Source of the DNA: Cyanomargarita calcarea GSE-NOS-MK-12-04C
GTDB lineage: Bacteria; Cyanobacteriota; Cyanobacteriia; Cyanobacteriales; Nostocaceae
Direction: 5' to 3'
Assembly: GCA_019359595.1 (NCBI GenBank)
Contig: JAHHGZ010000021.1
Coordinates: 1-64,000 of the forward strand
Length of the DNA: 64,000 nt
This document shows, piece after piece, positions 1 through 64,000 of the stretch; positions within the stretch are counted from its first letter, which is position 1; each line of letters begins with the position of its first letter. Position numbers and translations under genes: made by a program. The notes under the pieces are model-generated. The model was given only the letters and a program-made list of their open reading frames with translations, was not told where the DNA came from and made no database searches.

Positions 1-47
1 GCTTGGATGACTTTCAGACGGAGGTCGTAACTGTAGGGTTTGGGCAT
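1..47 (-). CDS. IS630 family transposase, N-terminal fragment (runs off the left edge)
   Basis: Starting with ATG at 47 and reading leftwards, the frame encodes MPKPYSYDLRLKVIQ and then leaves the window. The PYSYDLR..V start is typical of cyanobacterial IS630 transposases, whose N-terminus is a helix-turn-helix DNA-binding domain. The DDE catalytic core would lie outside. Only 15 residues are visible, so this is a motif match and intactness is unknown. Confidence 0.65.
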   Translation of the reverse strand, partial: MPKPYSYDLRLKVIQ

Positions 48-124
48 CGAAATAAATGCGATCGCACGTAAGGAGCATTTGGGATTACTTCCAGTTTATA
101 CCATAACCGCCTTGGCGGTTGCTA
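1..124 (-). mobile_element. End of an IS630-type insertion sequence (partial)
   Basis: The first ~120 bases read on the minus strand as the end of an IS630 (Tc1/mariner-like) element followed by the start of its transposase. A hairpin with 7-bp arms (AACCGCC/GGCGGTT) lies at 105-120, close to the tip, and the transposase ATG is at 47. The tip abuts a TA-containing stretch at the broken end of the M16 peptidase gene. IS630 elements are known to insert at TA. The exact outer base cannot be fixed, because the other end is outside the window. The identification rests on the transposase N-terminus and on the abrupt loss of M16 similarity. Confidence 0.7.
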
Positions 125-637
125 TACTACCCGTTTTTCACTCGTGAGATGATCGGGGGTAATTAAGGAACCTTCCATGCGATCGCTTTCTAAAGTCAGG
201 AGTGCTTCGAGTTTATCGCGCTGCACTGTGCCAAAGTAAGCTGTTTCGTCGTAGCTGGTAAAAGCGTTGAACTGACTGCCCAAAGCACTAAACAGCCGAC
301 CAAACTGTACTGGCCGATCAGCGGTACCTTTAAACATTAAATGTTCTAGTTGGTGAGAGATACCACTTTCACCCACTCCTTCATTCCGCGAGCCAACTTT
401 ATACCAAACTTGTACGCTTACTACTGGTGCAGTATGGACTTCTTTAGTTAGCACCGTTAAGCCGTTATCTAAGACGGTTTTACGTACACCTTGAGTGAGT
501 GATAAACCAAATACAGGTGCAGCATTGGCTATTTGCGGTGAGATGTCGCTGATACTTGAAAATATCGGAATCCCGAGGAGAAAACTAAGGAATAATCCCA
601 CAAGAATGTATGGGCGCAGTTTTCGGAAAAAAGGCAT
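122..637 (-). pseudogene. M16 family zinc peptidase, truncated by an insertion sequence
   Basis: This is the N-terminal 171 residues of a secreted or membrane-anchored M16 (pitrilysin/processing-protease) peptidase. Residues 10-30 form a hydrophobic signal or anchor segment. The inverted zinc motif HxxEH is present as HQLEH at 95-99, followed by MFKGT. Family members have more than 400 residues, but this one stops right after SEKRVV, where the conserved helix with the third zinc ligand should begin. The stop codon lies at the junction with the IS630-type tip at 1-124. The protein would lack the third ligand and the C-terminal half, so it is very likely non-functional. Two other M16 genes at 10-12.7 kb are intact. 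Confidence 0.85.
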
Positions 638-964
638 AGGTTAAGGAGAAATTACTGTGAGTAGGTAACTAAGTTGATGTTTTTCTTTCTAGTTTAGTAG
701 GGGAAATCTCGCATGAAAGTATGAAGACGCTAAGTTTTTTGAACTATCTTCATCTCTCAGGTTTTTGTTCGGTAATTCGTTAAGAAAAATGAAAATTTGT
801 TTTAGTGGATAATTATACGTTTTTAGCCCGTATTAGTGCATTTTTTCCTTCTGTAGTAGTCCACCACATTGATTCCGAGGGCTGCAAGATCCCCGACTTT
901 GCAAAAGTTGTCGGGGATCTGACATCACAGTGAAAGTATATTTAGTTACTTCATTAAGTGGATT
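638..964. other. Intergenic region
   Basis: No gene is visible in these ~330 bases. They hold the upstream region of the truncated M16 gene and the 3' region of the SDR gene, including the hairpin at 887-920. The rest is AT-rich. Confidence 0.6.
887..920 (-). terminator. Hairpin downstream of the SDR gene
   Basis: AGATCCCCGAC (887-897) pairs perfectly with GTCGGGGATCT (910-920) around a 12-base loop. It lies 45 bases past the stop of the minus-strand SDR gene, the right place for a terminator. No long T-run follows on the minus strand, so it may instead be a dispersed cyanobacterial hairpin repeat. Confidence 0.5.
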
Positions 965-1921
965 TTACTTAGCGGCCTCAACACCGCTAATTTTCAACAC
1001 ATCAGTCATAGTGGCACAATAATTTGATAAGCCAAAATTTGCAGGGTTAATTATTTTGTTATAAGTAAAATGTGGATGGTTCATGCAGAATCTATCCCAA
1101 GCTGCCATCTGAATCTTAAATACAGCAATAATTAAATTCGCTAAGGATGTAGATAGAGGAATGCGGAAGAGAATCTTTTTCCCGAGATAGCGACAAACTT
1201 CTTCGATTGCTTGGTTGGCTGTTAGCTGAGTTTGCCCTAAAACAAGCTGGCGGGATTCACCTAATGTGGGAGGATTATCTATTAGGTGTGTGATGACAGT
1301 CGCAATGTCTCGTCCGTGGATGAAGTGAAAACTACCGTCTGCTTTCAGAAACCGAATCAAATTAACATATTTCGTGACTTCTGGTATTCCAGATGTTAAA
1401 TGCGAATAGGGTTTTTTCTCATCCCCACCCAAAACTAAAGTCGGAAAAACTGTAGTAATTTTGGGTGCGATCGCTAATCCTGCCTTTTTATGCAAGCAGT
1501 CGTATTTGGAACGAATATAATCTGTACCAATCTCCCCTGCTTCCTTGAGTGGCTGATTGTTGCTATCCAATACGCTAGCAGTCGAAAAATATATCACCTG
1601 TTCGCATTTTTCTGGATCTAACAGCTTCATCAACTCCAGGGTTTTATCGACATTAATCTCAAATGTGCGATCGCCTCCCCATGCTGTAGCCGTTAGTACT
1701 GCAGTATTAATTGTTTTCAGCAAGTCAGCGAACTGTTCAATTTCTAGCATATCACCTTGTAACACAGTGATGCCGGGACGCGCCTGTATGTCTACTTGTA
1801 GCTTATCTGGGTTTCTCACCAACAGATACAGATCGTGTTCTGTTTCCTGGATTAATTTTTCTGATATGTAATGACCGACACAACCACTTGCACCTGTCAC
1901 TAAAATACGTTTTTGACTCAT
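965..1921 (-). CDS. NAD(P)-dependent epimerase/dehydratase (SDR family)
   Basis: The 318-residue protein has an extended short-chain dehydrogenase/reductase fold. The N-terminal Rossmann motif is VTGASGCVG (residues 8-16, GxxGxxG). The catalytic YxxxK is present as YIRSK near residue 136. After the cofactor domain comes a variable substrate-binding half, as in nucleotide-sugar epimerases and reductases. It is a single gene with hemE upstream in the same direction, separated by about 170 bases. The substrate cannot be read from the sequence; sugar nucleotides, flavonoid-like compounds or steroid-like compounds are all used by relatives. Confidence 0.85.
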   Translation of the reverse strand: MSQKRILVTGASGCVGHYISEKLIQETEHDLYLLVRNPDKLQVDIQARPGITVLQGDMLEIEQFADLLKTINTAVLTATAWGGDRTFEINVDKTLELMKLLDPEKCEQVIYFSTASVLDSNNQPLKEAGEIGTDYIRSKYDCLHKKAGLAIAPKITTVFPTLVLGGDEKKPYSHLTSGIPEVTKYVNLIRFLKADGSFHFIHGRDIATVITHLIDNPPTLGESRQLVLGQTQLTANQAIEEVCRYLGKKILFRIPLSTSLANLIIAVFKIQMAAWDRFCMNHPHFTYNKIINPANFGLSNYCATMTDVLKISGVEAAK

Positions 1922-2090
1922 AAGAAAATTTCTAAATATCCGATCGTTAGTTATTATTTTGTGTCGGAGGTCTCACAAGTAACAACTACAATAGACTACT
2001 AAATTGGTCAGGAAAAAATATTTATTTTTAAACGCAAAGGAACGCAAAGAAATTTCTCTGCGTCCCTAGTAAGTTTAAACAACCAACCAC

Positions 2091-3149
2091 TCAACTAACA
2101 GTAGTAGGACTGAGTTGTTTGGCGGTTTCAAAGAAGAAAGCCACGTTTTCTTCTGGGGTTGAGGGTAGAACACCGTGACCGAGATTGAGGATGTGTCCCC
2201 AGTTACCCGCTTTCCGAACTGTATCAAGGATGCGGGAATGGATAAATTCTTTGGAGCCAAACAAGACACCAGGATCAAGATTTCCTTGAACTTTCATGTG
2301 TTTGCCCAATCTTTGCCGTGCTGAAGCCATGTCTACTGTCCAATCTACAGTGACAATATCCGCACCAGATTCACCCATCCGTTCTAGTACACCCGCACTA
2401 CCACTAACTAGAAGAATTAGAGGTGTATCTGGATGGGTTTGTTTGACAAGCTCAAATACCCGTTTTTGGTAGGGGAGAGCAAAGGTATCATAATCTTGGG
2501 GACAGAGTTGACCTGCCCAAGAATCGAACATTTGTACTACTTGAGCGCCGCAGTCAATTTGGTAGCGGACATAGGTGGCGATCGCTTCGGTCAATTTCCC
2601 TAAGAGTTGATGTAGGGTGGTGGGGTCTGAGAACGCCATATTTTTGATGACGGAGTAGGTTTTGGAACCTTTGCCTTCAACTGCATATGCAGCTAAAGTC
2701 CAAGGGGCACCGACAAAGCCTAGTACAGTGGATTTGTTGCCTACTTCCGAGCGGAGTGCGCTGATAATGGTTCTGATGAATGGTACAGATTCATCTGGAT
2801 TTAAGGGACGCAGGTTGTCTACCTGTTCTTGAGTGCGAATGGGTGCGTGAATAATTGGACCTTTGCCTTCAGCAATGTCCATCTCAATACCTAAACCGGG
2901 TAAGGGAGTTACAATGTCGGAAAACAGAATGACTCCATCTGGTTGGAAAGCTTTCCAAGGTTGCAAGGAAACTTCAATCGCAACTTCGGGTATTTCGGAG
3001 CGATCGCGAAAGGAAGGATATTTTTCCCTTAAGTCTCGATAGGCTTTCATATATCGTCCGGCTTGTCGCATCATCCAAACAGGCGGACGATCTAATATTT
3101 CACCACGAGCAGCCCGCAGCAGATGAGGAACGTTATCGGAAACACCCAT
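2091..3149 (-). CDS. hemE: Uroporphyrinogen decarboxylase
   Basis: HemE removes four carboxylates from uroporphyrinogen III to give coproporphyrinogen III, the first step toward haem and chlorophyll after the sirohaem/cobalamin branch. The 352 residues match the usual length. The N-terminal signature [12 protein letters not shown] (about residues 22-33) contains the arginines that hold the substrate carboxylates. The conserved VTVDW segment (around 270) and [15 protein letters not shown] near the C-terminus are present. The start [17 protein letters not shown] is the standard cyanobacterial N-terminus. It is probably transcribed alone or with the downstream SDR gene. Confidence 0.97.
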
Positions 3150-3472
3150 TTAACACTTCATCCTAAAGATTTTTTTATGCCACATTTCAGCTTATCATTC
3201 CAAGATTGCTGTTTGATTTGGGTGCAAAATCATAGACCTACAGAAAAAAGTTACCTCAAACCAGTGCTGGTAAGGATTTGGGATTGTGGCGCATCCAGTT
3301 ACACTGTTTAGAAAATTTAATGGTTACGAGTACTCTGAACTTTAATTTTAGCTTTGTTGTGCTGAGTAGGTGCTAAAAGTGTTGAATGTTTAATTGTATA
3401 CAGTTTTGTGTTTCAATACTCAATACTTTACAGACGCAATCCACGGCGTAAGAGTCAATATCAGTAAATTAT
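3150..3472. other. Intergenic region between divergent genes
   Basis: These ~320 bases separate hemE (minus) from the membrane-protein gene (plus) and should contain both promoters. I see no RNA gene, repeat or convincing coding frame. Confidence 0.5.
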
Positions 3473-4204
3473 ATGCAAATTAACTCAACAACTTCTACAG
3501 ATAGCACTAGAAAAGCACAACAACTTTTAATACCGCGCAAACGGCAAAGAAATTTCTTTCTCTTATTCACCCTGATAACTGTTTTAGGATGGGTTGCGGG
3601 TGGATTTGCCAGCCTGGGCTTAGAAAAAGCTTTTGTAGAAACGCTAACATCTGGTGTTTTAGCAAAACAAGAAATTTGGTATAGCCTCGCAAGATACCTG
3701 AGCAACGGTGTATTTGCGGCAATTTTTGGTGCAGATCAGGCATTGCTTCTACGTCAATATGTGTCCGGTTGGTTGTGGATGCTCGCTACCACTGCCGGTT
3801 GGCTAGTTTGTAATAGTGTCTCTGCGGCATGGATTAACTATATTTCATTCATTGCCTCATCTTCAAATACCATTTTATCGGCTGAGGAAGCTCTTGTTTT
3901 TGGTATTTTGTCAACCCTAGCGTATATTATTTCTGGAATTTGGTTGGGATTTTTCCAATGGATAGTTCTACGTCGGTATGTTACAGGTGCTTGGTGGTGG
4001 AATTTTTTACCCTCATTTGCATTTACCTTAATTAGTATTTTGGTTTACCTGCTTTCCTTGGTACAAGATTTTATTCCTGAAGCAATCCGCAGCCAAATAA
4101 TATATTTGAGCGGACAAGGATTTACAGCCTTAATTTTGGGAGTTATTCCAGCGATTGGTTTGTGCAATTTGAAAATTTCATCAAACCGCACCACCGAGGT
4201 TTAA
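3473..4204 (+). CDS. Conserved hypothetical integral membrane protein
   Basis: The 243-residue protein was not matched to a named family. After a basic N-terminus (residues 18-26, rich in R and K) there are about five to six hydrophobic segments: residues ~28-48, ~75-90, ~95-115, ~140-165, ~178-198 and ~215-232. Aromatic and arginine pairs (LLLRQYVSGWLWML, WIVLRRYVTGAWWW) recur before two of the segments, suggesting an internal duplication. It is an isolated gene with no operon partner. A membrane location is clear; the function is unknown. Confidence 0.7.
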   Translation: MQINSTTSTDSTRKAQQLLIPRKRQRNFFLLFTLITVLGWVAGGFASLGLEKAFVETLTSGVLAKQEIWYSLARYLSNGVFAAIFGADQALLLRQYVSGWLWMLATTAGWLVCNSVSAAWINYISFIASSSNTILSAEEALVFGILSTLAYIISGIWLGFFQWIVLRRYVTGAWWWNFLPSFAFTLISILVYLLSLVQDFIPEAIRSQIIYLSGQGFTALILGVIPAIGLCNLKISSNRTTEV

Positions 4205-4889
4205 AAAGCGTTTAGTGAAGGGTTCGTTCGTTGTTGCATCTGGATAGCGTCTGCGGGGCCTTTTTGCCAAATTGGGTTAAGAACTGGTTCGCTAAAATTA
4301 TGCCACTAACTAACTACTATCTTTGTAAAGATAATTGTGCAAGTTTAACTTCATGTTAATGATAATAAATTTGAGTAAACATCTGGTTAAGCTTCAGAAC
4401 AATGGTGATAACTTATAAATAGGCACAGAGAAGACCGTAAAAGAAAGGTCTGAAATTAGAGCCAGTGCCTCCCGCTCTAAAATTATCGCGATCGCCTACT
4501 CGAATGTGACATCCAAGTAAATGTGTTTTAGCCTTGAGTTTACCTGTGTTGTTTTGGAGGATTTTAAGACCAAAGCCGGAAATGCCTGCCTGGTTGGAAT
4601 GGGGGATGCACAATTATCGGTAGAAGTGATTGCGAATCTTATCCACATTTAGTAGAGAAAGTTTCTTCTGATTTTTAACTATTTACGAAATCATCGCATT
4701 ATTAAACCGCCGCAAGCTGCTGATATGTATCCATCGTAGCTTCCGGCGGTTTGATTTTTGAGAGTTGTAATTAAGAGTTATATATTAGATTTATCGAATT
4801 GACCAGAATAAAAGCATCCCTTGAAAAAAAAATGGACGATAACCAAACTTTCTCGGTACTCCTAACTCCTAACTCCTAACTCCTAACTC
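4205..4889. other. 685-base gene-free region
   Basis: No convincing gene is present. A 66-codon minus-strand frame at 4413-4613 has no recognisable features. The region holds a long hairpin (4704-4752) and a 7-bp tandem repeat at its right end. Confidence 0.5.
4704..4752. repeat. 15-bp inverted repeat (hairpin)
   Basis: The left arm at 4704-4718 and the right arm at 4738-4752 (AGCTTCCGGCGGTTT) pair over 15 positions with one mismatch, around a 19-base loop. The sequence GATTTTTG follows on the plus strand. It is about 500 bases from the nearest upstream plus-strand gene, so it may terminate an unrecognised transcript or be a dispersed palindromic repeat. Confidence 0.6.
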
Positions 4890-4897
4890 CTAACTCC
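4858..4897. repeat. Heptamer tandem repeat (ACTCCTA)n
   Basis: Five to six copies of ACTCCTA lie in tandem, a short tandemly repeated repetitive (STRR) sequence typical of heterocystous cyanobacteria. It overlaps the last codons of the metallophosphoesterase gene, whose stop at 4890-4892 falls inside the array. Confidence 0.9.
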
Positions 4898-5747
4898 GCT
4901 CCTTCAACCTTTGTAGGGTAATGATAGTAACTTCTGGTGGGCAAAACAAGCGTCCTGGTGGATAAGTACCTAAGCCGCGATTAACGTATAACTGATTATT
5001 CCCCACCTTGTGAAATCCCTGCGCCCATTCCCAATGTCGAGCTACTTTTGTACAGCCTCCTTGTAGATATGGAAAACGTCGCCGCATTTTCCTAGGGATT
5101 TTGCGAATAACTTTATTGTACAGTTTGTTGTAATAGATCACAGCAGGTCCCATTCCTGGAATTACGATTTGACCACCGTGGGTATGACCAGATAGCTGCA
5201 AATCTACGCGCCACTGTTGTAATATTTCCGCAGTATCTGGATTGTGGGACAAGACGATGCACGGTTTTGCTGAGTCTAACTGGCTCATTACTGATGCGGG
5301 TTTGAATTCTCTTGACCAATAATCAGCCAGTCCTACTATGGGTAGTTCTGTTCCTAGTGGATAGGCGATTTCATTCCAAAGAACGTGAATACCAATACTA
5401 GTGAAGGCTTTTATTACTTGTGGTTTCGAGTCGCTGTAACATATGTCGTGGTTGCCAAGTGAGGCATAGATCCCAAGACGACTTTGCAGATGCTTGAGTC
5501 GTAGTACAAGTTGATGAATGGGTGAAGGATCGTCGGTTATATAGTCGCCGGTTAATACAACTAAATCCGGTTCCGCTTCGTTAGTGACGGCGATCGCTTT
5601 TTCTAACATTTCTTCCGACAGTCGCAAACCATCGTAATGTAAATCCGACATCTGCACCAGCTTCGTGCCTTCTAAGGATGGTGGCAAATCTGCGATCTTA
5701 ACCGTTAACTTCTCAACACTCAACGGGCCAGATAACAACCAGTGCAT
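4890..5747 (-). CDS. Metallophosphoesterase, YkuE-like
   Basis: The 285-residue protein is a calcineurin-like dinuclear metal phosphoesterase. The five family motifs appear in order: MSDLHYD (residues ~33-39, D-x-H), LTGDYITDD (~65-73), GNHD (~98-101), a mid-region histidine in LSHNPD, and SGHTHGGQ (~186-193). The closest pattern is the YkuE/YaeI branch that acts on lipid-linked or membrane phosphoesters. A short hydrophobic start (MHWLLSG) gives no clear signal peptide. The extreme C-terminus runs into a heptamer repeat that supplies the stop codon. The substrate is not deducible. Confidence 0.9.
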   Translation of the reverse strand: MHWLLSGPLSVEKLTVKIADLPPSLEGTKLVQMSDLHYDGLRLSEEMLEKAIAVTNEAEPDLVVLTGDYITDDPSPIHQLVLRLKHLQSRLGIYASLGNHDICYSDSKPQVIKAFTSIGIHVLWNEIAYPLGTELPIVGLADYWSREFKPASVMSQLDSAKPCIVLSHNPDTAEILQQWRVDLQLSGHTHGGQIVIPGMGPAVIYYNKLYNKVIRKIPRKMRRRFPYLQGGCTKVARHWEWAQGFHKVGNNQLYVNRGLGTYPPGRLFCPPEVTIITLQRLKERS

Positions 5748-6178
5748 AATCTAACTGACGCTCCTCAGACCAGCGCTTACAGCTTATCAAATGATTCTCT
5801 AAATATGCGTAGACAAAGAAACAACTTCTTTAAAACTTTATGAAAGCCAATATTTATTTAGTATTTATACTTAAGATGCCCATACTTTTTATAGCAAGCG
5901 TATTCACTGGTTTTAGATTTATCACTTATCCTAAATTATAAAACAGTTATTAATTTAATCCACTATATGCTTTTTCTTTTGTGAGATGAGCGTCTCACCT
6001 GTCCTAAATTTAGTAGGCAATACGACACTATCCAGAATTACTTGTATTCGAGTTGACAAAATATTGAGAAGAAAATTGCTTTTATTTTTGGAGTTTGCTG
6101 ATAAATAATCCTTTATGAAACCCAAGCTGACAAAATCGGCTAATCTAATATTATTAAGGACTTTAATGGGACAATACC
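5748..6178. other. Intergenic region between divergent genes
   Basis: About 430 AT-rich bases separate the metallophosphoesterase (minus) from the Uma2-family gene (plus). The only structure seen is a short hairpin, GTGAGA...TCTCAC, near 5981-5998. No gene is visible. Confidence 0.5.
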
Positions 6179-6925
6179 ATGTCTACCGACGCCATCAAAC
6201 AGACAGATGAGTGGGACTGGGAAAACCCCCCTATGCCCCCCACTGACTTGATTTTTGATGATGGAGAACCCTTGGAAAGTAACCGTCACCGCATTGCGAT
6301 GAACACCCTGATTAGGTCTTTGCAAGAAGCTTGGTCTGAGCGCAATGACTTTTTCACGGGTGGTAATATGTTTGTTTACTACAACAGCGCTCAGGCTCGC
6401 AATCGTGATTTCCGTGGACCAGATTTTTTTGTGGTGCTGGATGTCGATGCTACTGTTTCTAGACAGGGCTGGGTGGTGTGGGATGAAGGTGGTCGTTACC
6501 CGGATGTAATTGTTGAATTAATGTCCCCTTCAACTGCTGCTGTTGACACAGGAATAAAAAAAGGCATTTACGAGCGGACTTTTAGAACTAGAGATTATTT
6601 TGTTTTCGATCCCTTCGATCCCGCTTCTCTACAAGGATGGCGGTTAGATGCAAACTTTCGCTATCAATCCATCGCACCCAATGAACAGGGGTGGCTTTGG
6701 TCTGAGACTTTGGGCTTTTGGTTGGGAACTTGGCAAGGAACTATAGATCGAGAAATCGCAGTGTGGTTGAGGTTTTACGATCGGGCTGAGAATTTGGTTC
6801 CTTTACCAGAAGAAGCATATGTCGCTCAAGCAGAAGAAGAACGTCAACGTGCTGAACAAGAAAAACAACGTGCCGATCGCCTAGCAGAACAATTACGCGC
6901 ACTTGGAATAGACCCACAATTTTAA
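6179..6925 (+). CDS. Uma2 family (DUF820) PD-(D/E)XK-fold protein
   Basis: The 248-residue protein has the Uma2/DUF820 fold, related to restriction endonucleases and very abundant in cyanobacteria. The active-site-like run is visible: RGPDFFVVLDVD (D at about residue 80), then PDVIVELMSPSTA (E near 113), followed by DTGIKKGIYERT and the strand TRDYFVFDP. The C-terminal ~30 residues (AQAEEERQRAEQEKQRADRL) form a charged coiled coil common in this family. It stands alone, with AAGGAC about 20 bases upstream of the ATG as a weak ribosome site. Nuclease activity is inferred from the fold; the biological role of these proteins is not established. Confidence 0.88.
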   Translation: MSTDAIKQTDEWDWENPPMPPTDLIFDDGEPLESNRHRIAMNTLIRSLQEAWSERNDFFTGGNMFVYYNSAQARNRDFRGPDFFVVLDVDATVSRQGWVVWDEGGRYPDVIVELMSPSTAAVDTGIKKGIYERTFRTRDYFVFDPFDPASLQGWRLDANFRYQSIAPNEQGWLWSETLGFWLGTWQGTIDREIAVWLRFYDRAENLVPLPEEAYVAQAEEERQRAEQEKQRADRLAEQLRALGIDPQF

Positions 6926-7027
6926 CGAATGCGTTGGGATCGTTTACGTTAAGTACAAAAACCCCCACTATAACTGCCCTTTAAAACTAAATGTAGAAAC
7001 TTTATATATAGCGTCTCCACTAAAATT

Positions 7028-7348
7028 CTAGGCATCCTCAACTTCAAGTTGAGCCATTGTTACAGCATTCAAAGCGAAAGCAAAAACGATCGGCATCGGA
7101 CACTTGAGGAAATAGGTAGAAATTACCGCTAAGATGGTGCCGACAAATGCCGATATTGACCACAATCTCTCATGAGAAGTTAATCCCTTCTCAGCTTTAA
7201 TTAATCTCAGAACTTGAGTGGGGATCGGCTCGGGCATAACGCCACCAGGAGGAAAAGCCCAGTAATTGTTGCAGCGTTCTTCAAACACATCTGTCCAACC
7301 ATTATCTTGACACCATTCTTCGATCCATGTCTCGCAATAATGTTTCAT
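7028..7348 (-). CDS. Conserved cyanobacterial hypothetical protein, two C-terminal membrane helices
   Basis: I place the start at the ATG at 7348, giving 106 residues beginning MKHYCETWIEEWCQDNGW, because cyanobacterial relatives I recall begin there. The longer frame to 7444 adds 32 residues of unlikely sequence. The N-terminal half is soluble and rich in W and C (WIEEWCQDNGWTDVFEE, NNYWAFPPGGVMPEP). The C-terminal half has two hydrophobic stretches, LWSISAFVGTILAVISTYF and MPIVFAFALNAVTMA, probably membrane helices. No enzymatic motif is seen, and the function is unknown. Confidence 0.75.
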   Translation of the reverse strand: MKHYCETWIEEWCQDNGWTDVFEERCNNYWAFPPGGVMPEPIPTQVLRLIKAEKGLTSHERLWSISAFVGTILAVISTYFLKCPMPIVFAFALNAVTMAQLEVEDA

Positions 7349-7770
7349 TTGCAGGTTAGGAATTCGTTTCAGCATAATCTTTAGAAAATAAATAAAAATA
7401 ATTGGACTATTAGAGGAGAATCTACGCTTAATCAATAATGTCAACTTTTGTTAAGGAATATAAATACCTGCAATAGTTTCAAAGAATACTTTTGCAGCTT
7501 TCCTTATATTTCAAGGCTAACAGTAGCTAACCTCGCTTTAGACGAAAAGAAAACAAACTTTACCAATACAGTAGTGAGCGCTTATAAAGTAATGAAGGAA
7601 GAAGGAAGAAGGAGGTTTATATATGTGGATACAGGACCCCAACTCAAAACGAGCGACCTGCGTTCTTATCGGGGTACCAAAAAGAACAGCGATGACAATA
7701 ATTGGTTAAGCCAACAGAAAGATGCGGTAAGCTGAAAAGCAGTTTGTTAAACCAAGTTGGCTATTCTATT
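7349..7770. other. Intergenic region between divergent genes
   Basis: About 420 bases lie between the small membrane-protein gene (minus) and the pentapeptide protein (plus). A plus-strand frame of 95 codons at 7448-7735 has no protein-like features. GAAGGAAGAAGGAAGAAGG near 7597-7615 is a purine-rich stretch. Confidence 0.45.
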
Positions 7771-8259
7771 ATGTTTTGGCGGCATCTCACGGCGTTTATT
7801 CTGGGGATTATCCTCCTTTCCCCTGCTTCCTCTGCACTGGCAGACTGGACTCACCCCTTATCGTTTAGCAATGCTGAGTTGACAAGAAGAGATTTTTCCG
7901 GTCAAAGTTTACAAGCTGCGGAGTTTTCTAATGCGAATATGGAACTCGCCAATTTTGCCGATGCTGACTTGCGGGGTGCTGTGATGAGTGCGTCCGTCAT
8001 GACAAAAGCAAATTTGCACGGAGCGAACTTAGGCAATGCAATGGTAGATCAGGTAAACTTAACAGGGGCTGATTTAAGTGATGCTATTCTCACAGAAGCT
8101 CTTTTGCTGCGGGCAATCTTCGCTAATGTGAATATAGCTGGTGCAGACTTCACAGATGCAATTTTAGATGGAGCCCAAGTCAAAGAACTATGCCAAAAAG
8201 CTAGTGGTGTGAATTCTCAAACTGGTGTCGAAACTCGTTATTCTCTAGGGTGTAAATGA
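7771..8259 (+). CDS. Exported pentapeptide-repeat protein
   Basis: I choose the ATG at 7771, which gives a clean signal peptide (MFWRHLTAFILGIILLSPASSALA, cleavage after ALA) and 162 residues; the longer frame from 7702 would bury it. The mature part is a run of pentapeptide repeats of the A(D/N)LxX type (FSNANMELANFADADLRGA and so on), which fold into a right-handed beta helix. A short C-terminal tail with two cysteines follows. The last codons overlap the purK start in the arrangement ATGA, so the two genes are translationally coupled. The protein probably sits in the periplasm or thylakoid lumen. Its role is unknown. Confidence 0.85.
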   Translation: MFWRHLTAFILGIILLSPASSALADWTHPLSFSNAELTRRDFSGQSLQAAEFSNANMELANFADADLRGAVMSASVMTKANLHGANLGNAMVDQVNLTGADLSDAILTEALLLRAIFANVNIAGADFTDAILDGAQVKELCQKASGVNSQTGVETRYSLGCK

Positions 8260-9422
8260 AACGTGTTGGTGTAATTGGTGGTGGACAACTCGCATTGATG
8301 ATGGCAGATGCGGCAAAAAAGCTGAATCTGGAATTAGTGGTGCAAACTCCCAACCGTAACGACCCGGCTGTCGGCAGAGCTAATGATGTTGTTTTTGCCT
8401 CAGTTGACTCGGCGATCGCCACGGGAATTTTAGCCGAAAAATGTGATGTTATTACCTTTGAGAATGAGTTTGTCGATCTCGAAGCTTTATCAGTTTTGGC
8501 AAATAAAGGGGTTTGCTTTCGTCCCCGAATTGAAGCGCTTGCTCCCCTTCTAGATAAATACGACCAACGTTGCTATTTACGTGATTTGGGTTTACCTGTT
8601 CCCAAATTCTTTAATATTGACAGATACAAAAGCGCACAAGAAAAGTCTCTCAAATCTCAAGTTGCAGAGTTGGGCTTTCCTGTAGTGTTAAAAGCCCGCA
8701 GACACGGCTATGATGGTCAGGGTACTTTCATTATCAACGATTTTAATGAGTTACTCCGGCGATTAGATTTTGAGAACATAAAGTCTCCTAGAAGTCAACC
8801 TTTATTTTTATTAGAAGAATTTATCCCTTTTGAGCGGGAATTAGCTATAATTGCGGCACGTTCTGTGAGCGGGGAAGTTGTCGCATATCCAGTTGTGGAA
8901 ACCCAGCAGGAAGAACAGGTTTGTCGGCGGGTAATTGCGCCTGCTAGTCTTGCAGAAGAAGTCGTAGTAGAAATTGACAAAATTGCTCAGATTCTATTAA
9001 ATAGCTTGGAAGCAGTCGGAATTTTTGGAATTGAACTATTTCTAACTGTGGATGGAAAAGTGTTAGTCAACGAAATTGCACCTCGGACTCACAACTCTGG
9101 GCATTTTTCCCTTGATGCTTGCTCCATTTCTCAATTTGAGCAGCACCTAAGGGCGGTTTGTGGTTTACCTTTGGGTAGCCCTGCTTTGATCTGTGCTGGT
9201 GCAGTCATGGTTAATCTACTTGGCTATGATGGTGAACGAGAGTATCAAAGTAAATTAGAAAATATCAGTAAGATACCGAAAGCACATTTCCATTGGTACG
9301 GGAAAACAGAATCGCGTCCTGGTCGGAAGCTAGGACACGTAACCGTTTTATTAGATAACAACAATCGGGAACAAGCTCTTGCGATCGCGAAAAGTGTAGA
9401 ATTAATTTGGTATCATAATTGA
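8256..9422 (+). CDS. purK: 5-(carboxyamino)imidazole ribonucleotide synthase
   Basis: PurK carboxylates the N5 of AIR with bicarbonate and ATP in de novo purine synthesis; PurE then moves the carboxylate. The 388-residue length is normal. The N-terminal GVIGGGQLALMM (residues 4-15) is the PurK nucleotide loop, and the ATP-grasp core is seen in VVLKARRHGYDGQGT (~142-156), FLLEEFIPFERELAIIAAR and VNEIAPRTHNSGH (~270-282). The ATG overlaps the stop of the upstream pentapeptide gene by four bases. The 6S RNA gene follows about 60 bases downstream, a linkage I recall from other cyanobacteria. Confidence 0.96.
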   Translation: MKRVGVIGGGQLALMMADAAKKLNLELVVQTPNRNDPAVGRANDVVFASVDSAIATGILAEKCDVITFENEFVDLEALSVLANKGVCFRPRIEALAPLLDKYDQRCYLRDLGLPVPKFFNIDRYKSAQEKSLKSQVAELGFPVVLKARRHGYDGQGTFIINDFNELLRRLDFENIKSPRSQPLFLLEEFIPFERELAIIAARSVSGEVVAYPVVETQQEEQVCRRVIAPASLAEEVVVEIDKIAQILLNSLEAVGIFGIELFLTVDGKVLVNEIAPRTHNSGHFSLDACSISQFEQHLRAVCGLPLGSPALICAGAVMVNLLGYDGEREYQSKLENISKIPKAHFHWYGKTESRPGRKLGHVTVLLDNNNREQALAIAKSVELIWYHN

Positions 9423-9471
9423 CAAAAGAATAAAATTTTAATTTTGCGTACACAACAGGATTTTTGAAAGT

Positions 9472-9477
9472 TATAAT
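9472..9477 (+). promoter_or_regulatory. -10 element of the 6S RNA promoter
   Basis: A perfect TATAAT lies 12 bases before the inferred 5' region of the 6S RNA. No good -35 hexamer is seen at normal spacing. In cyanobacteria 6S RNA can also be made by read-through from purK, and the short purK-RNA gap allows that here. Confidence 0.6.
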
Positions 9478-9483
9478 GAGTTT

Positions 9484-9665
9484 GTTGTACTACGACGTTG
9501 GTGACTGCCATCAAGTTTTTTGATCTATGCCTTTAAAGAAAAGGGAATCAACAGTTTTCGTGGCAGTAGACCGGGCATGCACCCGGAAACTTAAAACGAA
9601 GAAAGTCGGTACCCACCTGGTTTAACCAGGTCATAAACTTAGGTAAAACGGCGTCGCGGTAAACT
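9484..9665 (+). ncRNA. ssaA: 6S RNA (6Sa RNA)
   Basis: 6S RNA binds RNA polymerase holoenzyme by mimicking an open promoter. The stretch GTGGCAGTAGACCGGGCATGC, CACCCGGAAACTTAAAACG, CCACCTGGTTTAACCAGGTC and GGCGTCGCGG follows the order of conserved blocks of bacterial 6S RNA. A closing stem is formed by CGACG (9493-9497) with CGTCG (9652-9656), and a hairpin CACCTGG/CCAGGTC lies in the 3' arm. The length of about 180 bases fits. The ends are estimated from the -10 box and the closing stem. Position directly after purK agrees with other cyanobacteria as I recall them. Confidence 0.9.
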
Positions 9666-9675
9666 ATAAATTATA

Positions 9676-9710
9676 GGCTCCCAAATTCAAAACTTGGGAG
9701 CCTTAATTTA
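9676..9710 (+). terminator. Rho-independent terminator after the 6S RNA
   Basis: GGCTCCCAA (9676-9684) pairs perfectly with TTGGGAGCC (9694-9702) around a 9-base loop and is followed by TTAATTTATT. This is the strongest terminator in the region and would end both purK read-through and the 6S RNA precursor. Confidence 0.9.
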
Positions 9711-9962
9711 TTGAAATCAAAGAAAATGCTAGTTATTCAGTTATCAGTTGCAATTTTGTTAGTGAAACACGAGAGGGATTTTTGCTAGTGACGGGTTAAT
9801 AACGCTTACTTTTGAAAGAGTATGTTTGTTCATCTGCTTGGTCGCGGATTCAATAAGTATTTCTTAAGTGAATCATAATGCAATCTCATGAATAGAAAAT
9901 CTGTATAAACAGATTCTAATTTAGGTGGAAATAAAAGTTAAAATTACTAAAATTGCCTAAAG

Positions 9963-11249
9963 TTGTGGTTAAATTTACAAATATTGTCACAAATAATAAC
10001 TAAAAACGTGTTTCCAGCCTCCGTTTTCAAATTAGAAAATGGTCTAAGTTTTATTCATCAAGAAATTTCTACTACCCCTGTAGTTGTGGCTGACATTTGG
10101 GTGCGTGCTGGTACAACATTGGAGCCAAAACCTTGGTTCGGCATGGCTCATTTTTTAGAACACATGATTTTTAAGGGCACAGCCACCATTGCTCCTGGAG
10201 TATTTGATCGCCAAATTGAAAATCGAGGTGGCATGGCTAATGCAGCAACAAGTCATGATTACGCCCATTATTCTCTAACTACAGCTTCATCCTACCTAAA
10301 AGATACCCTACCCCATTTAGGAGAACTGTTATTAAATGCAGCAATTCCCGACTCGGAATTTACCCGTGAACGGGATGTGGTTTTAGAAGAAATCCGCCAA
10401 GCGAATGACGATTCTGATTGGATCGGTTTTCAGACTCTCACGAGGAGTATTTATCAGCATCATCCTTACGGACGTTCCGTATTAGGTACCGAAGAGGATT
10501 TGATGCAGCATTCACCAGAAGCGATGCGTCGTTTTCACCGCACTTATTACCAACCAGAAAACATGACAGTTGTGATTGTGGGTGGAATTGAGCAACAGCC
10601 AGCATTAGAACTAGTTAATAATATATTTAGTCAATTTGGCGATCGCGACTATTGTCCGCAATTAGAAACAGCCCCAAAACCATTCATCGCGGGAATTCAA
10701 CGTCAAGAACTGTGTATGCCTAGAATTGAGCAGGCACGGTTAATGATGGCTTGGACAGCACCGGGAGTCGAACAACTCCGCATCGGGCATGGTTTGGAGT
10801 TGCTGTCGGTCTTACTTGCAGAAGGTCGCACCTCACGCTTAGTCAGAGATTTACGCGAAGAACAGCAATTAGTACAAGGAATTTGCAGTAGTTTTTGCTT
10901 ACAACGGGAATCTAGTTTATTTACGATTAGCGCTTGGTTAGAACCAGAAGATTTGGAACGAGTAGAGTCTGGCATTCGCAATCACTTAAATGATTTGATA
11001 CATAACCCAATTAGCATTTCTGAACTGCTACGCTGTCAAAGACTGTTGTGTAATGATTTTGCCTTTTCGACAGAGACACCAAATCAACTTACAGGTCTTT
11101 ACGGATACTACAATACCATCGCCCATGCCGAACTAGCGGTGACATATACCCAACAAATACTGTCCTTTAATACCCAAGAACTGCAACAATTAGCTATTGA
11201 GTATCTTTCGCCGGACAATTACGCGGTTACAGTGCTGAAACCATGTTAG
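9963..11249 (+). CDS. M16 family zinc peptidase, catalytic subunit
   Basis: The 428-residue protein is an M16B-type processing peptidase. The inverted zinc motif HFLEH is at residues 63-67, and the downstream glutamate ligand lies in RDVVLEEIRQ (around 142). The family pattern YYQPENMTVVIVGG follows near 200, and a second, degenerate M16 half completes the clamshell. There is no signal peptide, so it acts in the cytoplasm. Initiation is uncertain: the frame opens with TTG at 9963, and GTG at 10008 (giving VFPASVFKLENGL) is a good alternative. The next gene encodes a partner lacking the zinc motif, so the two probably form a heterodimer. Confidence 0.9.
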   Translation: MWLNLQILSQIITKNVFPASVFKLENGLSFIHQEISTTPVVVADIWVRAGTTLEPKPWFGMAHFLEHMIFKGTATIAPGVFDRQIENRGGMANAATSHDYAHYSLTTASSYLKDTLPHLGELLLNAAIPDSEFTRERDVVLEEIRQANDDSDWIGFQTLTRSIYQHHPYGRSVLGTEEDLMQHSPEAMRRFHRTYYQPENMTVVIVGGIEQQPALELVNNIFSQFGDRDYCPQLETAPKPFIAGIQRQELCMPRIEQARLMMAWTAPGVEQLRIGHGLELLSVLLAEGRTSRLVRDLREEQQLVQGICSSFCLQRESSLFTISAWLEPEDLERVESGIRNHLNDLIHNPISISELLRCQRLLCNDFAFSTETPNQLTGLYGYYNTIAHAELAVTYTQQILSFNTQELQQLAIEYLSPDNYAVTVLKPC

Positions 11250-11385
11250 TTAATGGTTAGTGGTTAGTCGTTAGTAGTAACAGCCAACAACTAACAATTA
11301 ACAATTATAAACGCTACCTGCGGAAGCCACGGAGTGTCTATTGCGGCTTCTGTACAGGTTACAATTAACAACTAACAGCGAACAA
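11250..11385. repeat. Heptamer-type repeats between the M16 genes
   Basis: Degenerate runs of TTAGTGG/TTAGTAG units and their complement CAACTAACAATTAACAA fill most of the gap. Their inverse orientation could let the spacer fold in the mRNA of the two M16 genes. Confidence 0.6.
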
Positions 11386-12657
11386 ATGACAACCTCCCTG
11401 CAAAAATCAACTATCCATCGCACTGTATTAAAGAATGACATTGTAGTATTGGTGACAGAAAATCCGGCGGCAGATATTATCGCAGCCCGGATTTTCATTC
11501 GTGCTGGTAGTTGTTATGAAAAAACCGAGCAGGCAGGGTTGGCGCATTTGCTCTCAGCAGTCATGACGAAAGGATGTGATGGACTCTCCAGTTTGGAAAT
11601 TGCCGAACGAGTCGAGTCTGTAGGAGCAAATTTAGGCACAGATACCGCTGCTGATTATTTTTTGCTCTCCTTGAAGACAGTCGCATCAGACTTTGCAGAC
11701 ATTTTGGCATTAGCAGGACAAATTTTGCGATCGCCGACATTTCCCCAAATGGAGGTAGAACTAGAACGCAGAATTGCCCTACAAGATATTCGCTCTCAAC
11801 AAGAACAGCCCTTTACTATCGCTTTCGAGCAATTACGGCAGACGATGTATCACAAGCATCCCTATGGTATATCTGCCCTTGGTGATGAAACCACTATGGG
11901 CAGCCTGACTCGTGAGGATTTGGTGCAATATCATCAAACTCATTTCCGCCCGGACAACTTAGTAATTAGTATCGCAGGTCATATCACCTTGGGGGATGCA
12001 ACGGCGCTGATAGAAGAAATATTTGGAGATTGGCAAGCTCCCGACAAACCCTTGCCAACATTGGATTTGCCCGAACTGACAGTTAAACCTCAGCAAATGC
12101 TCAAGCCCCAACAAACCCAGCAATCAATTCTCATGCTGGGTTATTTGGCTCCATCTGTGCTTTCTGCTGATTACGCCGCACTCAAATTACTGTCTACCTA
12201 CTTGGGAAATGGGCTTTCCAGTCGCTTATTTGTAGAATTGCGGGAAAAACGCGGTTTAGCCTACGAAGTATCTGCTTTTTACCCTACAAGGCTTTTTCCT
12301 GCATCATTCGTGGTCTATATGGGCACCGCACCAGAAAATACTAGTACCGCCCTGGCTGGGTTGCGAACAGAAGTAGAGCGATTGTGTGACATCCAGCTAG
12401 AAGAAAGCGCCCTTCAAGCAGCCAAAAACAAAATACTTGGACAATATGCCCTCGGCAAACAAACTAACTCCCAAATCGCTCAAATTTACGGTTGGTATGA
12501 AATTTTGGGCTTGGGAATTAAATTTGATACAGACTTCCAAGAACAAATTGCTGCTGTGACTGCATCTGAAGCGATCGCTGCTGCTTGTCGGTATCTACGG
12601 GAACCTTATGTGTCTTTAGTCGGTCAACAAGAAGCGATCAACAGTGCAATTTCTTAG
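11386..12657 (+). CDS. M16 family peptidase-like protein lacking the zinc motif
   Basis: I choose ATG at 11386 (MTTSLQKSTIHRTVLKND, 423 residues); the upstream extension to 11341 comes from repeat DNA. The fold is clearly M16: VRAGSCYEKTEQAGLAHLL, HPYGISALGDETTMGSL, and the C-terminal SSRLFVELREKRGLAYEVSA typical of the substrate-binding half. Where active members have HxxEH it has HLLSA, so neither the catalytic glutamate nor the second histidine is present. In bacterial and mitochondrial M16B pairs the inactive subunit carries the arginine-rich loop for substrate binding, and the RLFVELREKRGLAY segment fits that. It lies 136 bases after the active subunit, probably in one transcript. Confidence 0.9.
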   Translation: MTTSLQKSTIHRTVLKNDIVVLVTENPAADIIAARIFIRAGSCYEKTEQAGLAHLLSAVMTKGCDGLSSLEIAERVESVGANLGTDTAADYFLLSLKTVASDFADILALAGQILRSPTFPQMEVELERRIALQDIRSQQEQPFTIAFEQLRQTMYHKHPYGISALGDETTMGSLTREDLVQYHQTHFRPDNLVISIAGHITLGDATALIEEIFGDWQAPDKPLPTLDLPELTVKPQQMLKPQQTQQSILMLGYLAPSVLSADYAALKLLSTYLGNGLSSRLFVELREKRGLAYEVSAFYPTRLFPASFVVYMGTAPENTSTALAGLRTEVERLCDIQLEESALQAAKNKILGQYALGKQTNSQIAQIYGWYEILGLGIKFDTDFQEQIAAVTASEAIAAACRYLREPYVSLVGQQEAINSAIS

Positions 12658-12731
12658 CGATTTTGTCCTAGTTGTGTGTGACACATCACCAACTGTACTA
12701 TAAGTTTGAGGATTCCCCGGGGGCAAATTCC

Positions 12732-13769
12732 ATGAACAGCAGCATAAAAGCAAGTATCGTGAGTTACCTACGGTCGCTAATACCATTTCGCATATTACCG
12801 AAAAATAAGTTTTCCTGGCTACTAGTCTGCTCATCTGCACCTTTAATTCTTGGCTCCTCTGTAGTAACAGTTGCAGCACCGCAACAAATCGTCCAAGTAA
12901 TCACCTCAACTGCGAATAACCGCCCTACCTTAAGGGCTGGTAGTCAAGGTAACGCAGTATCCGAACTCCAAGCCGCCCTAAAACTTCTGGGATTTTATAC
13001 AGGAGAAGTGGATGGTAATTACAACGAAAATACCGCTAGTGCTGTTTCCCAGTTTAAGCAAGCTGCTGGTTTGAAACCAGATGGAATTGTTGATGCTAGT
13101 ACTTGGCAAAGACTTTTTCCTAGCGATTCGCTCGTAGCATCTCGTGAAGATACAAATAACTCAGCAAACAGCTTTCCAACTCCTACCGAAACTGCTACTA
13201 CTACCAGAGTTGTGAATGCAACCCCAGAACCAAAACCGACGACAAAACCCAAGCCAAAAACCTCTAACATCAATACAACCAGGGTTGTGAATGCAACCCC
13301 AGAACCAAAACCAGCAACACCAAATACAAAAAAACCGAATAGAACCACGACTTCACAGCGGACAACCGTACAACAATCATCTTCAGGTTCTCGCATTGAG
13401 CAAACCACCCGTCAGCAGACAACTCGGACTGGTGGTTCCAACGCTCGCAATACTCAAACTACTCGTTCTGTCCCTCCTGAGCGTCGCCAAAACACAACAA
13501 ATCGCACAGAGGAAACTCCTGGTATTCAATACACTGCAGGAGGATTGCCCATTTTGCGTTTAGGAAACCGTGGTACTGAGGTTGTGAAATTGCAACAGCG
13601 ACTGCAAAGACAAGGTTTCTTTAAAGGTGATATCGACGGAGACTTTGGCGCAGAAACTGAAGCTGCGGTCAGAGCTGCACAAGAAAACTATGGACTAAAG
13701 CCTGACGGTATAGCTGGTGGGGAGACTTGGGAATTTCTCAACCGTCGGCGAACACAGCGGCAACAATGA
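12732..13769 (+). CDS. Peptidoglycan-binding protein with two PGB_1 domains and a repetitive linker
   Basis: I start at ATG 12732 (345 residues). The basic N-terminus and a hydrophobic stretch (WLLVCSSAPLILGSSVVTVAA, residues ~29-49) form a signal peptide or anchor. Two peptidoglycan-binding_1 domains bracket the protein: LRAGSQGNAVSELQAALKLLGFYTGEVDGNY (residues ~68-125) and LRLGNRGTEVVKLQQRLQRQGFFKGDIDGDF (~275-340). The linker is rich in T, P, N, Q and R, and contains an exact internal repeat, TTRVVNATPEPKP, seen twice about 27 residues apart. The protein is exported and likely binds the cell wall; there is no catalytic domain. Confidence 0.88.
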   Translation: MNSSIKASIVSYLRSLIPFRILPKNKFSWLLVCSSAPLILGSSVVTVAAPQQIVQVITSTANNRPTLRAGSQGNAVSELQAALKLLGFYTGEVDGNYNENTASAVSQFKQAAGLKPDGIVDASTWQRLFPSDSLVASREDTNNSANSFPTPTETATTTRVVNATPEPKPTTKPKPKTSNINTTRVVNATPEPKPATPNTKKPNRTTTSQRTTVQQSSSGSRIEQTTRQQTTRTGGSNARNTQTTRSVPPERRQNTTNRTEETPGIQYTAGGLPILRLGNRGTEVVKLQQRLQRQGFFKGDIDGDFGAETEAAVRAAQENYGLKPDGIAGGETWEFLNRRRTQRQQ

Positions 13770-13830
13770 TAGTTAGGAGTTAGGAGTTACGAGTTAGGAG
13801 TACTTCTAACTGCTGACTCCTCACTCTCTT
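13770..13830. repeat. Inverted heptamer repeats after the PGB gene
   Basis: TTAGGAG units directly after the stop codon are followed by TTCTAACTGCTGACTCCTCAC. The two halves are complementary, so the repeats could form a weak 3' hairpin. Confidence 0.6.
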
Positions 13831-13928
13831 ATTATCGATTACCAAACTAAAAACTAATATACGTATTTAGTTAACTCAATGCGGGTAAAATAATTCAAAT
13901 TTACCGCTGATTTATTTAAATAGCCCTT

Positions 13929-14282
13929 ATGCGACACTTTTTATTAACCTGGCTTGGCACTGCGATCGCTTTTGTGATTACATCTAATATTGTTCCTGGT
14001 TTCATTATCGAAACTTTTTTTGCAGCATTAGTCGCCGCCATTGTTTTAGGACTAGTTAATGCAATTATCCGACCAATTTTAGGTTTTTTTGCTTTGCCAA
14101 TTACCTTACTAACTTTTGGTCTATTTACATTTGTTATCAATGGCTTGACTCTTTGGTTGACAAGTGTACTCAGCCCAGTTCCGGGTTTTGAGATTAAAAC
14201 TGCATTAGCTGCTTTATTAGGTTCAATTGTACTATCAATCGTTTCTACCGTTATCAACTATATCCTCAGAGTAGTTGAATAA
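13929..14282 (+). CDS. Phage holin family 4-like small membrane protein
   Basis: The 117-residue, very hydrophobic protein has four predicted helices: residues ~5-22, ~28-50, ~55-80 and ~93-113. The motif GLVNAIIRPILGFFALPITLLTFGLF is the hallmark of the phage_holin_4_2 (formerly DUF360, YvlD-like) family, widespread in bacteria and not tied to prophages. There are no phage genes around it. It ends 15 bases from the convergent CbiG-like gene. The function is unknown. Confidence 0.88.
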   Translation: MRHFLLTWLGTAIAFVITSNIVPGFIIETFFAALVAAIVLGLVNAIIRPILGFFALPITLLTFGLFTFVINGLTLWLTSVLSPVPGFEIKTALAALLGSIVLSIVSTVINYILRVVE

Positions 14283-14297
14283 AATATTACTCAATAA

Positions 14298-14768
14298 TTA
14301 GTACGTATATATTATCTTCGCAACAGCTATAGTAACCACCCCAGCTTCCCCCGCCAAGCGGAAAACTTGTTTGGGTACAATGAGACTTTCCTCTTCTTCT
14401 TTGCACCTAGAACCCTTTGCTCCCAAAAAATTTAAACTAGCACACAAAGCAGCAGCTTCAGCAACGCTCTTCACACCAACCGCTTGTGTAACAACTTGAG
14501 AAGGATTGAGGACAGAAACAGAACCCAACATCTCAGGTGTAAAGAATTTTAAAGATAGATTTCGTTCCCGACAAAATTCCAATAAACCGACTTCCGAGGC
14601 TTTAGTGTCGATAGTGGCAATCCCGGTGATCGCGCACATCTGGAGTTGATAATCTTGAAATACTTGCTCAATAGCTCTCGATATCAAGTTTCGCGAACTT
14701 CCTCGTTGACAACCAATTCCTACCCAGAGTGGAGAAAGAGTAGTTGGGCAATTGTTTATGTGTATCAA
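14298..14768 (-). CDS. CbiG C-terminal domain (CobE-like) protein
   Basis: The 156-residue protein corresponds to the C-terminal domain of CbiG, which exists alone as CobE in aerobic cobalamin synthesis. Family signs are WVGIGCQRGSS near residue 15, the segment AITGIATIDTKASEVGLLEF (~43-62), and KSVAEAAALCAS near 123. CbiG opens the delta-lactone of cobalt-precorrin-5A; the exact chemistry of the C-terminal/CobE domain is less clear. No other cobalamin genes are visible. The start MIHINNCPTTLSPLW is reasonable, and the region upstream holds a repeat hairpin and no N-terminal CbiG half. Confidence 0.82.
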   Translation of the reverse strand: MIHINNCPTTLSPLWVGIGCQRGSSRNLISRAIEQVFQDYQLQMCAITGIATIDTKASEVGLLEFCRERNLSLKFFTPEMLGSVSVLNPSQVVTQAVGVKSVAEAAALCASLNFLGAKGSRCKEEEESLIVPKQVFRLAGEAGVVTIAVAKIIYTY

Positions 14769-14824
14769 GCTACGAGTCCTTATATCTTCTACTTACAGCA
14801 CTTTGCAAGTAAATGAAGTACACC

Positions 14825-14847
14825 CCCTCCCCTTGGCAAGGGGAGGG
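14825..14847. repeat. GC-rich hairpin repeat
   Basis: CCCTCCCCTT (14825-14834) pairs perfectly with AAGGGGAGGG (14838-14847) around a 3-base loop. A similar CCCTCTCCC...GGGAGAGGG family occurs at 51523-51574. It is probably a dispersed repeat that can also stop transcription. Confidence 0.75.
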
Positions 14848-14997
14848 TTGGGGAGGGGTATTTCTGTACCTCACAAAGTTGAAATTTGCTGTAATCCAAG
14901 GTAATCGAGCCAACTTGCTCGTTAGGAATAAAACCGCGCTCGGCTAAAATTTCATCGACTAGATTTGTAACTTTCACGAAGAAAGAAGGAAGAAGTA

Positions 14998-15027
14998 CCC
15001 ACATGAGTACTCATGTGGGATTGAAAC
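14998..15027. repeat. 22-bp perfect palindrome followed by ATTGAAAC
   Basis: CCCACATGAGTACTCATGTG plus GG (14998-15019) is its own reverse complement. The bases ATTGAAAC follow at once, the 3' end common to many cyanobacterial CRISPR repeats. No second copy at spacer distance is present, so this is not an array. Confidence 0.6.
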
Positions 15028-15042
15028 AAAGACACTGTTTTT

Positions 15043-15070
15043 CTTCTCTGCGAGACACTACGTGAACGCG
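15043..15070 (-). repeat. 28-bp dispersed repeat, copy 1
   Basis: On the minus strand this 28-mer (CGCGTTCACGTAGTGTCTCG then CAGAGAAG) matches the plus-strand segment 62919-62946 at 24 of 28 positions. It belongs to a palindrome-like repeat type scattered in Nostocales genomes. Confidence 0.7.
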
Positions 15071-15194
15071 CTACAAAAGACTCGAAAAACATCTTTTTTT
15101 TTACTGAAGCTCTAAACTCATAACGCGCATTTTTATTAGCTATTCCTTCTTCCAACTTCGATCCTTACTTCAACATCATTTGTAATTGTAATAG

Positions 15195-15224
15195 TTTAGT
15201 TTTGTATAGTCAAATATAGTCAGA
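15195..15224. repeat. 10-bp periodic repeats at the tnpB-side end of the IS607-type element
   Basis: TTTAGTTTTG, TATAGTCAAA and TATAGTCAGA follow one another with a period of one DNA helical turn. The two TATAGTCA copies are exact. They are probable transposase-binding sites. Confidence 0.65.
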
Positions 15225-15296
15225 CGTGGTTTTCTATAATAGATAACTGCCACTTCTTCGCAAAACTTTGTAGAAGGATTGAAACTTAATCCTGAC
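15225..15296 (-). ncRNA. Putative TnpB guide RNA (omega RNA) scaffold end
   Basis: TnpB proteins use an RNA whose scaffold comes from the 3' end of tnpB and the element end. On the minus strand, right after the tnpB stop, CTTCT (15272-15276 region) pairs with AGAAG (about 15255) and encloses CAAA/TTTG, forming a hairpin. Placement and hairpin fit an omega RNA end, but no consensus was checked, and the adjacent tnpB is truncated, so function is doubtful. Confidence 0.3.
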
Positions 15297-16229
15297 CTAA
15301 AAGGGAATCACCAATGTGGGTGCATACCCTTCTAAATTTACCTTCCTTGGGGTAACTAACACCTCTCTATCCCCTATCTCGAAAGCGTTGGGGAATGCTT
15401 TGACTAAAATGTTATAACTACCGTTGATATCGGCATTAAGGGAATAACCATTGTTAGTGACATAAAGACCACGTTTTACTCGTCTGCCAGACGGTTCCCA
15501 GTCAGCGGGTTTGGCTTTATAAGTTGGGATGAAATCACTATTCAAAAAACTAGCCTTGCTTGTGTACGACTCCTCTTGAATAATTACTTCAATTCCTTTC
15601 ATAGCACCTTTGTAAGTTAAAATATCAATTAATTGTGCATGAGGTATTTGCACAAAATTCTGATTATTTATGAAGCCTATATTAATGCCGTTCTTCCATC
15701 CCTTATTTTTACCAAGGACTAGTTTACTAATTCCCAATTCATCTAAAAGATTAATTACATAAGTCGATGCTCGGTGTAAATAATCTTTAACTTTATGGTT
15801 CCGGTCTGTCGTCAACTTTTTAAGGCGTTTTGAAGTTGGGAGTCCGCTACGTGTGGAAATTGTTGCGCGTTTTGAATTATAGAATTGGTTGATTGATTTT
15901 AATGGTCTACCATTAATGAGAACTGGTTCAAAACCAGGCACATTTGAAGTTATAGCCATTAAATTGTTAACACCAAAATCTATCGCAGCAATTGAATCAT
16001 TATTTTTCAATGGAACATCTGGAACCTCGTAAATAATTTCTAGAACGTAATGGTCAAGTTTCGGGACAATTCTAGATTGACAGTATTTATTTATGTTGCC
16101 AAGTTTTACACAGGTTTCAAAAGAGTAGCCTAGCCCGCTTAATTTAATTAATTCCTTACCTAACTGTTTTTTAGAAGTAGCTTGTTGGGTAAAAATTAAA
16201 CATATTGTTACATTGCTTAACTTAGGGTT
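15297..16229 (-). pseudogene. TnpB-family RNA-guided nuclease gene, 5'-truncated
   Basis: The RuvC parts are present: AAIDFGVNNL (first Asp), IIQEESYTSKASF (Glu), and NADINGSYNI (last Asp). The GRRVKRGL segment sits where most TnpBs have a four-cysteine zinc ribbon; this clade is one that lacks it. The strong frame runs from TTG at 16010. The same frame stays open to 16229 and adds CQSRIVPKLDHYVLEIIYEV, which matches the segment preceding RuvC in relatives. The first ~100 residues of the family (RNA/DNA-binding N-terminus) are absent, and the open frame has no ATG. The start overlaps the tnpA stop at 16217, where a full tnpB would begin, so an internal deletion is likely. Confidence 0.75.
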
Positions 16230-16816
16230 TCAGATTCTGATTGAAGTGCAGCAATAATTGTCTCGGTTTTGCGCTTTGCTCTGCGTTGCCCATAAAGACG
16301 TGCTGAAAATGACCTTATAATGGCAACCAAGTCCGTCATCAGTTCATCCCGTCCTCTGTCTGCCATATTTACTATTTCAAGTTTGATGCCAAGCCGGGAT
16401 AAAAGAACATCCATGTAATTAGTACCGAACCGGGATAACCTGTCTTTATGTTCCACCACTAGAATATCGTAGTCATCTTGCTTTAAGAGTTTTTCTAGCT
16501 TCTTGCGATGGTCATTTAGTCCACTGCCGACTTCTTTGATTACATGAATGATTTGATAACCTTTGGCTTCAGAATACCTGCACAATCTTTCGGCTTGGGA
16601 ATCTAGATTGTTTCTATTCTTGCGAAGCGAAACACGAGTATAAATTGCAACTTTATTAAAAGTTTTTTGCCCAAACTCATTTTTCGGATCAAAGTCTACA
16701 ATCACCGCGCCGGATGGAAGTTGCCGTGTGGGGTAAGGGATTAATCCATTCTTGTAGTGCTTCCATGCTGTATGGTAGGCAATACCTAGATATTTTGCAT
16801 AATCAGAAAGTTTCAT
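16217..16816 (-). CDS. IS607 family serine recombinase/transposase (TnpA)
   Basis: The 199-residue protein has a MerR-like N-terminal helix-turn-helix (SDYAKYLGIAYHTAWKHYKNG) followed by a small serine-recombinase catalytic domain. The nucleophile is Ser63 in AIYTRVSLRKNRNNLDSQ. The conserved arginines of LVVEHKDRLSRFG are present. The C-terminus is a short basic helix. The order HTH-then-catalytic is diagnostic of IS607. All key residues seem intact, so the transposase may still be active. Three periodic repeats lie just upstream of its ATG and probably serve as both promoter region and binding sites. Confidence 0.93.
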   Translation of the reverse strand: MKLSDYAKYLGIAYHTAWKHYKNGLIPYPTRQLPSGAVIVDFDPKNEFGQKTFNKVAIYTRVSLRKNRNNLDSQAERLCRYSEAKGYQIIHVIKEVGSGLNDHRKKLEKLLKQDDYDILVVEHKDRLSRFGTNYMDVLLSRLGIKLEIVNMADRGRDELMTDLVAIIRSFSARLYGQRRAKRKTETIIAALQSESETLS

Positions 16817-17477
16817 AGACTGGAATAATACACTATACCAGCCTATATTAGCCTATAAACTGAGTGAAGTTTTCCCATACTGATAATTCCTATCTTATTA
16901 CCAGTCGTCATTGTCTTAACTCCCAATCTATGGGATTATTGCAATCCGAAATTATTTTTTAAAAAACCAAATTTGATGACTTTTATAAATCTTTGGTTTT
17001 CTTGCCTGTGTAAGGGGAAATTAAGTCTCAACTCGATCTACAAACTTATTATTCCTTTAATTTACAAAAGCTTATGTTTTACCCATGTAAGATTATAACT
17101 CATTTTTTGAAAAGTGAAAATGTATAAAATTTCCCGCCGAAAAAACCTTGAAATTGCGTTAAATAATTCTCAATAGCTTCGATTATTGAGACAATTGTTG
17201 TAAATCCATGACAAAAAACACTATTTTAGTAAAGTTAAATGAACTTAAATGTATTTGAGTTAAAAAAACTCAGTATTGACAGTGATTTCAATAACTTGGT
17301 AACGTAATTATACTTATTTGAGAATCTAAGATAGGGCAAATTGCTAGTGAGGGGGAAAATTTATCACACATCCTTGCGTTCGCTGCGGATTTCGAGCGTT
17401 TTACATTTCGTTACATAGGTAGGTTTATTTATGCTTATCTACTTACATAGAAATTACTGTTACATTAATTCGTCATA
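16817..17477. other. 660-base gene-free region
   Basis: The left part (to ~16860) is the end of the IS607-type element. The rest is AT-rich with no convincing frame. Immediately before the HicA-like gene I see no HicB-type antitoxin frame. Confidence 0.5.
16830..16859. repeat. 10-bp periodic repeats at the tnpA-side end of the IS607-type element
   Basis: The units ACACTATACC, AGCCTATATT and AGCCTATAAA run in phase, and the two AGCCTATA copies are exact. Together with the array at 15195-15224 they bracket the element. Confidence 0.65.
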
Positions 17478-17783
17478 ATGGTTAGAGAAATAAAGTTTAC
17501 AGAACTAGAGCAATTGCTCTTAGATATAGGGTTTGTAACAATGCCAACCACTGGTTCCCAGAAAGTTTACCAGTATGGATCATCTGGTACATTAATTGTT
17601 TTACCTGATTACGAGCCACAAGCGTATGTAAGAAAAGTGCATTTAGTCGCTGTACGTCGAATATTGTCAGAAAATGGCTTGATAGATAGCGATAGATTCA
17701 ACCGTTTTTTGAACAAGATAGCAAGCCAACTGACGGGTTTTTCGCTCTTTTTTAGTAATTTTGCGATCGCAATTTTCGGTTAA
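17478..17783 (+). CDS. Small HicA-like protein (possible orphan toxin)
   Basis: The 101-residue protein has the alpha-beta-beta-beta layout of HicA mRNA interferases: helix EIKFTELEQLLLDIGFV, then TGSQKVYQYGSSGTLIVLPDYEP, then helix HLVAVRRILSENGLI. In HicA the strand after GS carries a catalytic His; here the place is taken by QKVYQY, so the catalytic residue is not obvious. The last ~25 residues (SLFFSNFAIAIFG) are hydrophobic and may be random extension. No HicB partner is adjacent. It could be a degraded toxin or a conserved protein of other function. Confidence 0.5.
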   Translation: MVREIKFTELEQLLLDIGFVTMPTTGSQKVYQYGSSGTLIVLPDYEPQAYVRKVHLVAVRRILSENGLIDSDRFNRFLNKIASQLTGFSLFFSNFAIAIFG

Positions 17784-17858
17784 CAAATCTGTTAGCTCAT
17801 ATATTACAGCTTGCGTATAAAAATTTTCATAAGTAACAAAAATTACTATTAGAAAAAT

Positions 17859-17906
17859 AGTCCATTTTAATGGACTTATGATATTAGACAGGGACTTATA
17901 GTCCCT
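17859..17906. repeat. Two adjacent hairpins
   Basis: AGTCCATT/AATGGACT (17859-17876) and CAGGGACT/AGTCCCTG (17889-17906) are two perfect 8-bp stems with 2- and 3-base gaps, 12 bases apart. They lie between convergent genes and may stop transcription from both sides. Confidence 0.7.
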
Positions 17907-18013
17907 GATCGGCTGGCGGATAAGGAAATTAATCAATATATCTAAGTAGTATCGGATACTTCTAAAGCATCGAAGCCAACACCGCTACAGAGGAACGCAA
18001 AATCTCAAATCCC

Positions 18014-20230
18014 TTAAACCTTCATATCCAAAGTCCGTACCAAAAAGCCCCACTTATCTACAGCTTCCTCGATAATCTTCGCTGTCGGTTTACCCGCACC
18101 ATGTCCCGCTTTAGTTTCAATTCTAATTAATACGGGTGCATCACCTTTGTGAGCAGCTTGCAATGCAGCAGCAAATTTGAAACTATGGGCAGGTACTACT
18201 CTGTCATCGCGATCGGCTGTAGTAATCATTGTTGCAGGGTAAGCCGTATCAGGTTTGAGGTTGTGCAGTGGTGAATAGCCATATAGTGCTTTGAACTCGT
18301 CTAAATTGTCTGGGGAACCATATTCAGAAATCCAAGCCCAGCCGATGGTAAATTTATGAAAGCGCAACATATCCATAACACCGACTGCTGGCAAAGCTGC
18401 ACCGAATAAATCAGGACGCTGTGCCATACAAGCACCCACTAATAATCCGCCGTTGCTACCACCACCAATTGCTAATTTTGCAGGTTTTGTGTACTTGTTA
18501 GAAATTAACCATTCAGCAGCAGCAATAAAGTCATCAAAAACATTCTGCTTCTTTAACTTCATACCTGCTTGATGCCATTCTTCCCCATATTCACCACCAC
18601 CACGGATATTGGGGACAGCAAATACACCACCCATTTCCATCCATATCAAGTTACTGACAGAAAAAGTTGGTGTTAAAGAAACATTAAAACCACCATAACC
18701 ATAAAGGTAAGTGGGGTTATTGCCATCCAGTTTCATTCCCTTTTTATGAGTAATAAACATGGGAATTCCTGTACCATCTTTACTGCTGTAAAAAACTTGC
18801 TTTGTTTCATAATTATCTGGATTAAAATCTACTTCCGGTTGGCGAAAAACTTCACTTTTTCCAGTTATGATATTGTAGCGATAGATAGTCCCAGGGGTGG
18901 TTGGGTTGGTGAAACTATAAAAAGTTTCGGTGTCATAACGCTTGCCGCCAAAACCACCAACGGAACCAAGTCCAGGTAATTCAATTTCCCGGACAAAATC
19001 TCCTTTGAGGTCAAAAATTTTCACTTGGCTGTGAGCGTCTTTGAGATATTCGGCGACAAATTGATTATTTAATATGCCAACACCTTCCAGGGTTTCTACT
19101 GCTTGAGGGATGATTTCTTTCAATTCCCCCTCGGTAGGTTTTTTGCTATCAATCGCGATAACTCGTCCCCGTGGTGCATCTAAATCTGTGCGGAAATAGA
19201 AGACGCTATTATCGTTATCAATAAAGCTGTAATCGGCATGGAAATCTTTAATTAGTTCTACGACTTCAGATAAAGGGTTAGTCAAATCTTTGTAGAAAAC
19301 CAAATTTTTGGGATCTGTTCCCAGCCCAACTGAAATAATTAAATAGCGTCCATCTTCTGTGACACTGCCACTAAAACTCCATTCTTTTTGATCGTGGCGT
19401 TGGTAAATTAATGTGTCTTCTGCTTGGGGTGTCCCCAATTTGTGGTAATAAAGTTTTTGGTAATAATTGACATCTTCAAACTTAGTTTTTTCATTTGGTT
19501 CATCGTAGCGACTGTAGAAAAAGCCTTTGTGATCATTTGTCCACGATGCACCAGAGAATTTAATCCAGTTTAAATTATCTTCTAAGTCTTTAGCTGTTTC
19601 GACATCGCGAACTTTCCACTCTTGCCAATCGGAGCCTGAGGAGGATAGACCGTATGCTAAAAGCTTACCGTCTTCGCTAATGGATAATCCCGAAAGGGCA
19701 ACAGTCCCATCAGTTGAAAGTTTGTTTGGGTCCAGCAAAATTTTTGGCTCACCATTAAGGCTTTTCTGGGTGTAGAAGACGCTTTGATTTTGCAATCCGT
19801 CGTTTTTGAAGTAAAAGTAGTTATTCCCCTCTTTAAAAGGAATACTATATTTCTCATAATCCCAGATTTTGGTGAGACGCTGCTTGATTATTTCTCTAGA
19901 CGAGATTTCGTTGAGATAACCGAAAGTAACTTGATTTTGTGCCTCCACCCAAGCTTTAGTTTCCTCTGACTCGGGATCTTCTAACCAACGGTAAAAATCT
20001 GCGACTTTCGTACCGTGATAGTCATCAACGCGATCGCTTTTAGTCGTGGGTGGGTAAGTTAGGCGTTTGTTACTGTTCATTTTCCCATCTGGTAGACTTC
20101 TGTGTACATAATACTCAGAAGCAAGAGTGTTGGATCGATGAAGCGCAACTGCAGGAGCTACCCAAAATTTACCGATCAAAAATATGACTAAAAAGAGAAG
20201 TAAAAACCGACGCGGTCGCACTTGAGGCAT
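18014..20230 (-). CDS. Prolyl oligopeptidase (S9A family), exported or membrane-anchored
   Basis: This serine peptidase cleaves short peptides after proline. The 738 residues include a seven-bladed propeller and an alpha/beta hydrolase domain. The N-terminal FLLLFLVIFLIGKFWVAPAVA (residues ~8-28) is a signal peptide or anchor; the conserved start PPTTKSDRVDDYHG...YRWLEDPES follows. The nucleophile is Ser592 in AIGGGSNGGLLVGA, with the Asp in TTADRDDRVVPAHS and the His in KAGHGAGKPT. Without the leader, MNSNKRLTYPP (around residue 51) could be a second start giving a cytoplasmic form. It lies 43 bases after the giant CheA gene. Confidence 0.95.
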   Translation of the reverse strand: MPQVRPRRFLLLFLVIFLIGKFWVAPAVALHRSNTLASEYYVHRSLPDGKMNSNKRLTYPPTTKSDRVDDYHGTKVADFYRWLEDPESEETKAWVEAQNQVTFGYLNEISSREIIKQRLTKIWDYEKYSIPFKEGNNYFYFKNDGLQNQSVFYTQKSLNGEPKILLDPNKLSTDGTVALSGLSISEDGKLLAYGLSSSGSDWQEWKVRDVETAKDLEDNLNWIKFSGASWTNDHKGFFYSRYDEPNEKTKFEDVNYYQKLYYHKLGTPQAEDTLIYQRHDQKEWSFSGSVTEDGRYLIISVGLGTDPKNLVFYKDLTNPLSEVVELIKDFHADYSFIDNDNSVFYFRTDLDAPRGRVIAIDSKKPTEGELKEIIPQAVETLEGVGILNNQFVAEYLKDAHSQVKIFDLKGDFVREIELPGLGSVGGFGGKRYDTETFYSFTNPTTPGTIYRYNIITGKSEVFRQPEVDFNPDNYETKQVFYSSKDGTGIPMFITHKKGMKLDGNNPTYLYGYGGFNVSLTPTFSVSNLIWMEMGGVFAVPNIRGGGEYGEEWHQAGMKLKKQNVFDDFIAAAEWLISNKYTKPAKLAIGGGSNGGLLVGACMAQRPDLFGAALPAVGVMDMLRFHKFTIGWAWISEYGSPDNLDEFKALYGYSPLHNLKPDTAYPATMITTADRDDRVVPAHSFKFAAALQAAHKGDAPVLIRIETKAGHGAGKPTAKIIEEAVDKWGFLVRTLDMKV

Positions 20231-20273
20231 TGAATTTCGGTACTTGTAGGATAGACGTCTTTTCTTTACATAA

Positions 20274-23200
20274 TTAAATATTACTATTTAATAACTTTTC
20301 GCCTTTCAGCATCCGTCCTGCGGCTTCCAGGAGGGCTTCTTCCAGATAGGGTTTGGTAAAGTAGCCAGAAGCACCTAGTTGGACTGCCATTTGTCGGTGT
20401 TTATCCGCACCTCGTGAGGTGAGCATAGCGATAGGCAAATGGTTGAGGCTAGGTTCTTTCTGAATGCGTGAGAGTAATTCCAGACCGTCGCAGCGGGGCA
20501 TCTCAATGTCGCAAAATACGATGTCGCAAGGTAGACCTGAACGCAGTTTATCCCATGCTTCTTGACCGTCACGCGCTTGTTCTACGCGATAACCGGCTTT
20601 GTTAAAAGTGAGGGATAGTAACTCACGGACTGTAATTGAGTCATCAACAATTAATACAGTTGGGTCAATTTTAGGAATACCAGCAGTGTCTGTATTCGAG
20701 CCTTTCTGCTGATCCCAGAGGCTAAGACTGCTTTGTTTCGAGGTACGTCCTTGGAAAATGTCAATGATTTCCAATACGTCTGCAATGGGCATAATCCGGC
20801 CATCCCCAAGGACAGTAGCACCTGCCACACCAATTGGTTTAGGTGCTGGACCTTCAAATTGTTTAATTACGATTTCTTGTTCGTTGAGTACCAGGTCAAT
20901 TTGCAAGGCGATAAATGTACTTGCCGATCGCACTACGATTACAGACACCATATCATCGTCGCGGGTGCCCCCGTAGACGTTACCCCGACTCATTTGACGG
21001 TTGAAGGTCAACAAGTCTTTTAGGGGTTTGAATGCGAGCATGGTATCGCGCCAGAAAATAAATTGTTGCCCATCGCTACCGTGTTGGATATTTTTGAGTG
21101 GGATGTCGAGAGTATCTTCCACCCCGTCCATTGGGAAGGCGATTCTAGCTTTATCTGACACACAACACAAAGCTTTACAAATACTCAAAGTTAAGGGTAG
21201 GCGAATTGTAAAGGTGGTACCTTTGCCGATTTTGGAATCAGTGTTGATTGCGCCTCTGATTTCACTGATACTAGAGCGTACCACATCCATACCGACGCCA
21301 CGTCCCGCTAATTCATCGGCTTCATCTTTGATACTAAAACCAGGTTGGAATAGCAGGTCGTAGACATCCTTCCGCGACATATTCTTAGCTTCTTCCTGCG
21401 TAATCATACCGATTTTGATTGCCTTCGCCTTTACCTTGTCTGAGTTAATTCCAGCACCATCATCAGCGACTGAAATTATGGTTTGGTTTCCTTGGTGAAG
21501 AGCGCGGACTGCGATCGTTCCCACAGGTGGCTTACCTGCAGCTTGGCGTTCATCTGGAGTTTCGATCCCGTGGGCGATCGCATTGTTGAGCATATGGGTC
21601 AACGGGTCGGTGAGATGCTCTAGAATCATTTTGTCAATCAAGGTATCTCTACCTTCAATCACCAATTCGATTTGTTTGCCGGACTTAATAGCGTTGTCTC
21701 GAACCCCCCGTTGCAAGCGGTCAGTTGCTTGAGCAAAGGGCACCATTCGCGCCCGTGTGAGTCCTTCTTGTAGCTGGGTAGTTACCTGGCGGAATTGTCG
21801 TGCGACCCGTTCGGTTTCTTCAGTCACAAAATCAATATCACTTGCCGACTCCCGCACCCGGACAATCAATTCAATCATTTCCTGAGACAGAGTGTGAAAG
21901 GGTGTAAAGCGATCCATTTCCAACTCGCTAAATCCCCTGTCCGTATCTGGGTGTGAGACAACTACAGTATCTCTATTTTTACGGCTGGCAAGTAGAGAAG
22001 CTTCTAGAAGCGATCGCTCGTACAACTCTTGCATTCTCGCCCCGACATCCGACAGTTGTTGTATCTGAATTAATAAGTTATCCAGTGATTGCCGCTGACG
22101 TTCTTGGTCTTGTTCTAAAGTATTACGATTTACTACCAACTCTCCTACCAAATTGCTCATATCGTCTAGATGCTTGACTGAAACGCGCATCGTCTGCTCA
22201 AATCTGGCTGTACGTCGGGATGTGAGACGCTGAGTTTTGCCTGTATTTGCGGTCGATGACGAGGATATGCTTTGGTCAGCATCAATCAACAGTTTCTCTA
22301 AATCGCTAAATTCATCCTCGATCTCAACAGCGCGATCTATAAGGGCTGGTGTAAAAGAAGTTACATCATAATTGTTATCAGAATTTAACAATGCTTCTAA
22401 ATCGGCAAAATCTCCTTCTGATTCTGATATCGAAGTTGTCCTTGGAGGCTCTTCTAGTAATGCTTCCAATTGAGCAAATTCATTTGACAAAGTAGCATCT
22501 TCTATTTCATTTGCTGGTGTATTCATAAATGACAACACAGCATTTTCGTTGTCGATAACTTCTACTTCTTCTGAGATTTCATCTATTACCATGTCCGCAA
22601 ACAATCCAGACAAATTGGCAGCTTCCGTATCCTCAGGAAATTCTTCTAGATCGTCAAAGAAAAAGATTCTGCTGTCAGTTTCATCGCTTTGTTGATTGGT
22701 GTCAGTCAACTTAGAAATAGTTTCTACTGTTTTCTGAGTTTCTGTCTCCAATAAATCATCGGCTAAATCAAATTCAAAATCTACCGTCTCTGTCAAATCT
22801 GTGTCAATTTCTTCTACTTCCGATTCTGGTTGCAAATCATGACTAACAAAAGTATTCTCTACGGATTTTTGGACAAATAAGTCGTTATCTAAATCTTTTT
22901 CTTGTACAGCAGAAGGATTCTCTGTATCCTCATGAATATCCTCTGGAATTTCTGTTAAATGTGCATATTCTTCATCGTTCTCTAATTCTTTTACAGGTAA
23001 TGAATCAATAGATGCATTTGCAGATAATTGGGTAAAAGCAGGTTCCGATTTTTCTTCATCTTTGGTAAATTCTGGAGTTAGTTCTAGAGCTTCTGGTTGC
23101 TGCTCAAAAGGATTAATTTCTGTGCTATAAATTTCAGTTTTGCCTACAGGATTTGCTGTAAAATCTTCAAATAAATCATCTTTATCATCCTCATCAAAAA

Positions 23201-25415
23201 ACAATAAATCTAACTGTTCTTCCTTCTGGGAATTAATATCAAATTCTAATTCAAAATCGTCCTGAGATGAAGGTATCGTCGGCTGACTCTCAGCAAAATT
23301 TTCACCAGAAGCAACAGCTGCAAATAAACTTTCTTCCAGTGCCAGAGCTACGTCAGAGTTTTCATTTAGCCCAAATCCAGAACTAAATTCATCTTCTAGT
23401 TCTGAGGTTTCTTGTTGAGGAGAAAATTCGAGTGTATTCTCAGACAGGTTACCAAATAAATCATCAGCTTCTGGCTCGCTTACAGAAAGTTGTATATCTT
23501 CTGCTGGTAAAGCCAACAGACTATCCAAACTCAAGTTTTCATCATCAAAGTCAAAATCATCCAACTCCTCTACATCTTCAGTTTCACCGAATAAATCATC
23601 AAAACTGCTCTGATTGGTTTTTACCTCAATTTGTGGTTGGGTGACTTTGCTAAATATTTCATTTTCGTCTACTGCCGCTTCTAATAAATCGTTCACATCA
23701 TCATTTTCGGCAATATTGTTGCTCTTGAGTGTTGCTAATTCTTCTAATAAATCATCTGTTTTTGAGCCGAGATTACTTGTACCCTGAGAAATCGGACTCG
23801 AATCGAAACTATCAACGATTAATTGATTTTGGGCTTCATTATTGTCCTCATCCAAAAAGTCATCGCCAAATAGCTGTAAAATTGTTAGATCGCTTGTACC
23901 AATGTTGGTTGTTTTACTTGGATCTTCAACAAAATCATCTAAAGATAGGAAATCCTCTAAATCGCTATCAGTATCTTTATTTTCAACATCATCAATCTCG
24001 GTTTCCGATTCTCCACCAGTACTGTCTAAAATTTCTTCTTGTTGCCAAGAATCATGAAGTTCGGGAGATTCACCTTCAAATTCAAATAAATCGGCAAGGG
24101 TGTTTAATTCCGCTATTCCAACCTCTGGTCCATTGGGATCAAGAATATCTACTCCGTCATCTTCTCGAATATTAATATTAAAATCTGGAGATAATTCCGG
24201 TAAAGTTGTAATTTTATCTTCTAACTCAAACTTATTAGTAAAGAGAGATAATTCTGATATCGCGATTTTATCTTCTGGCTCCAACTCCGTAGCTTCCTGA
24301 GATAGTTCCGATAAACTGGTAATTTTATCTTCTGGCTCAAGCTCCTTAACTGAAGTAGATAGTTCCGATATTGCAATTTCATCTTCTGGCTCAAACTCCG
24401 TAGCTTCTTGAGATAGTTCCGATAAACTGGTAATTTTATCTTCTGGCTCCAACTCCGTAGCTTCCTGAGATAATTCTAATGGAATTATCTCGGCTTCATC
24501 TTCAAATTCTTCTATCGAATCAGTTGCTTCATCCACCAAATCTGTAGATATTTCCAACAATTCAATTTCTGGTTCGCTAAGTAGTCTGCCTAATTGCTCG
24601 TTGATAGCAATTTCAGCATCTCTACCTGATGTAACTAATTCCAGCGCTTGTTTAATCTCTGTAATAACAATTTTAGCTAAAGTCAAATAGCTATTTTCTG
24701 GATTGGCGATCGCGTTTCCCGTTGCCTGACACAAATTACACCAATTTGTCAAATTCTTAGCTTTACCAGCTTCAACTAATTGCTGGCAGCACTTCTGGAG
24801 ATTTTGCCGACTTTCGAGCGTTGTTGTTTGTTTAAACAATTGCAACATTTCTCGCAGTGTCTGTAGTACTAGCGCTTGTAACTCACCCCAGTTGGGAGGT
24901 TCTTTGACTACGGGTGGGGTTGGTGAAACTGCAATTTTCTGCGATGGACCTTCTCCTGCGAATGTGCTAACTACTATCCCTCCACCTCCTTGTTGTTCTA
25001 CAAGCATCTCTAAATGCTCGTTCAACCATTTAATAACAGGTTCTGTTTCTGACATGAGAGTAGTAGCGACTTCATCCGTTAGACCAAATGGCCCTTGCAG
25101 ATTCTCCAAAAGCGCTTTCAATGTATCAGATACACCTAAAAACAGAGACTCTAATTTTTGATCAACCTGAATCGGACGATCTTTGAGAACCTTAAAACAG
25201 TCTTCCAAACGGTGAGCCGTGTGCTGAATGCTACTAAGACCAAGCATCGCCGCTCCTCCTTTGATGGAGTGAGCCGCTCGGAAGACTTCGTTAATCATTT
25301 CCGAGTCGTTAAGGGTACTCTGGAGATTTAGCAATCCCTGCTCAATCGTATTTAAGTGGTCTTTTGCTTCCTCGATGAAGTAACCTAAAATGCGTTGTTG
25401 TTGTTCTGGCAACAT
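20274..25415 (-). CDS. hmpE: Giant hybrid CheA-type histidine kinase of the hmp locus
   Basis: Domains in order: an N-terminal Hpt with phospho-acceptor His49 (FRAAHSIKGGAAMLGL); a second helical region to ~290; a very acidic disordered linker (~300-1080); a dimerisation region from ~1100 (HLDDMSNLVGELVVNRNTL); a HATPase with LTHMLNNAIAHGIE, DDGAGINSDKV and AGRGVGMDVV; a CheW-like domain (~1450-1560); and a C-terminal receiver with TVLIVDDS and CDIEMPRCDG. At 1713 residues it is far longer than ordinary CheA. The linker holds five near-identical 18/19-residue units. It would phosphorylate CheY-like outputs for hormogonium pili. No ribosome site is seen upstream; a heptamer repeat adjoins the start. 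Confidence 0.92.
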   Translation of the reverse strand: MLPEQQQRILGYFIEEAKDHLNTIEQGLLNLQSTLNDSEMINEVFRAAHSIKGGAAMLGLSSIQHTAHRLEDCFKVLKDRPIQVDQKLESLFLGVSDTLKALLENLQGPFGLTDEVATTLMSETEPVIKWLNEHLEMLVEQQGGGGIVVSTFAGEGPSQKIAVSPTPPVVKEPPNWGELQALVLQTLREMLQLFKQTTTLESRQNLQKCCQQLVEAGKAKNLTNWCNLCQATGNAIANPENSYLTLAKIVITEIKQALELVTSGRDAEIAINEQLGRLLSEPEIELLEISTDLVDEATDSIEEFEDEAEIIPLELSQEATELEPEDKITSLSELSQEATEFEPEDEIAISELSTSVKELEPEDKITSLSELSQEATELEPEDKIAISELSLFTNKFELEDKITTLPELSPDFNINIREDDGVDILDPNGPEVGIAELNTLADLFEFEGESPELHDSWQQEEILDSTGGESETEIDDVENKDTDSDLEDFLSLDDFVEDPSKTTNIGTSDLTILQLFGDDFLDEDNNEAQNQLIVDSFDSSPISQGTSNLGSKTDDLLEELATLKSNNIAENDDVNDLLEAAVDENEIFSKVTQPQIEVKTNQSSFDDLFGETEDVEELDDFDFDDENLSLDSLLALPAEDIQLSVSEPEADDLFGNLSENTLEFSPQQETSELEDEFSSGFGLNENSDVALALEESLFAAVASGENFAESQPTIPSSQDDFELEFDINSQKEEQLDLLFFDEDDKDDLFEDFTANPVGKTEIYSTEINPFEQQPEALELTPEFTKDEEKSEPAFTQLSANASIDSLPVKELENDEEYAHLTEIPEDIHEDTENPSAVQEKDLDNDLFVQKSVENTFVSHDLQPESEVEEIDTDLTETVDFEFDLADDLLETETQKTVETISKLTDTNQQSDETDSRIFFFDDLEEFPEDTEAANLSGLFADMVIDEISEEVEVIDNENAVLSFMNTPANEIEDATLSNEFAQLEALLEEPPRTTSISESEGDFADLEALLNSDNNYDVTSFTPALIDRAVEIEDEFSDLEKLLIDADQSISSSSTANTGKTQRLTSRRTARFEQTMRVSVKHLDDMSNLVGELVVNRNTLEQDQERQRQSLDNLLIQIQQLSDVGARMQELYERSLLEASLLASRKNRDTVVVSHPDTDRGFSELEMDRFTPFHTLSQEMIELIVRVRESASDIDFVTEETERVARQFRQVTTQLQEGLTRARMVPFAQATDRLQRGVRDNAIKSGKQIELVIEGRDTLIDKMILEHLTDPLTHMLNNAIAHGIETPDERQAAGKPPVGTIAVRALHQGNQTIISVADDGAGINSDKVKAKAIKIGMITQEEAKNMSRKDVYDLLFQPGFSIKDEADELAGRGVGMDVVRSSISEIRGAINTDSKIGKGTTFTIRLPLTLSICKALCCVSDKARIAFPMDGVEDTLDIPLKNIQHGSDGQQFIFWRDTMLAFKPLKDLLTFNRQMSRGNVYGGTRDDDMVSVIVVRSASTFIALQIDLVLNEQEIVIKQFEGPAPKPIGVAGATVLGDGRIMPIADVLEIIDIFQGRTSKQSSLSLWDQQKGSNTDTAGIPKIDPTVLIVDDSITVRELLSLTFNKAGYRVEQARDGQEAWDKLRSGLPCDIVFCDIEMPRCDGLELLSRIQKEPSLNHLPIAMLTSRGADKHRQMAVQLGASGYFTKPYLEEALLEAAGRMLKGEKLLNSNI
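24190..24485 (-). repeat. Tandem 54/57-bp repeats inside the CheA linker
   Basis: Five units encode ELSQEATELEPEDKITSLS and variants alternating between 18 and 19 residues (residues ~312-410). The third base positions are also well conserved, so the copies arose recently and the number may vary between strains. Confidence 0.85.
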
Positions 25416-25422
25416 AGTTTTT

Positions 25423-25510
25423 AGTCATTGGTCATTGGTCATTAATCATTAATCATTGGTCATTAGTCATTGGTCATTGAAAAATAACAAAGGACAAATG
25501 ACAAATGACA
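25423..25510. repeat. Heptamer tandem repeat between hmpE and hmpD
   Basis: About ten units of the type TCATTGG/TCATTAA, then ACAAATG units, fill the gap. This STRR array sits where the hmpE ribosome site should be on the minus strand. Confidence 0.85.
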
Positions 25511-25512
25511 AG

Positions 25513-28296
25513 TTACCTAGATTCGGCTGTTTCCACTCGGAAGCGTTCCACCGAAGCAATCAAGTCGCGGGATACACCTACTAAGTGTTGTAAGGCTCCG
25601 GAAACTCGTTGAGCTTCTTGAGAGGTTTCTTGCGCTGTCAATTCTACAGATTGCATAACGTGAGCAACCGCGCGAGAGGTTTCAGTTTGTTCTACAGTGT
25701 CAGTAGTAATCGAACGCACAAGTATATCAATGCGATTCGCTACTTGAATGATATTTTCTAGCGATCGCTTGGCTTCTTCTGCGAGTTTTGTTCCTTTAAT
25801 TACCTGTTGTGTCCCTTCTTCCATCGCTGTCATTACCGAGCCGGTTTCGCTCTGAATTTGCATCACGATTTGTTCGATTTCTTTGAGGGACTTGGCGGAT
25901 TTATCAGCTAGCTGGCGGACTTCATCGGCAACGATCGCAAACCCACGTCCAGCCTCTCCCGCACGTGCAGCTTCAATACTGGCGTTAAGTGCGAGCAAGT
26001 TTGTTCGGGAAGCAATCTGGGAAATCAAAGCCACAATCTTGGAAATTTCTTGCGATGATTCGGCCAGACGTTTTACTTTCCGGGTTGTTTCCGCAACAGT
26101 TTCGCGAATTTCGAGAATACCTGCTACGGTATTTTCTACAGCTTCCCCACCTTTGAGGGCAATGGTACTCGCATCGCGGGCTACGGTTTCTGCTTCCCGT
26201 GCGGCTTCTGCCACCCGTTGGATGGAGTCAGTCATCACCTGCACGGAATTGAGCGTCACGGCCAATTCTTCTGCTTGCCGCAGTGCATCGCTAGATAATG
26301 CCCTAGCAAATGTTTCAGAATTAGTCGCACCTTTTGTCACTTCCCTTGCCGCCACCTTTACCTGTTGAACGATGTCTCGCAGGTTTTGAATCGTCAGGTT
26401 AAAAGCATCAGCGACCGCACCTAATACATCGGCTGTGACCTCCGCTTGCACCGTCAAATCACCTCGAGCGGCTCCTTCTACGTCATCAAGCAGACGAATT
26501 ACTTGACGTTGGAGGTTTTCTTTAGCTTCCTCCTGTTCGTCGGCTTTACGTTGAGCTTCATTTGTGGTTGTAAAAATAACCCGCGCCATTTCGTTAAACC
26601 CGGAGGCTAATTTACCCAATTCATCTTCCGAGTACACCGTCGCTTGGGCATTTAAATTACCTTGGCGTACGGCATCAAATTGGGTTTGCAAATCCTTGGT
26701 AGTGCGGCGAATTTGCTTGAGTGTGAGAGTTCCCATAAAGCCAGCAGAAACGGAACCAGAAACTAATGCGGCTAATGCCATTGCCCAGCCTGTGTTTCGC
26801 ACACCTTCTCGCTGTGTGGCTGGAGCAAAGCTAGTGGCAGCTAAACTGACTGTAGCGACTGCAAGCGCCGAAACGATGCCCACCGTACCGGCAATAAACC
26901 AAGGTTTGCTATCTAAAGAGGCATTTTCTAGAGGTGCTAGCAAGCCTTGCTCAACGCTGACACTTGGTTCAATGTTGCTGACATCTGATTGAGTAAAGAC
27001 TGGTACAGCTTCTTGAGAACCAGTAATACTGAATAATTCTGAGTCGCGATCGCGATTAACATCTCTTGCTTCTGGAACTGCCGATGTCTCGACAACTTTA
27101 TGGCGTGATGTACTTTTAGTATCAAACGATCCCGAACGAGATACAGCTTCATCAAAAGTAGATTTCCCTCCGGTGAGGTCAAATCCGGGAATATTCCCTA
27201 AATCATCAAATTCATCAAAATCGTCTAAAAATTCTATATTGTTGCTTTTAGAAACGTTCCCGCTGATGGTTGTATTTCTGTCTTCACTTGAATTTAATGT
27301 CTCGGAGCCAAATGCCGACTCAAATGCTTCAAAGTCAAAGCTCTCATCACCATCAAAACTATTTTTTTCGTTTGAAGAACTTTGAAAGTTTTGTTCTTCT
27401 AAGGTGAAGGTGCTATTTAACGAACTTGTTTGTGAAAAGTTTTCTTGAGAAGCATCTAAGAAATTATTTGTTGTTATCGAATCATTTTTAAGTGCTGTTT
27501 GCCCCATTAATAAAGTTTCATCATCTAGACTCTGTATTTTAAAGTTAAAATCTCCAGTGCCGTCGTCTGGATATTCTCCAATTAAGTTGCTCGGTGGTAA
27601 ATCAACTTGGGGAACTGCTGTATTTTTCTGAGCAGAATTTGTATCTTTTGCCCCAGAAGGTTTCAGTTCACCATCTGAAATATCTTCCTGCCAGAAAGAA
27701 GGCAAATCTATTGATTCTCCATCCTCACTATCTTCATTTAAGGCAAAAGGGTCGTTGCTACCAAAGTTTGTTGACTCCGATGCGGAATCAAATACAGTAC
27801 TATCTGTAGGCATCTCAAATGGACTGCTTAAAGATAGTTCTTCAATCACGTCCACAGCGCTTGGATGCTCGCCAAAAGGATTTGAATCAAACCCCTTGCG
27901 ACCATTACCATTACCCACCAAATCTTCTGATTCGTCTTGCCCAGCAGCTAAAGGATCTGAAGCAAAATCCATTTGAGAAGCGCTGTAACCCGCACTACCA
28001 AATTCACTACTATTTTGCCGCTGGTACTCATTAATATTCGTTAAACCATTGTTAGCAAAATCAATAAGTTCTTGGTCGTTAGTTAACTCCAAAACTTTTT
28101 GATATTCTTCCGTCGCGATTTCGTACTTCTGTAAAACGTAATAGATGTGACCCCGCAGCAAGCGAGTATTGGGGTCACTGGCCACATTTTGCACCACTTG
28201 GTCGATTAAAGTGGCTGCCTGTTCATAGTTCGCTTGCACATAGGCTGCCCGAGCCTGTTCGTAGATTTCAAGGTAATCTTCTATACTTGCTGCCAT
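25513..28296 (-). CDS. hmpD: Methyl-accepting chemotaxis protein of the hmp locus
   Basis: I start at ATG 28296 ([19 protein letters not shown], 927 residues) since GGAGG lies 6 bases before it; the upstream frame to 28332 would overlap hmpC. Domains: TPR-like helices (~1-100), an acidic disordered region (~110-450), two membrane helices ([20 protein letters not shown] and [18 protein letters not shown], ~460-530), HAMP repeats, and a long methyl-accepting coiled coil with the hairpin tip [20 protein letters not shown]. No GAF photoreceptor domains are present, unlike PixJ, so the input is probably not a bilin light sensor. Such proteins are usually polar in hormogonium cells. Confidence 0.93.
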
Positions 28297-28312
28297 TACT
28301 TGCCTCCGAATT

Positions 28313-28843
28313 TCATCCTGCCCATCGCGCACTCCGCAAAATCGCCATTTGATCTAACAGTCGCAAGCACTGTTTTTTTTCTGCACCTAATAACCATTCT
28401 CCCCGTAAAAAAGGAGCCATAGTATCTGGCACCGATGTTGGTGGCAAAAGATGCTGAACATCAAGCCAGTCCATGCCGCCAATTCCCTCGACAGCTAAAC
28501 CCACTATCGTGTCTTGCTCTTCTACAGCAATTACTGGCATTTCTGCTCGATCTGTATTTAACGGAGTTACTTCCCCAAGAAATTGACCCAAATCAGCCAC
28601 CCAAATTACTCGACCTCGTAAATTTAGAGTACCCAAAAGTAAAGGAGAAGCATTAGGAATTGGGGTAATTCGATCGGGACTTAGTTCGATTACTTCCCGG
28701 ATGCCAGTTGCAGGTAGTGCAAACTCCTGACGTGAGGGAATGTAAAACCGTAAATGCAACTCACCTTCAGGACTTTCTACTTGTAATTCTGGACGGAAGT
28801 CGTCTTGTCCGCTGCCTCCTAAAAAATCTGGTTTACTGACCAT
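28313..28843 (-). CDS. hmpC: CheW-like adaptor of the hmp locus
   Basis: The 176-residue protein is a single CheW domain that couples the methyl-accepting protein to the CheA. The run [23 protein letters not shown] (about residues 29-51), then [22 protein letters not shown], is the typical CheW core. A GGAG site lies about 6 bases before the ATG. It ends 16 bases before the hmpD start chosen here and begins 13 bases after hmpB, so transcription as one unit is very likely. Confidence 0.92.
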
Positions 28844-28856
28844 GTTGTCTCCATTC

Positions 28857-29222
28857 TTATCCTCGCAGCAGTTGTTTGACTGTTCCGACCAACTCGGTTG
28901 GTTGAAACGGTTTGGCTATGTAGGCATCCGCACCTTGTTTCATACCCCAGTAGCGATCGAATTCCTCACCTTTGGAAGAACACATCACTACGGGAACATT
29001 TTGGGTTTTTGGGTCAGATTTCAGCCGACGACAAACTTCATAACCATTCATCCGGGGCATTACGATATCCAATACCACCAAATCCGGACAAGTACTTTCT
29101 ATAGCCTCTAAGGCTTCTACCCCGTCGCTAGCGTGAGTGACCGTTAAGCCACTTGCTTTCAGGAGGTCTGTGATCATCTCCCTCTGTGCGATACTATCTT
29201 CCACAATCAGAACTGTACTCAT
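28857..29222 (-). CDS. hmpB: CheY-like response regulator of the hmp locus
   Basis: The 121-residue receiver starts at ATG 29222 (MSTVLIVEDSIAQREM), with GGAGG 14 bases before it; the longer frame adds 16 unlikely residues. The acidic pocket (VEDS), phospho-acceptor Asp in LVVLDIVMPRMNGYEV (about residue 52), and the Lys in AYIAKPFQPTE are all present. It has no output domain, so it acts by protein contact, probably on the pilus machinery. Confidence 0.93.
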   Translation of the reverse strand: MSTVLIVEDSIAQREMITDLLKASGLTVTHASDGVEALEAIESTCPDLVVLDIVMPRMNGYEVCRRLKSDPKTQNVPVVMCSSKGEEFDRYWGMKQGADAYIAKPFQPTELVGTVKQLLRG

Positions 29223-29344
29223 ATAATGCCTATCTACCTCCTGATGTAGATGTCCCTTTAATTGGAACATTGCCTGATTTCCCCGAAAACATTTAGTGTA
29301 TAAATTAATTCTATTCCTTCATGAACTTACTAAATAATCAAGTT

Positions 29345-30607
29345 TTACTTGGGATTGGCTAATTCTGCGATAACATTTTTTACTCCATCTTTAATTGAAT
29401 CCACAAGTGTTGTGTTTCCTCGGTTTGAGTAAGCAATACTGCAATTGACATATTTTTCTACCAGTATTAATAACTCCGTATCCAGGAATGGTTTTGTTAA
29501 ATAATCTGTCGCTCCTGCGATTTTTGCTCTCAAACGTTCGCTAAATTTGTCATGATTCATAAGCATGATAATCGGTATAAAACGAAATGCTGTTGAATGT
29601 CTCAGCATGGCACAAATTTCACAACCATCCAATTGAGGCAGGGCAAAATCGCACAAAATTAAGTCTGGTTGATGTTTAAAAATGATACTTAGTGCCTCCA
29701 ATGAATTGGTGCAGATGATCGCTTCATAGCCTTGTGGCTTCAATATCGACTCTACAGTCTCACAGATAGTCTGAGTATCGTCAATACATACTATCCGCGT
29801 TTTTCGGTTTACCTCTAAGTCTGGTTTTGATATACGGTAACTTTTTGAAGTATCGGGGAATACTATCTTCAGCCATCCTTGTTCTACGTATGGGTATATA
29901 GCCTTGGCGACAGTGAGAATATCCCGGTTGAGGTAGCGAGCCAGTTGACGCAGGGATGTTTTACCATCTGCCCAATGTTGTAACTTATTAACGGTTGCAG
30001 TCGGTAGTGCCGAGCGTAATTTCACGATGTCAGCAAGTAACGGAATTTGCTCGGGAGACTGAATATATGGATATAACTGCTTCCATTCTTGCCGTTGCTT
30101 AAAGATTTTGCTGATTAGAGGAGCAACTTCCAAGTTAGTTAATTGTGGCCTAAGTAAAGAACTAGAATCGAAAATGAAACTGCCTTGCTGTAAACTCAAC
30201 AGGTCAAAAAGAGTCTCGTTTACCAAGCTGTGGATGATACTACGACCAATATGAGGGTCAATAATATTGTGTTCCATCAGCGCCCATAGATAGGCATACT
30301 CAGCCACTGAAAACGAACTTAAGGAAGCTAAAAGATTTTCATTAAGTCGCTTTTTTTGCTGGTAATGACGCAAGTAATCGTTTACCCGAGAGAAACTGCT
30401 ATTGCCATCAGCAGCATAAATAATTTGACCATTGAGAAAAAAAATATACCAGGATTGCCGACTGCAGTTATGGTCTAAGCTACTCAGAAGGTGTTTGCTG
30501 CTCCCTCCATTACTGTGGTTTTCAACAAACAGTAGCCCAGTTCCCTGTCCCAATTCAATTAACTGCAGGATACTGCGAATATCAATTTCGTTTAAATTTC
30601 CCTGCAT
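29345..30607 (-). CDS. hmpA: PatA-type response regulator of the hmp locus
   Basis: The 420-residue protein has an N-terminal PATAN (DUF4388-like) domain (NLNEIDIRSILQLIELGQ...GLLFVE, FFLNGQIIYA), a central helical segment (~100-250) and a C-terminal receiver (~270-390). The receiver has VCIDDTQ, the phospho-acceptor Asp in LILCDFALPQLDGCE, and Lys in DYLTKPF. The same layout is found in PatA, PixG and PilG-like proteins. It is the first gene of the operon, 122 bases before hmpB. Confidence 0.92.
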   Translation of the reverse strand: MQGNLNEIDIRSILQLIELGQGTGLLFVENHSNGGSSKHLLSSLDHNCSRQSWYIFFLNGQIIYAADGNSSFSRVNDYLRHYQQKKRLNENLLASLSSFSVAEYAYLWALMEHNIIDPHIGRSIIHSLVNETLFDLLSLQQGSFIFDSSSLLRPQLTNLEVAPLISKIFKQRQEWKQLYPYIQSPEQIPLLADIVKLRSALPTATVNKLQHWADGKTSLRQLARYLNRDILTVAKAIYPYVEQGWLKIVFPDTSKSYRISKPDLEVNRKTRIVCIDDTQTICETVESILKPQGYEAIICTNSLEALSIIFKHQPDLILCDFALPQLDGCEICAMLRHSTAFRFIPIIMLMNHDKFSERLRAKIAGATDYLTKPFLDTELLILVEKYVNCSIAYSNRGNTTLVDSIKDGVKNVIAELANPK

Positions 30608-31042
30608 TTAGCTAAAAGGCACTCCTTGTAATCCCGAGCCGCATATGAGTTTATCTTGCCCAGAACGATCCATAAAAATAAATGCCCAGCCGTCTGATTA
30701 CCTGATTGTGGGTGTCGTTCAAATCGGCTTTTTTCCTTGAATCTTCCTCCTAGCCTTTAGACCCTAGCTTCTAGCCACAAGTAAACTATAAATCTTAATT
30801 TTTTGTAATATACCTTACAAGGCTTAGTAATAACACGGTAGTCACTACGACTGCCATCAGTACAGAATATAAAAACGCGACAAGTCAATTCTATAAAAAT
30901 TAAGACGTGACGGCGATCGCGTCTATAAATAGCTTTCTTTTGTCTTTTTTCCCTAACCTTAGGTGCAATGAGACAGAACCACGTAATTATTTAATGTATA
31001 GTTCCTAACAAAAGCATTAAGTGCATCAAAAGGATTAACGGT
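30608..31042. promoter_or_regulatory. Divergent promoter region of the hmp operon and hmpF
   Basis: These 435 bases separate hmpA (minus) from hmpF (plus) and must hold both promoters. No coding frame is present. Hormogonium sigma-factor (SigC/SigJ) control of homologous genes is known, but I could not confirm a binding box by eye. Confidence 0.55.
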
Positions 31043-32794
31043 GTGCTGTATTTAGCAGAAGTACAAAAACAAAAAGGTGGATTGCTCGGTGGTGGTGCCA
31101 AAACTGAACTAAAACTGTTGGCTTCTCAAAAGAATGACCAACAGGGATGGTCGCAGGTACCAGAAGAAGCGATCGCCACTGAAGAGGGTGGTAAATTAAA
31201 TGATGGTGCGCTCGTATTAGTTGAATTGAATCCGAATCGTCAAGTACAGCGGATTCAAGAGGCTGGGCGTCCTCTGGTTAATATTTTGCAAAATTTTTCC
31301 CGCCAAGTGGAAAAATTTAAGGTCAAAGAAGAAGAAATTGACCAGTGGAAGGAGTCACTGACGTTTCAAGCGCAGGAACTCAACCGTCGGGAAATCGAAA
31401 TGGAAGAGCGCTCGGCACATTTGCAACAACTGCAAGAGGAGTGTCAAGGGCTAGAAGCGCAAAGACAGGAATTTGAGACAAAGCAGCAAGAAATCGAGCA
31501 ACTCAAAGAGGAAATCGAGCGCAAAACTGAAGAACTCGAAGGTGCTTGGGAGCATTTGCGGGGTGAGCAACGCCGCTTAGACGAGTCTCAAGCAGAGTTC
31601 CAGTCGGGGATGGGGTTGAATCAGGAGCAAAGTCGGATGGTGAGTGAGTTACTTAATCGCTTGTCGAATTCAACTGCTCCAACTGAAACTCTACGAGAGC
31701 ATTTAAATTCGGCATTTGAAGTCATCGAAACTCAGCAAGCTATTTTTAACCCCTACTGGCAACAATTAGAAGCGCAAAAAACTCTAGCTCAACAGCACCA
31801 GTCAGAAGTTGAACAACTTTCGGCTTCATTCTACGAATCTCAAAACGAATGGCAACAAGCCCAAAATTCTTTATACGAGCAAACAGCGGAGTTAAAAGGC
31901 AATACAGCGGTGCTTAGTAGCAAGCAAGAGTATGCTCAGATCCTCAAACAGCAGTTGCGACACCAAGAAGAGTTATATCAACAGATTTGCTCCTTGGCTG
32001 CAATGTCTGGTGATGTGGTTCTAAGGCAGCAAGTGGATGTCGAAGCTTTGCAGAATATGTCTTTAGAAGAACTGCAAAAAACAGTCCAAGACTTGCAGGA
32101 AAAGTTGGATATAGACTCTAGTTTTGTTAACGATCAAGAGCAGGAACTAAAATACAAGCAAGAGACTATAGATGAAATCCAACAAAAGTTAAACCAAGCA
32201 TCACCAGGCGATCGCAGCGAATTAGAAATAGAACTGGCAGATGAAAAAGACCTCTTTGAGATGCTAAACGAATCTTTGGTGGGACAACGACGCAGCTTGC
32301 TGGAACGACAAGAGTCTCTCAAACAACACCAAGCAGTACTCCTACGTCGTCAAGGACATAAACCAAATAATACAAAAGATGATAATAATATTGATTTAAA
32401 ACCTATTCTGGCGCATATTGAAGCCCAGCGGCAACAGCAGTTAGAGGAACTGCAAATACTGGAACGTGAAATTGAGCAAATCCGTAGCGGTATTGAGCTA
32501 GACCAAGGGATGATTGACAATTCCCACCATGAGCTCAATGAGAAGCGCCAAGAATTAAAACTTATGGAAGAAAACTTGTACTTGCACAAAGCCGCAATGG
32601 CTGAGTCTGGCAGTAGAGTTGATGTCTATCAAGAGACACTACAACCAATTCAGGATGGACTCAATGGGTTACAAAATAACCTCCAAGCAATTGCTGATAA
32701 TCTGGCTCAAGTCCAAGAAACTGGCGATTATCAACTCCAGGCTGTTAACGAGATGCGTCAAACTCTGGAACCTTTAATATCCTTAGATTCCTGA
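31043..32794 (+). CDS. hmpF: Coiled-coil pilus motility/taxis protein HmpF
   Basis: The 583-residue protein starts with GTG (MLYLAEVQKQKGGLLGGGAK). The N-terminal ~85 residues form a small conserved domain, and most of the rest is heptad-rich coiled coil (QQLQEECQGLEAQRQEFETK and others; ~85-190, ~225-300, ~330-560). HmpF is conserved in motile filamentous cyanobacteria and is needed for type IV pilus activity and for pole-to-pole switching in hormogonia. It is divergent from the hmpA-E operon, as in Nostoc, and convergent with tilS with a 10-base gap. Confidence 0.9.
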   Translation: MLYLAEVQKQKGGLLGGGAKTELKLLASQKNDQQGWSQVPEEAIATEEGGKLNDGALVLVELNPNRQVQRIQEAGRPLVNILQNFSRQVEKFKVKEEEIDQWKESLTFQAQELNRREIEMEERSAHLQQLQEECQGLEAQRQEFETKQQEIEQLKEEIERKTEELEGAWEHLRGEQRRLDESQAEFQSGMGLNQEQSRMVSELLNRLSNSTAPTETLREHLNSAFEVIETQQAIFNPYWQQLEAQKTLAQQHQSEVEQLSASFYESQNEWQQAQNSLYEQTAELKGNTAVLSSKQEYAQILKQQLRHQEELYQQICSLAAMSGDVVLRQQVDVEALQNMSLEELQKTVQDLQEKLDIDSSFVNDQEQELKYKQETIDEIQQKLNQASPGDRSELEIELADEKDLFEMLNESLVGQRRSLLERQESLKQHQAVLLRRQGHKPNNTKDDNNIDLKPILAHIEAQRQQQLEELQILEREIEQIRSGIELDQGMIDNSHHELNEKRQELKLMEENLYLHKAAMAESGSRVDVYQETLQPIQDGLNGLQNNLQAIADNLAQVQETGDYQLQAVNEMRQTLEPLISLDS

Positions 32795-32804
32795 GTCATA
32801 AGGA

Positions 32805-33794
32805 TTATTTGAGATAAATCCAGTCACCTTCTACTGTTGCGATCGCACCACCTGGAAACGGATCGGTTTGCGATCGCTTGGGTGCTGTAATTAAAGCCGT
32901 AAGTTTTTCGATTTGCTCAAAACTCGGAGATGTTGGTAATACTTGCTGCAATATCTGACGCATTACCCGACGTTGTAGTGCTAGCGGTGCTTTTTGCAAT
33001 ACGTGACGGTTGAGTTTCAGAGGAAGGGTAAAGGTCTTAACCTCTAGTTGACCCTCACTCATTGCTTCAAGCCGCAATTCATGAGCAGTTTTTTCTAAAT
33101 ATTCGACTTCTGCTTGCAAAAGTTCTGCTGTTTGAGCTAGGGCTGATTCAACTTTGGGGTTGAAATTTTCTTGCAAATATGGTAATAATTCTTGACGGAT
33201 GCGGTTGCGGGCATATTTAAAATCTTGATTGGTGGAATCTTCCCAAATTGGTAGCTGAAAGTCTTGGCAGAATTGCCCTGTTTGGCTGCGAGTGATTTCT
33301 AAAAGTGGACGTATTAGTAGAATACCTTCGCGGTACGGGCGTTGCCATGTTAATGCCTGCAAACCATCAGCGCCGGTACCGCGAATTAAGTTGTAAAGTA
33401 AGGTTTCCGCGCGATCGCTTGCGGTATGACCGGTGACTATATATTTGTAGTGATGTTCTTGAGCGATCGCGCCCAGAGCCTGGTATCGCCAATTACGTGC
33501 AGCGGCTTCACTATTTAATGATTCGCTCGCTGTTTGTAGATAAAATGATACACCCCAAGTTTGGGCTAAATTTTTGACGTGATTGGCATTAGCTTCAGAG
33601 TCTGACCGCCAGCGATGATCGCAATGAACAATACCGAGATGCCATTCCCACTTAGGTTGTAAATCCAACAGTAATTTACTTAAGCATAAGGAATCTTGTC
33701 CACCGGAGACTGCTATTAATAAGCGTTCTTTACGGTTGAATAATTTACGCGATCGCACGGTGCGATGTATTTTTGCATGTAGGGGAGTCCACAC
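32805..33794 (-). CDS. tilS: tRNA(Ile)-lysidine synthase
   Basis: TilS ligates lysine to C34 of the CAU-anticodon tRNA(Ile), so that it reads AUA. The 329 residues form an N-type ATP pyrophosphatase with the PP-loop SGGQDS (residues 30-35), the conserved HCDHRWR (~59-65) and the HTASDRAETLLYNLIRGTG segment. The C-terminal ~100 residues are the helical recognition part, near the normal cyanobacterial length. It follows ung on the same strand, with a repeat element in the 124-base gap. Confidence 0.95.
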   Translation of the reverse strand: MWTPLHAKIHRTVRSRKLFNRKERLLIAVSGGQDSLCLSKLLLDLQPKWEWHLGIVHCDHRWRSDSEANANHVKNLAQTWGVSFYLQTASESLNSEAAARNWRYQALGAIAQEHHYKYIVTGHTASDRAETLLYNLIRGTGADGLQALTWQRPYREGILLIRPLLEITRSQTGQFCQDFQLPIWEDSTNQDFKYARNRIRQELLPYLQENFNPKVESALAQTAELLQAEVEYLEKTAHELRLEAMSEGQLEVKTFTLPLKLNRHVLQKAPLALQRRVMRQILQQVLPTSPSFEQIEKLTALITAPKRSQTDPFPGGAIATVEGDWIYLK

Positions 33795-33840
33795 AATGAG
33801 GGAAATGGGGAATGGGGAAAAACAACAACATATCTTCCCT

Positions 33841-33888
33841 CACCCTAGAAGGGTGGGGCTATACAAACCAAGCCCACCTGCGTGGGCT
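33841..33888. repeat. 48-bp double-hairpin repeat, copy 1
   Basis: CACCCTAGAAGGGTG forms a 5-bp hairpin and AGCCCAC/GTGGGCT a 7-bp hairpin with a 4-base loop. The same 48-base layout recurs at 50591-50638 with about six differences, nearly all in the spacer. REP/MITE-like dispersed elements have this plan. Confidence 0.85.
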
Positions 33889-33918
33889 AATTAACAACCA
33901 ACGACTAACAACTAACAA

Positions 33919-34593
33919 CTAAATATCTGGAATTTGCCAATCAATTTCTGGTTTACCAAAAGACTGTAAAGCTTTATTAATAGCAGAAAAAGGTTTACTA
34001 CCAAAAAAACCGTTGCGGGCAGAAAGTGGCGAAGGATGTGCAGATTGAATAACTAGATGTTTAGTTGTATCTATCAAGTTCAGTTTTTTTTGTGCATATC
34101 CGCCCCAGAGTACAAAAATAACAGGATCTTCTTTTTGATTGACTTTACCAATTACTGCATCTGTGAAAGTTTCCCAACCTTTATTTTTATGAGAATTTGG
34201 GGTATGTGCCCTTACCGTTAACACGGCATTTAACATCAAAATGCCTTGTTTTGCCCATGATACCAGGTATCCATTGTTGGGAATATTAAACTCAACATCA
34301 TCTTTAAGTTCTTTATAAATATTCACAAGTGATGGTGGTGGTTTAATTCCAGGTTTTACAGAAAAGCATAATCCATGCGCTTGGTTATCATCGTGATAAG
34401 GATCTTGTCCCAATAGTAAAACATTAACCTGTTCGTATGGAGTGAGTTCTAAAGCGGAAAATACATCTGCTTCCGGAGGGAAAATAGTATGCGATCGCCT
34501 TTCTTCTGTAAGAAATTCTTGGAGTTTAATAAAATACGCTTTATCAAATTCAGCAAGTGCTTGATGCGAGGAATTGGGAAGTTTTTGAGACAT
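33919..34593 (-). CDS. ung: Uracil-DNA glycosylase
   Basis: UNG removes uracil from DNA arising from cytosine deamination or misincorporation. The 224-residue length is usual for family 1. The water-activating motif GQDPYHDDNQAHG (Asp64) and the DNA-intercalating loop HPSPLSARNG near the C-terminus are both present, with LLNAVLTVRAHTPNSHKN in between. It precedes tilS on the same strand. Confidence 0.97.
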   Translation of the reverse strand: MSQKLPNSSHQALAEFDKAYFIKLQEFLTEERRSHTIFPPEADVFSALELTPYEQVNVLLLGQDPYHDDNQAHGLCFSVKPGIKPPPSLVNIYKELKDDVEFNIPNNGYLVSWAKQGILMLNAVLTVRAHTPNSHKNKGWETFTDAVIGKVNQKEDPVIFVLWGGYAQKKLNLIDTTKHLVIQSAHPSPLSARNGFFGSKPFSAINKALQSFGKPEIDWQIPDI

Positions 34594-34810
34594 ATTTAAA
34601 AATTGACTACTCAGGCAATTGTACTAACTGATAATTTAATTGTCAGCAAATCATCATTAAGAGGCGATCTCAGAGTTCACAGAGTTTGGCAGAGTTTTTA
34701 GAAATGTATTATTTACATCTATCAAAAGCCTTGGTTGTGATATCTACCTAAAGCGGGGTTAATCTATCAATACCGACTTCTACGATTTTGTAAGTGATGT
34801 GTAATCAAGG

Positions 34811-34836
34811 TACCTCAGTAAACTTTGATTTGCTGA
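34811..34836 (+). promoter_or_regulatory. Hairpin in the leader of the carotenoid-protein gene
   Basis: CCTCAG and CTGAGG (with AAA/TTT inside) form a stem of about nine pairs ending ~27 bases before the ATG at 34864; CGGAG lies between them as the ribosome site. Placement suggests a leader structure that may affect mRNA stability or translation. Confidence 0.4.
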
Positions 34837-34863
34837 GGCTTCATTCAAACAATCGGAGATTTT

Positions 34864-35319
34864 ATGACGTTTGCCACTAATAACAAAACCAAACAAGCTG
34901 TAGAAAGTTTTCGCAATTTTGATGTAGATACTCAGCTTGGTTTGCTGTGGTATGGCTACAAAGATATTAAAGATAATTTGATACCAGCAAATCAAACCTC
35001 GGCTCAAGAAACTGCTGCTGCTTTATATGATGCTATCAAAGGTATGGATGAGCAGCAACAGCTACAAGCAATGCGTGATATTGCCAGCAGTGCAAGTAGC
35101 GATATTAGCCGTTCATATAAAGCTTTGAGTTCTAGTGGCCGATTAGATGTGTGGTTGCGGCTGGCACAAGGTATGGATAAGGGTGTCGTTATTCAGATGC
35201 CTTCTGACTACGAACCTCCTGCAAATACTCAGCAGTTTGTAGATACTATCACAGACTTGGATTTTGAAAATCGCGTTGATTTTATACGAAGTATTGTGAT
35301 GGAAATGGGTTCAAACTGA
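34864..35319 (+). CDS. Helical carotenoid protein (OCP N-terminal-domain homologue)
   Basis: The 151-residue all-helical protein matches the carotenoid-binding effector domain of the orange carotenoid protein, without the light-sensing C-terminal domain. Counterparts of OCP Trp41 and Tyr44 are Trp29 and Tyr32 (LLWYGYKDI), and Trp110 corresponds to Trp97 (LDVWLRLAQG). HCPs bind carotenoids and act as singlet-oxygen quenchers or, in some clades, phycobilisome quenchers; the clade cannot be set by eye. No CTD homologue is in the window. A good ribosome site (CGGAG) precedes the ATG. Confidence 0.93.
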   Translation: MTFATNNKTKQAVESFRNFDVDTQLGLLWYGYKDIKDNLIPANQTSAQETAAALYDAIKGMDEQQQLQAMRDIASSASSDISRSYKALSSSGRLDVWLRLAQGMDKGVVIQMPSDYEPPANTQQFVDTITDLDFENRVDFIRSIVMEMGSN

Positions 35320-35379
35320 GAAAAACTAGGGAATAGTTAATTGTTAGTTGTTGGTCAATACTGCTCGCTTAAGGGTCAA

Positions 35380-35483
35380 GAAATAAATTTCACAGCTTAA
35401 AGCTTAAACCCATTTTAATGGGTTTAAAATCTTATTCAGTAAGCTTTAAGCTTACTTTAGCTTTAAGCTGTGAAATTTATTTC
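35380..35483. repeat. Nested 104-base palindromic element
   Basis: Perfect 25-bp outer arms (35380-35404 and 35459-35483) enclose two further hairpins: TAAACCCATT/AATGGGTTTA (35405-35426) and AGTAAGCTT/AAGCTTACT (35439-35457). Folded, it gives a three-way junction. It lies between two convergent genes and may terminate both transcripts or be a small mobile element. Confidence 0.85.
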
Positions 35484-35535
35484 AGGGCTTAACTAACCAA
35501 CAACTAATTTTGCTTGCTCATTCTCCACTCAATTT

Positions 35536-37683
35536 CTACCAAAGTCCTACCTGCTCTCGAAGTTCTGTTATATCTAAATAATCGCTGGCAAACCCCTTTC
35601 GCAAAAGCGAGTGAGGAATAAACTCATCATATTTTTGAATTTCTGGTGCTTCTGCATCGCTTAATAAATCCTCATTTGTAATTCTTTGTTCGCATAGAGA
35701 AATAATTTCTGGATACAAAGACTTAAATTTGTCCTTACCTAATTTAATTTTCAAATAATAAGGATTAACACTAATAATACTTTTAATTTCCAAAGATTCG
35801 CGACAAAAAGTATTTAGCAATTTTTCTAATGTTCTAAAAGCAATTGTACCCATCCAAGGGAAGATACAGCACTTATCCTTTTCTATTAAAAAAATATTAT
35901 TGTTATCAAATCCCGCATTTGCCACCAAATGTCGAACTGTTTTTAAACGTTGCTTTGCCTTATTTTGCAAATATGGGTACTCAATATCTTCAAGCAAAAC
36001 CTGACGCATTCTTTGCAAAATTTTGCTATGGATACTACCACTACCACCACGCCAAAAAATACTTGCTTTTCCTTCCACCTGTTTAACCAAAATCACCCTT
36101 TTCTTAAAATCAATTTCTAAAACTTCCCAACTTTTCCCAGCCAAAGCAAATTGATTACCCACAGGAGGTGGCATCACAATACTACCAATTGCCGTCGTCC
36201 CTTGCTTGACTGTATATTCTTGCGTTTCAGGAAAAACAGCATAAAACTGGAATCTATTAACTATCCTTTCTCCAGCCAAACCAATAATTAATTTACCATG
36301 TTCAGTTTTGTGGATATGATTGATATCAATTAAATAACGTAGTAATAACTTATAATCTTCCTGAGTAATCGCTGTAAAACTTGGTAAACTTAAAACCTGT
36401 TTAGCTATATCTGCGGGTGATAATTCTCCCAGCGCAGCTAAAATGCTCATTGTCTGGTGATAAAGCAAACTTAAGGGATACTTAATCGGCTTTATCGGCT
36501 CAATCCAACGCTCTTCCAAATAAAGTTGAATAATCGCAATACACTGCAACAATTGCCAAGGAATTTGTTCCGGTAAAGGTGCTTCCGATGCGATTTCCTC
36601 TTCAGCGCAAACAAAACGCATATCAGCAGCTTCACCCCTTCTCCCAGCACGTCCCAAACGCTGTAAAAAACTAGCAACAGAAGGCGGAGATTCCAACTGA
36701 ATCACCCTCTCCAAGTGCCCAATATCTACCCCTAACTCCAAAGTCAAAGTAGCAGCAGTCACCGCAGGATTATTCGGGTCTCGCATCGCACTTTCAGCAG
36801 TCTGCCTCAAACTCGCAGAAATGCTCCCATGATGCACATGATAAATATCTTCTAAACCCTCACTTACGGCAATCTCTCTCAAAGAACCAATAATAGATTC
36901 AGTCTGCATCTTATTATTAGCAAAAATCAAACATTTCCGCCGATTACTCAAATTAAAAACATACCTCTTATACACTCTCTCCTCCTCACCAAGAAAAAAA
37001 TGCTCCACAGCCAACTTAATCTCCCTCTTCCCACCCTCAATATTCGGCGTAATTACCCCTTTCTCAGTACCAGAACACAACCAATTTTCTGCCAAAGAAT
37101 AATCACCCAAAGTAGCCGATAACCCAATCCGTCGATGTTCCTTACCCGTTGCATTCCTCAACCGCTGCAACTGACAAAGAACCTGACAACCGCGTTCCGA
37201 ACCCATGAAAGCATGAATTTCATCAATCACAACAAAGCGCAGATCGCCAAACAAGCGCATCAATTCATTATTCTTATTAATTAACAAACTTTCAAGAGAT
37301 TCCGGCGTAATTTGCAAAATACCTCTCGGAACTTTTAAAACCTCTTTTTTTCGACTTTGTGAAACATCACCATGCCAATGGTAAACGGGAATATCCGCCT
37401 CTTTCAGCAAACCATTTAAACGTTCAAATTGGTCATTAATTAAAGCTTTAATCGGGCCAATATATAATGCCCCTATAGTAGTCGATGGATTTTCATATAA
37501 TTGCGTCAAAATTGGTAGAAACGCGGCTTCCGTTTTTCCCGAAGCCGTACCAGCAGCAACTAATAAATGGGCCTCAGTGTCAAAAATAACCTTACAAGCT
37601 TCTATTTGTACGGTTCGTAATTCACTCCAATTATGATTATAAATATATTCTTGAATGAAAGGTGCAAGTCTAGAAAAAGTCAT
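35536..37683 (-). CDS. Lhr-like DEAD/DEAH superfamily 2 helicase
   Basis: The 715-residue protein has the helicase core of the Lhr type. Walker A is AAGTASGKTEAA (~43-54), with DEIH at 154-157, SATLGD for motif III, and QRLGRAGRRGEAADM for motif VI. The region after the core (~400-715) is shorter than in classical Lhr (~1500 residues), which has winged-helix and beta-barrel modules. Such proteins act in DNA repair; this one may serve a defence role, but no nuclease or methylase partner is next to it. It is convergent with the HCP gene. Confidence 0.88.
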   Translation of the reverse strand: MTFSRLAPFIQEYIYNHNWSELRTVQIEACKVIFDTEAHLLVAAGTASGKTEAAFLPILTQLYENPSTTIGALYIGPIKALINDQFERLNGLLKEADIPVYHWHGDVSQSRKKEVLKVPRGILQITPESLESLLINKNNELMRLFGDLRFVVIDEIHAFMGSERGCQVLCQLQRLRNATGKEHRRIGLSATLGDYSLAENWLCSGTEKGVITPNIEGGKREIKLAVEHFFLGEEERVYKRYVFNLSNRRKCLIFANNKMQTESIIGSLREIAVSEGLEDIYHVHHGSISASLRQTAESAMRDPNNPAVTAATLTLELGVDIGHLERVIQLESPPSVASFLQRLGRAGRRGEAADMRFVCAEEEIASEAPLPEQIPWQLLQCIAIIQLYLEERWIEPIKPIKYPLSLLYHQTMSILAALGELSPADIAKQVLSLPSFTAITQEDYKLLLRYLIDINHIHKTEHGKLIIGLAGERIVNRFQFYAVFPETQEYTVKQGTTAIGSIVMPPPVGNQFALAGKSWEVLEIDFKKRVILVKQVEGKASIFWRGGSGSIHSKILQRMRQVLLEDIEYPYLQNKAKQRLKTVRHLVANAGFDNNNIFLIEKDKCCIFPWMGTIAFRTLEKLLNTFCRESLEIKSIISVNPYYLKIKLGKDKFKSLYPEIISLCEQRITNEDLLSDAEAPEIQKYDEFIPHSLLRKGFASDYLDITELREQVGLW

Positions 37684-37916
37684 ACCTATTTTGGATTTTG
37701 CATAGCTTCCATACTCTACATGAAAAAAGCTATTCCCTATATGGCATTGAGCCGATTAGACCCTAAACTCTACTGCCATAAAATCTGGGGCAAGATGGCA
37801 GTCCGCGTTTAATGAAGCCCCCCTGTCCCAATTCTGGGGGAGAATAAAATTCAAAGTTAAACATACTTGGAAGATTCAGGGGGCCGTTGGGTCCGGTGAA
37901 GTTGAGGTTTTTGATT

Positions 37917-38222
37917 TTAATCCTGCATGACAGAATCGTAATCCTGCCCCCCGTAAAAAACGCCGTGGATTATCACCTGGTCGGTTTTTACGGAAAAGGC
38001 TATGGTCGCACGTTTGGCATACCCGATAATCCGCAAATCCGGTCGCAAATCATCACGTTTGGTTCCTCGTTCCGGGAAGGTGGAAAGACCTTGGCAAAAG
38101 GCAATGATCCCGCTGACGTAAAGTTCTGCCCGTTCCTCTCCGCCATGTTCTGCGATATAAGCGTAGAGACTGCCGAGTTGTTGCTCTGCCCGTGGCGAGA
38201 AGATGACGCTGTATTGTTCCAT
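37917..38222 (-). CDS. ParE/RelE family toxin
   Basis: The 101-residue protein has the ParE pattern: VIFSPRAEQQLGSLYAYIAE (helical N-terminus), FPERGTKRDDLRPDLRIIGYAKRATIAF (strands with basic residues), and QVIIHGVFYGGQDYDSVM at the C-terminus. ParE toxins inhibit DNA gyrase; RelE relatives cut mRNA. The antitoxin gene lies 6 bases upstream in one operon. Two fully internal 60-base blocks of the gene have 31 G+C each, above its AT-rich surroundings, a sign of transfer. Confidence 0.9.
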   Translation of the reverse strand: MEQYSVIFSPRAEQQLGSLYAYIAEHGGEERAELYVSGIIAFCQGLSTFPERGTKRDDLRPDLRIIGYAKRATIAFSVKTDQVIIHGVFYGGQDYDSVMQD

Positions 38223-38228
38223 TTCGCT

Positions 38229-38507
38229 TTACTCTGCTGTAATCCGCTTGTGGTAATGAGTGCGGACACGTGCCATGACCTGTTCTGCGGGGACACCCAG
38301 CGTTGCATCAGCTTGACATTCGTCATAGCTTTTGACGACTTCTTCGCGCAGCCACTTTTCAACAGCAGCGTCACGCGCCTGAAGAGTACGAAGACCATCC
38401 CGGATAACTTCGCTCTCCGTGGCATATTCGCCTCTAGCGACTTTAGCTTTGACCATTTCAAGCATGTCATGGGGCAAGGTGATAGTGAGTGCCTGTGTTG
38501 TTCTCAT
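38229..38507 (-). CDS. ParD-like ribbon-helix-helix antitoxin
   Basis: The 92-residue protein begins with an RHH DNA-binding motif (QALTITLPHDMLEMVKAKV, then GEYATESEVIRDGLRTLQA), as in ParD. The C-terminal half (KWLREEVVKSYDECQADATL) should wrap the toxin. ParD proteins repress their own promoter, expected just upstream of 38507. The 6-base gap to parE supports coupled translation. Confidence 0.9.
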   Translation of the reverse strand: MRTTQALTITLPHDMLEMVKAKVARGEYATESEVIRDGLRTLQARDAAVEKWLREEVVKSYDECQADATLGVPAEQVMARVRTHYHKRITAE

Positions 38508-39028
38508 AAGAATTTCTCGTGCTTAAAGCCAACTTATCACAGTGTATGATTAAATCATACACTTAAAGAAGGTATGTTGAGGCTTGAGGCTGAAGAGTCT
38601 GGATGAGAAAAAACAGATTAACCCTTTTCTGTTTTTAGCCAGTGGCGTCTTTTACAAAGAGCTTGGGTTAAGCGGGGATGGCAGGTAACAGATTAAATCA
38701 TGAGAACCCATCAAAAATGCGATCGCTTTTCTCCCACCCCGAATCTAAACCGCACCAGCAGGAAAGCTCATTCGTGATAGGTTAAGGTCATGAACAATTT
38801 GTCAATGAGTAATAATGCTTAAAATCGAGCCGAAAATACCGTTAAAAACACAATTTTCGCTCCGGCGATGTCTACGGCGGGCTACGCCTACGCTTAATCT
38901 TTAGACCGATCATTTATCCAACACTGAAAAATCGGTACAAACGTGAATTTAATACCTCATATTTGTTTTATTTTTCAGGATAATTACGAATTGACAAAAT
39001 TAATTTAGTCTTCACCTATCACACATAA
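38508..39028. other. Gene-free region upstream of the toxin-antitoxin pair
   Basis: About 520 bases with no gene. CTACGGCGGGCTACGCCTAC (about 38872-38891) resembles a dispersed palindromic repeat of Nostocales. The first ~60 bases should carry the parDE promoter. Confidence 0.5.
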
Positions 39029-39229
39029 GGAAAGCTGGGAAAATTTTGGGTACTCAATGAACTACCTAATATGTTGGACATAATGCGAGGAAGTAAAAAA
39101 CCCATTCATTTTGTCATTAGTAAGTGGGATACTCTCGTCAATGAATATAGCCTAGAGCAACTACGAGATCGTTTGCTGGAAATTGAGGAATTTAAAAACT
39201 TAATTCAAGCACGGAATGAAGCCCTATAG
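39029..39229 (+). pseudogene. Remnant of a GTPase-like gene
   Basis: A short frame (ATG at 39071; open back to 39029) encodes FWVLNELPNMLDIMRGSKKP, then IHFVISKWDTLVNEYSLEQL and RDRLLEIEEFKNLIQARN before a stop. The element ISKWD looks like the guanine-specificity (N/S)KxD loop of P-loop GTPases, with the following helix as in large GTPases. No G1-G3 motifs exist upstream, and upstream DNA is stop-rich. I read it as a decayed gene fragment; the family cannot be named with certainty. Confidence 0.45.
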
Positions 39230-39373
39230 TCCCTGGCGGGTACGGATGTTAATCGATTTACCTGGGTAATAGTAGTGATGATTTTGACATTTTTTTTAGA
39301 GGCGCAAGATATCACTTGTGTCTAACGTAGAGCGATGCTTGAGCCTGTAACATCGCTCAAAAGGTAAAAATAA

Positions 39374-40144
39374 CTACAAATCTTCCGGCATAACACCCAA
39401 AGATCGCAGCCTTTCCTCTAAAACATTGATTCGCTGCTGTGCTAATTCCTTTTCTTGACGTTCTTGTTCGGCAATTTCTTCAGACCACAACAGCAACTTA
39501 CCCTGAGCGTTCCACCAGCGCAACCAGTAGCCAGTCCGTCCTTCGTGAATTCCTTCCCAGACTCCCAGAAACAAATCCAACCCCGAAACTAAATAACGGC
39601 TCTCAGCATCCGGTGTCTTTGGTTTATACCTACCATGTTCTAAAGCATAAACCTCAAGACGACCAGTCTCTGGTCGGAAAATCGCATAAATAGGAACTTG
39701 AATCACCTGTTCGTAAAAGAACCACTTGCCTACACCTTCAGTAGACTCCATTGAGTATTCTTCACCATATGTGGCAGAGAGAAACTCCATCACCACTTGC
39801 GGTATAGTTCCTTGTGTATGTGGCGTATAGCTACGGCGCACTTGAGTCGATTGCCACGGTTGTACAGGCCGGACATACATCCAGTCTGGTGCTTTGCAAA
39901 TCATGCGCCCATCAATCGCGGCACACAAAGCAAAATTAGAAACAATCAACGCCTCAGCGAGTAAATCGGGAAAGGCTGTTAATGGCTGACGTAGAGCCGC
40001 AGCTAACAGAGGTTGGTCAGTATTTTCCACAGGGTCGTCAGGCAGAATAAAATCATCTGGCAGTAAGGGCCAGGTAATGCTCAATTGATAATCTGAGGTT
40101 TGCGATATCGGCGAAGAGGTATTTGCTAACGCAGTCATAATCAA
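39374..40144 (-). CDS. Uma2 family (DUF820) PD-(D/E)XK-fold protein
   Basis: The 256-residue protein is the second Uma2-type protein here, only distantly like the one at 6179. The Asp of APDWMYVRP and the Glu of IPQVVMEFLSATYGEEY take the active-site places, followed by GKWFFYEQVIQVPIYAIF and the usual end with a coiled coil (WSEEIAEQERQEKELAQQRI) and ERLRSLGVMPEDL. It lies apart from other genes. Nuclease activity is only inferred from fold. Confidence 0.88.
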   Translation of the reverse strand: MIMTALANTSSPISQTSDYQLSITWPLLPDDFILPDDPVENTDQPLLAAALRQPLTAFPDLLAEALIVSNFALCAAIDGRMICKAPDWMYVRPVQPWQSTQVRRSYTPHTQGTIPQVVMEFLSATYGEEYSMESTEGVGKWFFYEQVIQVPIYAIFRPETGRLEVYALEHGRYKPKTPDAESRYLVSGLDLFLGVWEGIHEGRTGYWLRWWNAQGKLLLWSEEIAEQERQEKELAQQRINVLEERLRSLGVMPEDL

Positions 40145-40576
40145 CCTCTACTCATGGAGCGAAGAAGTAAATTCAATTATACTTGCTTCAAGCCAGCTAT
40201 CTGAGATATTGCACTAATTATATTCTCAACGACAAAAAGTACTAAGTATTTATAGATTTATTGACTCCGCTTTCGTCCGCCAGCAAGGATTGTAAATCGA
40301 ATGGCACTCTTGTAAAGGCAGAAGGCAGAAGAAGGGGAAGGAAAAACAAATAACAAAAAATAATTTAGCTTATTGAGTGAAGGTATTTTTCTTCTATTTT
40401 TCCCCTACTGCTATGTATTACTTTGATAGGTAATAATAGTCGTAGTAGATTAAGCTAAAAATTTGTGAGGCTCACGCTTGTCTGGCTTTAGACAGTCTGA
40501 GAAGATATTTTCAAAGTTAAAAACAGTTAAAACCCCCTCGAAAAAAGGCGCAAGAAGGGGGCTTGGTCAGGTTCTA
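40145..40576. other. Intergenic region downstream of the RNase gene
   Basis: About 430 bases between the Uma2-family start and the RNase II/R stop, both minus-strand genes. It has no gene but holds the terminator-like hairpin at 40533-40561. Confidence 0.5.
40533..40561 (-). terminator. Terminator of the RNase gene
   Basis: On the minus strand CCCCCT/AGGGGG arms enclose a 17-base loop and are followed by GTTTTAACTGTTTTT. It lies just past the RNase stop at 40577, the position expected for a rho-independent terminator. Confidence 0.65.
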
Positions 40577-42637
40577 CTAATTCGCTGCTGTCTGGGCTTC
40601 TTGATAAATTATCTCTTGGAACTGAATCACATCTTTCTGCGGGTCGGAGAGACTCACTTTTACTAATAACTGTTCGCCTAAACTTACATCTCGTTTAAAA
40701 AACATTGGCAACTGCAAGCCAATATCTTCTAACAAAATTAGGGCTAAGTTACTATCTTCCCGCAGCCACATTAATACCGTTACCTGCCAAACCTCTTGTG
40801 GCTGACGGCGCAAATACTCCAAAGCCCAATATCTATTTGTTTGCCGTTCCACCATTGTTACCTCTTGGGTAATACTGGTAACACTCATCATCACTTCTTT
40901 CAGCTGTTCTGCGGTGAAGGGGAGAACTTGCCCCCGCAGGTGCGCTTTTAATTGGAAATGTGTCAGTAAATCGCTGTAGCGGCGAATCGGAGATGTTGCT
41001 TGGGTATAAGTCTCCAAGCCCAAACCCGCATGACGTAAGGGTGAAATACTCATTTCGCTCTTGGGCATACAGCGACGCTTGGCACAAGCACGGACAAACC
41101 CTGCAGGTAGCAGTAGTAGCTCCTCTTCGGGAGGTAATTCTGGTTGGGGTTGACCGCGAAAAGGTAGGGGTATGTTATGACTTTTACCGTATTTTGCCGC
41201 AACTTCCCCGGCGACAATCATCATTTCTGCTACCAACTGCCGCGAGGCTGAATCATCTAAAATGTCGATACTGATATCGTCACCTTTGACTTTAATCATC
41301 GCCTCCGGCATATTGATGCTGATGGCTCCTTGCTGATAGCGCCAAGCTTTACGTTTCTGTGCCCAGTTGGCGATCGCGGCAATTTCTGGTTCTGCCTGCA
41401 CGCCTAAATCCAACATCTCATCTACATCTTCGTATGTCAGGCGATATGTTGGCTTGATAAAACTCGCGTAAATACTGTAATCTATTACTCCGCCTGTATT
41501 ATCCAGCACTATCCCAAAGCTCAAGGCGTAACAAATTTTACCTTGAATTAAGCTCATTGGGCCTGTTGCCAGTAACTCTGGGAACATGGGGATCATTCCA
41601 GTGGGCAGGTATACCGTACTACCGCGTTTTCTGGCTTCTAGGTCTAATTCATCTTCTGGTACCAACCAGCGGGTGGGGTCAGCGATATGTACCCACAGCC
41701 GTTCCCTACCATCATCAAGACATTCCCAACTCAACCCATCGTCAATCTCGGTAGTACTTTCATCATCAATTGTATAGACCTTGAGATGAGTGAGATCCAG
41801 GCGGTCTGTATCTTGGTCTGGTGGATGTAAATCTAATAGCTGTTGCGCCACTTCTAATACCTTAGTAGGAAACTGAACCGGAATTAACGAACGACGCAGA
41901 AACAGGTTTTCGTTAGGACTCCACCAACCCAAATCCACCAAGAGTTGAAATGCTCCTTGGGGAGTTGCAGAACGTCCCAGCATGGTCATCGTTTCCAGGA
42001 CTGACGCAGGTGGGGGGTAGGCACGAGCCAAAGAATCATAATTTACCCCCGTGCGGACAATATCTGCAAGCAAAGCCGCATATTTTTCCAGAGCTTCCAA
42101 ACGCTGGCGATCGTGCCTTTGCCATTCTACAGCTTCACCTTTAAGCGCTTGTTCTACACGCGCCAAAAAATCCTGTTGTCCCCTAGCTTTTAGGGCTTCT
42201 ACTTCTAATTGGTGTTTACGGTCTGCAACAGCCGCAGAAGTTCGGGCTTCGTAAGCCTCAGCCTTTTGCTTAAAATATATTTTATCGTCTGATAGCAAAC
42301 AATGGGCGGCGTAACATTGAGCCGGCTCTGACTCGGAAAATAATAAATTTGCCATTCCTTGTGGGGTGACTGGTTCCCCACCCTCAACCAATAGTTCCCA
42401 AGCTATTTCTAAGCTTGATGGATCTATATAAGGCTGGATTTCTTCTAAAAATTTCGGAATGTCTGAAACTTTGTAGCTTTGCCCGCTAACTGTGTAAGTC
42501 AATTGCCGAGGGGCGAGACTGTGGGACTGGCCCCGTTCATCTACCACAAACCAACGGGTTTTGCCGTCGGGACGGTCTACCACTCCCAGACGGCGATCGC
42601 TACCAAGTCGAAATTCAACTAGCGTCCCCTTCTCCAC
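40577..42637 (-). CDS. RNase II/R family exoribonuclease
   Basis: The 686-residue 3'-5' exoribonuclease is the cyanobacterial RNase II/R type (Zam-like). An N-terminal small beta domain (MEKGTLVEFRLGSDRRLGVVDRPDGKTRWF) precedes the RNB core from ~280. The core has the metal-binding YTIDDESTTEIDDGLSWE aspartates. The end is an S1-like fold. It ends the rpmG-rpsR-rnb cluster, with a 111-base gap after rpsR, as in many cyanobacteria. Confidence 0.93.
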   Translation of the reverse strand: MEKGTLVEFRLGSDRRLGVVDRPDGKTRWFVVDERGQSHSLAPRQLTYTVSGQSYKVSDIPKFLEEIQPYIDPSSLEIAWELLVEGGEPVTPQGMANLLFSESEPAQCYAAHCLLSDDKIYFKQKAEAYEARTSAAVADRKHQLEVEALKARGQQDFLARVEQALKGEAVEWQRHDRQRLEALEKYAALLADIVRTGVNYDSLARAYPPPASVLETMTMLGRSATPQGAFQLLVDLGWWSPNENLFLRRSLIPVQFPTKVLEVAQQLLDLHPPDQDTDRLDLTHLKVYTIDDESTTEIDDGLSWECLDDGRERLWVHIADPTRWLVPEDELDLEARKRGSTVYLPTGMIPMFPELLATGPMSLIQGKICYALSFGIVLDNTGGVIDYSIYASFIKPTYRLTYEDVDEMLDLGVQAEPEIAAIANWAQKRKAWRYQQGAISINMPEAMIKVKGDDISIDILDDSASRQLVAEMMIVAGEVAAKYGKSHNIPLPFRGQPQPELPPEEELLLLPAGFVRACAKRRCMPKSEMSISPLRHAGLGLETYTQATSPIRRYSDLLTHFQLKAHLRGQVLPFTAEQLKEVMMSVTSITQEVTMVERQTNRYWALEYLRRQPQEVWQVTVLMWLREDSNLALILLEDIGLQLPMFFKRDVSLGEQLLVKVSLSDPQKDVIQFQEIIYQEAQTAAN

Positions 42638-42667
42638 AAGCCTCGCAATTTCTTTAAATAGTTTTGA

Positions 42668-42735
42668 ATTAAAAGTTACTGAGTTACAAGTTCCGAGTTA
42701 AGAGTTCATTTTTATTCACAACTCATAACTCATCA
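42668..42735. repeat. Heptamer-type repeats between rpsR and the RNase gene
   Basis: Units of GAGTTA(A/C) are followed by their complement (ACTCATAACTCATCACTC), so the gap can form a weak stem. It may set different levels for ribosomal protein and RNase transcripts. Confidence 0.6.
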
Positions 42736-42748
42736 CTCTTAACTGGAA

Positions 42749-42964
42749 TTAGCCTTCCGCGTTGATGAATGGCAACAAAGCCACAATTCGAGAGCGTTTA
42801 ATCGCTAATGTCAAGTCTCGCTGTTGTCTGCAAGTAAGTCCAGTAATCCGACGTGGTAGTATCTTACCCCGCTCGGTGATAAATTTACGTAACAAATCAA
42901 CATCTTTGTAATCGATTGGATCTCCTGGTTTGATCGGAGATAGGCGACGACGGTAATAGCTCAT
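42749..42964 (-). CDS. rpsR: 30S ribosomal protein S18
   Basis: The 71-residue, basic protein is S18, which sits with S6 on the platform of the small subunit. The signatures [19 protein letters not shown] and [20 protein letters not shown] are typical of cyanobacteria and plastids. It follows rpmG by 6 bases. Confidence 0.98.
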
Positions 42965-42970
42965 GGTCGT

Positions 42971-43165
42971 TTACTTGATTTCCTTGTGAACGGTGTGTTT
43001 GTTGCAGTGGGTGCAGAACTTTTTCAGTTCTAGCCTTGCGGTGGTGTTACGACGGTTCTTGGTGCTGGTGTAACGCGAAACACCAGGAGAACGTTTGTTT
43101 GAATTAGTGCGACACTCTGTACATTCGAGTGTCACGATTATACGGGCACCTTTACTCTTAGCCAT
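42971..43165 (-). CDS. rpmG: 50S ribosomal protein L33
   Basis: The 64-residue protein begins [18 protein letters not shown]. Two CxxC pairs (CTEC near 15-18 and CTHC near 51-54) bind zinc, so this is the zinc-type (C+) L33. It is the first gene of the rpmG-rpsR unit, with GAGGAG upstream as ribosome site. Confidence 0.98.
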
Positions 43166-43208
43166 AATCTTACAAACAGTAAAGCTTGAGGAGAATTAAC
43201 ACAAATAA

Positions 43209-43754
43209 CTATCTTCTCACATTACGGCGCACAGTTTCAACTAATCGCTTAATTTTAATATCGAGCGAATAGCCCCGACGCGACGAAACTATCATAGTAC
43301 CAGCATAGCGATCGTGCAATGCTTGCTGTAGCTGAGTATCCGAGAAGGCAGGAGTACAGTCAATCGCGAGAGGAATCACTAGTAGTATAGCAGTGGGATT
43401 CTTGATGATGTTATTCAGAGCAATTGACACTAAAAGGGCACAGCCTCCGATTATTGCCTCACGTTTGAAAAGTGCTTGCAAATCTGGAATTCTACCGCTA
43501 TAAGCTTCTAATACTTTTATATCAAAAGCCCAACGTCCCAAGCTCTGCCCTTGATTGCTGTACACCACTACTACTCGAAAAATCAGCCAAGCAACAATGA
43601 AAACCAGGATTTGTGCAAACTGGATGCCCAAATCGGAACTGCCTAATAGGGAACTCAAAACCCATGAGCCGAGGAAATCCAGTCCTAATGCCATACCTCG
43701 CCGTCCGATACCAGCTTTGGGGTAATGTTTCTCTGGAACTCTTTCAATAGTCAT
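43209..43754 (-). CDS. RDD family membrane protein
   Basis: The 181-residue protein has three to four hydrophobic segments (~22-40, ~43-63, ~100-118 and ~120-132). The RDD family is named for Arg and Asp residues in the first and second segments; here IGRRGMALGLDFLGSW (R and D) and SLGRWAFDIKVLEAYSGR are visible. It precedes rpmG on the same strand by 43 bases. The transport substrate is unknown. Confidence 0.85.
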   Translation of the reverse strand: MTIERVPEKHYPKAGIGRRGMALGLDFLGSWVLSSLLGSSDLGIQFAQILVFIVAWLIFRVVVVYSNQGQSLGRWAFDIKVLEAYSGRIPDLQALFKREAIIGGCALLVSIALNNIIKNPTAILLVIPLAIDCTPAFSDTQLQQALHDRYAGTMIVSSRRGYSLDIKIKRLVETVRRNVRR

Positions 43755-44067
43755 AGGGATAAATTTTTCTATAAAGGTTGACTGTTGATGGTTAATGGTT
43801 AACTTTCAACGTGCGTTACCTATTTCCATGCTACTTCTTGTTATTTACCCCTGGAGTAATTTCAGGTGAAGTTGCAGGAACGTTCAATCCCAATGAGTAC
43901 AACGATCAAGTATCAGTCGCTGCGCCGCCTAACTAAGTATAATTCGCTACATTTTAGACTACTGGTCTGCCTCCCTGTCGGTATTGTAACTACACTACTC
44001 TTCAAAATTAATGTGGTGGAACAATAGTTTCCGGTGCGAAACTATACTATACATATCAAAATTCAAA
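43755..44067. other. Intergenic region between divergent genes
   Basis: These ~310 bases lie between the RDD gene and moeA. No RNA gene or conspicuous repeat is seen apart from short GTTGATGG/GGTTAATGG units near 43780-43800. Confidence 0.5.
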
Positions 44068-45291
44068 ATGCTATCAGTCAACAACGCAGAAACAATTATT
44101 TTAAATTTAGTGCAACCCCTTGACAATCAACGAGATGTAGAAATCGTCGATTTGTTAGCAGTCGATAACCGTATTCTTGCCTCTTGTGTCACCAGTCAGC
44201 TAGACTTCCCCCATTGGGATAATTCAGCGATGGATGGTTACGCTGTACGTTATGAAGATGTCCGGGATGCGAGTGAAGAAAAACCGAGTGTTTTAGAAAT
44301 TATTGAGGAAATCCCCGCTGGCTGCCAACCTGAATGTACAATTAAAGTCGGTCAAGCAGCGCGAATTTTTACGGGTGCTGTAATGCCAAATGGTGCTGAT
44401 ACTGTCGTGATGCAGGAACGTACGCAACGTGAAGATAATCGCGTTTCGATTCTAGCCGCACCAAAACCTCATGAGTTTCTTAGATATAAAGCTTCTTATT
44501 ATCAAGCTGGGTCGCAATTATTACCAGCAGGAATTAAGATAAATGCGCCAGAAATTGCTGTTTTAGCAGCAGCACAGTGCAACCAATTAAGTGTTTACCG
44601 TAAACTGAGAGTTGCAATTTTATCGACTGGTAATGAGCTGGTCACACCCGATAAACCGCTACAACCAGGGCAAATAGTTGATTCAAATCAGTATGCACTG
44701 GCTAGTTTGGTGAAACAAATGGGGGCAGAACCTTTAATGTTAGGTATTGTCGCAGATGAACCAGAGACCTTAAACCAGGCGATCGCTCATGCAATATCAA
44801 CAGCGGATATAATTCTGTCTTCCGGTGGTGTGTCGGTGGGAGATTACGATTATGTTGAGCAAATTTTGGAGTCCTTGGGAGGCAAAATTCACATTCGTGC
44901 TGTTGCCATGAAACCCGGTAAACCTCTCACTGTTGCCACCTTTCTACAGAAATTATACTTTGGTTTACCAGGAAATCCAGCTTCAGCCTTAGTTACTTTT
45001 TGGCGGTTTGTGCAACCTGCTATTAAGAAACTTTCCGGAATTGCTGATGGTTGGAAACCGGAATTTCTCAAGGCAATATCTCGCAATGAATTACGTTCCG
45101 ATGGTAAACGTGAGACTTATATTTGGGGAAAGTTATTGTTAGTTGATGGAGTTTATGAATTTCACCCCGCTGGTGGTAATCAAAGTTCCGGCAACTTAAT
45201 TAATTTAGCCCAAACGAACGGGTTAGCTGTAATTAAAGAAGGTCAAAAATTAATATCTGTTGGGGAAGAAATTGAAGTTTTATTTATTTAA
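44068..45291 (+). CDS. moeA: Molybdopterin molybdenumtransferase
   Basis: MoeA inserts molybdate into adenylated molybdopterin, the last step of Moco synthesis for nitrate reductase and others. I start at ATG 44068 (MLSVNNAETIILNLVQPL), as the upstream extension to 44011 is not family-like; that gives 407 residues. Visible: SAMDGYAVR (~57-65), the metal-site RIFTGAVMPNGADTVVMQE, and the MoaB-like ILSTGNEL and SSGGVSVGDYDYV motifs. No other Moco genes are nearby. The stop codon lies in an inverted repeat. Confidence 0.95.
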   Translation: MLSVNNAETIILNLVQPLDNQRDVEIVDLLAVDNRILASCVTSQLDFPHWDNSAMDGYAVRYEDVRDASEEKPSVLEIIEEIPAGCQPECTIKVGQAARIFTGAVMPNGADTVVMQERTQREDNRVSILAAPKPHEFLRYKASYYQAGSQLLPAGIKINAPEIAVLAAAQCNQLSVYRKLRVAILSTGNELVTPDKPLQPGQIVDSNQYALASLVKQMGAEPLMLGIVADEPETLNQAIAHAISTADIILSSGGVSVGDYDYVEQILESLGGKIHIRAVAMKPGKPLTVATFLQKLYFGLPGNPASALVTFWRFVQPAIKKLSGIADGWKPEFLKAISRNELRSDGKRETYIWGKLLLVDGVYEFHPAGGNQSSGNLINLAQTNGLAVIKEGQKLISVGEEIEVLFI

Positions 45292-45357
45292 ACGCAGAGG
45301 AGCGCGGAGAAATTTCCTTTGCGAACCTCTGCGCCAACCTCAGCGTTCCTCTGCGTT
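45291..45357. repeat. 19-bp inverted repeat at the moeA/HAD convergent junction
   Basis: The left arm 45291-45309 begins AACGCAGAGGAGCGCGGAG, and the right arm 45339-45357 is CTCAGCGTTCCTCTGCGTT. They match at 17 of 19 positions with a 29-base loop. It overlaps the moeA stop and may end transcripts in both directions. Confidence 0.8.
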
Positions 45358-45364
45358 AAAAAAA

Positions 45365-46021
45365 TTATTTCCTATCTATCCAAACACCTCTCAAACCAGC
45401 AGCTTTCGCCCCATGATAATCTTCTTTAATGCTATCACCAACGTGCCATGCTTTGTCGGGTGAACAACTATGTTTCTCTAAGGCAGCAGCAAAAATTTTC
45501 GGGTCTGGTTTTGCAGCACCGACTTGAGTACAAATTGTTACAGACTGAAAAAACTCTCTTAATTCTAAGTCTTGCAATACTGAATAAATCCGGGAGTCAA
45601 AATTGGATAGGATTCCCAGTTCAATCCCTTGCTTGCGCCAATTGTTCAATGCTGATAATACATCAGGATAGACAAACCACGGGTCAGCCGTACCAAAGTG
45701 GATGTATAACTCGCTAAAAAATGTCGGAAAATCGGAAAATTGTTGGATAACCCCTGCTGCTTCAAAAGTCCGGTAGGCGATCGCACCCCACCATTGAAAC
45801 TCAAGAGCAGGGATTTCTTGCAGTTCGGTATTGGGAAATATTGGCGGTGGTGCTGAAGAGAAAGTAGTATAAAATGCTTGATTTACAGCTTGAGCAGAAA
45901 CTTGGACACCAAACTCCTGCGCTATCTGACTGTATACTTCACCTACACTGCCTTTGATGCCGAAGAGTGTGCCAACAGCATCTACAAAAATCACTTTGGG
46001 TTGCTTTACACTGCGTTCCAT
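45365..46021 (-). CDS. HAD family hydrolase (subfamily IA), atypical first motif
   Basis: The 218-residue protein belongs to the haloacid dehalogenase-like hydrolases, HDHD3-like branch. The nucleophile Asp is in VIFVDAVGTLF (~residue 13), but the second position of DxD is Val, so the usual acid/base aspartate is absent. This DAVGT form is common among cyanobacterial relatives. ILSNFDSR supplies motif II, KPDPKIF motif III and HVGDSIKEDYHGAKAAG motif IV. The substrate is unknown, and phosphatase activity may be weak or altered. Confidence 0.88.
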   Translation of the reverse strand: MERSVKQPKVIFVDAVGTLFGIKGSVGEVYSQIAQEFGVQVSAQAVNQAFYTTFSSAPPPIFPNTELQEIPALEFQWWGAIAYRTFEAAGVIQQFSDFPTFFSELYIHFGTADPWFVYPDVLSALNNWRKQGIELGILSNFDSRIYSVLQDLELREFFQSVTICTQVGAAKPDPKIFAAALEKHSCSPDKAWHVGDSIKEDYHGAKAAGLRGVWIDRK

Positions 46022-46108
46022 CTAAAAACCAGAAATCTTATAAAAGCACCGACGATCAGATTTATTATCATGTCACATTTGGTATCTATATAAATAATTA
46101 AAAAGATT

Positions 46109-46186
46109 GGTAGTTAGTGGGTAGTAGGTAGTAGTTCAGTAAAAATTACAACTAACAACTAACAACCAACAACCAATAACTAACAA
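46109..46186. repeat. Heptamer-type tandem repeats
   Basis: Units of GGTAGTAGT and then ACTAACAACTAACAACC and similar make an STRR array of about 78 bases between the ndbB-like stop and the HAD start. Confidence 0.8.
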
Positions 46187-47383
46187 TTAAAGTTTTGAAA
46201 TTTTATCAATAATCGGACGTGCTAACCAATTAAAACCAACTTTTAATTGATGGTCTAATGTTGGCATTCGATATAAATATGCTAGACGACGGGCTAGGTA
46301 TGCAAATGTCCCTTCTAATTTGAGACCCAAACCTGTGAGGGTGGCATTATCTATACCTAAAGTCATCATTTCACCTAAAGGTTGATAGCGGAAGGGAAGT
46401 AAGGGGCGATTGGTTAGGGATGCCCAGATGTTCCAAGCTGTATAATCGGCTTGTTGGAAAGCAGCTTGAGCGGTGCCAGGGACTTGTTTTCCCTCGGCAT
46501 CGTGAGTGTCAGAACAGTCCCCCAAGGCAAATATTTCAGGATAGTCTATGACTTGTAATGTCGATGTGGTCGTAATTTGACCGCGTTGGTTTTGTTTGAA
46601 GGGAAGGCTCTTGACTACTGGGCTGACTCTGGTTCCTACCGTCCAGATTACTAAATCTACAGGAATTATATCTACTTGACTTTTATAATCTAAGGAGATG
46701 GTGTCTTGTGCGATTGATTCTACTTTAGTTTCTAAATCTAGAAATACTCCCCGCGATTCTAGAGCTCTCTTTGCTGCTTCGCGGTTAAAATCTGGCGAGG
46801 TTTGTAAAATTTGATTACTTAGTTCAATTAACCGAAATCTACCTCTTTCTCCAAGCCTGTCTGCAAGTTTGCAAGCTAATTCTACACCGCTGTAGCCTCC
46901 CCCAACGATCGCCACCCGAATTTTATCAGCATCTGATTCTTCCAAAATTCGCAAGCGTTCTTCTAAGCGGTAGGCATCGTTAATCGTGCGGAAGGGAAAA
47001 GCGTAGGATATGGCACCAGGAACCATATCTAGGGGTGTTTCGCCACCTAATGCCAGTATTAGTTTATCGTAGGGTATTTCTGAACCATCTTGTAAATGTA
47101 CGCGGTGTTCGTCGATGTCTATACCCGCGACAGAAGCTTGACAAAAACGCACACTTGTGCCCTGAAATAGTTCAGTGTAGGGAGGGGCAATTTCCCAAGT
47201 TTGAAGTTCGCCGGTGAGCAATTCGTACAGGAGGGGGGAGAATAGAAAGCGATCGCTTTGGTCTACAAGAACGATTTCGGGTTTCTGCGTGGGTTCCCAA
47301 GGTAACTGGCTTAAGCGCAGAGCGGTATAAAGACCACCAAAGCCTCCACCTAGGATACAAATTTTAGTAGATTGTTGAGTCAT
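46187..47383 (-). CDS. ndbB: Type II NAD(P)H dehydrogenase, NdbB-like
   Basis: The 398-residue flavoprotein is a non-proton-pumping NDH-2 type oxidoreductase. The FAD-binding ILGGGFGGLYTALRL (~10-24) and the second dinucleotide motif VAIVGGGYSGVELA (~157-170) are present, as is the ALGDCSD end segment (~290). Similarity pattern and length fit NdbB, reported to reduce demethylphylloquinone in vitamin K1 synthesis in Synechocystis. The exact NDH-2 paralogue (NdbA/B/C) is inferred. Confidence 0.85.
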   Translation of the reverse strand: MTQQSTKICILGGGFGGLYTALRLSQLPWEPTQKPEIVLVDQSDRFLFSPLLYELLTGELQTWEIAPPYTELFQGTSVRFCQASVAGIDIDEHRVHLQDGSEIPYDKLILALGGETPLDMVPGAISYAFPFRTINDAYRLEERLRILEESDADKIRVAIVGGGYSGVELACKLADRLGERGRFRLIELSNQILQTSPDFNREAAKRALESRGVFLDLETKVESIAQDTISLDYKSQVDIIPVDLVIWTVGTRVSPVVKSLPFKQNQRGQITTTSTLQVIDYPEIFALGDCSDTHDAEGKQVPGTAQAAFQQADYTAWNIWASLTNRPLLPFRYQPLGEMMTLGIDNATLTGLGLKLEGTFAYLARRLAYLYRMPTLDHQLKVGFNWLARPIIDKISKL

Positions 47384-47558
47384 TGGTCTATGGGGTTGGC
47401 AAGTTCTTTTAGTTTAATGATTTATTTGGGTTTATTGCCATTAACCAGCGATTAAAATATTTCCCCTCGTGGAGTTTTGTCTAGGTAAATATCATTTATA
47501 TTAACTTAGATTTATTAACAGCCACTTTGATTTGGGTTTAATATTTCGGGAATTTATT

Positions 47559-49169
47559 TTACCAAGTGATGCGATCGCCCAATTTTTCTCTCAACCTCAC
47601 ACTCACCCCAGAAACTTTATCCAAGTCTTTTAATGATGTGAATTCTTTCTGTTGACGAGCAACTATGATTCTAGAAGCTAATTTTTTACCTACTCCGGGA
47701 AGCGCTTCTAATTCTTTTTGGCTAGCTGTGTTCAGATTAACTTTTTGAATAGCTTTGTTTTCATATGTTGAAGGTGCTGTTACCTTCGGGCACTGTTTTT
47801 GCTGGGTTTTAATTTGGTTTTGGATTCTTCCGGGTAACCCTAGTTTGGCAGTGCGATAAATACGTTCAAATTCTTGTGAATAATGAGCGGCAATTGTGGG
47901 GTTAGAAATCACTAAAACTGCCTCATCATTACCATAATTTGCCGCTTCTGACCAATTATGAGAACCTGTAATTACTGTTTGATTATCTATAACCCCAAAT
48001 TTGTGATGCAACAAATCCCCTTTGGATAATATAGGTACTCCAACTGTGGTTATGGGATTTTGCCAAGGATGGTTATCTATTTCATATTTACATTTATCGC
48101 TTAAAGCAACGCCCATCATATCTAAGGCTTCGCTGTAAGGTCTATAAGCAAAACTCGGCTCGATCAGGCTCCTAATTTTAACATTTTTCTCATGGCGTGT
48201 TCCAAGAATATTCGCAATCCGCTGTTCTGAAAACACGAATAACGCCGTGTCAATTGATTTAGTTGCTGAATTTAATGTTTTGCCAATTAATCCATTACTC
48301 GTTTCAATCCACGGTTGAGTTGGAGATGTCGGTGAAAAATTTATGGTGATTGTGCTATTACCTAAGGTAATTTGTTTTGGTGGACGGAAAGGCTTTTTTA
48401 ACCCAAATTTTTTCTCGGCATAGATGAAATTAAATTCTTCTGTAAATATAGATGCCAATTCGGGGCTATCGATTTTTAATAAGTTATTGGCATTACCTAA
48501 ACTGTTGGGATTGATCAAATCGCCGTGAATGTCTGATAAGGTAAAATTCGCCGAAGTCACGATCGCAATCCGCTGGTCTATAATCAGAAATTTGTGATGC
48601 ATCAAACTGCTGCCTTTGCTGCCATCTGCGGTATCATCTATCCAAGGAATTTTAGCGTTCCGTAAAATTATTAAAGCATCTCTTTGATTGACTTCCTCTG
48701 TACTGGTTTTGCCATCTTTGTTTATATCTACAAATTTGCTAAACTCCTGATATCGTTCTTGCTCTCTCTTTTGCAATTTTTTGACTTCTTGGGCTGTCAA
48801 ACTACTCCAAGGACGACTGTAATTATTTTCTAAAATTAGCCTAACCTTGACCCCAGCTTTATGTCTGTCAGCTAATGCTTCTGCAATTTTGGGTAAACGA
48901 AATTCTTGTACCGCAACATCGACTGTAGATTTTGCCTGGGAAATAGAATCGATAATCTGTTTTTCTAAATCATCCCCCAGACGGGTTTGCTGGCGGTAAG
49001 GTTCTTTGTATTCTTCTGATTCAGTATGGTTGAAGTAAACTTGAATTAGCAAATCTTGCGGTAACGGTTGCGGACGTTTACTCTGAGATTGGAGTCCTTT
49101 GCAAGCTGTAAGGAGAAATATTAATAAAAAGAGATAATAAAAATGCCGTTTGGTAGAGAGAAGCTGCAC
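47559..49169 (-). CDS. Phospholipase D-like lipoprotein with EF-hand-like loop and ComEA-type HhH
   Basis: The 536-residue protein has a lipobox LLTAC (Cys23), so it is an exported lipoprotein. It has two HKD half-sites: HHKFLIIDQRIAIVTSANFT (~215-235) and HHKFGVIDNQTVITGSHNW (~390-410), as in PLD/Nuc nucleases. Inserted in the first half is an EF-hand-like loop, DINKDGKTSTEE (148-159). The C-terminal ~60 residues are a helix-hairpin-helix DNA-binding domain like ComEA (VNLNTASQKELEALPGVGKK). An outward-facing nuclease with DNA binding and calcium control is a reasonable inference. Confidence 0.88.
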   Translation of the reverse strand: MQLLSTKRHFYYLFLLIFLLTACKGLQSQSKRPQPLPQDLLIQVYFNHTESEEYKEPYRQQTRLGDDLEKQIIDSISQAKSTVDVAVQEFRLPKIAEALADRHKAGVKVRLILENNYSRPWSSLTAQEVKKLQKREQERYQEFSKFVDINKDGKTSTEEVNQRDALIILRNAKIPWIDDTADGSKGSSLMHHKFLIIDQRIAIVTSANFTLSDIHGDLINPNSLGNANNLLKIDSPELASIFTEEFNFIYAEKKFGLKKPFRPPKQITLGNSTITINFSPTSPTQPWIETSNGLIGKTLNSATKSIDTALFVFSEQRIANILGTRHEKNVKIRSLIEPSFAYRPYSEALDMMGVALSDKCKYEIDNHPWQNPITTVGVPILSKGDLLHHKFGVIDNQTVITGSHNWSEAANYGNDEAVLVISNPTIAAHYSQEFERIYRTAKLGLPGRIQNQIKTQQKQCPKVTAPSTYENKAIQKVNLNTASQKELEALPGVGKKLASRIIVARQQKEFTSLKDLDKVSGVSVRLREKLGDRITW

Positions 49170-49338
49170 TGGTGTCTGGTAAAAGTAGAACTTGGGTGGA
49201 CTATTTTATAGTTCCCAAAATGTAAGTTTTTTAAACAGCGAGGGTCGCTGAGGTAAGCGCAGGGTTAGGCTGAGATTATAAAAAATGTAGAAAATAGATT
49301 TTGATTGTTACGCCGTGTGTTCTGAGTTTTAATTAGGT

Positions 49339-50508
49339 ATGCAAATTTATTTAGATTACAGTGCTACTACCCCGACCCGAAAAGAAGCGATCGCACGAAT
49401 GCAAGCGGTATTGACACAAGAGTGGGGTAATCCTTCTAGCCTACATGAGTGGGGACAACGAGCAGCCACGGTTTTAGAACAAGCGAGAATGCAAGTTGCT
49501 GGATTAATTCATGCTGTAGATCCAGAATCGGTTATTTTTACTTCCGGAGGCACCGAAGCTGATAATTTAGCAATTATGGGTGTCACTCGTCTCTACACCA
49601 CTCCTCAACATCTAATTATTTCTTGTGTTGAGCATTCCGCAATTTCCGAAACCGTACATTTATTAGAGTTGTGGGGTTGGGAAGTCACGAGATTACCTGT
49701 AGATGCCAAAGGTAGAGTCAATCCACTAGATTTGAAAGCAGCGTTGCAAGATAACACCGTTTTAGTCTCTATAATTTACGGGCAAAGTGAAGTCGGTACT
49801 GTGCAACCGATTGCCGAATTGGGAAATATTGCCCGCAGTCACGGTGCTTTGTTTCACACAGATGCGGTACAAGTGGCCGGACGTTTACCCATTGACGTGC
49901 AATTAATGGCAGTGGATTTACTGAGTTTGTCAAGCCACAAAATTTATGGTCCCCAAGGTGCAGGAGCGTTATATGTACGTCCTGGAGTAAAGCTAATACC
50001 TCTACTGGCAGGTGGTGGTCAAGAATTGCGGATGCGTTCTGGCACCCAAGCTTTACCTGTAATTGCTGGTTTTGGGGTAGCAGCGGAATTAGCTTCGGAA
50101 GAACTTTTAACGGAAATGCCAAGATTGATTAAATTACGCGATCGCCTATTTTCTTTATTGTCTGACATTCCCCATTTAATACCTACAGGCGAACCTATAC
50201 AACGCTTACCTCATCATGTCAGTTTTTGCCTCCAAGACTCTGACGGCGAAAAACTTAGCGGCAAAACTCTGGTAAGGCAAATGAATCTTGCAGGTATTGG
50301 CATAAGTGCTGGTGCAGCCTGTCGTAGTGGTAAACTTAGTCCTAGTCCAATATTGTTGGCGATGGGCTATTCTGAGAAAGTCGCAATGGGTGGCATTCGC
50401 ATGACTTTGGGACGCGATACCACCGAAGCTGATATTGATTGGACAGCAATGGTGTTGAAGCAAGTTTTGCAAAGACTGGCAAATAGTCTCGTTTTAATTA
50501 AGAGTTAG
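49339..50508 (+). CDS. Cysteine desulfurase (NifS/IscS type)
   Basis: The PLP enzyme takes sulfur from cysteine for Fe-S clusters and thio-cofactors. The 389 residues show the family pattern: IYLDYSATTPT at the start, FTSGGTEADNLAI (~68-80), the PLP lysine in SLSSHKIYGPQGAGAL (~200), and the catalytic Cys in SAGAACRSGKLSPS (~325). It is of the group I NifS/IscS type. No nif or iscU gene is near, so it is most likely the housekeeping enzyme. Its last codon and stop lie at the head of a TTAGGAG repeat. Confidence 0.95.
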   Translation: MQIYLDYSATTPTRKEAIARMQAVLTQEWGNPSSLHEWGQRAATVLEQARMQVAGLIHAVDPESVIFTSGGTEADNLAIMGVTRLYTTPQHLIISCVEHSAISETVHLLELWGWEVTRLPVDAKGRVNPLDLKAALQDNTVLVSIIYGQSEVGTVQPIAELGNIARSHGALFHTDAVQVAGRLPIDVQLMAVDLLSLSSHKIYGPQGAGALYVRPGVKLIPLLAGGGQELRMRSGTQALPVIAGFGVAAELASEELLTEMPRLIKLRDRLFSLLSDIPHLIPTGEPIQRLPHHVSFCLQDSDGEKLSGKTLVRQMNLAGIGISAGAACRSGKLSPSPILLAMGYSEKVAMGGIRMTLGRDTTEADIDWTAMVLKQVLQRLANSLVLIKS

Positions 50509-50538
50509 GAGTGAGGAGTTAGGAGTTAAAAGTGAAAA
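50505..50538. repeat. TTAGGAG heptamer repeat at the desulfurase stop
   Basis: GAGTTAGGAGTGAGGAGTTAGGAG: the stop codon TAG falls in the first unit. Similar units on the opposite strand recur at 50693-50738. Confidence 0.8.
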
Positions 50539-50590
50539 ATTTATAAGCGATCGCTTAAACTCATAACTTACATATTTCACCAAGCCGCAA

Positions 50591-50638
50591 CACCCTAGAA
50601 GGGTGTCGCTATACGCACAAAGCCCACCTGCGTGGGCT
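50591..50638. repeat. 48-bp double-hairpin repeat, copy 2
   Basis: Same layout as 33841-33888: CACCCTAGAAGGGTG then AGCCCAC/GTGGGCT, with nearly all differences limited to the spacer between hairpins. It lies between the desulfurase and DUF1995 genes. Confidence 0.85.
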
Positions 50639-50752
50639 GTATCATTAGACCTATCCTTATAGGGTAGATGCATTCCGGTGAGATAACCCATAACTCCTAA
50701 CTCCTAACTCCTCACTCCTAACTTCTAACTCCTAACTCTCTCATTTCCCATC

Positions 50753-51484
50753 ATGGCTGAATTACCAAAAACTTTAGAAGATGCGATTATCCAAGCCCGT
50801 GAAGCTACCCAAGTAGCAATAGCAGACGGGTATACTCGCTTACAAGTAGAATTGCTGTTTCCAGAACTCAAGCCGATGCCTGTGGCAGAGCAATTCCTGC
50901 CATTATTTGAGCAATACGGCGATAAAGTCAAGATTCTCTTTCCTGATGCAGGTGGTGCGGCTCTTGCCAAACGCGACTGGGTAGATGTGCCTTTTAAAAT
51001 GTCTGATATTGGCAGTGGAAGAACCGCCACACAGATGAAAATTCAGCCAGAGGATAAGATTTTTTTGGTTGTCGCCCCAACTGCGGTAGAAGTATTACAA
51101 TTGGAAAAGTTATGTGAAGAAATAGGCGATCGCCCTGTTGTTATATTGACTCCTCGGATGGAAGATGCTGGCACTGTTGGTATTGGTTATACTGCTAGAG
51201 AAACTCGCCGACGTTTTATTAGCACGATAGAGTCTTGTTATTATCTCCGCCCCGTAGACGATGAAACTGCAGTTTTTCGCTGCTACCCTGGAATGTGGGA
51301 AGTTTGGTTAGAGACAAATGGCGAATATCAAAAGATTGCCGAATTAGCCAAAAAGCCTTCAGGTGATGAGTTAGACGCCATCCTGATGAAAGGAGGGCAA
51401 ACATTAGGCGACAATCCCATACCCATCAAAAAACCCAGCGTCTTCAAAGGATTGCAAAGATTTTTAAAGGCGTTGAGTAGTTGA
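50753..51484 (+). CDS. DUF1995 domain protein (LPA3-like)
   Basis: The 243-residue protein fills one DUF1995 domain, conserved in cyanobacteria and plastids. The pattern LEDAIIQAREATQVAIADG (~7-25), VELLFPELKPMPVAEQFLPL and FPDAGGAALAKRDW (~64-77) is typical. The plant homologue LPA3 aids photosystem II assembly, which makes a thylakoid-related role possible here; I do not see a catalytic motif. It starts right after a block of ACTCCTA repeats. Confidence 0.88.
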   Translation: MAELPKTLEDAIIQAREATQVAIADGYTRLQVELLFPELKPMPVAEQFLPLFEQYGDKVKILFPDAGGAALAKRDWVDVPFKMSDIGSGRTATQMKIQPEDKIFLVVAPTAVEVLQLEKLCEEIGDRPVVILTPRMEDAGTVGIGYTARETRRRFISTIESCYYLRPVDDETAVFRCYPGMWEVWLETNGEYQKIAELAKKPSGDELDAILMKGGQTLGDNPIPIKKPSVFKGLQRFLKALSS

Positions 51485-51509
51485 AAAAAAAGAGTTAGGA
51501 GCTTAGGGA

Positions 51510-51590
51510 TGCCCTCACCCAACCCTCTCCCTTGGGAGAGGGCTATTTTCCCCCTTCTCCCTTGGGAGAAGGGGCTAGGGGATGAGGGCA
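51510..51590. repeat. Nested palindromic element (three-way junction)
   Basis: Outer arms TGCCCTCA (51510-51517) and TGAGGGCA (51583-51590) enclose CCCTCTCCC/GGGAGAGGG (51523-51542) and CCCCTTCTCCC/GGGAGAAGGGG (51551-51574). It lies between the convergent DUF1995 and metalloprotease genes and could terminate both. Confidence 0.85.
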
Positions 51591-51613
51591 TACAGGGAGG
51601 TTCTAACTTTTTT

Positions 51614-54577
51614 TCAATTTCCTTGCAACTGGGCATTCAAAGCTTTATTAATGCGATCGCGTGTTTCCAGAAGATGGGCTTTGGTATATTCGTCGTCGGA
51701 ACGCGCTCCATCTAATTTTTCATTAAGCTGTTTGAGTTTATACCAAGCTAAAGTCCGGGCATCTTCTGGAACTGCTTCTTTTCGCAACACCATACCGGTT
51801 AACATATTCATATATTCCCGCTGTAATCCCCGTCGCAGACTTGATATTTTCATTGGCTTGCCATTTGGTTTGAGTACTTCTGTCCAGATGCCATTCTGTA
51901 AGGTATCAAATAGTTCAGGTAAACTCAGTGATTTTCCGGGTTGACTCTTAAGCTCGATATCTTTGAGACGGGAGAGGCGATCGGCTGAAAGTAAGTCTTG
52001 CAATACTAAAGTTTGGATGAACAGAATTAGATCGTGAATGGGATAGTCCAACCGACCCATGCGGGGTGTACTACCCCAATGTCGCCAGCGCGATGGTGCT
52101 AGTTTATTCAGTAATTCTGGCGAGAAATTCAGGGCACTCTCATCAAAAATATACTTTTGTAGCATTCCTAAAGCTTGCCGTTGTTTTTCCACTGGGACTG
52201 GTTCAAATGGTAAGCGTTTTTTGCTATTGCCTCCGTTGACCCTGTAGAAAGATTGACCGCCAATGTATTTGCTGGCAAAATAAATATTTTGGAAATAATT
52301 CCCCAAAACTGTGCCAAAGCGTTCGCTGACATCACTGTAACTTTCGCCTTCCATTGGGTAACGCTTGTCCAATTTGTCCCACATGACGCGAGCATTATCC
52401 AACTGCCACTGAGAATAAATTAATACATTACTGCTATTATCCCAAGCATCGGCGGTTGGGTCTAAATCGCGAACATCTTCATCTGTAGAATAACTCAACT
52501 CTGGTTTATCAGATTGCTCGGCAATTTTATCCAAAAATGGCTTTTCAGCTTTTGGGGTTGGTGCGGTAATTGCAGTATAACCATAGGCGATCGCCCACTC
52601 GTCATAGGGTCCCACCATATTGGGGAAATAATCTCCCTGTTTTGTGCCTTGAGGAGCAATATTTGGGGGGATATAATCCATTACTGAAGTGGTTAAACCT
52701 TTATTGCGGGTGATTTCCTTATTGTTCATCTCCTCTGGTTCTAATAGCGTACTACCCCGAAAATTGTGGCGCAAACCTAGAGTATGTCCGACTTCGTGAG
52801 CGATAATTAAACGTAAGTATTCATGGATATACTGTTTTACTTGTGCGTCTGTAGGCTTTGGTTCTTGCAACAGCGTCATCGCCATTTTTCCAAAAGCGAA
52901 CTGATTTGCAGCTTGCATCCCATAGCAAAGATCATACTCCCCAGCCATTTTGGATATTCTGTTAACAAGCTCGTTTGGCTTTGGGGTCGAATTGCCTTTA
53001 GCATCTAAACCATTACTACAAAGCAAACGATTTTGCATCATTGCCGATAGAGAAGTCCGCGCTTCTGTTTGACTCGGTTCGATAATTTTGCCATACTCGC
53101 TCTTCAGTGCCCGCACAAAGCTAGCATCAACAAGAATATCTGCGTCTAAAATTTCTCCGTTCAACGGATTAACACGGGATGGCCCCAGGGCAAAATATCC
53201 ATCTACCGTATTAATCCAGCGAATCGTATTGTAGCGGATATCTGCTGGGTCCCAAGTCGCATCATCTGGCATTTGCTTGACTTGGATGGCATCTTTGAAA
53301 CCCGCTTTTTCAAAAGCTTTGTTCCACATCAACACCCCTTCTTTAATCGCATCCCGGTACTCAAAGGGAACTGCATTATCAATCCAGAAGATAACTGGTT
53401 TTTTCGGTGGAGAAATTGCCGCACTCGGGTCTAGTTTTTCTAAATTCCAGCGGTTGATGTATCTAACAAACGGTTCTCGGCGATCGCCATCGGATAAATC
53501 TTGGTAAGCGGTGATAAAATAACCCACACGTTCGTCTGCTAAACGCGCTCGATAACTGTTTTCAGGTAGTTGGGACAGACTGTAGTGAACCCGCAAAGTA
53601 TAGCCACGATTATCAGCTAGTGCCCCAAAATTTTTTAACCCACTGTCTTTGGCACCGGCACTACCGATAAAATTTAAAACAGACTCAATTTCTATATTCT
53701 GAGGAAAAGCTTTCGCACTCCCAAAATAAGATTGCTCCATTGTCCCCGGAACTCCCAAACTCGCAGATAAGCCAGCTAAATCAGTGAGTAGTAAATCTCC
53801 CAAATCAATTAAAATCGTTTTGCGTTCTTGATTAATGCTTTTAATCGGGATAGTGTAGAGAACAGAATCGCTAAAAGAACGGGCTAGCGATCGCGCTTGT
53901 GGATCGCCTTCACGGGTGCGAAAATTCACATTCCGGACAACAAAATTTAAGTTGTTATTCACCCGCTTAAAATAAAACAGAAAATCTTGCAACGGCATCC
54001 CGCTATAGATTCCAGCTTCACCAATCCCAGATTCTAGAGTGCCTGTAGCCAAGTAATTATTATTTAGCTGTTCCGGCTTAATCTCTAAATAAACCTTATT
54101 CTTGTCCTTTTGACGATAAAGGGTAAACAACCCATTTAACTTTTGGGTGTTCTTAATTACATCATCAAACGGCTCTAATTCATCCTTTTTGACACCTGTG
54201 GGTCTATCCGATGGTTTTTTCTGGCTATTTGCTGGAGCTTTGCCCACTTCCAAAAAAGGTTGTGCCGTCTTTTTCGCATCCTTAACCACCCAAATGAAAG
54301 GCTCAGATTTTACCTGCTTGTTCTGATCTAAAGTCCATACCTTTGAGGAAAAAGAGGGGGAAACCCGCAGAGCTTGAGTGTGAAGTTTTCGACCTATCTC
54401 TGTTTTCTTCCCTTTGTCCCCCCATACCCCTAGTCCCTTATTAACCGTCTTTAGAGTATTATCTGGAGTCGAACTCGCATCTGTTAACTTGGCACTGGCA
54501 GTTGCTATTGAGAGAAACAAACCATGCAATAATACGACACAAAAGGTAAATTTCTTCATCCGATCCATCTTTGGCAA
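51614..54577 (-). CDS. Large exported zinc metalloprotease (DUF5117/DUF5118 type)
   Basis: The 987-residue protein has an N-terminal signal (MKKFTFCVVLLHGLFLSIATASA, from the third Met). The zinc motif is HEVGHTLGLRHNF (~residue 600), an extended HExxHxxGxxH of metzincin type, followed by a conserved Met near SVMDYIPPN. The long N-terminal part is an all-beta DUF5117-like region with KTVYLEIK-like strands; the C-terminal part is helical (DUF4953-like). Such enzymes are exported or periplasmic; the substrate is unknown. The second and third Met are better starts than the first. Confidence 0.92.
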   Translation of the reverse strand: MPKMDRMKKFTFCVVLLHGLFLSIATASAKLTDASSTPDNTLKTVNKGLGVWGDKGKKTEIGRKLHTQALRVSPSFSSKVWTLDQNKQVKSEPFIWVVKDAKKTAQPFLEVGKAPANSQKKPSDRPTGVKKDELEPFDDVIKNTQKLNGLFTLYRQKDKNKVYLEIKPEQLNNNYLATGTLESGIGEAGIYSGMPLQDFLFYFKRVNNNLNFVVRNVNFRTREGDPQARSLARSFSDSVLYTIPIKSINQERKTILIDLGDLLLTDLAGLSASLGVPGTMEQSYFGSAKAFPQNIEIESVLNFIGSAGAKDSGLKNFGALADNRGYTLRVHYSLSQLPENSYRARLADERVGYFITAYQDLSDGDRREPFVRYINRWNLEKLDPSAAISPPKKPVIFWIDNAVPFEYRDAIKEGVLMWNKAFEKAGFKDAIQVKQMPDDATWDPADIRYNTIRWINTVDGYFALGPSRVNPLNGEILDADILVDASFVRALKSEYGKIIEPSQTEARTSLSAMMQNRLLCSNGLDAKGNSTPKPNELVNRISKMAGEYDLCYGMQAANQFAFGKMAMTLLQEPKPTDAQVKQYIHEYLRLIIAHEVGHTLGLRHNFRGSTLLEPEEMNNKEITRNKGLTTSVMDYIPPNIAPQGTKQGDYFPNMVGPYDEWAIAYGYTAITAPTPKAEKPFLDKIAEQSDKPELSYSTDEDVRDLDPTADAWDNSSNVLIYSQWQLDNARVMWDKLDKRYPMEGESYSDVSERFGTVLGNYFQNIYFASKYIGGQSFYRVNGGNSKKRLPFEPVPVEKQRQALGMLQKYIFDESALNFSPELLNKLAPSRWRHWGSTPRMGRLDYPIHDLILFIQTLVLQDLLSADRLSRLKDIELKSQPGKSLSLPELFDTLQNGIWTEVLKPNGKPMKISSLRRGLQREYMNMLTGMVLRKEAVPEDARTLAWYKLKQLNEKLDGARSDDEYTKAHLLETRDRINKALNAQLQGN

Positions 54578-55094
54578 CTACCCCTATTTAAATCCTTACT
54601 TTTTTGCTGCTTCAAAGCTCCCTTGTATTCTCCCCACCAACGGCTTGCACTTTACACTATTTTTAACCGCTTGATATCAAGCTACCAAATTCCCAGGTCA
54701 ATTCTAGCTGTAATTTTTAAGCCGCAATACATAGTTTTACTGTACGCAATGCACAGTTTTACTGTAGTATTTTTCCTAACAATTGCGTTTGTAGCGAACA
54801 TTACGTATTATTTATACATTTGAAGAGTATCTTTGCTCGAAAAGTAGTATAACAATTTAACGAGAACACTTTGTTTCAATGAAAAGTAAAACACTTTTTA
54901 AGTAAACATTTTATTTTTTACAGGAGGATAAAGGCAAACGCTTGAAACAATGCTTTTCCAAGCATACTTCAAAGAAAAAATAGTACTAAATAATACTAAC
55001 CTCTCAATCAGGCTGTCAACCAGCGTCGCAAATAAAGAAAAGTCAGACAGAGCTATCTAACGTCAGTAAGTGCTAAGTATAAAACAAGACAAAA
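54578..55094. other. Gene-free region between divergent genes
   Basis: About 520 AT-rich bases with no convincing gene separate the metalloprotease (minus) and the pentapeptide protein (plus). Repeated ACAGTTTTACTGTA-like sequences (near 54733 and 54760) are a minor imperfect direct repeat and could be regulator sites. Confidence 0.45.
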
Positions 55095-56813
55095 ATGTCC
55101 AATTTATCTCAAATCTGGAAACTTTTGAGAACTTATGTCAGGGGATCGAGGTTACAAGAGATGTCACAGGGGACATCTTTAGAAACTGAAATGGTTTTTT
55201 CTTCAGAGCAAAATAATCATCAGCTAGATGGAAGTGTTCAGTTTGTTCCTAATAACTTACGGGAATTGATATTTGAAGAACAACTACAAAAAAGCTTAGT
55301 GGGATGGACTTTAGCCGAGAGAGAAGGCAGTTTTATCTTTAGCGATCGCCTCCTTTATGAGAAAATTTATGAGTTATTAGGCAATGGGGCATTAAAACCT
55401 GAAATAGTAGAACAAGCAATCGAAAAACTGATTGCTAGTAATGAATTTCAACCGATACAGCTTTTTCAAAGGTTAGAGAATTTTTATCAGCGTTGGTGCC
55501 AAGGAGAATTTATAGACGCTGCACCTGCTGATAATCTACCTCAGAAAAAGATGTCACAAATGTTAACCCAGAACATTAGCGTCGGACTGCGGCAGGTAGA
55601 TATAGATACAGGGCTGAATGTAATGATTTTGCTTCTAGAGTTACATCGCTACGCCCAACAGCGAGACGAACTCAAGGAAGAAATTATATTTTATCCATCC
55701 GGTCAACCCGATATAGAAAACTTTTTCACATCCCAACTGCTGCGTGTCATCAACTACAGCGATGCGATTGAAATTGGCAACTTTAGTAACGTAGTTGGGG
55801 AATTTCTCCGAGGTGGAAACTTTAGCGGTGCTTATCTGAGTGATGCAAACCTCACAGGTGCCAATTTTGCAGGTGCCAACCTCAGTGGTGTCAATTTCGG
55901 TGATGCCAATCTTACAGGTGCCAACCTTACAGGTGCCAACCTGAGTGCTGCTAACCTCGGCGATGCCAACTTGAGCGGTGCTAATTTGACAGGTGCCAAT
56001 TTAACAGGTGCCGATTTAACAAGCGCTAACCTCTCAGGCGCTATTCTTATCGGTGCTAACATCAGCCGCGCCGATTTAACAAGCGCCAATCTCAGCAGCA
56101 CCAACCTAAATGCCGCTAACTTAGCAGGAGCTAATTTGAGTGCTGCCAACCTTACAGATGCCAAACTCAGCCATGCCAACCTGAGTGACGGTATCCTTTT
56201 TGGAGCTAACCTGAGTGAAGCCGACCTGAGTCATGTAGACCTGAGTTATGCCGACCTGTGCCGCGCCGATCTCAGTGGTGCCGACATCAGTCATGCCACC
56301 CTCAAAGGCGCAAACCTCAGCGACACGATTCTTTTTAGCACTAACCTCAGACACGCCAACCTGACCGCCGCAGACCTCAGTTATGCCAAACTCAACGGAG
56401 CCAAACTCAACGGAGCCAAACTTAACGGCGCAATTATTTTAGGTGCAGACCTTAATGGCGTAGACTTGAGCGGCGTCACCCTCAATGAAGCCGACCTCAG
56501 CGGCGTCACCCTCAATGAAGCCGACCTCAGCGGCGCAGACCTGAGCGACGCCATCCTCTTTGGCACAGACCTGAGCTATGCCAATCTCAGCTATGCCACT
56601 CTAGGCGGTGCTAACCTTCGCGGAGCCATCTTCAGTGGCGCAGACCTCAGCTACACCAACCTTAGCCACGCCATTCTCGGTGGTGCCGACCTTAGCGACG
56701 CTAATTTACAAGAAATGACCTGGAATGAAAATTTGACTTGGGACGGTGTGCGGGGATTAGATACAGCGGTGAACGTACCAGAAGCATTGAAGCTACAGTT
56801 GGGATTAGGTTGA
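55095..56813 (+). CDS. Large pentapeptide-repeat protein
   Basis: The 572-residue protein has an N-terminal ~235-residue helical region (helices such as LAEREGSFIFSDRLLYEKIYE and VDIDTGLNVMILLLELHRYA) and then some 60 pentapeptide repeats A(D/N)LSG to about residue 545, forming a long beta helix with perhaps 15 coils. A short tail (MTWNENLTWDGVRGLDTAVN) ends it. The DNA repeat of 15 bp causes long antisense frames. It has no signal peptide. The N-terminal part was not matched to a named domain, and a role is not known. Confidence 0.9.
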   Translation: MSNLSQIWKLLRTYVRGSRLQEMSQGTSLETEMVFSSEQNNHQLDGSVQFVPNNLRELIFEEQLQKSLVGWTLAEREGSFIFSDRLLYEKIYELLGNGALKPEIVEQAIEKLIASNEFQPIQLFQRLENFYQRWCQGEFIDAAPADNLPQKKMSQMLTQNISVGLRQVDIDTGLNVMILLLELHRYAQQRDELKEEIIFYPSGQPDIENFFTSQLLRVINYSDAIEIGNFSNVVGEFLRGGNFSGAYLSDANLTGANFAGANLSGVNFGDANLTGANLTGANLSAANLGDANLSGANLTGANLTGADLTSANLSGAILIGANISRADLTSANLSSTNLNAANLAGANLSAANLTDAKLSHANLSDGILFGANLSEADLSHVDLSYADLCRADLSGADISHATLKGANLSDTILFSTNLRHANLTAADLSYAKLNGAKLNGAKLNGAIILGADLNGVDLSGVTLNEADLSGVTLNEADLSGADLSDAILFGTDLSYANLSYATLGGANLRGAIFSGADLSYTNLSHAILGGADLSDANLQEMTWNENLTWDGVRGLDTAVNVPEALKLQLGLG

Positions 56814-56874
56814 GGTGGGGAGAGAAAATTGTTTTTTGTTTCCTCACCTATTTTTCTTGCTCCCTTTTTGCTGC

Positions 56875-57381
56875 TTAAGGCTTACCTAGGAAGTCTTGTT
56901 TGCCAAGTTCTACACCGCAGTGGCGGAGAATGTCATATGTTGTTGTGACATGAAAATAAACGTTGGGTAAAACAAAATATAGGAGAAATGGCATTCCTTG
57001 AAAAGATAGAGTATTGTTACGCATCTCTAAGGTAATTGTTTTCTCCTTTGAACCGTCAATTTGCTCAGGTTTAAATGTCTCTAAATAAGAGATAGTTTTC
57101 CGAACCCGGTCAATAAGTTCGCTTAATGTAGTTTCATTGTCCTCAAACTTGGGTGCTTCTACTCCTGCTAGTTCTGCGGCACCTCTTTTTGCTATGTCAC
57201 AAGCAATTTGGACTTGTCTTGACAATGGAAACATATCTGGAAATAGACGACTATTAACTAGCACCTGCCCATCTATTTTTTTGGTTTCTGCATATGTAGC
57301 ACCCTTTTCAAGAATACTTACAAGGTTATTCAGCGTGCGAATACACACTGGTACTGAAGCTTGATACATTGAAATGGTCAT
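56875..57381 (-). CDS. DUF1993 domain protein
   Basis: I start at ATG 57381 (MTISMYQASVPVCIRTLNNL, 168 residues); the longer frame lacks family similarity. The DUF1993 pattern is clear: LNNLVSILEKGATYAETKKI, SRLFPDMFPLSRQVQIACD, and LYFVLPNVYFHVTTTYDILR near the end. The fold is a DinB-like four-helix bundle. Histidines are at the expected positions (FHVTTTYDILRHCG). The function is unknown, and no neighbours suggest one. Confidence 0.9.
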   Translation of the reverse strand: MTISMYQASVPVCIRTLNNLVSILEKGATYAETKKIDGQVLVNSRLFPDMFPLSRQVQIACDIAKRGAAELAGVEAPKFEDNETTLSELIDRVRKTISYLETFKPEQIDGSKEKTITLEMRNNTLSFQGMPFLLYFVLPNVYFHVTTTYDILRHCGVELGKQDFLGKP

Positions 57382-57783
57382 TGATTTTTCTCCAGAAAAG
57401 AGGGAAAGATAGGTGAAGTGTTGCCGAGATAAGTGCTTCACCAAAAACAGACACGTTGTAAATCAATATCGCACAAATCGTCATCTTTATTGCCAATTCT
57501 TCTGCTAATTAAATAACACGGTCGTTTTCTTCATCGATCTAAATTACCTTTGATATTTAGCCAATAAATTAACGCAAATTTCTGAATTAATAGTAAGACC
57601 TATTTTTCAACGTAAATATTCTAACGAATTACCTGCGCATTTACCCCCAAATTTAGATTAGCCCAAGCTCTATCAGTATGACTTTGACATAAGCATTGAA
57701 ATTATATTCCATCGTTCGCACCCAAAATTGGCAGAATTTGAAGCAGTCCTTCCCCCTCTTTTTTGCCTCGTGCAGTTATATTC
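57382..57783. other. Intergenic region
   Basis: About 400 AT-rich bases upstream of the DUF1993 gene and downstream of the marC-like gene. No repeats, RNA genes or convincing frames are visible. Confidence 0.5.
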
Positions 57784-58377
57784 CTAACTCAAAAACAACT
57801 CCCGAATCCCCGCACTACCAATCTCCACGGCCAACGCTGCCAACAGAAACCCCAACAACTGAGTAATAATCACCTCACCTTCTGCACCAATCCATTTATC
57901 GACGTAATTGCAGAAACGTAAAATTAACCAACTAACGGACATTGCTGAAATAATACCCACCACCACACTTACATGAGGACTCGGAGATTCAGCCATTAAC
58001 AACATTACCGTTGTCAGTGTTCCTGGTCCCGCTAGCAATGGCAAAGCTAGGGGAGTAATTGCCACATCCCGATCTCCGTCAAGAATCGGCGTATCTAGCT
58101 CTCCCCGCAGCATTTGTAAAGCAATTATCAGCAGCAGTAGCCCACCAGCTAGCCGCAAAGAACCCATGCTGATATCTAAATAGCCCAAAATAAATTTACC
58201 ACCAAAGGCAAAAAGCAAAAGCACAGCGATCGCCACGACAAAGGCTTTATCCACCACTTTATTTCTTTGCTCTGCTTGCATCCCTCTAGTCAGAACTAAG
58301 ACTATGGGTATATTGCCTACTGCATCCGCTAGGACAAACACAGCCACAAATGTTTTAACGAGAATCGAAATATCCAC
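57784..58377 (-). CDS. MarC family membrane protein
   Basis: The 197-residue protein has six hydrophobic helices (residues ~5-27, ~42-60, ~68-90, ~105-125, ~135-155, ~170-195). The sequence LADAVGNIPIVLVLT in the first helix and ALPLLAGPGTLTTVMLL around 112-128 are the family marks. MarC proteins were once linked to antibiotic resistance, but the activity is unproven. It is a single gene. Confidence 0.92.
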   Translation of the reverse strand: MDISILVKTFVAVFVLADAVGNIPIVLVLTRGMQAEQRNKVVDKAFVVAIAVLLLFAFGGKFILGYLDISMGSLRLAGGLLLLIIALQMLRGELDTPILDGDRDVAITPLALPLLAGPGTLTTVMLLMAESPSPHVSVVVGIISAMSVSWLILRFCNYVDKWIGAEGEVIITQLLGFLLAALAVEIGSAGIRELFLS

Positions 58378-58615
58378 GAAATGCAGTTTAAATTACCTTT
58401 TCTCAAAGGTATCCTGAATACTGTGCAATTTTCTATATTCCCTGGACTGATTTCAGCAAACAATACGGATGCAAAGTCCTCAATCGATTGTTAGAACTCG
58501 TTACTCTAAAGAATGTAATGAAGAAAAGCACTCTTATTTAAACTTCGCAAGCCAAACCAAGTAAAGATATATTTGAGAATTACCTCGTATTAATGCATTG
58601 TTCGTTGTCAAATCT

Positions 58616-59431
58616 ATGAAGTCTTATCTAGCCGCCGCTATTCAAATGACCAGTGTGCCCGATCTACGTAAAAATTTGGCACAGGCTGAAGAATTAATTG
58701 ATCTAGCCGTGCATCAGGGTGCTGAATTGGTCGGTTTGCCGGAAAACTTCTCCTTTATGGGAGAAGAAAAGGACAAACTCGCTCAAGCTTCGGCGATCGC
58801 AACTGAAACCGAAACATTCCTGAAAACGATTGCCCAACGCTATCAAGTTACTATTTTGGGTGGCGGATTTCCGGTTCCTGTAGACAGTACGGGCAAATTC
58901 TACAATACAGCTTTACTCATTGACCCTACGGGCAAAGAACTCGCTTGTTACCGCAAAGTACATTTATTTGATGTTAACGTCCCCGACGGTAACACATATC
59001 AGGAATCTAGCACAGTTATGGCTGGTACTGAACTTCCTCCAGTATATATTTCTGAAAAACTCGGTAGCATTGGACTTTCTGTTTGTTATGATGTCCGTTT
59101 TCCGGAACTTTACAGACATCTGTCATCCAAAGGAGTGGATGTGATATTTGTCCCCGCCGCTTTTACAGCATTCACGGGTAAAGACCACTGGCAAGTACTA
59201 CTACAAGCCCGCGCAATTGAAAATACTTGTTATATTATCGCACCCGCACAAACAGGTACACACTACGCTCGCCGTCAAACCCACGGTCACGCGATGATTA
59301 TTGACCCCTGGGGAATGGTTTTAGCCGATGCTGGCGAACAACCAGGAGTGGCGATCGCTGAAATTAACCCCGGACGCATTGAACAAGTGCGTCGTCAAAT
59401 GCCCTCCCTACAACATCGGGTATTTATTTAG
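58616..59431 (+). CDS. Nitrilase-superfamily carbon-nitrogen hydrolase (Nit1/Nit2-like)
   Basis: I start at ATG 58616 (MKSYLAAAIQMTSVPDLRKN, 271 residues). The E-K-C triad is visible: Glu in GLPENFSFMG, Lys in ACYRKVHLFDVNVP and Cys in GLSVCYDVRFPELYR. That pattern and the length match the NIT1/NIT2 branch, which includes deaminated-glutathione amidase; the exact substrate is inferred. It ends in a TTAGGAG repeat. Confidence 0.93.
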   Translation: MKSYLAAAIQMTSVPDLRKNLAQAEELIDLAVHQGAELVGLPENFSFMGEEKDKLAQASAIATETETFLKTIAQRYQVTILGGGFPVPVDSTGKFYNTALLIDPTGKELACYRKVHLFDVNVPDGNTYQESSTVMAGTELPPVYISEKLGSIGLSVCYDVRFPELYRHLSSKGVDVIFVPAAFTAFTGKDHWQVLLQARAIENTCYIIAPAQTGTHYARRQTHGHAMIIDPWGMVLADAGEQPGVAIAEINPGRIEQVRRQMPSLQHRVFI

Positions 59432-59510
59432 TTAGGAGTTAGGAGTTAGGAATTAGGAATTAGGAGTTAAGAGTTAAAAATTCATCACTCATCACTCATC
59501 ACTCCTAACT
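59431..59510. repeat. TTAGGAG heptamer repeat
   Basis: Six or so TTAGGAG/TTAGGAA units follow the nitrilase-family stop and are succeeded by CATCACT units and ACTCCTAAC on the opposite strand, which allows a weak stem. Confidence 0.8.
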
Positions 59511-59663
59511 TTCCCCTCCCCCCTTCCTGATTTTTGTAGCACTTTAGCAATGCTTAAACCATTATTTGCTTTCTCTTAACTAAAGAATTTTAGGGTATAA
59601 ACGCACTCTTTTAACAACAGAGTAATCACGAATACAAATTCGAGGTTTTCTGAATCAGAAAGT

Positions 59664-60809
59664 ATGACGTTAAACCCTAAAAATCGCACTATGGATTACA
59701 AAATCCTGGCTTTCCGCTTTCTGAGTAAATGCCAGGGTATGCTAACCATTCTGCTGTTAGTATTTGTTAATTGGTATTCTTTATCACAAAATATTGCGAT
59801 TGCGGAAGATAAGGCTGTTGATGCGTGTAGTAACGATATAGGGCTTCAACAAGTTTCCAATTTAGCAAGCACGACTGTGGAGGTATCAACTTGGGTAAAC
59901 AATCCACAAATTGGCGTTAAGACTTTAGTGCAAGTCTTTGGTTCACATTTCTTGACTTATCTAAATCTTAGTGGTTTTAGTCAATCTGGATTAGATTCAC
60001 TGGTAGATCCAATTTGGCAGAGAGTTATACTACCTTTGTGGAACCCAAGCTTTGACTTTAACAATCAGGTTCAACTAACTAAAACCACTATTAATCAGAT
60101 TCCCTTAATCCTGATTTCTGGTGGTAAACCAATAACTATCCATGCTGATAGTCGGTATCAGTTAAAAGAAGTTGTATCGAAGAGTGGTACTAATGCTATT
60201 GCTGCCGTGGATGGAACCTTCTTTTCCCTAAAATACTTAACTTCTAATGTGATGATCGGACCTGTTTTTAGTCAGATCAACAACAAATTTATTCCAGGTA
60301 ACAATGGTGAAAATAAGAAGTTAGCTGGACGTCCTTTAGTATTGATTAGTCCCAACGAAGTGCGCTATATTCCCTTCGTTCCAGATAAGCACAACACCTT
60401 AGCGGGAATACAAGCAGAAATGTCGGAAGTGTCTGATGCGTTTGTAGCGGGTGCGTGGTTGGTGAAAAATCATCAGCCTTTAGCAGCAATTAGTTTTAAA
60501 GGTTTGTATGGTGCTGATGTGCCACGTCATCGGGCTTTTTGGGGAATTAACCAAAGTGGAGTTCCAACTATCGGGGTTTCTACTGAATCTGTTGATTCGG
60601 CAAATTTGGGGATAATTTTAGCTTCTTCTGGAATGCGGGATGCTGTGATGCTTGATTCCGGCCAGAGTACTTCTTTAGTTTATAAAGGGGAATCTCTGGT
60701 AAATTATGAACCTCGTCCTGTACCTCATGCGATCGCGCTTTTAGAAACGCAGTCTAAAGTTAACGCTGCTTGCCTTTTGGTGGTGAATAAAACAAAAAAT
60801 CGGGGTTGA
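59664..60809 (+). CDS. Phosphodiester glycosidase-like (NAGPA domain) protein
   Basis: The 381-residue protein has an N-terminal hydrophobic segment (MLTILLLVFVNWYSLSQNIA, ~25-45), probably a signal. From ~150 to 375 it fits the NAGPA/DUF2233 domain: AIAAVDGTFFSLKYL (~190-204), a middle strand, and VMLDSGQSTSLVYKGESLV (~335-353), ending in RPVPHAIALL. In animals that domain cuts GlcNAc from phosphodiester-linked sugars; bacterial members are secreted and of varied substrate. The second ATG (59691) is also possible. Confidence 0.85.
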   Translation: MTLNPKNRTMDYKILAFRFLSKCQGMLTILLLVFVNWYSLSQNIAIAEDKAVDACSNDIGLQQVSNLASTTVEVSTWVNNPQIGVKTLVQVFGSHFLTYLNLSGFSQSGLDSLVDPIWQRVILPLWNPSFDFNNQVQLTKTTINQIPLILISGGKPITIHADSRYQLKEVVSKSGTNAIAAVDGTFFSLKYLTSNVMIGPVFSQINNKFIPGNNGENKKLAGRPLVLISPNEVRYIPFVPDKHNTLAGIQAEMSEVSDAFVAGAWLVKNHQPLAAISFKGLYGADVPRHRAFWGINQSGVPTIGVSTESVDSANLGIILASSGMRDAVMLDSGQSTSLVYKGESLVNYEPRPVPHAIALLETQSKVNAACLLVVNKTKNRG

Positions 60810-61153
60810 TATTCACAAACCCACCCTCTAACCCACTTAGAGGATGCGTCATAAATATTACCATAAAACCCTCTCCAAACCTCTCTTTGCGTGCGGGAGA
60901 GGCTTTGAAACCCCCATTACCTTGTAGGGAAGGGGGCTAGGTTTACAAGGTTTCGATGTTAATAACGATACGCATCCTTACATCCTCTTAGCGCACTCAT
61001 GCAAGGAGGGGGGATAATATCAAGAATCTGTAAAGACGTTACATATAACGTCTAAGCAAAGAACCTTTAATTTAGATGATAAAAACTATAGGTTCCTTGT
61101 GGGATGGGCATCCCTGCCCGTCCGTGGATGCAACTTAAAGGCACATCAGCTTA
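60810..61153. other. Intergenic region with dispersed repeats
   Basis: About 340 bases between two convergent genes. They contain repeat-like pieces: CCCTCTCCAAACCTCTCTTT then GAGAGG, and GGGATGGGCATCCCTGCCCG near 61101. No gene is visible. Confidence 0.55.
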
Positions 61154-61795
61154 TTAAACCATTTTGGTTATATCGTTTGTATCTGCAAGAATTGTTGCTA
61201 CTTCTTGTAAAAGCCCTTGCTGCTCTTCTTGAATTGCTTCTAAGCGGGCTGCAATTTCTGCCAATCTTTGCTGTTTAGCTTGATGAATTGTTTGAAAATT
61301 TTCAGGTGGTAAAGTTACTATATTATTACCAATCACTTGTTTGACTGCGAAGCTACTAGCTTGAGAAAATGAGAGAAAGCTGACTTTAATCAAAGCCTGG
61401 ATTAGTTTGAAGGGAACTTGGACAATTGACCAGCTAGCTGATTCAATTAAACGCGCGATCGCTTTAATTATGCTCCAAACTATAGAAAGGGCAAAAATCA
61501 GAATTATTACACTGATAATTGGATGATTTGTTGCCCAATTCAATATTTGCACTAATCGAGACACTGTTGGGTGTTCTGCTAGCCAATTACTCATTGGTGA
61601 AGTAATCGCTGTGGGAATTGTTATTGAGGTTTTTGCTTGCTCAAAGGTTGTATTAACTGTATCAATTGCTTTACCAGTGGCTTGAGTTGCTGTTGATTTT
61701 AAAGAATCTCCAGCTTGCTGCACGGAGTCACGGACAAAATCTTTTGTCTGTTGAAAGCTTTGCCAAATGTTGCTTAGTAGTTGCAATTGAAACAT
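61154..61795 (-). CDS. Hypothetical membrane protein with coiled-coil tail
   Basis: The 213-residue protein begins with an amphipathic stretch (IWQSFQQTKDFVRDSVQQAG, then ATQATGKAIDTVNTTFEQ). One clear transmembrane segment at ~93-115 (HPIISVIILIFALSIVWSII) follows, with a second hydrophobic helix at ~130-150. The end is a coiled coil (RLAEIAARLEAIQEEQQGLL). No known family was recognised. It lies 120 bases after the KaiB-domain gene on the same strand. Confidence 0.7.
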   Translation of the reverse strand: MFQLQLLSNIWQSFQQTKDFVRDSVQQAGDSLKSTATQATGKAIDTVNTTFEQAKTSITIPTAITSPMSNWLAEHPTVSRLVQILNWATNHPIISVIILIFALSIVWSIIKAIARLIESASWSIVQVPFKLIQALIKVSFLSFSQASSFAVKQVIGNNIVTLPPENFQTIHQAKQQRLAEIAARLEAIQEEQQGLLQEVATILADTNDITKMV

Positions 61796-61915
61796 AAAAC
61801 TTCTAGCCTCTAGCAGCTAGTCTTGTTATATTATAAGAATAACTATTTTTAATGACACGCCGACTTTACCCGTTGAAACGTCAATTAAAGCCCAAATGTC
61901 TAAGATGTCGAGCTT

Positions 61916-62671
61916 TTAAATAGCAGCGCCTAACATTTGTAATATTTTTTGCACGTTATTCAAATCCCCAACAATCCGGCGGATGGGTTGGGGATAAACT
62001 TTTACCAGGGTGGGAGTCGCAGAAACCTGATCCCCTTCTGCTTTTTCTGGATTAGTTAATACATCAATAACTTTCAGTGTGTAAGGGTGTCCCAGATATT
62101 GTTCTAAAAGGTCGCGCAAATTCTCTAGAATCCGCTGAGTTGCGGCACTATGTCCGGCAACAAACAGACGCAAAACATACCCTTGTGTTTTTGGCTGTTC
62201 CTGAGTAACGGAGATTGCTGATTGATTGTACAAGGGTTCTGCTTCAAGACTTTCTAAGCGCACAATTAAATCGTGGTCTTCCCAAAGTTGGGGAAATGTG
62301 GAGCGATAGGTAGATAATACAAGGCGATCGCACAATCCTTCCTGCCACGGTGCCTGTTGCCAGACTACATCTTTTGTGCTAAAAATAGCGTTCAGTAATG
62401 CCTGATGTCGCATTACCGCTGGATAAGCTTCTGCAAAAATGCGTATTTCTTGAGTACGCGGATCTAACCAGTGGTCAATCGCCGCTGTGTAGCAAGGTAC
62501 CAAAAAATGAGGCGGTTCTGGTAAATCTAAAATCTCTTGTAAAAAACTGCATAAATGTGAATGCCATCGACCTTGTTTGCTTGGGTCGATACAGTAAATC
62601 AAATCTCCTCCAGGCGTAAACAGAGCAATACCTTTAAATAATTGGGGTAGAAGTGGTTTGTCTGTAATCAA
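61916..62671 (-). CDS. Two-domain protein with C-terminal KaiB-like domain
   Basis: The 251 residues fall in two parts. Residues 164-245 are KaiB-like: YVLRLFVAGHSAATQRILEN, then a strand-turn YTLKVIDVLTNPEKAEGDQV and SATPTLVKVYPQPIRRIVGD, as in KaiB and SasA. The N-terminal ~155 residues (KGIALFTPGGDLIYCIDPSK, PCYTAAIDHWLDP) were not matched to a domain. KaiB homologues fused to another domain are found in cyanobacteria; involvement in the clock is not shown. kaiA and kaiC are not in the window. Confidence 0.85.
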   Translation of the reverse strand: MITDKPLLPQLFKGIALFTPGGDLIYCIDPSKQGRWHSHLCSFLQEILDLPEPPHFLVPCYTAAIDHWLDPRTQEIRIFAEAYPAVMRHQALLNAIFSTKDVVWQQAPWQEGLCDRLVLSTYRSTFPQLWEDHDLIVRLESLEAEPLYNQSAISVTQEQPKTQGYVLRLFVAGHSAATQRILENLRDLLEQYLGHPYTLKVIDVLTNPEKAEGDQVSATPTLVKVYPQPIRRIVGDLNNVQKILQMLGAAI

Positions 62672-62756
62672 AAGAGTGAATAGAGTTAGGGATTGAGAGT
62701 GATGAGTTAAGAAATAAATTTTTGGACTTTAAATCTTTCGCTCATCATCTTTAACT

Positions 62757-62800
62757 TTAACTCCTAATTCCTAACTCCTAACTCCTAACTCCTAACTCTA
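62757..62800. repeat. Heptamer tandem repeat (ACTCCTA)n
   Basis: About five tandem copies of ACTCCTA lie in the 337-base gap between pilT and the KaiB-domain gene. Confidence 0.88.
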
Positions 62801-62876
62801 CCCCTGTACGGCTGTTAAGGTGACTGAATTCGGAGTGCAGAACACTTAATCTTAACTCTTCCCTTCGCGTTCTTTG

Positions 62877-62920
62877 CGTCTTCGCGGTTAAAAAAAAGAT
62901 ATGTTTTAACCGCGAAGACG
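62877..62920. repeat. 17-bp perfect inverted repeat
   Basis: CGTCTTCGCGGTTAAAA (62877-62893) pairs perfectly with TTTTAACCGCGAAGACG (62904-62920), with a 10-base loop, about 90 bases after the pilT stop. It is either a terminator for pilT or a dispersed palindrome. Confidence 0.85.
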
Positions 62921-62946
62921 CGTTCGCGGAGCGTCTCGAAGAGAAG
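62919..62946 (+). repeat. 28-bp dispersed repeat, copy 2
   Basis: Matches the minus strand of 15043-15070 at 24 of 28 positions. The differences lie at four single bases. Confidence 0.7.
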
Positions 62947-63008
62947 AAGCGAAGGAAAGATTATTTCACAGCTTACACTTTAACACCCGTACTCCAAACT
63001 CCTAACTT

Positions 63009-64000
63009 TTAAACTCGTCCTCGGAGGAATTGCGCCATCTCGTTGGGAGTCGGTGACATTTCCAAGGCTGTTTCTTCAGTAATCCGGCCTTCTTGATAAA
63101 GATTGAGCAATGACTGGTTCATAGTAATCATGCCATCAAAACTAGCTTGCTTCATTAACTCGCTGATTTCGTCATACTTACCGTCTTTAACCCAGTCTTT
63201 GACAGCTTCGGTGTTGATTAGGATATCGTGGAAGGCTGCCCGTTTGCCATCTGTTGTCCGGCATAAACCTTGGGCAATAACTGACACCAAAGATTCTGCA
63301 AGCGCTACCCGCATCGCATCCTGTTCTTCACCTGAGTATAAATTCAAAATCCGCTCAATGGTTTTGACGGCGCTGTTTGTGTGCAGGGTTCCCATTACCA
63401 AGTGACCTGTTTGCGCTGCTTTCAGAGCGGTGTTAACGGTTTCTTTATCCCGCATTTCACCCACCAGAATCAAATCTGGGTCTTCCCGCAAGGCTGCTTT
63501 GAGAGCATTGTCAAATTTCCGGGTGTGCATTCCCACTTCCCGTTGTTTGATTAAGGACTTTTGGCTTCTGTGAACAAATTCAATCGGGTCTTCAATGGTG
63601 ATAATGTGTTTGGGCATCTCCCTATTTATATAATCAACCATCGCCGCCATTGTGGTGGACTTACCAGAACCGGTCGGTCCTGTAACTAAAATCAAACCTT
63701 TGTGGTAATGGCAAATATCCCGGAAAACGGTGGGTAAATTCAATTGTTCCATAGTCAAAATTTTCAATGGAATCAATCGCAGCACCATTGAATAGCCTTT
63801 GAGGGAGTCAAAAATATTGATCCGGACGCGGGCAAAGTCGTATTGAGTTGCGCCGTCAAATTCTAAGGATTCTTCAAAACGCTTGATTTCCCCCTCTGAC
63901 ATTACCTCCCTCATCCAACTGATAAATGTTTCTTTATCGGTTTCCGGAAATTGAGTGGTTTCAATTTCCCCACGGTTCCGAAAGCGAGGAGTTTCCCCAA
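63009..64000 (-). CDS. pilT: Type IV pilus retraction ATPase PilT, 5' end outside the window
   Basis: The frame is open to the right edge (residues before MREVMSEGE read ETDKETFISW), so the N-terminus is missing. PilT powers pilus retraction. The Walker A is LVTGPTGSGKSTTM, the Asp box EDPIEFVHR, Walker B DPDLILVGEMRD, and the His box GTLHTNSAVKTI. The sequence pattern, with FDSLKGYSMVLRLIPLKIL before the core, fits the cyanobacterial PilT2-like branch better than PilT1. It may act with the hmp locus; in other cyanobacteria pilT genes lie apart from it. Confidence 0.93.
   Translation of the reverse strand, partial: GETPRFRNRGEIETTQFPETDKETFISWMREVMSEGEIKRFEESLEFDGATQYDFARVRINIFDSLKGYSMVLRLIPLKILTMEQLNLPTVFRDICHYHKGLILVTGPTGSGKSTTMAAMVDYINREMPKHIITIEDPIEFVHRSQKSLIKQREVGMHTRKFDNALKAALREDPDLILVGEMRDKETVNTALKAAQTGHLVMGTLHTNSAVKTIERILNLYSGEEQDAMRVALAESLVSVIAQGLCRTTDGKRAAFHDILINTEAVKDWVKDGKYDEISELMKQASFDGMITMNQSLLNLYQEGRITEETALEMSPTPNEMAQFLRGRV

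What the first reader, a model, noticed from the sequence alone, without database searches (positions are those of the whole stretch)
15195..16860. IS607-type element with 10-bp periodic ends and a truncated, zinc-less TnpB
Both ends hold three units with a period of 10 bases (AGCCTATATT type and TATAGTCAAA type), and the two ends are imperfect inverted copies. The transposase is intact, but TnpB has lost ~100 N-terminal residues while keeping all three RuvC acids. The retained RuvC domain may be a relic or may have a new role.
Basis: partly seen in the sequence, partly recalled or inferred. Interest (0 to 1): 0.6.

Follow-up and report, generated by a model that had tools for sequence, protein, structure and literature searches.

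The report
IS607 transposon with half-deleted tnpB
This is an ordinary cyanobacterial jumping gene of the IS607 family with an intact transposase and intact ends, whose second gene (the RNA-guided nuclease TnpB) has lost its first quarter to a simple internal deletion and is most likely a dead remnant.

Summary
The element is real; its exact limits are 15191-16879. Both ends carry three ~10-bp CTAT-type units, more than chance gives, at the same positions in related copies. TnpA (16816-16217) is intact. Compared with intact relatives (Calothrix NIES-4105, 418-aa TnpB; Dulcicalothrix PCC 7102), tnpB has one ~424-bp internal deletion at ~16202 that removes the start codon and residues 1-117 (by alignment to ISDra2, WED strand 1 plus the whole REC domain). 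No upstream start restores them.

Two points change. 'Zinc-less' is not damage: every full-length relative examined, and three distant paralogues in this genome, also lack the CxxC finger. The canonical RuvC-II glutamate is absent throughout the lineage; the candidate is the 'alternative' Glu (EESYTS) described for Fanzor-related TnpBs. Phased end motifs are a published IS607 feature. Sister copies show independent tnpB 5' deletions, and none of 218 family genomes was seen to share this one, so a relic is the best reading. Extras: empty sites show exchange within TAT at GTAT targets (10/10 insertions), not GG, and the right end encodes a covariation-supported omega-RNA-like stem overlapping the 10-bp array.

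The parts
15191..16879 (-). IS607-family element, whole; the outermost ATA (15191-15193 and 16877-16879) is the exchange core shared with the host site
   Evidence: Borders from copies at different sites, ungapped empty sites in relatives, coordinates checked
16830..16859 (+). LE array: three units of 10 bp (ACACTATACC, AGCCTATATT, AGCCTATAAA); putative TnpA binding sites
   Evidence: Shuffle test and conservation in L039, L040, L045, L047; coordinates. TnpA binding is inferred from IS1535 (PMC6188088)
15192..15221 (-). RE array: three units of 10 bp (GACTATATTT, GACTATACAA, AACTAAACTA); putative TnpA binding sites
   Evidence: Shuffle test and conservation; coordinates
16217..16816 (-). tnpA, IS607-type serine transposase, 199 aa, intact
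   Evidence: NF033518 164.9 bits, cutoff 110; PF00239; YTRVS motif
16202..16203 (-). deletion junction: about 424 bp lost relative to L045, including the tnpB start and residues 1-117; placed to within a few bases
   Evidence: Alignment to L045, L039 and L038
16011..16202 (-). retained tnpB codons (rest of the WED domain) without an ordinary start codon
   Evidence: Translation and ORF list, alignment
15297..16010 (-). tnpB remnant, RuvC plus TNB-like region, 237 aa from TTG; zinc-less
   Evidence: PF01385 and PF07282; NF040570 109.5 bits, cutoff 100
15191..15296 (-). right-end region with an omega-RNA-like structure; its outer stem uses the terminal array
   Evidence: Alignment A1 and pair counts

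Best explanation
A resident IS607-family insertion sequence. TnpA, a serine transposase with its DNA-binding domain at the N-terminus, would load dimers onto the helically phased CTAT units at both ends, pair the ends, and excise and insert the element by exchange within a TAT core at GTAT targets, leaving no target duplication. In its intact relatives the second gene encodes a zinc-less TnpB, presumably guided by an RNA read from the right end into the flanking DNA. Here one internal deletion of about 424 bp took the tnpB start and the whole REC domain, so TnpB is most likely dead, while TnpA and both ends, which are all that movement needs, are kept. Shown: borders, empty-site exchange in relatives, phased units, the deletion, the conserved RNA stem. 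Inferred: TnpA binding to the units, residual mobility, guide use, loss of TnpB activity.
For: TnpA intact and of the IS607 family. Phased units at both ends above chance and conserved. Empty sites without duplication in three cases. One clean deletion relative to L045 and L039. The lost part equals WED strand 1 plus REC, which read the TAM in ISDra2 (PMC10097598). No ordinary start upstream. No other genome of 218 in the family was seen with this deletion. Independent 5' losses of tnpB in PCC 7102 copy 2 and PCC 7716 with both ends kept. TnpA alone suffices for IS607 transposition (PMC6188088).
Against: The retained frame has no stop codon over 301 codons and pairwise dN/dS stays at 0.08-0.13 against L038-L045, though most of that divergence predates the deletion. 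The right-end RNA stem is kept in this copy. Present mobility of this copy is not shown: there is only one full-length copy in the genome.
Confidence: 0.9

Rival explanations
1. The RuvC-only remnant is made and has a role, for example as an RNA-bound regulator of the element or a competitor of other TnpBs in the genome.
For: Open frame over the RuvC and TNB-like parts, Pfam and NCBIfam matches above cutoff, RNA stem intact in this copy, no sign of excess amino-acid change (10 synonymous to 8 non-synonymous since the C28 split).
Against: REC and WED strand 1 lost, poor TTG start, one copy in one genome, other copies decay in similar ways, and the three other TnpBs in the genome are only 33-36% identical.
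Confidence: 0.05
2. The 10-bp phasing at the right end reflects the structure of the omega-RNA and not transposase binding.
For: The RE units also form one strand of the covarying RNA stem; RE periodicity alone is modest when all periods are allowed (P=0.037).
Against: The LE array lies at the other end, outside the RNA region, with the same period and motif (0 of 3000 shuffles), and both arrays are conserved in relatives. IS1535 has four such motifs bound by TnpA (PMC6188088).
Confidence: 0.05
3. The deletion is an assembly artefact and the true copy is intact.
For: The genome is a draft of 82 contigs and reads were not seen.
Against: The junction is inside a contig and the copy differs by about 20% from all intact copies found, so a collapse of repeats is unlikely; no fragment carrying the missing part was found in the genome.
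Confidence: 0.02

Closest known systems
IS607 family (IS607, IS1535, ISC1926; TnpA model NF033518)
   Same: Serine TnpA upstream of tnpB; short directly repeated motifs near both ends with ~10-bp phasing in IS1535; end motifs in opposite orientation; no target duplication.
   Different: Exchange core TAT at a GTAT target instead of GG; tnpB broken in this copy.
Cyanobacterial relatives: Calothrix sp. NIES-4105 L039, Dulcicalothrix desertica PCC 7102 L045
   Same: Same ends, same gene order, TnpA 84% identical to L039, tnpB DNA about 80% identical, zinc-less TnpB with the EESYTS glutamate.
   Different: Their TnpB is full length (418 and about 425 aa); the window copy lacks residues 1-117.
Ealt TnpBs and pro-Fanzors (PMC10711439)
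   Same: RuvC-II glutamate apparently at the alternative position; cyanobacterial; IS607 TnpA partner.
   Different: RuvC-I is DFG, not DPG, and there is no CxxC finger; placed by motif only.
ISDra2 TnpB (IS200/IS605; PMC10097598)
   Same: Same domain order in the intact relatives; RuvC-I Asp at 190-191.
   Different: ISDra2 has a CCCC zinc finger and canonical Glu 278; the window copy lacks the equivalent of residues 1-117.
IS607 TnpBs guided by RAGATH-18 RNA (PMC11061315)
   Same: IS607 TnpB with a structured RNA at the right end.
   Different: No Rfam match here; their TAMs are AGGAG or GAGGG, while GTAT is predicted here.

Membership tests
IS607 family insertion sequence | TnpA is an IS607-type serine recombinase | tested here: met
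   NF033518 164.9 bits against a cutoff of 110; YTRVS motif
IS607 family insertion sequence | No target site duplication; exchange at a short core | tested here: met
   Three ungapped empty sites for sister copies L041, L044, L040; not available for the window copy itself
IS607 family insertion sequence | GG dinucleotide at the exchange site, as in IS607 and IS1535 | tested here: not met
   The core lies within TAT. GG is reported for the studied elements and is not used here as an exclusion
IS607 family insertion sequence | Short repeated motifs near both ends | tested here: met
   Three units at each end, period 10
IS607 family insertion sequence | TnpA binds the motifs and pairs the ends | not testable with these tools
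   Needs EMSA or footprinting
Active TnpB RNA-guided nuclease | Complete WED and REC domains | tested here: not met
   Residues 1-117 deleted; ISDra2 domain limits from PMC10097598
Active TnpB RNA-guided nuclease | D-E-D RuvC triad | tested here: inconclusive
   Both Asp present; Glu only at the alternative position in EESYTS; activity of that arrangement without a zinc finger not tested
Active TnpB RNA-guided nuclease | Structured RNA at the right end | tested here: met
   Three helices with covariation; expression not tested
Pro-Fanzor clade | DPG in RuvC-I together with the alternative Glu | tested here: not met
   RuvC-I is DFG; definition from PMC10711439

The most novel reading that the evidence does not exclude
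The REC-less, zinc-less RuvC remnant is expressed together with the intact right-end RNA and acts as a minimal RNA-bound regulator or competitor that limits the element's own or other TnpBs, so that tnpB 5' deletions are selected rather than neutral.
Probability: 0.03. Interest if true: 0.65.

Novelty: new member of a known kind. Interest (0 to 1): 0.15.

Why it matters
On its own little: it is a decayed copy of a known kind of mobile element. The lineage is of modest value. Its intact members are IS607 elements with a zinc-less TnpB, an apparently alternative RuvC-II glutamate, a GTAT target and an RNA stem that shares bases with the transposase array. That gives a testable TAM prediction (GTAT) for a TnpB group that a published pattern search requiring CxxC would have passed over.

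Tried and rejected
Rfam search of the region gave only a chance-level CRISPR repeat match at 15270-15285 (E 0.99, 18.9 bits against a gathering score of 45), so no known omega-RNA family. PDB sequence search with the full-length relative gave no hit. No upstream start restores TnpB. dN/dS on the retained part is 0.08-0.13 against L038-L045, but most of that divergence predates the deletion; polarised counts against C28 (10 synonymous, 8 non-synonymous) are too few to decide between relic and retained. The 'private changes' count is not used, because L047 is frame-broken and misaligned upstream of its own breakpoint. The idea that contig C50 holds the window's empty site was rejected: it shares both flanks, but the left repeat is inverted there. 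A 'find' with a two-letter term failed. Paper searches for a zinc-less TnpB description found no paper on this lineage in the held library. Structure prediction was not run, since the sequence alignment already shows which domain is missing.

Full report
Observation. The element lies on the minus strand between a cbiG-like gene and a prolyl oligopeptidase gene. Copies at different sites in Calothrix sp. NIES-4105 give its borders: the right end (RE) stops at ...AACTAT and the left end (LE) starts after GTAT with (A/G)ATAAAAC or a close variant. In the window this is 15191-16879. Period-10 arrays exist at both ends, exceed dinucleotide shuffles, and recur at the same places in relatives.

Transposase. 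TnpA has 199 aa, matches NF033518 (IS607 family transposase) well above its cutoff, has the YTRVS serine motif and is 84% identical to the TnpA of L039. The genome has no close second copy of it. A promoter-like match at 16859-16832 overlaps the LE array, 16 bases upstream of the tnpA start. The scan found no more such sites than shuffles do, so self-repression by TnpA is only a suggestion.

tnpB. Against L045 the window sequence aligns up to L045 position 2378 and resumes at 2803: one deletion of about 424 bp. In L039 numbering residues 1-117 of 418 are gone. In ISDra2 TnpB, WED is 1-12 and 117-176, REC is 13-116, and these two read the TAM (PMC10097598). By this comparison, which rests on similar length and RuvC-I Asp position (190 against 191), the lost part is WED strand 1 plus all of REC. 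The frame is open from the junction, but the first ordinary start is TTG 16010, just before the RuvC-I aspartate.

Zinc finger and active site. L039, L045, the Xenococcaceae and Pleurocapsa relatives read, and three full-length paralogues in this genome (33-36% identical) have no CxxC finger between RuvC-II and RuvC-III. The zinc-less state therefore belongs to the lineage. At the canonical RuvC-II position the lineage has GKN or GWN, and the conserved Glu is in EESYTS, which fits the alternative-Glu (Ealt) class of PMC10711439. RuvC-I is DFG, so it is not a pro-Fanzor. That paper's pattern search required CxxC motifs, so zinc-less members would not be caught by it. The placement in the Ealt class is by motif, not by a tree or a structure.

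Insertion. Joined flanks of L041, L044 and L040 align without a gap at the joint to homologous sites in other genomes. The element therefore exchanges within a TAT that occurs once in the empty site, with no duplication. All ten insertions with a readable left flank are at GTAT. The chance of G before TAT ten times is about 8e-8 from the window's own frequency, if the sites are independent. By analogy with IS200/IS605 TnpBs, where the TAM equals the insertion motif, GTAT is the predicted TAM (inference).

RNA. The right-end region of eight copies folds into three nested helices with 97.7% of cells paired, 6 of 17 pairs changed on both sides, and 0 of 500 shuffles reaching the covariation score; slid versions fail. 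Relatedness of the sequences and a structure derived from the same alignment limit the weight of these controls. The outer helix uses the terminal TATACAAAACT, so the RE array would serve both as DNA motif and as RNA strand. No Rfam family matches.

Relic or new role. Among 218 genomes of the family searched, no match ran across the deletion junction outside the window's own genome. A second copy in PCC 7102 joins tnpA codon 186 to tnpB codon 328 with both ends kept. PCC 7716 has a broken tnpA and tnpB codons 221-417 with both ends recognisable. The C28 fragment in this genome keeps only the right end and about 110 codons. NIES-4105 shows the opposite: at least five copies without tnpA but with intact tnpB. 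Internal deletions that spare the ends are thus common in this family. Selection on the remnant could not be resolved: 10 synonymous to 8 non-synonymous changes since the split from C28.

Known ground. Helically phased motifs bound cooperatively by TnpA are described for IS1535, and repeated end motifs in opposite orientation for IS607 and ISC1926; TnpA alone suffices for movement (PMC6188088). The finding is a new copy of a known kind, with a TAT core and a zinc-less, alternative-Glu TnpB as mild lineage features.

Noticed in passing
L039-L045, L047, L103 and window 16877-16880: All ten insertions with a readable left flank are at GTAT, with exchange within TAT instead of the GG of studied IS607 elements; GTAT is a TAM prediction for this TnpB lineage.
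   Followed up: partly
window 15191-15275 (-) and alignment A1: The terminal RE array doubles as the 3' strand of a covarying RNA stem, so the same bases seem to serve as transposase motif and omega-RNA scaffold.
   Followed up: partly
L072, L073, L074: Three full-length TnpB paralogues in the same genome, 33-36% identical to L039, are also zinc-less with an EESYTS-like or EEANTS motif.
   Followed up: partly
window 14978-15186: The left flank is a dispersed repeat (copies on contigs C23, C44, C50 at 97-98%) with a palindrome CCCACATGAGTACTCATGTGGG; in C50 it sits inverted next to a copy of the right flank.
   Followed up: partly
window 15270-15285: GTAGAAGGATTGAAAC resembles the end of cyanobacterial CRISPR repeats, but the Rfam score is at chance level (E 0.99).
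   Followed up: partly
window 17478-17783 (+): A 101-aa frame reminiscent of HicA-type small proteins by eye, with no Pfam match; no partner examined.
   Followed up: no
L040-L044 (Calothrix NIES-4105): Near-identical tnpA-less copies with intact tnpB and both ends at different sites, suggesting recent movement in trans.
   Followed up: partly

Follow-up and report, generated by a model that had tools for sequence, protein, structure and literature searches.

The gene at 47559..49169 on the minus strand of the window (the whole 64,000-nucleotide stretch of Cyanomargarita calcarea DNA that was analyzed) is predicted to encode an anchored periplasmic competence nuclease of the cyanobacterial ComA/ComEA type in which Ca2+ would stabilize or gate the active-site region, a reading to which we assign a probability of roughly 0.72.

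Domain architecture of the encoded protein

The open reading frame starts with GTG and codes for 536 amino acids. An earlier sequence-only reading had placed a lipobox, two HKD sites, an EF-hand-like loop at residues 148-159, and a C-terminal helix-hairpin-helix (HhH) in this single protein, and all of these elements were recovered:

47559..49169, minus strand: whole gene, encoding a PLD(HKD)-EF-hand-PLD(HKD)-HhH protein assigned to the cyanobacterial ComA/ComEA type
49101..49169, minus strand: lipoprotein signal peptide, residues 1-23, with the lipobox LTAC, whose last residue is Cys23 (codons of L20-C23 at 49101-49112)
48681..48770, minus strand: single EF-hand, residues 134-163, from the AlphaFold helices and profile matches
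48693..48728, minus strand: EF-hand loop DINKDGKTSTEE, residues 148-159, from the family alignment
48576..48599, minus strand: first HKD site HHKFLIID, residues 191-198, from the sequence (best PLDc stretch, residues 190-210)
47859..48281, minus strand: second PLD domain, residues 297-437, best stretch of PF13091
48090..48092, minus strand: Cys360, probable disulfide partner
47985..48008, minus strand: second HKD site HHKFGVID, residues 388-395, from the sequence
47790..47792, minus strand: Cys460, probable disulfide partner
47568..47750, minus strand: ComEA-type HhH DNA-binding tail, residues 474-534, from PF12836, with the same coordinates in the genome scan

Pfam searches returned PLDc_2 with 151.6 bits in two stretches and HHH_3 (PF12836) with 53.8 bits at residues 474-534 (cut-off 27 in both cases), the latter identifying the HhH as ComEA-type. 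The two HxKx4D motifs and the PLDc_2 fold place the protein in the PLD/HKD superfamily, and the residues H191, K193, D198, H388, K390, and D395 were invariant in a 30-row alignment. At the N-terminus, an n-region with K/R and a hydrophobic stretch precede the lipobox L20-T-A-C23, as in bacterial lipoproteins. Cys23 was present in 176 of 198 family rows, and relatives without the lipobox pattern often had a plain membrane anchor instead. Of 194 relatives, 141 showed the lipobox pattern; the surface location suggested by the sequence-only reading is better described as anchored and most likely periplasmic. Cys residues at positions 360 and 460 (191 and 194 of the 198 rows, respectively) suggest a putative Cys360-Cys460 disulfide, which would fit a location outside the cytoplasm.

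In the source genome (7.9 Mb, 82 contigs) the gene is single-copy, and ComEC is encoded elsewhere. The other HHH_3 frames of this genome measure 733, 344, 187, and 160 aa. The 187-aa frame corresponds to a 180-aa open reading frame at positions 1150-1692 of the plus strand of locus L215, which has no obvious signal peptide at its start and adjoins a putative signal-peptidase-like gene; HhH frames of similar size were present in several other genomes. An Rfam search over 44-53 kb gave no match, and PHROGs matches were confined to function-unknown families plus a weak one to a transposase.

A single EF-hand is inserted in the first PLD half

Relatives were drawn from whole genomes, named contigs (80 loci), and further stretches, and the 210 loci with a match yielded 198 different rows for the family alignment. 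The sequence-only reading had named a lack of loop conservation in orthologs as the point on which its proposal would fall; the loop proved to be near-invariant, with D-x-[DN]-x-[DN]-x6-E matched by 182 of the 183 rows containing a complete loop, and a chance occurrence was rejected on this retention of D1, [DN]3, [DN]5, and E12. Across the same 183 rows, position 8 was I, L, or V in 173 (Thr in the window protein), while position 6 was Gly or Asn in 157, of which 72 had Gly. Among the 21,301 residues encoded by the open frames of at least 100 aa in the window, D148-E159 is the sole D-x-[DNS]-x-DG-x5-[ED]. The only complete loop that did not match, that of L144, has degenerate ligands (SNNIDGDISQYK) in a protein that is otherwise full-length and HhH-bearing, and represents a natural loop mutant.

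Pfam gave no EF-hand match for the window protein itself, even at E 1. The domain search in homologs that had been suggested earlier bore out the assignment: among 67 diverse segments of relatives (about 53 residues each), EF-hand_5 was found in 38 and EF-hand_1 in 25 at E 0.01. When solved structures were searched with a profile of the segment, the matches included a calcium-binding protein of the EF-hand type (5.4e-12) and calmodulins, with values between about 1e-8 and 1e-7 (1.6e-8 for one of them). With Thr at loop position 8 and no Pfam EF-hand match of its own, the window protein ranks among the weaker members of a family that is itself clear.

The AlphaFold2 model, built with 30 rows, had a mean pLDDT of 86.7 and a pTM of 0.79, and showed the EF helix-loop-helix with high confidence as a helix at residues 134-147, the loop, and a helix at 157-163, followed by the PLD helix at 165-171. 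When modeled alone, the segment gave two matching helices (fragment residues 19-32 and 42-48). A Foldseek search with this segment returned nothing at E 0.001 or better; nearly all of the 50 matches listed were EF-hand proteins by title. The hand is thus defined by a 12-residue loop with ligands at positions 1, 3, 5, and 12 and by flanking helices E and F in the model, which pack beside the PLD fold, and it is inserted between the PLD β-strand at 108-113 and the PLD helix at 165-171, ahead of the first HKD site. The loop ligands and the helix-loop-helix are shared with the calmodulin superfamily; in contrast to that superfamily, the hand is single and embedded in an enzyme fold. EF-hands usually occur in pairs, and no partner hand was seen here.

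At about even odds, in our judgment, this EF-hand is a structural Ca2+ clamp that is always loaded at periplasmic Ca2+ and has no regulatory role, a possibility that is compatible with the competence-nuclease reading. A clamp agrees with the single, unpaired hand, with ligands that barely vary across the family, and with helices that, in the model, lie against the PLD fold. However, three changes of EF-hand state occurred in rows that kept the PLD core, and position 6 is often Asn instead of Gly, a replacement that might tune Ca2+ affinity. Both structural and regulatory roles are described for DxDxDG motifs (PMC3123361). We slightly favor the structural role of Ca2+ over that of a regulatory switch, which we advance only tentatively.

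Relationship to Synechocystis ComA/ComEA

Reviews describe the Synechocystis ComA/ComEA protein (slr0197) as exported, equipped with DNA-binding and endonuclease domains, and essential for natural transformation. The domain architecture of the window protein agrees with this description. In a 2023 study (PMC10667661), disruption of comEA (slr0197) within its open reading frame, at coordinates reaching base 844, abolished transfer; the slr0197 frame must therefore be far longer than that of a classical ComEA. The Anabaena ortholog is named all3087 in another report (PMC3976300). We likened the window protein to slr0197 and all3087 by described architecture and role, and consider its assignment to the slr0197 type strong but not closed, with orthology presumed. 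In a BLASTp survey that used proteins of competent strains, the ComEA quotient was 0.1 for Prochlorococcus and Fischerella and 0.9 for Cyanobium and Nostoc punctiforme (PMC7292380). These scores would fit a search in which the PLD core is the matched part and the tail is sometimes gone.

Gene order offered a further comparison. In genome G076, a 555-aa relative, which holds the only HhH match found there, follows a putative RNA-binding (RRM) gene, an rpiA-like gene, and two small genes. This arrangement resembles that of slr0193-slr0197, and G076 is presumably Synechocystis-like by gene order; in G014, which carries the same group code, this gene order was absent.

The PLD-ComEA architecture and its role in transformation are thus largely known. 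In the passages of the open-access literature consulted, we found no mention of an EF-hand in cyanobacterial ComA/ComEA, and within that literature we found nothing on the slr0193-0196 neighbors or on the Nuc endonuclease in connection with Synechocystis ComA. Within the same body of literature, both the EF-hand and the finding that the stable unit is the EF-bearing nuclease, with the HhH tail being dispensable to it, appear to be new.

The HhH tail is lost repeatedly and the nuclease core is retained

Scoring the HhH as absent when less than 30% of its columns were filled, we found it missing in 71 of 198 rows, and the EF-hand missing in 15 of 198. All 15 rows without EF-hand also lacked the HhH, and every HhH-bearing row kept the EF-hand; one of the EF-less rows, L198, comes from a broken gene and is fragmentary. 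A tree was computed from 133 rows, thinned at 88% identity from 196 and with the EF-hand and HhH columns left out (L198 and L202 were excluded as too short). On this quick tree, in which 51 of 130 inner branches are open, the HhH state changed 19 times and the EF-hand state three times, the EF changes affecting rows whose PLD core is retained; for the tail-bearing group, starred branches require at least six of the HhH changes. In f25, a class-level family of small genomes, the tail was absent in 17 of 17 tree rows. A decayed HhH, severed by a stop codon or frameshift, lay directly downstream in six of the 71 tail-less rows, many of which have only short flanks. HhH remnants were located downstream of L050, L065, L098, L102, L104, and L106. 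These remnants mark an ongoing and repeated loss of the ComEA tail in the Nostocales.

Three groups of rows without the EF-hand deserve description. L193-L197 and L205 are a long-branched form that lacks both EF-hand and HhH and whose second HKD site reads HSKM; this form was the sole above-threshold match in genomes G334, G394, G390, G389, G397, and G407. Two more, apparently independent, EF-hand losses comprise L180, L199, L200, and L201 (f8) and L189, L190, L192, and L210 (f25), all of them tail-less. Because the three EF-hand changes lie in rows that keep the core, the PLD core can probably fold without the EF-hand.

For the core, dN/dS had a median of 0.139 among 15 rows without the tail (105 pairs) and of 0.125 among 14 rows with it (91 pairs), which indicates that the nuclease core is under purifying selection where the tail is gone; the HhH tail itself gave 0.219. 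A search of 24 tail-less genomes revealed no replacement ComEA. Apart from a decayed remnant in G087 (4.6e-24), their top HhH matches did not exceed E 7.5e-9, and the best of these weak matches sat in frames 700-790 aa long, a size that would suit Tex. In eight tail-bearing genomes, the strongest ComEA-type HhH match was the PLD-ComEA fusion itself (2.2e-20 to 4e-37). ComEC was kept in 21 of the 21 tail-less genomes examined for it. With three changes for the EF-hand against 19 for the HhH, the tail absent in over a third of the rows, the core under selection, and ComEC kept, we therefore take the conserved unit to be a Ca-hand nuclease and not a ComEA receptor.

Distribution, association with ComEC, and gene neighborhood

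At the phylum level, 159 of 386 genomes contained the family; at the order level, 360 of 388 did. Among 105 genomes at the family and order levels, 95 had both the gene and ComEC, two the gene only, three ComEC only, and five neither (Fisher 1.2e-5), in a count made by hand over genomes that are not independent and that include few independent losses. At the order level, five of the eight genomes without the gene also lacked ComEC. The discordant cases (five of 105) were G051, G157, and G326 with ComEC only and G101 and G278 with the gene only; all but G051, a single contig, are multi-contig assemblies. The association fails outside the class, where most of the genomes listed have ComEC without the PLD-ComEA gene.

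A cysteine desulfurase-like gene lies divergently at 49339-50508 on the plus strand and was within 600 bp of the gene in 74 of the 80 named loci; the two genes share a promoter region.

These data also bear on the view, which we regard as unlikely, that the PLD-EF core is mainly a scavenging nuclease for extracellular DNA (phosphate or nucleotide salvage), with the HhH and transformation secondary and limited to certain lineages. Such a role would accommodate a core that persists under purifying selection after loss of the tail, as well as the uniformly tail-less f25 rows. Against it, the DNA-uptake channel remains in every tail-less genome examined for ComEC, and gene loss within the order goes mostly together with loss of ComEC.

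Relatives of the PLD core and the probable substrate

By sequence, the nearest solved entries were mitochondrial cardiolipin hydrolase (Zucchini-type), Nuc, NucT, and ComEA (ComE operon protein 1). HKD chemistry is common to the window protein and NucT, Nuc, and mitochondrial cardiolipin hydrolase, which gave the best sequence matches among solved structures; unlike them, it carries both HKD halves in one chain, an inserted EF-hand, and an HhH tail. The top structural match of the model was phospholipase D 7e0m (Z 33.5). The 5' exonucleases PLD3 and PLD4 also matched (Z about 31, 15-17% identity); the window protein has their fold and, like them, two HKD sites in a single chain. PLD3 and PLD4 are lysosomal, membrane-anchored, and non-cytosolic, and we know of no EF-hand or HhH in them. 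Like ComEA of Bacillus, Vibrio, and Thermus, the protein ends in a ComEA-type tandem HhH and has a membrane-anchored or periplasmic setting; in contrast to classical ComEA, its HhH is joined to a PLD nuclease that contains two HKD sites and an EF-hand, and this HhH has been repeatedly lost in the family. The NCBIfam models scored below their cut-offs for NucT (71.7 bits against 297) and for comE (TIGR01259, 51.9 against 152.35, through the HhH part alone), and TIGR00426 also matched below its cut-off. The nuclease-type nearest sequences, the PLD/exonuclease fold, and the ComEA-type HhH point to DNA, which is most likely the substrate of this HKD enzyme.

Lipid cleavage and defense are both less likely than a competence nuclease. 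A membrane-directed enzyme of the phospholipase or cardiolipin type, which we consider improbable, would agree with the PLD fold, the weak matches to cardiolipin synthase models, and the top structural match to 7e0m, but the NucT, Nuc, and mitochondrial nuclease-type entries were better matches by sequence, and the protein is fused to a ComEA-type HhH in a family with a published role in transformation. A DrmC- or DpdK-like component of anti-phage defense is the least probable reading and was rejected on cut-offs and gene context: profiles of DISARM DrmC and of DpdK do match the PLD halves, but DrmC reached 64.7 bits against an NCBIfam cut-off of 133, the PADLOC matches were partial, and the protein is exported, near-universal in the order, and accompanied by the conserved housekeeping (cysteine desulfurase-like) neighbor. 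Of the roles first suggested for the protein (scavenging, competence, or defense), competence is best supported, by the architecture, the tracking of ComEC, and the published slr0197 knockouts, whereas the apparent link to defense reduced to generic PLD matches.

Proposed mechanism and implications

For the competence nuclease, we propose that the type IV pilus and PilQ would deliver DNA to the periplasm, where the HhH tail (where present), gripping double-stranded DNA, and the PLD core would hold the incoming molecule. The two HKD halves would form one PLD-type phosphodiesterase active site that nicks or degrades one strand, the other being imported by ComEC. The EF-hand, of which the first PLD half holds just one, would bind Ca2+, which most likely locks (stabilizes) or gates the active-site region; the lock or gate is proposed because the exiting helix of the EF-hand runs almost directly into the PLD helix leading to the first HKD site. 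DNA as the substrate, the periplasmic location, the binding of Ca2+, and the effect of Ca2+ are what we infer in this scheme, whereas the domains, the conservation of the EF-hand, the co-occurrence with ComEC, and the loss of the tail were observed.

A bolder joint reading, which we consider possible but doubtful, is that Ca2+ licenses cyanobacterial DNA uptake, with the EF-hand as a Ca2+ switch on strand degradation, and that DNA handling depends essentially on the Ca-hand PLD core and not on the HhH tail, the tail having been dropped by many lineages that still take up DNA.

To our knowledge, the identity of the nuclease that makes single strands for ComEC from incoming duplex DNA is unsettled in most Gram-negative-type bacteria. 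The present family would supply a named candidate for the strand-degrading nuclease, one that is fused to a ComEA domain and has two catalytic sites and a calcium hand conserved across the phylum. Entries of 'ComEA present' in cyanobacterial competence surveys may likewise need rereading: if orthology holds, an slr0197 query would score the nuclease core, and the ComEA tail is missing in about one third of the sampled rows.
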